From NCBI GenBank assembly GCA_015486775.1, contig WFRA01000157.1:1-9673 (forward strand): 9,673 nt of DNA, in the 5' to 3' direction. A program made the translations under genes and the position numbers. Source of the stretch: Kiritimatiellales bacterium. Its GTDB lineage: Bacteria; Verrucomicrobiota; Kiritimatiellia; Kiritimatiellales; Pontiellaceae. The notes beneath the pieces are model-generated. The model did not search any database and was not told the origin of the DNA. It saw only the letters and a list, made by a program, of their open reading frames with translations. Numbering within the stretch: the stretch's first letter is position 1; every line of letters starts with the position of its first letter. Shown here one piece after another: positions 1 through 9,673 of the stretch.

Positions 1-142
1 GAAAAAGGTGGCCGTTGGGCTCCTCCACATCGGCATCCATCAGTTGGGTTTTGTGGCCGGCCTGCGCCAGTGTCCAGGCTAGGTTGGTGGAAAAGGTAGT
101 CTTTCCGGTGCCGCCCTTGCCGCTTGCAATCGTGATTTTCAT
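1..142 (-). CDS. MinD-superfamily P-loop ATPase, N-terminal fragment (cut by window edge)
   Basis: Only the first 47 codons lie in the window; the gene continues past the left edge. The start is the ATG at 142-140. The protein opens with a beta strand and a deviant Walker A loop, GKGGTGKTT at residues 8-16, with signature Lys9 and P-loop Lys14. Residues 36-47 read DADVEEPNGHLF. In the MinD/ParA superfamily the D-(A/C)-D-V-(E/D)-x-P-N-x-H-L pattern is characteristic of the branch that carries an inserted ferredoxin domain (COG1149-like), which is thought to act in iron-sulfur or metal-cofactor handling; the ferredoxin part would be outside the window. The Shine-Dalgarno is poor: the nearest AGGAG lies about 15 nt upstream. 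It is the last gene seen in the leftward cluster, after the DUF134 and DUF5320 genes, which commonly accompany this ATPase in anaerobes. The superfamily call is secure; the subfamily is inferred from one motif. Confidence 0.9.
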   Translation of the reverse strand, partial: MKITIASGKGGTGKTTFSTNLAWTLAQAGHKTQLMDADVEEPNGHLF

Positions 143-164
143 GGTATTGGTTGTCAGCTCCTGA

Positions 165-233
165 TTATCGGCTATCTGCGGTGGGTTGTTTCAGGGGATC
201 GCTTCCCGGTACCCGCTGACAGATAACCGATAA
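165..233. repeat. Imperfect inverted repeat made of 7-nt units
   Basis: TTATCGGCTATCTG at 165-178 pairs with CAGATAACCGATAA at 220-233. Thirteen of 14 positions are Watson-Crick and the other can form a G-T wobble. The 41-nt loop contains a smaller stem, GGGA at 195-198 with TCCC at 204-207. The right arm reads on the plus strand as 7-nt units (CGCTGAC, AGATAAC, CGATAAC); the left arm reads on the minus strand in the same style (CAGATAG, CCGATAA, then TCAGGAG, CTGACAA). It fills the gap between the DUF5320 gene and the ATPase gene. No T-tract follows it on the minus strand, so a classical terminator is unlikely. It could fold in the mRNA or be a dispersed intergenic repeat. Confidence 0.7.
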
Positions 234-242
234 CCTGCTTTA

Positions 243-545
243 TTATTCAGCTTCTAGTTTGTTGATTTGTTCGTTGAGGACCTTGGACTGCAATTCGAGT
301 CCGGCGGCCTGCGCCTTGAGGGCTTCGAGCTGCTGCTCAGGGGTCAGGGGTTCCGCAGCGCGGTATCCGTAGCCGAATCCCCAGCCGCGTCCCATGCCGC
401 GCCCAAACCCGCCGCGTCCGCGGCTCATGCCGCGCCCAAACCCGCCGCCGATATAGCCCGGCGCGTTGTTGCCTGCGCAGAATCCTGCTCCGCGCCCTGT
501 CATGGGTCCCATTCCTTCGGGCCCGGTTCTGTCACCTCTTGGCAT
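243..545 (-). CDS. DUF5320 family protein, Gly/Arg/Met-rich with C-terminal helix
   Basis: This 100-residue protein starts with MPRGDRTGPEGMGPMTGRGA, the hallmark opening of DUF5320 proteins, whose function is not established. Residues 1-62 are rich in Gly, Arg, Met and aromatic residues, with a single Cys at 23 (GFCAG). Residues 67-100 (LTPEQQLEALKAQ onward) should form an amphipathic helix or coiled coil, a usual C-terminal feature of the family. A strong Shine-Dalgarno, AAGGAGGT at 551-558, lies 5 nt before the ATG. An internal 11-codon duplication is described separately. It lies 26 nt downstream of a shorter paralog and upstream of the MinD-type ATPase. Families in this setting are often found with NifX/NifB-like and MinD-type proteins, so a role in metal-cofactor or Fe-S handling is a reasonable guess only. 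The family call is firm. Confidence 0.88.
   Translation of the reverse strand: MPRGDRTGPEGMGPMTGRGAGFCAGNNAPGYIGGGFGRGMSRGRGGFGRGMGRGWGFGYGYRAAEPLTPEQQLEALKAQAAGLELQSKVLNEQINKLEAE
393..448. repeat. 33-nt tandem duplication inside the DUF5320 gene
   Basis: A 23-nt segment at 393-415 is repeated exactly at 426-448, a period of 33 nt or 11 codons. It encodes GGFGRGM twice (about residues 34-40 and 45-51). The period keeps the reading frame, so repeat number can change without breaking the gene. Confidence 0.85.
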
Positions 546-571
546 AATATACCTCCTTGTTTCTAGTTTGA

Positions 572-766
572 TTATCTTCCTCGTCCGCCGCCACGGCCTG
601 CGCCGCGACCGCCGCCCTTGGCACCGCGACCCAGACCGAGTCCGGTCCGACCGCCTCCTCGCGGGGTGCCTGTTCCGCGCCCCATCGGGTTCCCGGCTCG
701 TTGGCCGAGTCCCCGTCCGGTGCCGGATCCTTTGCCTTCCGGCCCTGTTTTGTCACCTGCTGGCAT
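572..766 (-). CDS. Short DUF5320-like Gly/Arg-rich protein
   Basis: The 64-residue product begins MPAGDKTGPEGKGSGTGRG, matching the first 19 residues of the neighbouring DUF5320 protein at about two thirds of positions, so the two look like paralogs. The rest is a low-complexity Gly/Arg tail ending in RGG-type repeats; by count 28 residues are Gly and 10 are Arg. It lacks both the Cys and the C-terminal helix of its neighbour. An upstream in-frame GTG at 775-773 lies inside the Shine-Dalgarno, so the ATG at 766 is chosen. It sits 23 nt after the DUF134 gene and 26 nt before the other DUF5320 gene, consistent with one transcript. Function is unknown; RGG tails can bind nucleic acid or anionic ligands, but nothing here proves this. 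The conserved start motif and strong ribosome site argue it is real despite its composition. Confidence 0.8.
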   Translation of the reverse strand: MPAGDKTGPEGKGSGTGRGLGQRAGNPMGRGTGTPRGGGRTGLGLGRGAKGGGRGAGRGGGRGR

Positions 767-773
767 TTTGCTC

Positions 774-780
774 ACCTCCT
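774..780 (-). promoter_or_regulatory. Ribosome binding site fixing the start of the short DUF5320-like gene
   Basis: The minus strand reads AGGAGGT here, 7 nt before the ATG at 766. A GTG start in the same frame would use bases of this site itself, which rules it out as the likely start. Confidence 0.85.
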
Positions 781-789
781 TAGGTGTAT

Positions 790-1155
790 TTAGTTTTGCT
801 CGCCCCGACGGCCATGGCGCCCGCGCCGCTCGCCGCCGAAAGGCGATTCCGTGATATTGCGAAAATTGATCGGCGCATCGCCCTGCTGCAATTTCAGGGC
901 CTCTCCGTGGGCGAGGGCGAGAGCCGTTTTTTTCCGACCGTTGGAAAGTAGACGGGCAATCGTCGACTGCGAGATGCCCATCTGTTCTGCCGCTTCGGTC
1001 TGCTTGAGCTCCTCGCCGTCCACCAGCCGCATGGCTTCGAGCTCGTCAAGCTCGATGGTGGTGGTTTTCAGCTCCCTTGCCGGAACCCCCGCCGGCTTGA
1101 AAAAAGTGCTATCCGGCTGGTGCCCGATCCATCGTCCTCTGTGCGGCCTGCCCAT
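790..1155 (-). CDS. DUF134/UPF0251 family helix-turn-helix protein
   Basis: This 121-residue protein belongs to the DUF134 (UPF0251) family of small DNA-binding proteins. It shows the family's opening MGRP, then FFKPAGVPAREL at residues 18-29, ELDELEAMRLVD at 35-46, and a sigma-like helix-turn-helix at about 50-72 (LKQTEAAEQMGISQSTIARLL). The last 15 residues are a basic Gly/Arg tail reminiscent of the DUF5320 proteins downstream. The ATG at 1155 is preferred because MGRP is the family start and GGAGA lies 8 nt upstream; a TTG five codons earlier (1170) is the alternative. It is the first gene of the leftward cluster, so it probably regulates its own operon, though that is inference. Members often sit beside MinD-type ATPase and NifX-like genes. 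Confidence 0.93.
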   Translation of the reverse strand: MGRPHRGRWIGHQPDSTFFKPAGVPARELKTTTIELDELEAMRLVDGEELKQTEAAEQMGISQSTIARLLSNGRKKTALALAHGEALKLQQGDAPINFRNITESPFGGERRGRHGRRGEQN

Positions 1156-1197
1156 TTTTCTCTTCTCCAAAAAAGTTTTTCCTTGCTTTTGATTGTG

Positions 1198-1225
1198 AAT
1201 ATATACCCAAAACGAAATGCGTCAA
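1198..1225 (-). promoter_or_regulatory. Probable sigma70-type promoter of the DUF134-DUF5320-ATPase cluster
   Basis: On the minus strand TTGACG (1225-1220) and TATATT (1203-1198) are separated by 16 nt. They match the -35 box at five of six positions and the -10 box at five of six. Initiation would fall near 1190, giving a leader of roughly 35 nt before the ATG at 1155. Confidence 0.6.
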
Positions 1226-1447
1226 GGGGGTTTCCTGAAAAAAATTCACCATTTCCTCTCCGGTGGTGTTGTGGCGAACTAGCACCCTGGCGTAGGCGGG
1301 CAAAGGTGGGTTTTAAGGGTGGAGAGACGATGTCCCCATCGTCTGCGGATAGTCCCGAAGGCTCGGGGCGCGGGAAAGGGGGTTCCGTTTTTTGCCGCCG
1401 AATCCCACCCTATTCTATCGGATCGAGCTGGAATAGCGTAAAGAGCG
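1226..1447. other. Non-coding intergenic stretch with two adjacent hairpins
   Basis: No convincing gene is seen here. The stretch holds two consecutive perfect stem-loops. The first pairs AGACGATG (1325-1332) with CATCGTCT (1337-1344) around a 4-nt loop. The second pairs CCCGA (1354-1358) with TCGGG (1363-1367) around a 4-nt loop. A T6 run follows about 20 nt later (1389-1394), but too far for a standard terminator of either hairpin. The rest (1226-1320 and 1395-1447) shows nothing I can identify. The hairpins could be a dispersed palindromic repeat or part of a small RNA. Confidence 0.5.
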
Positions 1448-1602
1448 CTCAGACTCACGCCCCGCACCATCTCGAAAAATTTAAAACTATGCAGAAGATT
1501 GACATGCACCTGCCCTCCACCAACGCTCGCAACCTCATCCTGCCCGAGTAGCCACCCCCTCGGATCGAAGAGCTAAAAAAGAAATGTAGTGTAGACCTTT
1601 GA
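1448..1602 (+). pseudogene. Transposase C-terminal remnant, IS1634/IS4-like (DDE_Tnp_1 type)
   Basis: The frame through 1489-1548 encodes MQKIDMHLPSTNARNLILPE, then a TAG stop, then in the same frame PPPRIEELKKKCSVDL and a TGA stop at 1600-1602. This resembles the C-terminal end of transposases that carry a D-x-x-LPTTDGR-x-x-LPRYTQP segment and end in a QPPPRI tail. Two lesions are visible. The segment between ILP and the tail (about 20-25 residues in relatives) is missing, and the TAG sits where the Gln codon CAG of QPPPRI would be. Just upstream, another frame (1448-1486) reads LRLTPRTISKNLK, which fits the residues expected before this point, so a frameshift near 1484-1489 is likely. No terminal inverted repeats or target duplication were found. 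The family is assigned from memory of motifs; the broken state is directly visible. Confidence 0.55.
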
Positions 1603-1683
1603 GCGAAAATGGAGCAAACAAGGCACTCGTACTCGCGAACAACGAAAGCCGGGTTAATAGGCGGATGGAGAGAAAGCAAACAA

Positions 1684-1756
1684 TTGGAGCCAGATAATCG
1701 TTTTGCATAATTAATGGATCGTATCGCAAATTGACGAATCGGCGATAAAAAACGAT
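1684..1756 (+). promoter_or_regulatory. Candidate promoter and operator region of the rightward operon
   Basis: TTGGAG (1684-1689) and CATAAT (1706-1711), 16 nt apart, form a possible sigma70 promoter with a weak -35 box. Downstream, TATCGC (1722-1727) faces GCGATA (1742-1747), a 26-bp dyad that could be an operator or leader hairpin. ATCGTTTT (1697-1704) and AAAACGAT (1749-1756) form a second, wider dyad that is not concentric with the first. A TTGACG at 1731-1736 lacks a good -10 partner. No regulator can be named from this. Confidence 0.3.
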
Positions 1757-1794
1757 GCTGGGGTTTTATTTGGAACGGATATGGAGATACTGAA

Positions 1795-3063
1795 ATGAAT
1801 AAATCAACGGATGTAACCATTGTCGGCGGGGGAATGATCACGAATGACCTGATCCTGCCGTCGATTTATCACCTACAGCGCACCGGGGTGGTGGGCAGAA
1901 TCGATATCTGCGCCTTGGACAGCGCCCCATTGCAGGCGCTGGCAAACAACGAGGAGATTGCACAGGCATTTCCCGGACAAAGTTTCACGGCGCATCCCGC
2001 TCTTTCTGAACCTGCGGAAAATAAGTTTCCGGAGTTGTACAAGGAGGTGCTTGCGGGCATGCCGCCGCGCCAGGCCGTGGTGGTGGCGATGCCGGACCAG
2101 TTCCACTACGAGGTGGTGAAGCAGGCGCTGGAGAGCAACCAGCATGTACTCTGCGTGAAGCCGCTTGTGCTGCGGTTCGAGCAGGCCGAGGAGCTCGAAG
2201 CCCTGGCACTTGAAAAAGGGTTGTTTGTTGGCATCGAGTACCACAAGCGCTTCGACCGCCGTTCGCTACTGGCCCGCCGCCATCACGAGTTGGGGCACTT
2301 TGGCGAATTTGTGATGGGCGAAGCCAAGATGATTGAACCCACCCTCTACCGCTCGTCAAACTTCCAGAACTGGTTCACCTGCGACAAGACCGATCCGTTT
2401 GTCTATGTGGGCTGCCACTATGTCGACCTCGTCCAGTTCATCACCGGCCTGCGGCCTACCGAGATTTCCGTGGCGGGTGTGAAGGGAACCTTTCCCAACG
2501 GCAACGAAGGCTACATGTGGGCCAACGGCCGCGTGACCTACGAAAACGGCGCCGTGCTTTCGGTGATCGACGGCCTGGGCTATCCCGACGACGGGGCCGG
2601 AAGCAACGAGCAGTGCCTGACCATGTATTTCGAGGGCGAGGGCAAGACCGGCATGATCAAGCACAACGACCAGTTCCGCGGCGTCAGCCACAGCTACCTC
2701 GACGGCATCGGCTGCGCCGGATCGACATTCAATTTTGTCAACCCCGACTTTTACCGGCTCGTTCCGTGGGAAGGCGAGGGCTACAAGCCGGTCGGCTATG
2801 GCTACGAGTCGGTGGCCGCCACGATCAACATGATCCATTTGATTGAAACTGATGTCGCCTCCATGGAAGAAGAAGCATCGTTGCTTCGTCGCCGTGAGCA
2901 CATCAAGCGCACCGACGAAAAGGGTATTATTGCCACGCCGGCTAATAGCAAGTCCAACGAGCTGGTGGTCGAAGCGGCGCGCCTTTCCATCCTGAACGAC
3001 GGACAGGCCGCCTGCATCGAGTATGGCGACAACCCGCATGTCTATCTAAAAAAATATACATGA
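1795..3063 (+). CDS. Gfo/Idh/MocA family NAD(P)-dependent oxidoreductase
   Basis: The 422-residue protein has the family's two-domain layout. Residues 6-20 form the first strand and glycine-rich dinucleotide loop (VTIVGGGMITND). AMPDQFH at 98-104 corresponds to the family's TP-x-x-x-H region. CVKP at 120-123 carries the catalytic Lys122, EYHKRF at 148-153 follows, and the substrate domain has GCHYVDLV with His208 and Asp211. In most relatives the Lys motif is EKP; here Val replaces the Glu. The ATG at 1795 has GGAG 8 nt upstream. Members oxidise or epimerise sugars, inositols or sugar acids, sometimes to ketones that are later aminated or deaminated. Being first in an operon with an aminotransferase, 6PGDH, a NagA-like enzyme and GDH, it probably oxidises a sugar hydroxyl of the pathway substrate. 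The family is certain; the substrate is unknown. Confidence 0.92.
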   Translation: MNKSTDVTIVGGGMITNDLILPSIYHLQRTGVVGRIDICALDSAPLQALANNEEIAQAFPGQSFTAHPALSEPAENKFPELYKEVLAGMPPRQAVVVAMPDQFHYEVVKQALESNQHVLCVKPLVLRFEQAEELEALALEKGLFVGIEYHKRFDRRSLLARRHHELGHFGEFVMGEAKMIEPTLYRSSNFQNWFTCDKTDPFVYVGCHYVDLVQFITGLRPTEISVAGVKGTFPNGNEGYMWANGRVTYENGAVLSVIDGLGYPDDGAGSNEQCLTMYFEGEGKTGMIKHNDQFRGVSHSYLDGIGCAGSTFNFVNPDFYRLVPWEGEGYKPVGYGYESVAATINMIHLIETDVASMEEEASLLRRREHIKRTDEKGIIATPANSKSNELVVEAARLSILNDGQAACIEYGDNPHVYLKKYT

Positions 3064-3143
3064 GTGGAATGTGTCGGGTGGCAAGTGGCTCGTGTTGCCC
3101 TTGCTACTTGACCCTCGACACTTGACCCTCGACACTTGACCCT
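3061..3143. repeat. Heptamer array with facing inverted copy between two operon genes
   Basis: From 3106 to 3143 the plus strand reads ACTTGAC, CCTCGAC, ACTTGAC, CCTCGAC, ACTTGAC, CCT: a 14-nt unit repeated 2.7 times, or degenerate 7-nt units. On the minus strand 3061-3093 also has period 7: ACGAGCC, ACTTGCC, ACCCGAC, ACATTCC, ACTCA. The two halves pair: GTGTCGGGTGGCAAGT (3071-3086) against ACTTGACCCTCGACAC (3106-3121 or 3120-3135) gives 13 Watson-Crick pairs and one wobble in 16. A long intercistronic hairpin is therefore possible. The element starts at the oxidoreductase stop codon and ends 8 nt before the aminotransferase ribosome site. Confidence 0.85.
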
Positions 3144-3150
3144 AAAACAA

Positions 3151-3154
3151 AGGA
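3151..3154 (+). promoter_or_regulatory. Ribosome binding site deciding the aminotransferase start
   Basis: AGGA within AAAGGAAA lies 8 nt before the ATG at 3163. A TTG at 3136 in the same frame has no ribosome site and falls in the heptamer array, so it is rejected. Confidence 0.7.
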
Positions 3155-3162
3155 AATTTATT

Positions 3163-4530
3163 ATGGCTAAATACGATCTGACCCCTGTTGATGTTCCACT
3201 GGTTGACACAAAATACCGGACGATAAAAACCAAGTTGCCCGTACCGGAATCGCTTCCAATCTTTGAAAAGCTCTCGCAAAGCGAACCTCAGTCGATGATG
3301 GGCCAGCCGCCCGTGATCTGGGATCGCGCCGAAGGTGTCCAGGTTTTTGATGCCTGGGGCAACAAGTGGCTCGACTGGTCGTCGTGCGTGCTGATTAGCA
3401 ACGCTGGGCATGGCCGCGAAGAGATCAAGCAGGCGCTGCTCGATGCTATTGATCAGGGTTTGCTTGCCACCTATGTCTTTGTGCATGAAAAGCGCGCCGC
3501 CCTAACGGATGCGCTGCAGAAGATTTCGCCCGATCCTGAGAACTACCAGATCTTCCTGCTCTCCACCGGTAGCGAGGCCACCGAAAACTGCATTAAGCTG
3601 GCGCGCACCTACGCCATGGAAAAATATGGCAAGCAGCGCAAATATTTTGTCTCCTTCGAGAATGCTTTCCACGGCCGCACGCTCGGCGCGCAGCTCGCGG
3701 GCGGAATGGACAAGCTCAAAAACTGGATCGCCGGGGAGGGCGACAACTTTATCCAGGTTCCGTTTCCCGACGGATATAAAAACGAAAACACCTCCTTCGA
3801 TCTTTTTCTCCAAACCTTGGAAGAAAAGGGCATCCGTCCCGAACAGATTGCCGGCGTGATGAGCGAGTCCTACCAAGGTGTCGGGCCTGACTTCCTGCCG
3901 AAGGAATATGCCAAGAAGCTGGAGGCCTTCTGCAAGGAAAACGACATCGTGCTGATCATGGACGAGGTTCAGGCCGGATTCGGCCGCACCGGAAAAATGT
4001 TCTGCTACGAACTCTACGACATCCAGCCCGACCTCATCGCCTGCGGCAAGGGCATCTCCTCTTCGCTGCCGCTCTCCGCCGTGATTGGCCGCAAGGACAT
4101 CATGGGGCTCTACGCCCCCGGCTCGATGACCTCGACCCACTCCGCCAGCCCGTTGCCCGTGGTTGCGGCACTGAAGAGCCTGGAGCTGATCCAGGATGAA
4201 AAGCTGGTGGAAAATGCGGCGAAGCTCGGCGAAATCCTGAAGCCGGAACTGGAGCGCATCCAGCAAAAATATCCCGAGGTGCTCGGTTGCGTGCAGGCCG
4301 AGGGGCTGGTGGCCGGTATCCAGTGTGTCAAGGCCGGAACAAAAACCCCCGATCCCGAGCTGGCCGTAAAGATCAACGAAAGCTGCTTCCACAAGGGGTT
4401 GCTGATGTTCGCGCCGGTTGGTATTGCTGGAGAGTGCATCAAGATTGCCCCGCCGCTGTGCATCACCGAAGACCAGCTCCGCGACGGGCTTGCCGTGCTC
4501 GAAGAGGCTTGCGACGAGATTTTGGGCTAA
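3163..4530 (+). CDS. Class III PLP-dependent aminotransferase (GabT/ornithine-aminotransferase fold)
   Basis: The 455-residue protein is a full-length class III (fold type I) aminotransferase. Visible landmarks are the phosphate-binding loop STGSEAT at 134-140, FHGRTLGA at 169-176, the cofactor Asp in IMDEVQAGFGRTG (Asp267), the PLP Schiff-base lysine in CGKGIS (Lys296), and STHSASP at 324-330 in place of the usual GTHSGNP or GTFGGNP. Class III enzymes transfer amino groups from primary amines, often terminal ones, to 2-oxoglutarate or pyruvate; some act on amino sugars, as in aminoglycoside pathways. It follows the heptamer element and is only 2 nt from the 6PGDH gene. With GDH downstream, 2-oxoglutarate is the likely acceptor and glutamate the product; this is inference. 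The sequence does not match a specific enzyme I can name, so the donor amine is open. Confidence 0.93.
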   Translation: MAKYDLTPVDVPLVDTKYRTIKTKLPVPESLPIFEKLSQSEPQSMMGQPPVIWDRAEGVQVFDAWGNKWLDWSSCVLISNAGHGREEIKQALLDAIDQGLLATYVFVHEKRAALTDALQKISPDPENYQIFLLSTGSEATENCIKLARTYAMEKYGKQRKYFVSFENAFHGRTLGAQLAGGMDKLKNWIAGEGDNFIQVPFPDGYKNENTSFDLFLQTLEEKGIRPEQIAGVMSESYQGVGPDFLPKEYAKKLEAFCKENDIVLIMDEVQAGFGRTGKMFCYELYDIQPDLIACGKGISSSLPLSAVIGRKDIMGLYAPGSMTSTHSASPLPVVAALKSLELIQDEKLVENAAKLGEILKPELERIQQKYPEVLGCVQAEGLVAGIQCVKAGTKTPDPELAVKINESCFHKGLLMFAPVGIAGECIKIAPPLCITEDQLRDGLAVLEEACDEILG

Positions 4531-4532
4531 AA

Positions 4533-5939
4533 ATGAAGACAGCAGATATTGGAATGGTTGGACTCGGCGTGATGGGGTCGAACCTTGCTCGAAACATGGT
4601 ATCGAAGGGGTTTTCGGTTTCATGCTACGACTGGGACGACTCTTTGCGAAAAGGCTTCGCCGAATCTTATGCGGAAGGATTTGTCCATACGGACAACCTA
4701 AAGCAATTTGTCGAGTCCATTGAGCGGCCACGCAAGGTCATGATGATGATCAAGGCGGGCTCGCCAGTTGATTCCGTGCTCAACGAGCTGGCCTCGCTAC
4801 TCGAACCCGGTGATGTGGTGATCGATGGCGGCAACTCGCAGTGGGAGGACACTGAGCGCCGCATTGCGCTTTCAGAAGAAAAAGGGCTTTTATATGTGGG
4901 TTGCGGCGTCTCCGGCGGCGAAGAAGGGGCATTGAACGGTCCCGCCCTTATGCCCGGTGGATCGGAAGGTGCTTGGCCTCTGATTAAGCCAATTTTCGAG
5001 GCCATTGCCGCCCGTACGCCGGAAGATGCCGTCTGCGTCGATTGGATCGGGCCAGGGGGATCGGGCCATTTCGTGAAGATGGTTCACAACGGCATTGAAT
5101 ATGGCGACATGCAGATGATCTGCGAAACCTATCAGGTCATGCGCGATGGGCTCGGCATGTCAAACATCGCGATGTCGGAGGTGTTTGGCCGATGGAACAA
5201 GGGCAAGCTCGATTCATACTTGATTGAAATCACCCGCGATATCCTCGCCTACGAAACAGAAGATGGCGAACAGGTGGTGGATATGATCCTCGATGCGGCA
5301 GGTCAGAAGGGTACCGGCAAGTGGACGCTGATGGCAGCTCTTGATGCTGGCGAGCCGCTCCCGTTGATTGGCGAAGCGGTGTTTGCCCGATGCCTCTCCG
5401 CACTCAAGACGGATCGTGAAAAGGCATCGAAAGCGTTGGTTGGCCCCAAAACCGGCATCGATGCAGCACAGGAGGATTTTGTCGAAGAGGTGAAGCAGGC
5501 GCTGTACGGATCAAAGATTATTTCCTATGCGCAGGGCTTTCAGTTGATTCAGCAGATGTCCAAAGAGCGGAACTGGAATCTCGATCTGGCACGGCTGGCA
5601 CAGCTGTGGCGCGGTGGATGCATTATTCGCTCTGTGTTGCTTAGGATGATTAAAGAGGCGTTTCAGCGTGACCCCGGCCTCTCGAATTTGTTGCTCGATC
5701 CATTGGTTGCCGAGACGGTCGGCGAGGCGCAGGTACATTGGCGCAATGCCGTGGCATGCATGACGCGGGCAGGTATCGCATCGCCAGCGATGAGTTCGGC
5801 ACTTTCGTACTACGATGGTTTCCGCACCGTGCGCGGCTCGGCTAACCTGCTGCAGGCGCAACGCGACTATTTCGGAGCACATACCTACGAGCGCGTCGAT
5901 AAGCCACGCGGTGAGTTTTTCCACACGCAATGGACGTAA
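4533..5939 (+). CDS. gnd: 6-phosphogluconate dehydrogenase, decarboxylating (probably NAD-preferring)
   Basis: The 468-residue protein matches full-length 6PGDH from end to end. It converts 6-phosphogluconate to ribulose 5-phosphate, CO2 and reduced cofactor. Seen: the dinucleotide loop GLGVMG at 10-15, GVSGGEEGA at 125-133, the catalytic block GHFVKMVHNGIEYGD at 178-192 (Lys182, His185, Asn186, Glu189), GCIIRS at 362-367, and the C-terminal QRDYFGAHTYER at 443-454 with phosphate-binding Arg444 and His450. After the second strand, where NADP enzymes have NR(S/T), it has Asp33-Trp34-Asp35; an acid here normally repels the 2'-phosphate of NADP and favours NAD. The ATG at 4533 follows the aminotransferase TAA by 2 nt without a clear Shine-Dalgarno, so translation is probably coupled. 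An ORF extending in frame to 4287 is overlap with the upstream gene and is rejected. In this context it may act on a 6-phosphogluconate-like intermediate. Confidence 0.96.
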   Translation: MKTADIGMVGLGVMGSNLARNMVSKGFSVSCYDWDDSLRKGFAESYAEGFVHTDNLKQFVESIERPRKVMMMIKAGSPVDSVLNELASLLEPGDVVIDGGNSQWEDTERRIALSEEKGLLYVGCGVSGGEEGALNGPALMPGGSEGAWPLIKPIFEAIAARTPEDAVCVDWIGPGGSGHFVKMVHNGIEYGDMQMICETYQVMRDGLGMSNIAMSEVFGRWNKGKLDSYLIEITRDILAYETEDGEQVVDMILDAAGQKGTGKWTLMAALDAGEPLPLIGEAVFARCLSALKTDREKASKALVGPKTGIDAAQEDFVEEVKQALYGSKIISYAQGFQLIQQMSKERNWNLDLARLAQLWRGGCIIRSVLLRMIKEAFQRDPGLSNLLLDPLVAETVGEAQVHWRNAVACMTRAGIASPAMSSALSYYDGFRTVRGSANLLQAQRDYFGAHTYERVDKPRGEFFHTQWT

Positions 5940-5958
5940 TGAGGAAGGAGAAGCATAA

Positions 5959-6858
5959 ATGAATTCTTTCCGAGGAATCGATCTGCAGGTGAACGGATGG
6001 GGGGGAGTCAATTTTTCCGACTCCGGTTTAACGCGCGAAGGAATCGGCCGCGCCGCCGACCTGCTGGCGGAAAAGGGGACGGAAAAATTTCTTACTACTG
6101 TGGTTACCTGCTCGCCGGAAACCTACGAAGCCGTTCTTCCATTGCTTGGAACGGCTTGCGCTGAAGACGACCGCCTGCCGGGAATCCATATCGAGGGGCC
6201 CTTTATTTCGCCCGAGGATGGAGCCGTTGGTGCCCATCCGAAGCCGCATGTGCGCGCGCCCTCCATCGATGCTTTCAAACGATTGCAAGAGCTGGCGGGC
6301 GGGCATGTCCGGCTGGTGACGCTGGCACCGGAACAACCCGGCGCACTTGGGCTGATCGAATACCTTGTGGAAAACAACGTTATCGTCTCCGTCGGCCATA
6401 CGCTGGCCAACTCCGGGCATATCGCGGATGCATGCAAGGCGGGGGCTACGCTGGCCACCCACTTGGGCAACGGCATCCCCAACGAACTCAATCGAACCCA
6501 AAATACGATCTGGGCCATTCTGGCCAGCCCGCTTACGGCCATGCTGATCACGGATGGGTTCCACCTCCCGCCGGACTTTATCAAGACGGTCTATGCCGCC
6601 AAAGGTTCGGGAAAAACCATCCTGGTCTCCGATGCCGCGCCCGTGGCGGGACAGCTTCCCGGCGAATATGAAATCTTTGGAACCCGGGTGCGGCTGACCA
6701 AAGAGGGTTGCGTGCAAAATCTAAACGCGCCGACGCTGGCGGGTAGTGCCTCCGATCTCGCTGCCTGTGCCGGGGTGGCCGAAAAGATCCTAGGTTTGGA
6801 AAAAGCGGAACTAGAAAAGATCTATTTCGGCAATGCCGCAACTTTGCTGAAAATATAG
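5959..6858 (+). CDS. nagA: NagA-like N-acetylglucosamine-6-phosphate deacetylase, barrel-only form
   Basis: NagA removes the acetyl group from GlcNAc-6-phosphate. This 299-residue protein lines up with the catalytic barrel of NagA: GIDLQVNGWGGV at 6-17 (the QxN variant of the amidohydrolase HxH motif), HIEGPF at 77-82 (metal Glu79), SVGHT at 144-148 (His147), ATHLGNGIPN at 166-175 (His168), TDGFH at 198-202 (His202) and SDAAPVAG at 224-231 (catalytic Asp225). Usual NagA proteins are about 380 residues; the strands before the barrel and those after NAATLL that build the second, beta-sandwich domain are absent here. It is not a truncation by mutation: the start has AAGGAG 8 nt upstream and the stop is clean. 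It lies 19 nt after gnd and 38 nt before the GDH gene. The deacetylase family is firm; the exact acetylated substrate may differ from GlcNAc-6-phosphate. Confidence 0.85.
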   Translation: MNSFRGIDLQVNGWGGVNFSDSGLTREGIGRAADLLAEKGTEKFLTTVVTCSPETYEAVLPLLGTACAEDDRLPGIHIEGPFISPEDGAVGAHPKPHVRAPSIDAFKRLQELAGGHVRLVTLAPEQPGALGLIEYLVENNVIVSVGHTLANSGHIADACKAGATLATHLGNGIPNELNRTQNTIWAILASPLTAMLITDGFHLPPDFIKTVYAAKGSGKTILVSDAAPVAGQLPGEYEIFGTRVRLTKEGCVQNLNAPTLAGSASDLAACAGVAEKILGLEKAELEKIYFGNAATLLKI

Positions 6859-6896
6859 GAAGGGAAGAATTTTTCATTTATGGGAGTGTACAGGCC

Positions 6897-9673
6897 ATGG
6901 AAAATCAAACGGTTTCGATTACAGGCGACATAGGAGAAAAGGCGGCAGGTGTTGGGTTGGATATTGCGTTGCTGTATGATGCCGTCATCGAACTGACCAA
7001 CGAGGGGCTACTTTCTGCGGTTTGCCTCAACGAAGCGGTGGCTGTCTTGATTGGCCATCTGGGGCTGCCATCCTATTTTTTCCAGCATATTTCCAAGGGC
7101 GCGTTGAAAAACATCCTGCGCGTTATTGGGCGCAATGTTGTCCGGGAGAATGGAGGGTTTGCGCTGCGCGGCGAACTGGCGGAGGTGCAGATGGATGCCG
7201 GCCACGGAGTCTGGGTTCGGATTGCAACCGCCGAAACACGCGACCGGATGGAATCCCTGCTCGACACGGCGATGGTTGGCGGACGGGTTGAATACTATTT
7301 TGGCGAGGAACACGGATACCACACCTACCTGGTACGTCTGGAACCTTGCAAGGAGCTAGCCGAGCTAACTGAGGGGGAATCGCCGTTCGCCTTCTCGCAT
7401 TCCGAATGCAAGGCGGCCATCCCGAAGAAAACACAGTTGCGCTATGTGGGGTTCCTCAAGCGTTCCCGGGGAAGGGCAAAGCCGCTTGTCGAAACCTCCC
7501 GCTGCATGTCGACGAACGAAACCCGTATCATGTTCCGCGAGGATTCTTCCCGCTCCATCCTGCCGGTTCTCAGGAAGATTGCGGAGGATTTGGGAATCAC
7601 GCTGACCCGTGCCTATTGGGAGCCCTACCGGGGCGAAACCGACCGCATCGAATCCGTCTGCTCGCTCTACCTCAAGGGATGCCCCCCGAAAAAATCCATG
7701 GAAAGGGCGGTGATCCAGATTCGGGGACTACTTGCCATCTCCGGCGACAAAAGGATTGAGCAACTCTATGTCAAAGGGGAACTCTCCTTTGAGGAATATG
7801 TTTTTTCCGTCAATGCCTTGGCTTTCGTGCATGGGTTTATCTGCAAGGATCTCGATGTCGACCGGGAGCTACTCAACGCACTGTCTCGACCGGAACTCCG
7901 CGAAACTATGGCGCGGCGTATTTTCGAGTCGAACCGCAACGAGTATACGTGGGGTACAATTCAGCACGTCATCTCTTCGCATCCCGAGCTCATAAAGAAG
8001 GTCTACGATCTTTTCAACCGCCGCTTCAACCCGACTCGTTTGCGCCGCATTTCCGAAGCTTCGCTGAAAAGGAAAATCGTGGAATTCAAACGGCATCTGG
8101 ATGTGGTGTTCATGGATGACGCGACCTCGCACGATATCTTTTCGTTCATGGCGCATCTGCTGACCGATGTGCGCAAAACGAATTTCTACCTGCCGGAAAA
8201 ACGTTCCTTCGCCTTCCGCATGGATGCCAGCGTGCTCGACCCACTGGTCTTTCCCTCGAAGGTCCACGGCATTTTCTTTGTGGCCGGTTTCTACAGTATC
8301 GGAACCCATCTACGGGCGGACGATATTGCCCGGGGCGGCCTGCGCTTGATCCGAGTGACCAAAAGCAACTACAGTGTACAGCTCGACCAGATGGTGCCGC
8401 TCAACTATGCGCTTGGCCCCGTGGCCCAGCGGCTGAAGCACAAGGATATTGCCGAGAGCGGATCGAAGGGGGTCATCGTCCCCTTTGTCGAATATGCCCG
8501 CGAGGGCTTGCAAGCGGTGCTCGACTATACCGAGGGGATACTCGACCTGGTGCAGACCTCGCCGGACGTGGTGGATTACCTGGAACGCCACGAAATGGTT
8601 TTCTTCGGTCCCGACGAGGGAACCGCCCCGTTCATGGACGACGTTGCGGAATATGCTCGGAAGCGCGGATACAAAATGTGGCGCACGCTAACCACCGGCA
8701 AGAGCATCGGCATCCCACACGATGCCCACGGACTCACAAAGGAAGGGAAGGTGTTCAGCCTCCTAGGACGCGGCGAAAAGGGGACGGAGTTGCTATTGGA
8801 TGGGAAATCCAAGGCGGTTTCCAAAAACATGTCTGTGTTGCGGAATGCGATCGGCTCGCGCATCGCCACTAGCGGCATGACCACCGCCGGTGTCATGGCC
8901 TCCTTCCGGGCAGTCATCGACCACCTCGGCATGGACGAGGCATCGGTGAACCTTATGATGACCGGCGGCCCCGACGGGGATCTGGGTGCCAACCAGATCC
9001 AGACGTTCAAGGGACGAATCTGTCTCTTGATCGACGGCGGCGGCATCTTGTTCGATCCGGACGGGCTCGATCGCGATGCGCTACTGGAACTGGCGCTGGC
9101 TCGCCATACCTCCCCCCGGCTCAACAGCATGGATTTCCCGGAAGAGAAGCTCGGCTCGGGCGGATTCAAGATGCCGGGCATCGCGGGAGAGTTCGCGCTC
9201 CCGGACGGGACGAAGCTCGATGATGCCATGCTGTTCCACCGCACCGCACTGACCCGCCCGGAAATACGCCCGCTCGTCGCCAAAGCTAATATCCAAGCCT
9301 TCATTCCCTGCGGCGGATTCCGCGAAACAATCAACGCTGGCAACGTCCACGCTTTCCTAGACATATTCAGGGAACTGCGGGTGATCGTGGAGGGCGCCAA
9401 TGTCTTCTTCGACGATGCCGCCCGCCGGGTGGTCGCTACGGAAACGAAAATCCTCCAAATCAAGGATTCCACCGCCAACAAAGGCGGCGTGACGTGTAGC
9501 TCAATGGGGGAGGTGCTCCCTGCAATCTTGCTGGGCAACGATTATGAAAAAACCATTTTGGATGATCCTGAAACACAGATAAGGCTGATTGGCGATATGT
9601 TTGCCATCATCCAGCGCAATGCCGCCCTGGAGACCCGCATGCTACTCGCCCTGAATGACAAAGAGGGAACTCC
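6897..9673 (+). CDS. Large NAD-type glutamate dehydrogenase (115-kDa, fungal Gdh2-like), 3' end missing
   Basis: An uninterrupted frame of 925 codons runs from the ATG at 6897 (GGAG 10 nt upstream) off the right edge. Residues 1 to about 400 are a poorly conserved N-terminal region. The catalytic part shows DIARGGLRL around residues 476-484, ESGSKGVIVPF with Lys524, FFGPDEGTAPFMDD from 569, TTGKSIGIPHDAHG from 599, the dinucleotide loop TGGPDGDLGANQI from 689, then VIVEGANVFFDD and KDSTANKGGVTCSS near the end. These match the large 115-kDa GDH class known from yeast Gdh2 and some bacteria, not the common 450-residue or the 180-kDa GDH. The class oxidatively deaminates glutamate to 2-oxoglutarate and ammonia with NAD. 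Here it would regenerate 2-oxoglutarate for the aminotransferase. About 100-150 residues are probably missing. No frameshift was found. Confidence 0.93.
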   Translation, partial: MENQTVSITGDIGEKAAGVGLDIALLYDAVIELTNEGLLSAVCLNEAVAVLIGHLGLPSYFFQHISKGALKNILRVIGRNVVRENGGFALRGELAEVQMDAGHGVWVRIATAETRDRMESLLDTAMVGGRVEYYFGEEHGYHTYLVRLEPCKELAELTEGESPFAFSHSECKAAIPKKTQLRYVGFLKRSRGRAKPLVETSRCMSTNETRIMFREDSSRSILPVLRKIAEDLGITLTRAYWEPYRGETDRIESVCSLYLKGCPPKKSMERAVIQIRGLLAISGDKRIEQLYVKGELSFEEYVFSVNALAFVHGFICKDLDVDRELLNALSRPELRETMARRIFESNRNEYTWGTIQHVISSHPELIKKVYDLFNRRFNPTRLRRISEASLKRKIVEFKRHLDVVFMDDATSHDIFSFMAHLLTDVRKTNFYLPEKRSFAFRMDASVLDPLVFPSKVHGIFFVAGFYSIGTHLRADDIARGGLRLIRVTKSNYSVQLDQMVPLNYALGPVAQRLKHKDIAESGSKGVIVPFVEYAREGLQAVLDYTEGILDLVQTSPDVVDYLERHEMVFFGPDEGTAPFMDDVAEYARKRGYKMWRTLTTGKSIGIPHDAHGLTKEGKVFSLLGRGEKGTELLLDGKSKAVSKNMSVLRNAIGSRIATSGMTTAGVMASFRAVIDHLGMDEASVNLMMTGGPDGDLGANQIQTFKGRICLLIDGGGILFDPDGLDRDALLELALARHTSPRLNSMDFPEEKLGSGGFKMPGIAGEFALPDGTKLDDAMLFHRTALTRPEIRPLVAKANIQAFIPCGGFRETINAGNVHAFLDIFRELRVIVEGANVFFDDAARRVVATETKILQIKDSTANKGGVTCSSMGEVLPAILLGNDYEKTILDDPETQIRLIGDMFAIIQRNAALETRMLLALNDKEGT

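Follow-up and report, generated by a model that had tools for sequence, protein, structure and literature searches.

The conserved unit at this locus is a pair of genes, encoding a Gfo/Idh/MocA oxidoreductase (GFO) and a class III PLP aminotransferase (AT3), and not the order of five genes in which the pair is embedded. We regard it as close to an even call that AT3 and then GFO process an amino sugar released by a NagA-type deacetylase, with a glutamate dehydrogenase (GDH) regenerating 2-oxoglutarate. The window, the whole stretch of 9,673 nucleotides analysed here, is one entire contig (G000:C157) of an assembly that is 72% complete and consists of 439 contigs. ORF calls placed GFO, AT3, a 6-phosphogluconate dehydrogenase (6PGDH; GND), a short NagA-type deacetylase and a large GDH on a single strand (+) with gaps of 99, 2, 19 and 38 nt, all as given in the preliminary description. 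A promoter and terminator scan of the window gave nothing better than shuffles, and an Rfam search of it at E 0.1 returned no match. Same-strand genes at such gaps are ordinary in themselves; the recurrence of GFO with AT3 is beyond chance.

The recurrence was measured in the sampled genomes of the host's class. GFO was present in 34 of the 35 genomes bearing AT3 versus 3 of the 158 without it (Fisher p about 3e-33, a value that ignores the relatedness of the genomes). The other neighbours of the pair differ strongly from family to family. In the NagA tree, the NagA-type deacetylases adjoining it fall on several branches; GDHs of two types recur next to it. In the nearest relative, G011 of the same genus, the locus (L096) reads GFO-AT3-NagA-GDH and has no GND, and GND adjoins AT3 in 1 of the 35 class loci, with one further locus in which it lies 6.6 kb off. 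The exact five-gene order of the preliminary description is therefore not conserved. Its proposal of an unusual amino-sugar route is supported in part, but the core is the pair and not the five genes. The combination of deacetylase, aminotransferase and GDH does fit the removal of nitrogen from amino sugars as it had suggested, and this core gene set is also found in other families and phyla. AT3 was detected in 3 of 198 genomes of Spirochaetota, the centre genome counted, and at E 1e-140 in none of the genomes drawn from Bacteroidota by order (0/194) or by class (0/295). AT3 homologues named Cyclobacteriaceae, Prolixibacteraceae and Draconibacterium exist, so either the Bacteroidota draws missed them or the names are off.

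AT3 (3163-4530, + strand, 455 aa) starts with ATG, and its ORF holds a further possible start, TTG at 3136. The protein belongs to class III (PF00202, 286.1 bits vs a cut-off of 30.5), and the PLP lysine at the position of GabT K268 is kept in 44/44 aligned rows. The same 44 rows all carry Lys at the position of GabT R398 and none has Glu at that of E211. Given that both GabT residues are missing throughout, we rejected an ordinary GABA (4-aminobutyrate) transaminase; the score against TIGR00700 was 246.9 bits, below the cut-off of 506.65. The best solved relatives of AT3 are alpha-amino-acid racemases and epimerases. AT3 homologues are widespread and are labelled 4-aminobutyrate or aspartate aminotransferase in the sources. 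We predict that AT3 is an amino-sugar:2-oxoglutarate aminotransferase.

The preliminary description had left the oxidoreductase out of its chemistry. GFO (1795-3063, + strand, 422 aa) belongs to the Gfo/Idh/MocA family by the score of its NAD-binding domain (PF01408, 53.2 bits vs a cut-off of 24) and by its predicted structure, which has the family fold (pLDDT 85.3). The C-terminal model PF22725 scored 26.5 bits, slightly below its cut-off of 27, and no NCBIfam cut-off was reached. All 27 rows of an alignment kept K122, Y204 and H208. When the GFO model was compared by VIA-align, GenD2 and KanD2 ranked first, the former sharing 16% identity with GFO. Some GFO relatives carry the JGI name D-galacturonate reductase. 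GFO is a divergent member of the family, and the role we predict for it is that of a keto-sugar reductase.

The deacetylase (5959-6858, + strand, 299 aa) scored 176.5 bits against TIGR00221, under the cut-off of 225.65, and covered positions 59-313 of the 380 in the profile; the parts on either side of the barrel, which form the flanking beta-sandwich, are absent. Residues equivalent to E131, H195, H216, N219, R227, H251 and D273 of E. coli NagA were kept in 14/14 rows, that of the window included. We take E131, H195, H216, H251 and D273 to be metal and catalytic positions, and R227 is presumably a phosphate contact. Judged by its sequence, the protein is NagA-like rather than NagA: it has the residues, and it falls short of the curated score and the full length.

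As the preliminary description had noted, no main ORF of the window matched a NagB-type deaminase. A NagB-type gene was found within 3 kb of none of the 14 NagA genes linked to the pair, compared with 32 of 81 other NagA loci. Of two matching loci, one carries a NagB-like gene at the position taken by the GFO-AT3 pair in the other. The search of the host genome gave matches on C380 and C308 only. The C380 gene scored 269.1 bits (curated cut-off 236.9), by which we rejected the idea that nagB is missing from the host; C308 carries a NagA relative with a weak NagB relative (43.8 bits). A complete nagB close by would have spoken against the route first proposed; the host gene lies on C380, and none was found nearby. 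A nagB-type gene was present elsewhere in 29 of the 35 AT3 genomes, the host included, and in 105 of the 158 genomes without AT3. On these counts, the idea that AT3 replaces nagB at the level of the genome is not supported, and the 29 genomes speak against simple replacement.

The GDH ORF (6897-9673, + strand) is truncated by the contig end, which is also the window end, after 925 codons. It matched PF00208 (77.4 bits) and PF05088 (49.9 bits), and the GDH of L096 in G011 is 80% identical and 1037 aa long. In L096 this GDH is adjoined by a second Gfo gene (3322-4479). GND (4533-5939, + strand) is a 6PGDH, as indicated by its TIGR00873 score (672.7 bits vs a cut-off of 426.7) and by identity with E. 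coli Gnd at 19 of 20 inspected positions of the active site. On the same strand and within 6 kb of NagA it occurs in 4 of 95 NagA loci (the window, L019, L098 and L161). In the genomes of L019 and L098 the GFO-AT3 pair sits on another contig, and in L098 GND and NagA are separated by a gene that had no Pfam match. The pentulose-phosphate end of the route in the preliminary description is therefore possible, with those four loci in its favour, but the linkage is patchy and GND is absent from the G011 operon. A need for GND owing to a missing zwf was not supported, since zwf was matched in 133 of 193 class genomes; the host has a partial match on C12 (101 bits). The neighbours of a GND paralogue of the host include a mannonate oxidoreductase and two hexonate epimerases.

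We propose the following sequence of steps. The NagA-type deacetylase would free the amino sugar, AT3 would move its amino group onto 2-oxoglutarate, and GFO, which is probably central to the chemistry, would reduce the resulting keto sugar to the hydroxyl. GDH would convert glutamate to 2-oxoglutarate, ammonia and NAD(P)H and so recycle both cofactors. The net reaction would be R-NH2 + H2O -> R-OH + NH4+ in a closed cofactor cycle running in the catabolic direction. The substrate may be a 6-phosphate or bear some other anion at C6, the pair may stand in place of a NagB-like deaminase beside NagA, and in the host lineage GND may drain the product towards ribulose 5-phosphate. The features read from sequence that underlie this proposal are the gene set, its recurrence, the NagA and PLP residues that are kept, and the lack of NagB-type genes within 3 kb of pair-linked NagA. 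More tentatively, a mobile transaminase-ketoreductase module with a GDH-closed, redox-neutral cycle might, in several phyla, have repeatedly replaced the NagB-type deaminase next to NagA.

A special case of this transaminase-reductase chemistry begins with an amino-sugar acid. NagA would deacetylate an N-acetyl-aminohexonate 6-phosphate, AT3 would yield the 2-keto acid, GFO would form 6-phosphogluconate and GND ribulose 5-phosphate. We consider this unlikely, although it employs all five genes in one line and is in keeping with the solved relatives of AT3, the four loci with GND near NagA and the surroundings of the host GND paralogue. The G011 operon and the single class locus with GND beside AT3 argue against it, the window shows no identified kinase or C1-oxidising enzyme, and other families serve the N-acetylglucosaminate pathways described in PMC9537276, PMC12017989 and PMC12343721.

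A somewhat less likely alternative is that an amino-uronic acid is what the pair deaminates, or that the pair merely shares operons that handle the uronate and hexosamine halves of glycosaminoglycans. A BH0493-type uronate isomerase lies beside AT3 in 7 of the 35 class loci, but all seven come from family f3 and perhaps reflect a single event. L161 has UxaE, a mannonate oxidoreductase, a hexonate-epimerase relative and GND; a sulfatase is found in L167 and GH20 in L184, and the JGI name of some GFO relatives points the same way. The window itself has no uronate enzyme, and its deacetylase keeps R227, a presumed phosphate contact. The reverse, biosynthetic direction, in which GFO oxidises a hydroxyl, AT3 aminates with glutamate and GDH supplies the glutamate, is improbable. 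To our knowledge, Gfo-aminotransferase couples such as GenD2/GenS2 are biosynthetic, but a NagA-type deacetylase recurs next to the pair, and the scan of a sample of its neighbours reported neither a glycosyltransferase nor an acetyltransferase family. A chance or loose grouping, with AT3 and GFO in unrelated amino-acid and sugar steps, would suit the varied neighbours but is very improbable against the near-perfect co-occurrence and the repeated linkage to NagA and GDH.

As far as is known, amino-sugar phosphates and acids are deaminated either by one isomerising deaminase or by an ammonia-lyase. In searches of an open-licence library, no title or abstract opening among the papers listed described a transaminase-reductase amino-sugar route. 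If true, amino-sugar deamination by this couple would add to the chemical solutions known, and a function would be assigned to a widespread aminotransferase now labelled 4-aminobutyrate/aspartate aminotransferase. The proposal predicts that AT3 with GFO would complement an E. coli nagB deletion, or the equivalent galactosamine mutant.

Compared with the NagA-NagB route, the operon has in common a deacetylase in which the inspected metal and catalytic residues are kept, but this is short and sub-cut-off, and an aminotransferase and an oxidoreductase are present with no NagB. The non-orthologous deaminases NagB1/NagB2 and AgaS/AgaI act, as far as is known, in a single isomerising step, whereas two redox-coupled steps are proposed for the window operon. 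That different proteins can fill one deamination step is illustrated by these pairs (PMC5583593). The OngB/OngC oxidative chitin and glucosaminate-6-phosphate ammonia-lyase routes likewise start with deacetylation, after which a PLP-dependent step takes the nitrogen off an amino-sugar acid; in the three papers cited above for the N-acetylglucosaminate pathways, the deacetylase is D-aminoacylase-like, and KDG or KDPG arises by a deamination of the lyase type instead of transamination plus reduction. The mannonate-gluconate-pentose phosphate module with a LarA-type hexonate epimerase (GntE) similarly finishes with gluconate and the pentose phosphate pathway (PMC7583248), and the two epimerases beside the host's second GND are of this type; the module has no amino-sugar step and is not in the window. 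In gentamicin biosynthesis, GenS2/GenD2, and KanS2/KanD2 alike, a Gfo-type dehydrogenase and a PLP aminotransferase serve one sugar carbon. Theirs is a biosynthetic role on pseudotrisaccharides without a deacetylase or GDH partner, but in vitro GenS2/GenD2 were reversed with 2-oxoglutarate and NAD(P)H, converting C-NH2 to C-OH on aminoglycosides (PMC4340712).

All five genes of the window were recovered at the positions given in the preliminary description, on a single strand and with the same gaps of 99, 2, 19 and 38 nt. They belong to the families of a divergent Gfo/Idh/MocA oxidoreductase (GFO), a class III aminotransferase (AT3), 6-phosphogluconate dehydrogenase (GND), a NagA-type deacetylase and a large glutamate dehydrogenase (GDH); the functions given here and for related loci are predictions from sequence. 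GND scored above its curated cut-off, and among the families listed, no NCBIfam cut-off was met by GFO or AT3. The deacetylase fell under the NagA cut-off and has no barrel-flanking regions; it and the 13 further rows in the alignment retain the E. coli NagA residues E131, H195, H216, N219, R227, H251 and D273. The host assembly is fragmented (2.5 Mb, 439 contigs, 72% complete), and the window is an entire contig, G000:C157, whose end interrupts the GDH ORF. Genes for a DUF5320 protein (243-545) and a DUF134 protein (790-1170) lie on the minus strand, divergent from the operon. Upstream of the operon, stretches 1008-1228, 1530-1665 and 1697-1756 match other host contigs (C20, C116 and C178) at 92, 88 and 78% identity, the first overlapping the DUF134 gene.

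The exact five-gene order did not hold in the same genus: the operon of G011 (locus L096) reads GFO-AT3-NagA-GDH, with GND missing. A second Gfo gene follows GDH there by 46 nt (3322-4479), and a gene for an AraC-type regulator (11321-12178) is oriented divergently to GFO.

GFO and AT3 occur together. AT3 was found in 35 and GFO in 37 of 193 class genomes (E 1e-90 and 1e-60), with both in 34. AT3 without GFO was seen in G129 alone, which is 68% complete, and GFO without AT3 in G136, G157 and G200, all partial or contig-edge matches. In 29 of the 35 class loci, GFO is on the AT3 strand and no more than 5 kb away (no more than 1 kb in 26); four of the other six end less than 300 nt away on GFO's usual side. 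L162 and L143 have enough sequence on that side, yet GFO was not found there; the genome of L162 (G073) carries it on a different contig. Outside the class, GFO was near AT3 in six of nine loci inspected, a selection biased towards NagA: L024, L027 and L061 were reached via NagA, L177-L180 came from genomes first chosen by NagA match, and L184 and L185 from a Spirochaetota search.

Nine of the 35 class loci have NagA no further than 5 kb from AT3 (eight on the same strand). A quick IQ-TREE tree was built for 95 NagA-type proteins, with SH-aLRT support and long branches flagged. On it, linkage to AT3 required at least eight changes, six forced by starred branches; label shuffling gave a mean of 13.3. 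From this change count, we infer that NagA and the GFO-AT3 pair joined or separated multiple times.

The pair is a predicted stand-in for a NagB-type deaminase. Of the 81 NagA loci that lack AT3, 32 have NagB or a NagB-like gene no more than 3 kb from NagA, vs 0 of the 14 that have AT3 (Fisher p 0.002, kinship ignored); five of these 14 loci are contigs shorter than 7 kb. Across six independent pairs on the tree, the two traits ran in the same direction in none and in opposite directions in a mean of 3.5, a set too small for significance. Two Planctomycetota loci, L032 and L024, share three left-side genes (71, 82 and 73% identity) and, on the right, NagA and two genes (64, 82 and 81%). Between these flanks, L032 carries a NagB-like gene and others, and L024 carries GFO, AT3 and a GHMP-kinase-like gene on the opposite strand. 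Genes of a divergent NagB-like family adjoin short NagA genes at L016 (9172-9903), L021 (9222-9986) and L032 (8858-9601), scoring 135-155 bits vs the nagB cut-off of 236.9. Standard nagB above 400 bits is also present in the genomes of L021 and L032. NagB over the cut-off was present in the genomes of L027 and L032 and was not found in that of L024 (best 72.7 bits). A nagB match occurs in 29 of 35 class genomes with AT3, the host included, vs 105 of 158 without; none was found in G011. Since most AT3 genomes have nagB, the pair probably serves an amino sugar, or pool, other than that of the housekeeping NagB.

The neighbours of the pair vary. Large-type GDH accompanies it in the window and G011, and a 420-aa type lies 12-57 nt 5' of GFO at L138, L144, L145, L149 and L150. 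A gene related to LacI-type regulators lies within 5 kb of AT3 in 8 of 35 class loci. A uronate isomerase adjoins AT3 in seven, all of family f3; one, compared with solved structures, matched BH0493 (444 bits). In G084, L161 has a single run of genes (707-11380) of GFO-AT3-NagA-UxaE-PfkB kinase-NAD epimerase-hexonate epimerase relative-mannonate oxidoreductase-GND, the hexonate epimerase relative scoring 178.5 bits vs a cut-off of 500. Given the links to uronate and hexonate enzymes, the substrate may be an amino-sugar acid. One-off neighbours were GH20 (L184), a sulfatase (L167) and solute-binding proteins (L177, L178). At L177, on a Spirochaetaceae chromosome, two SIS-domain proteins (11764-12510, 14977-15759) lie near AT3-GFO; ABC-transporter parts are also nearby.

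Four of the 95 NagA loci have GND close by on the NagA strand: the window; L019 and L098, at about 1 kb with one intervening ORF; and L161, at 5.6 kb. At L045 and L054, GND is 5-6 kb away on the opposite strand. The genome of L098 is G043 and that of L019 apparently G074; in each, GFO-AT3 sits with the uronate isomerase at a separate place. In the host, contig C141 (L099, 2086-9028) holds the other GND of this genome. Encoded with it are two adjacent nickel-dependent putative hexonate epimerases, which score 618.8 and 581.2 bits against a cut-off of 500, together with a mannonate oxidoreductase and a LacI-type regulator. This set is likely a mannonate-gluconate-pentose phosphate module, and it resembles the route that PMC7583248 proposes for GntE2.
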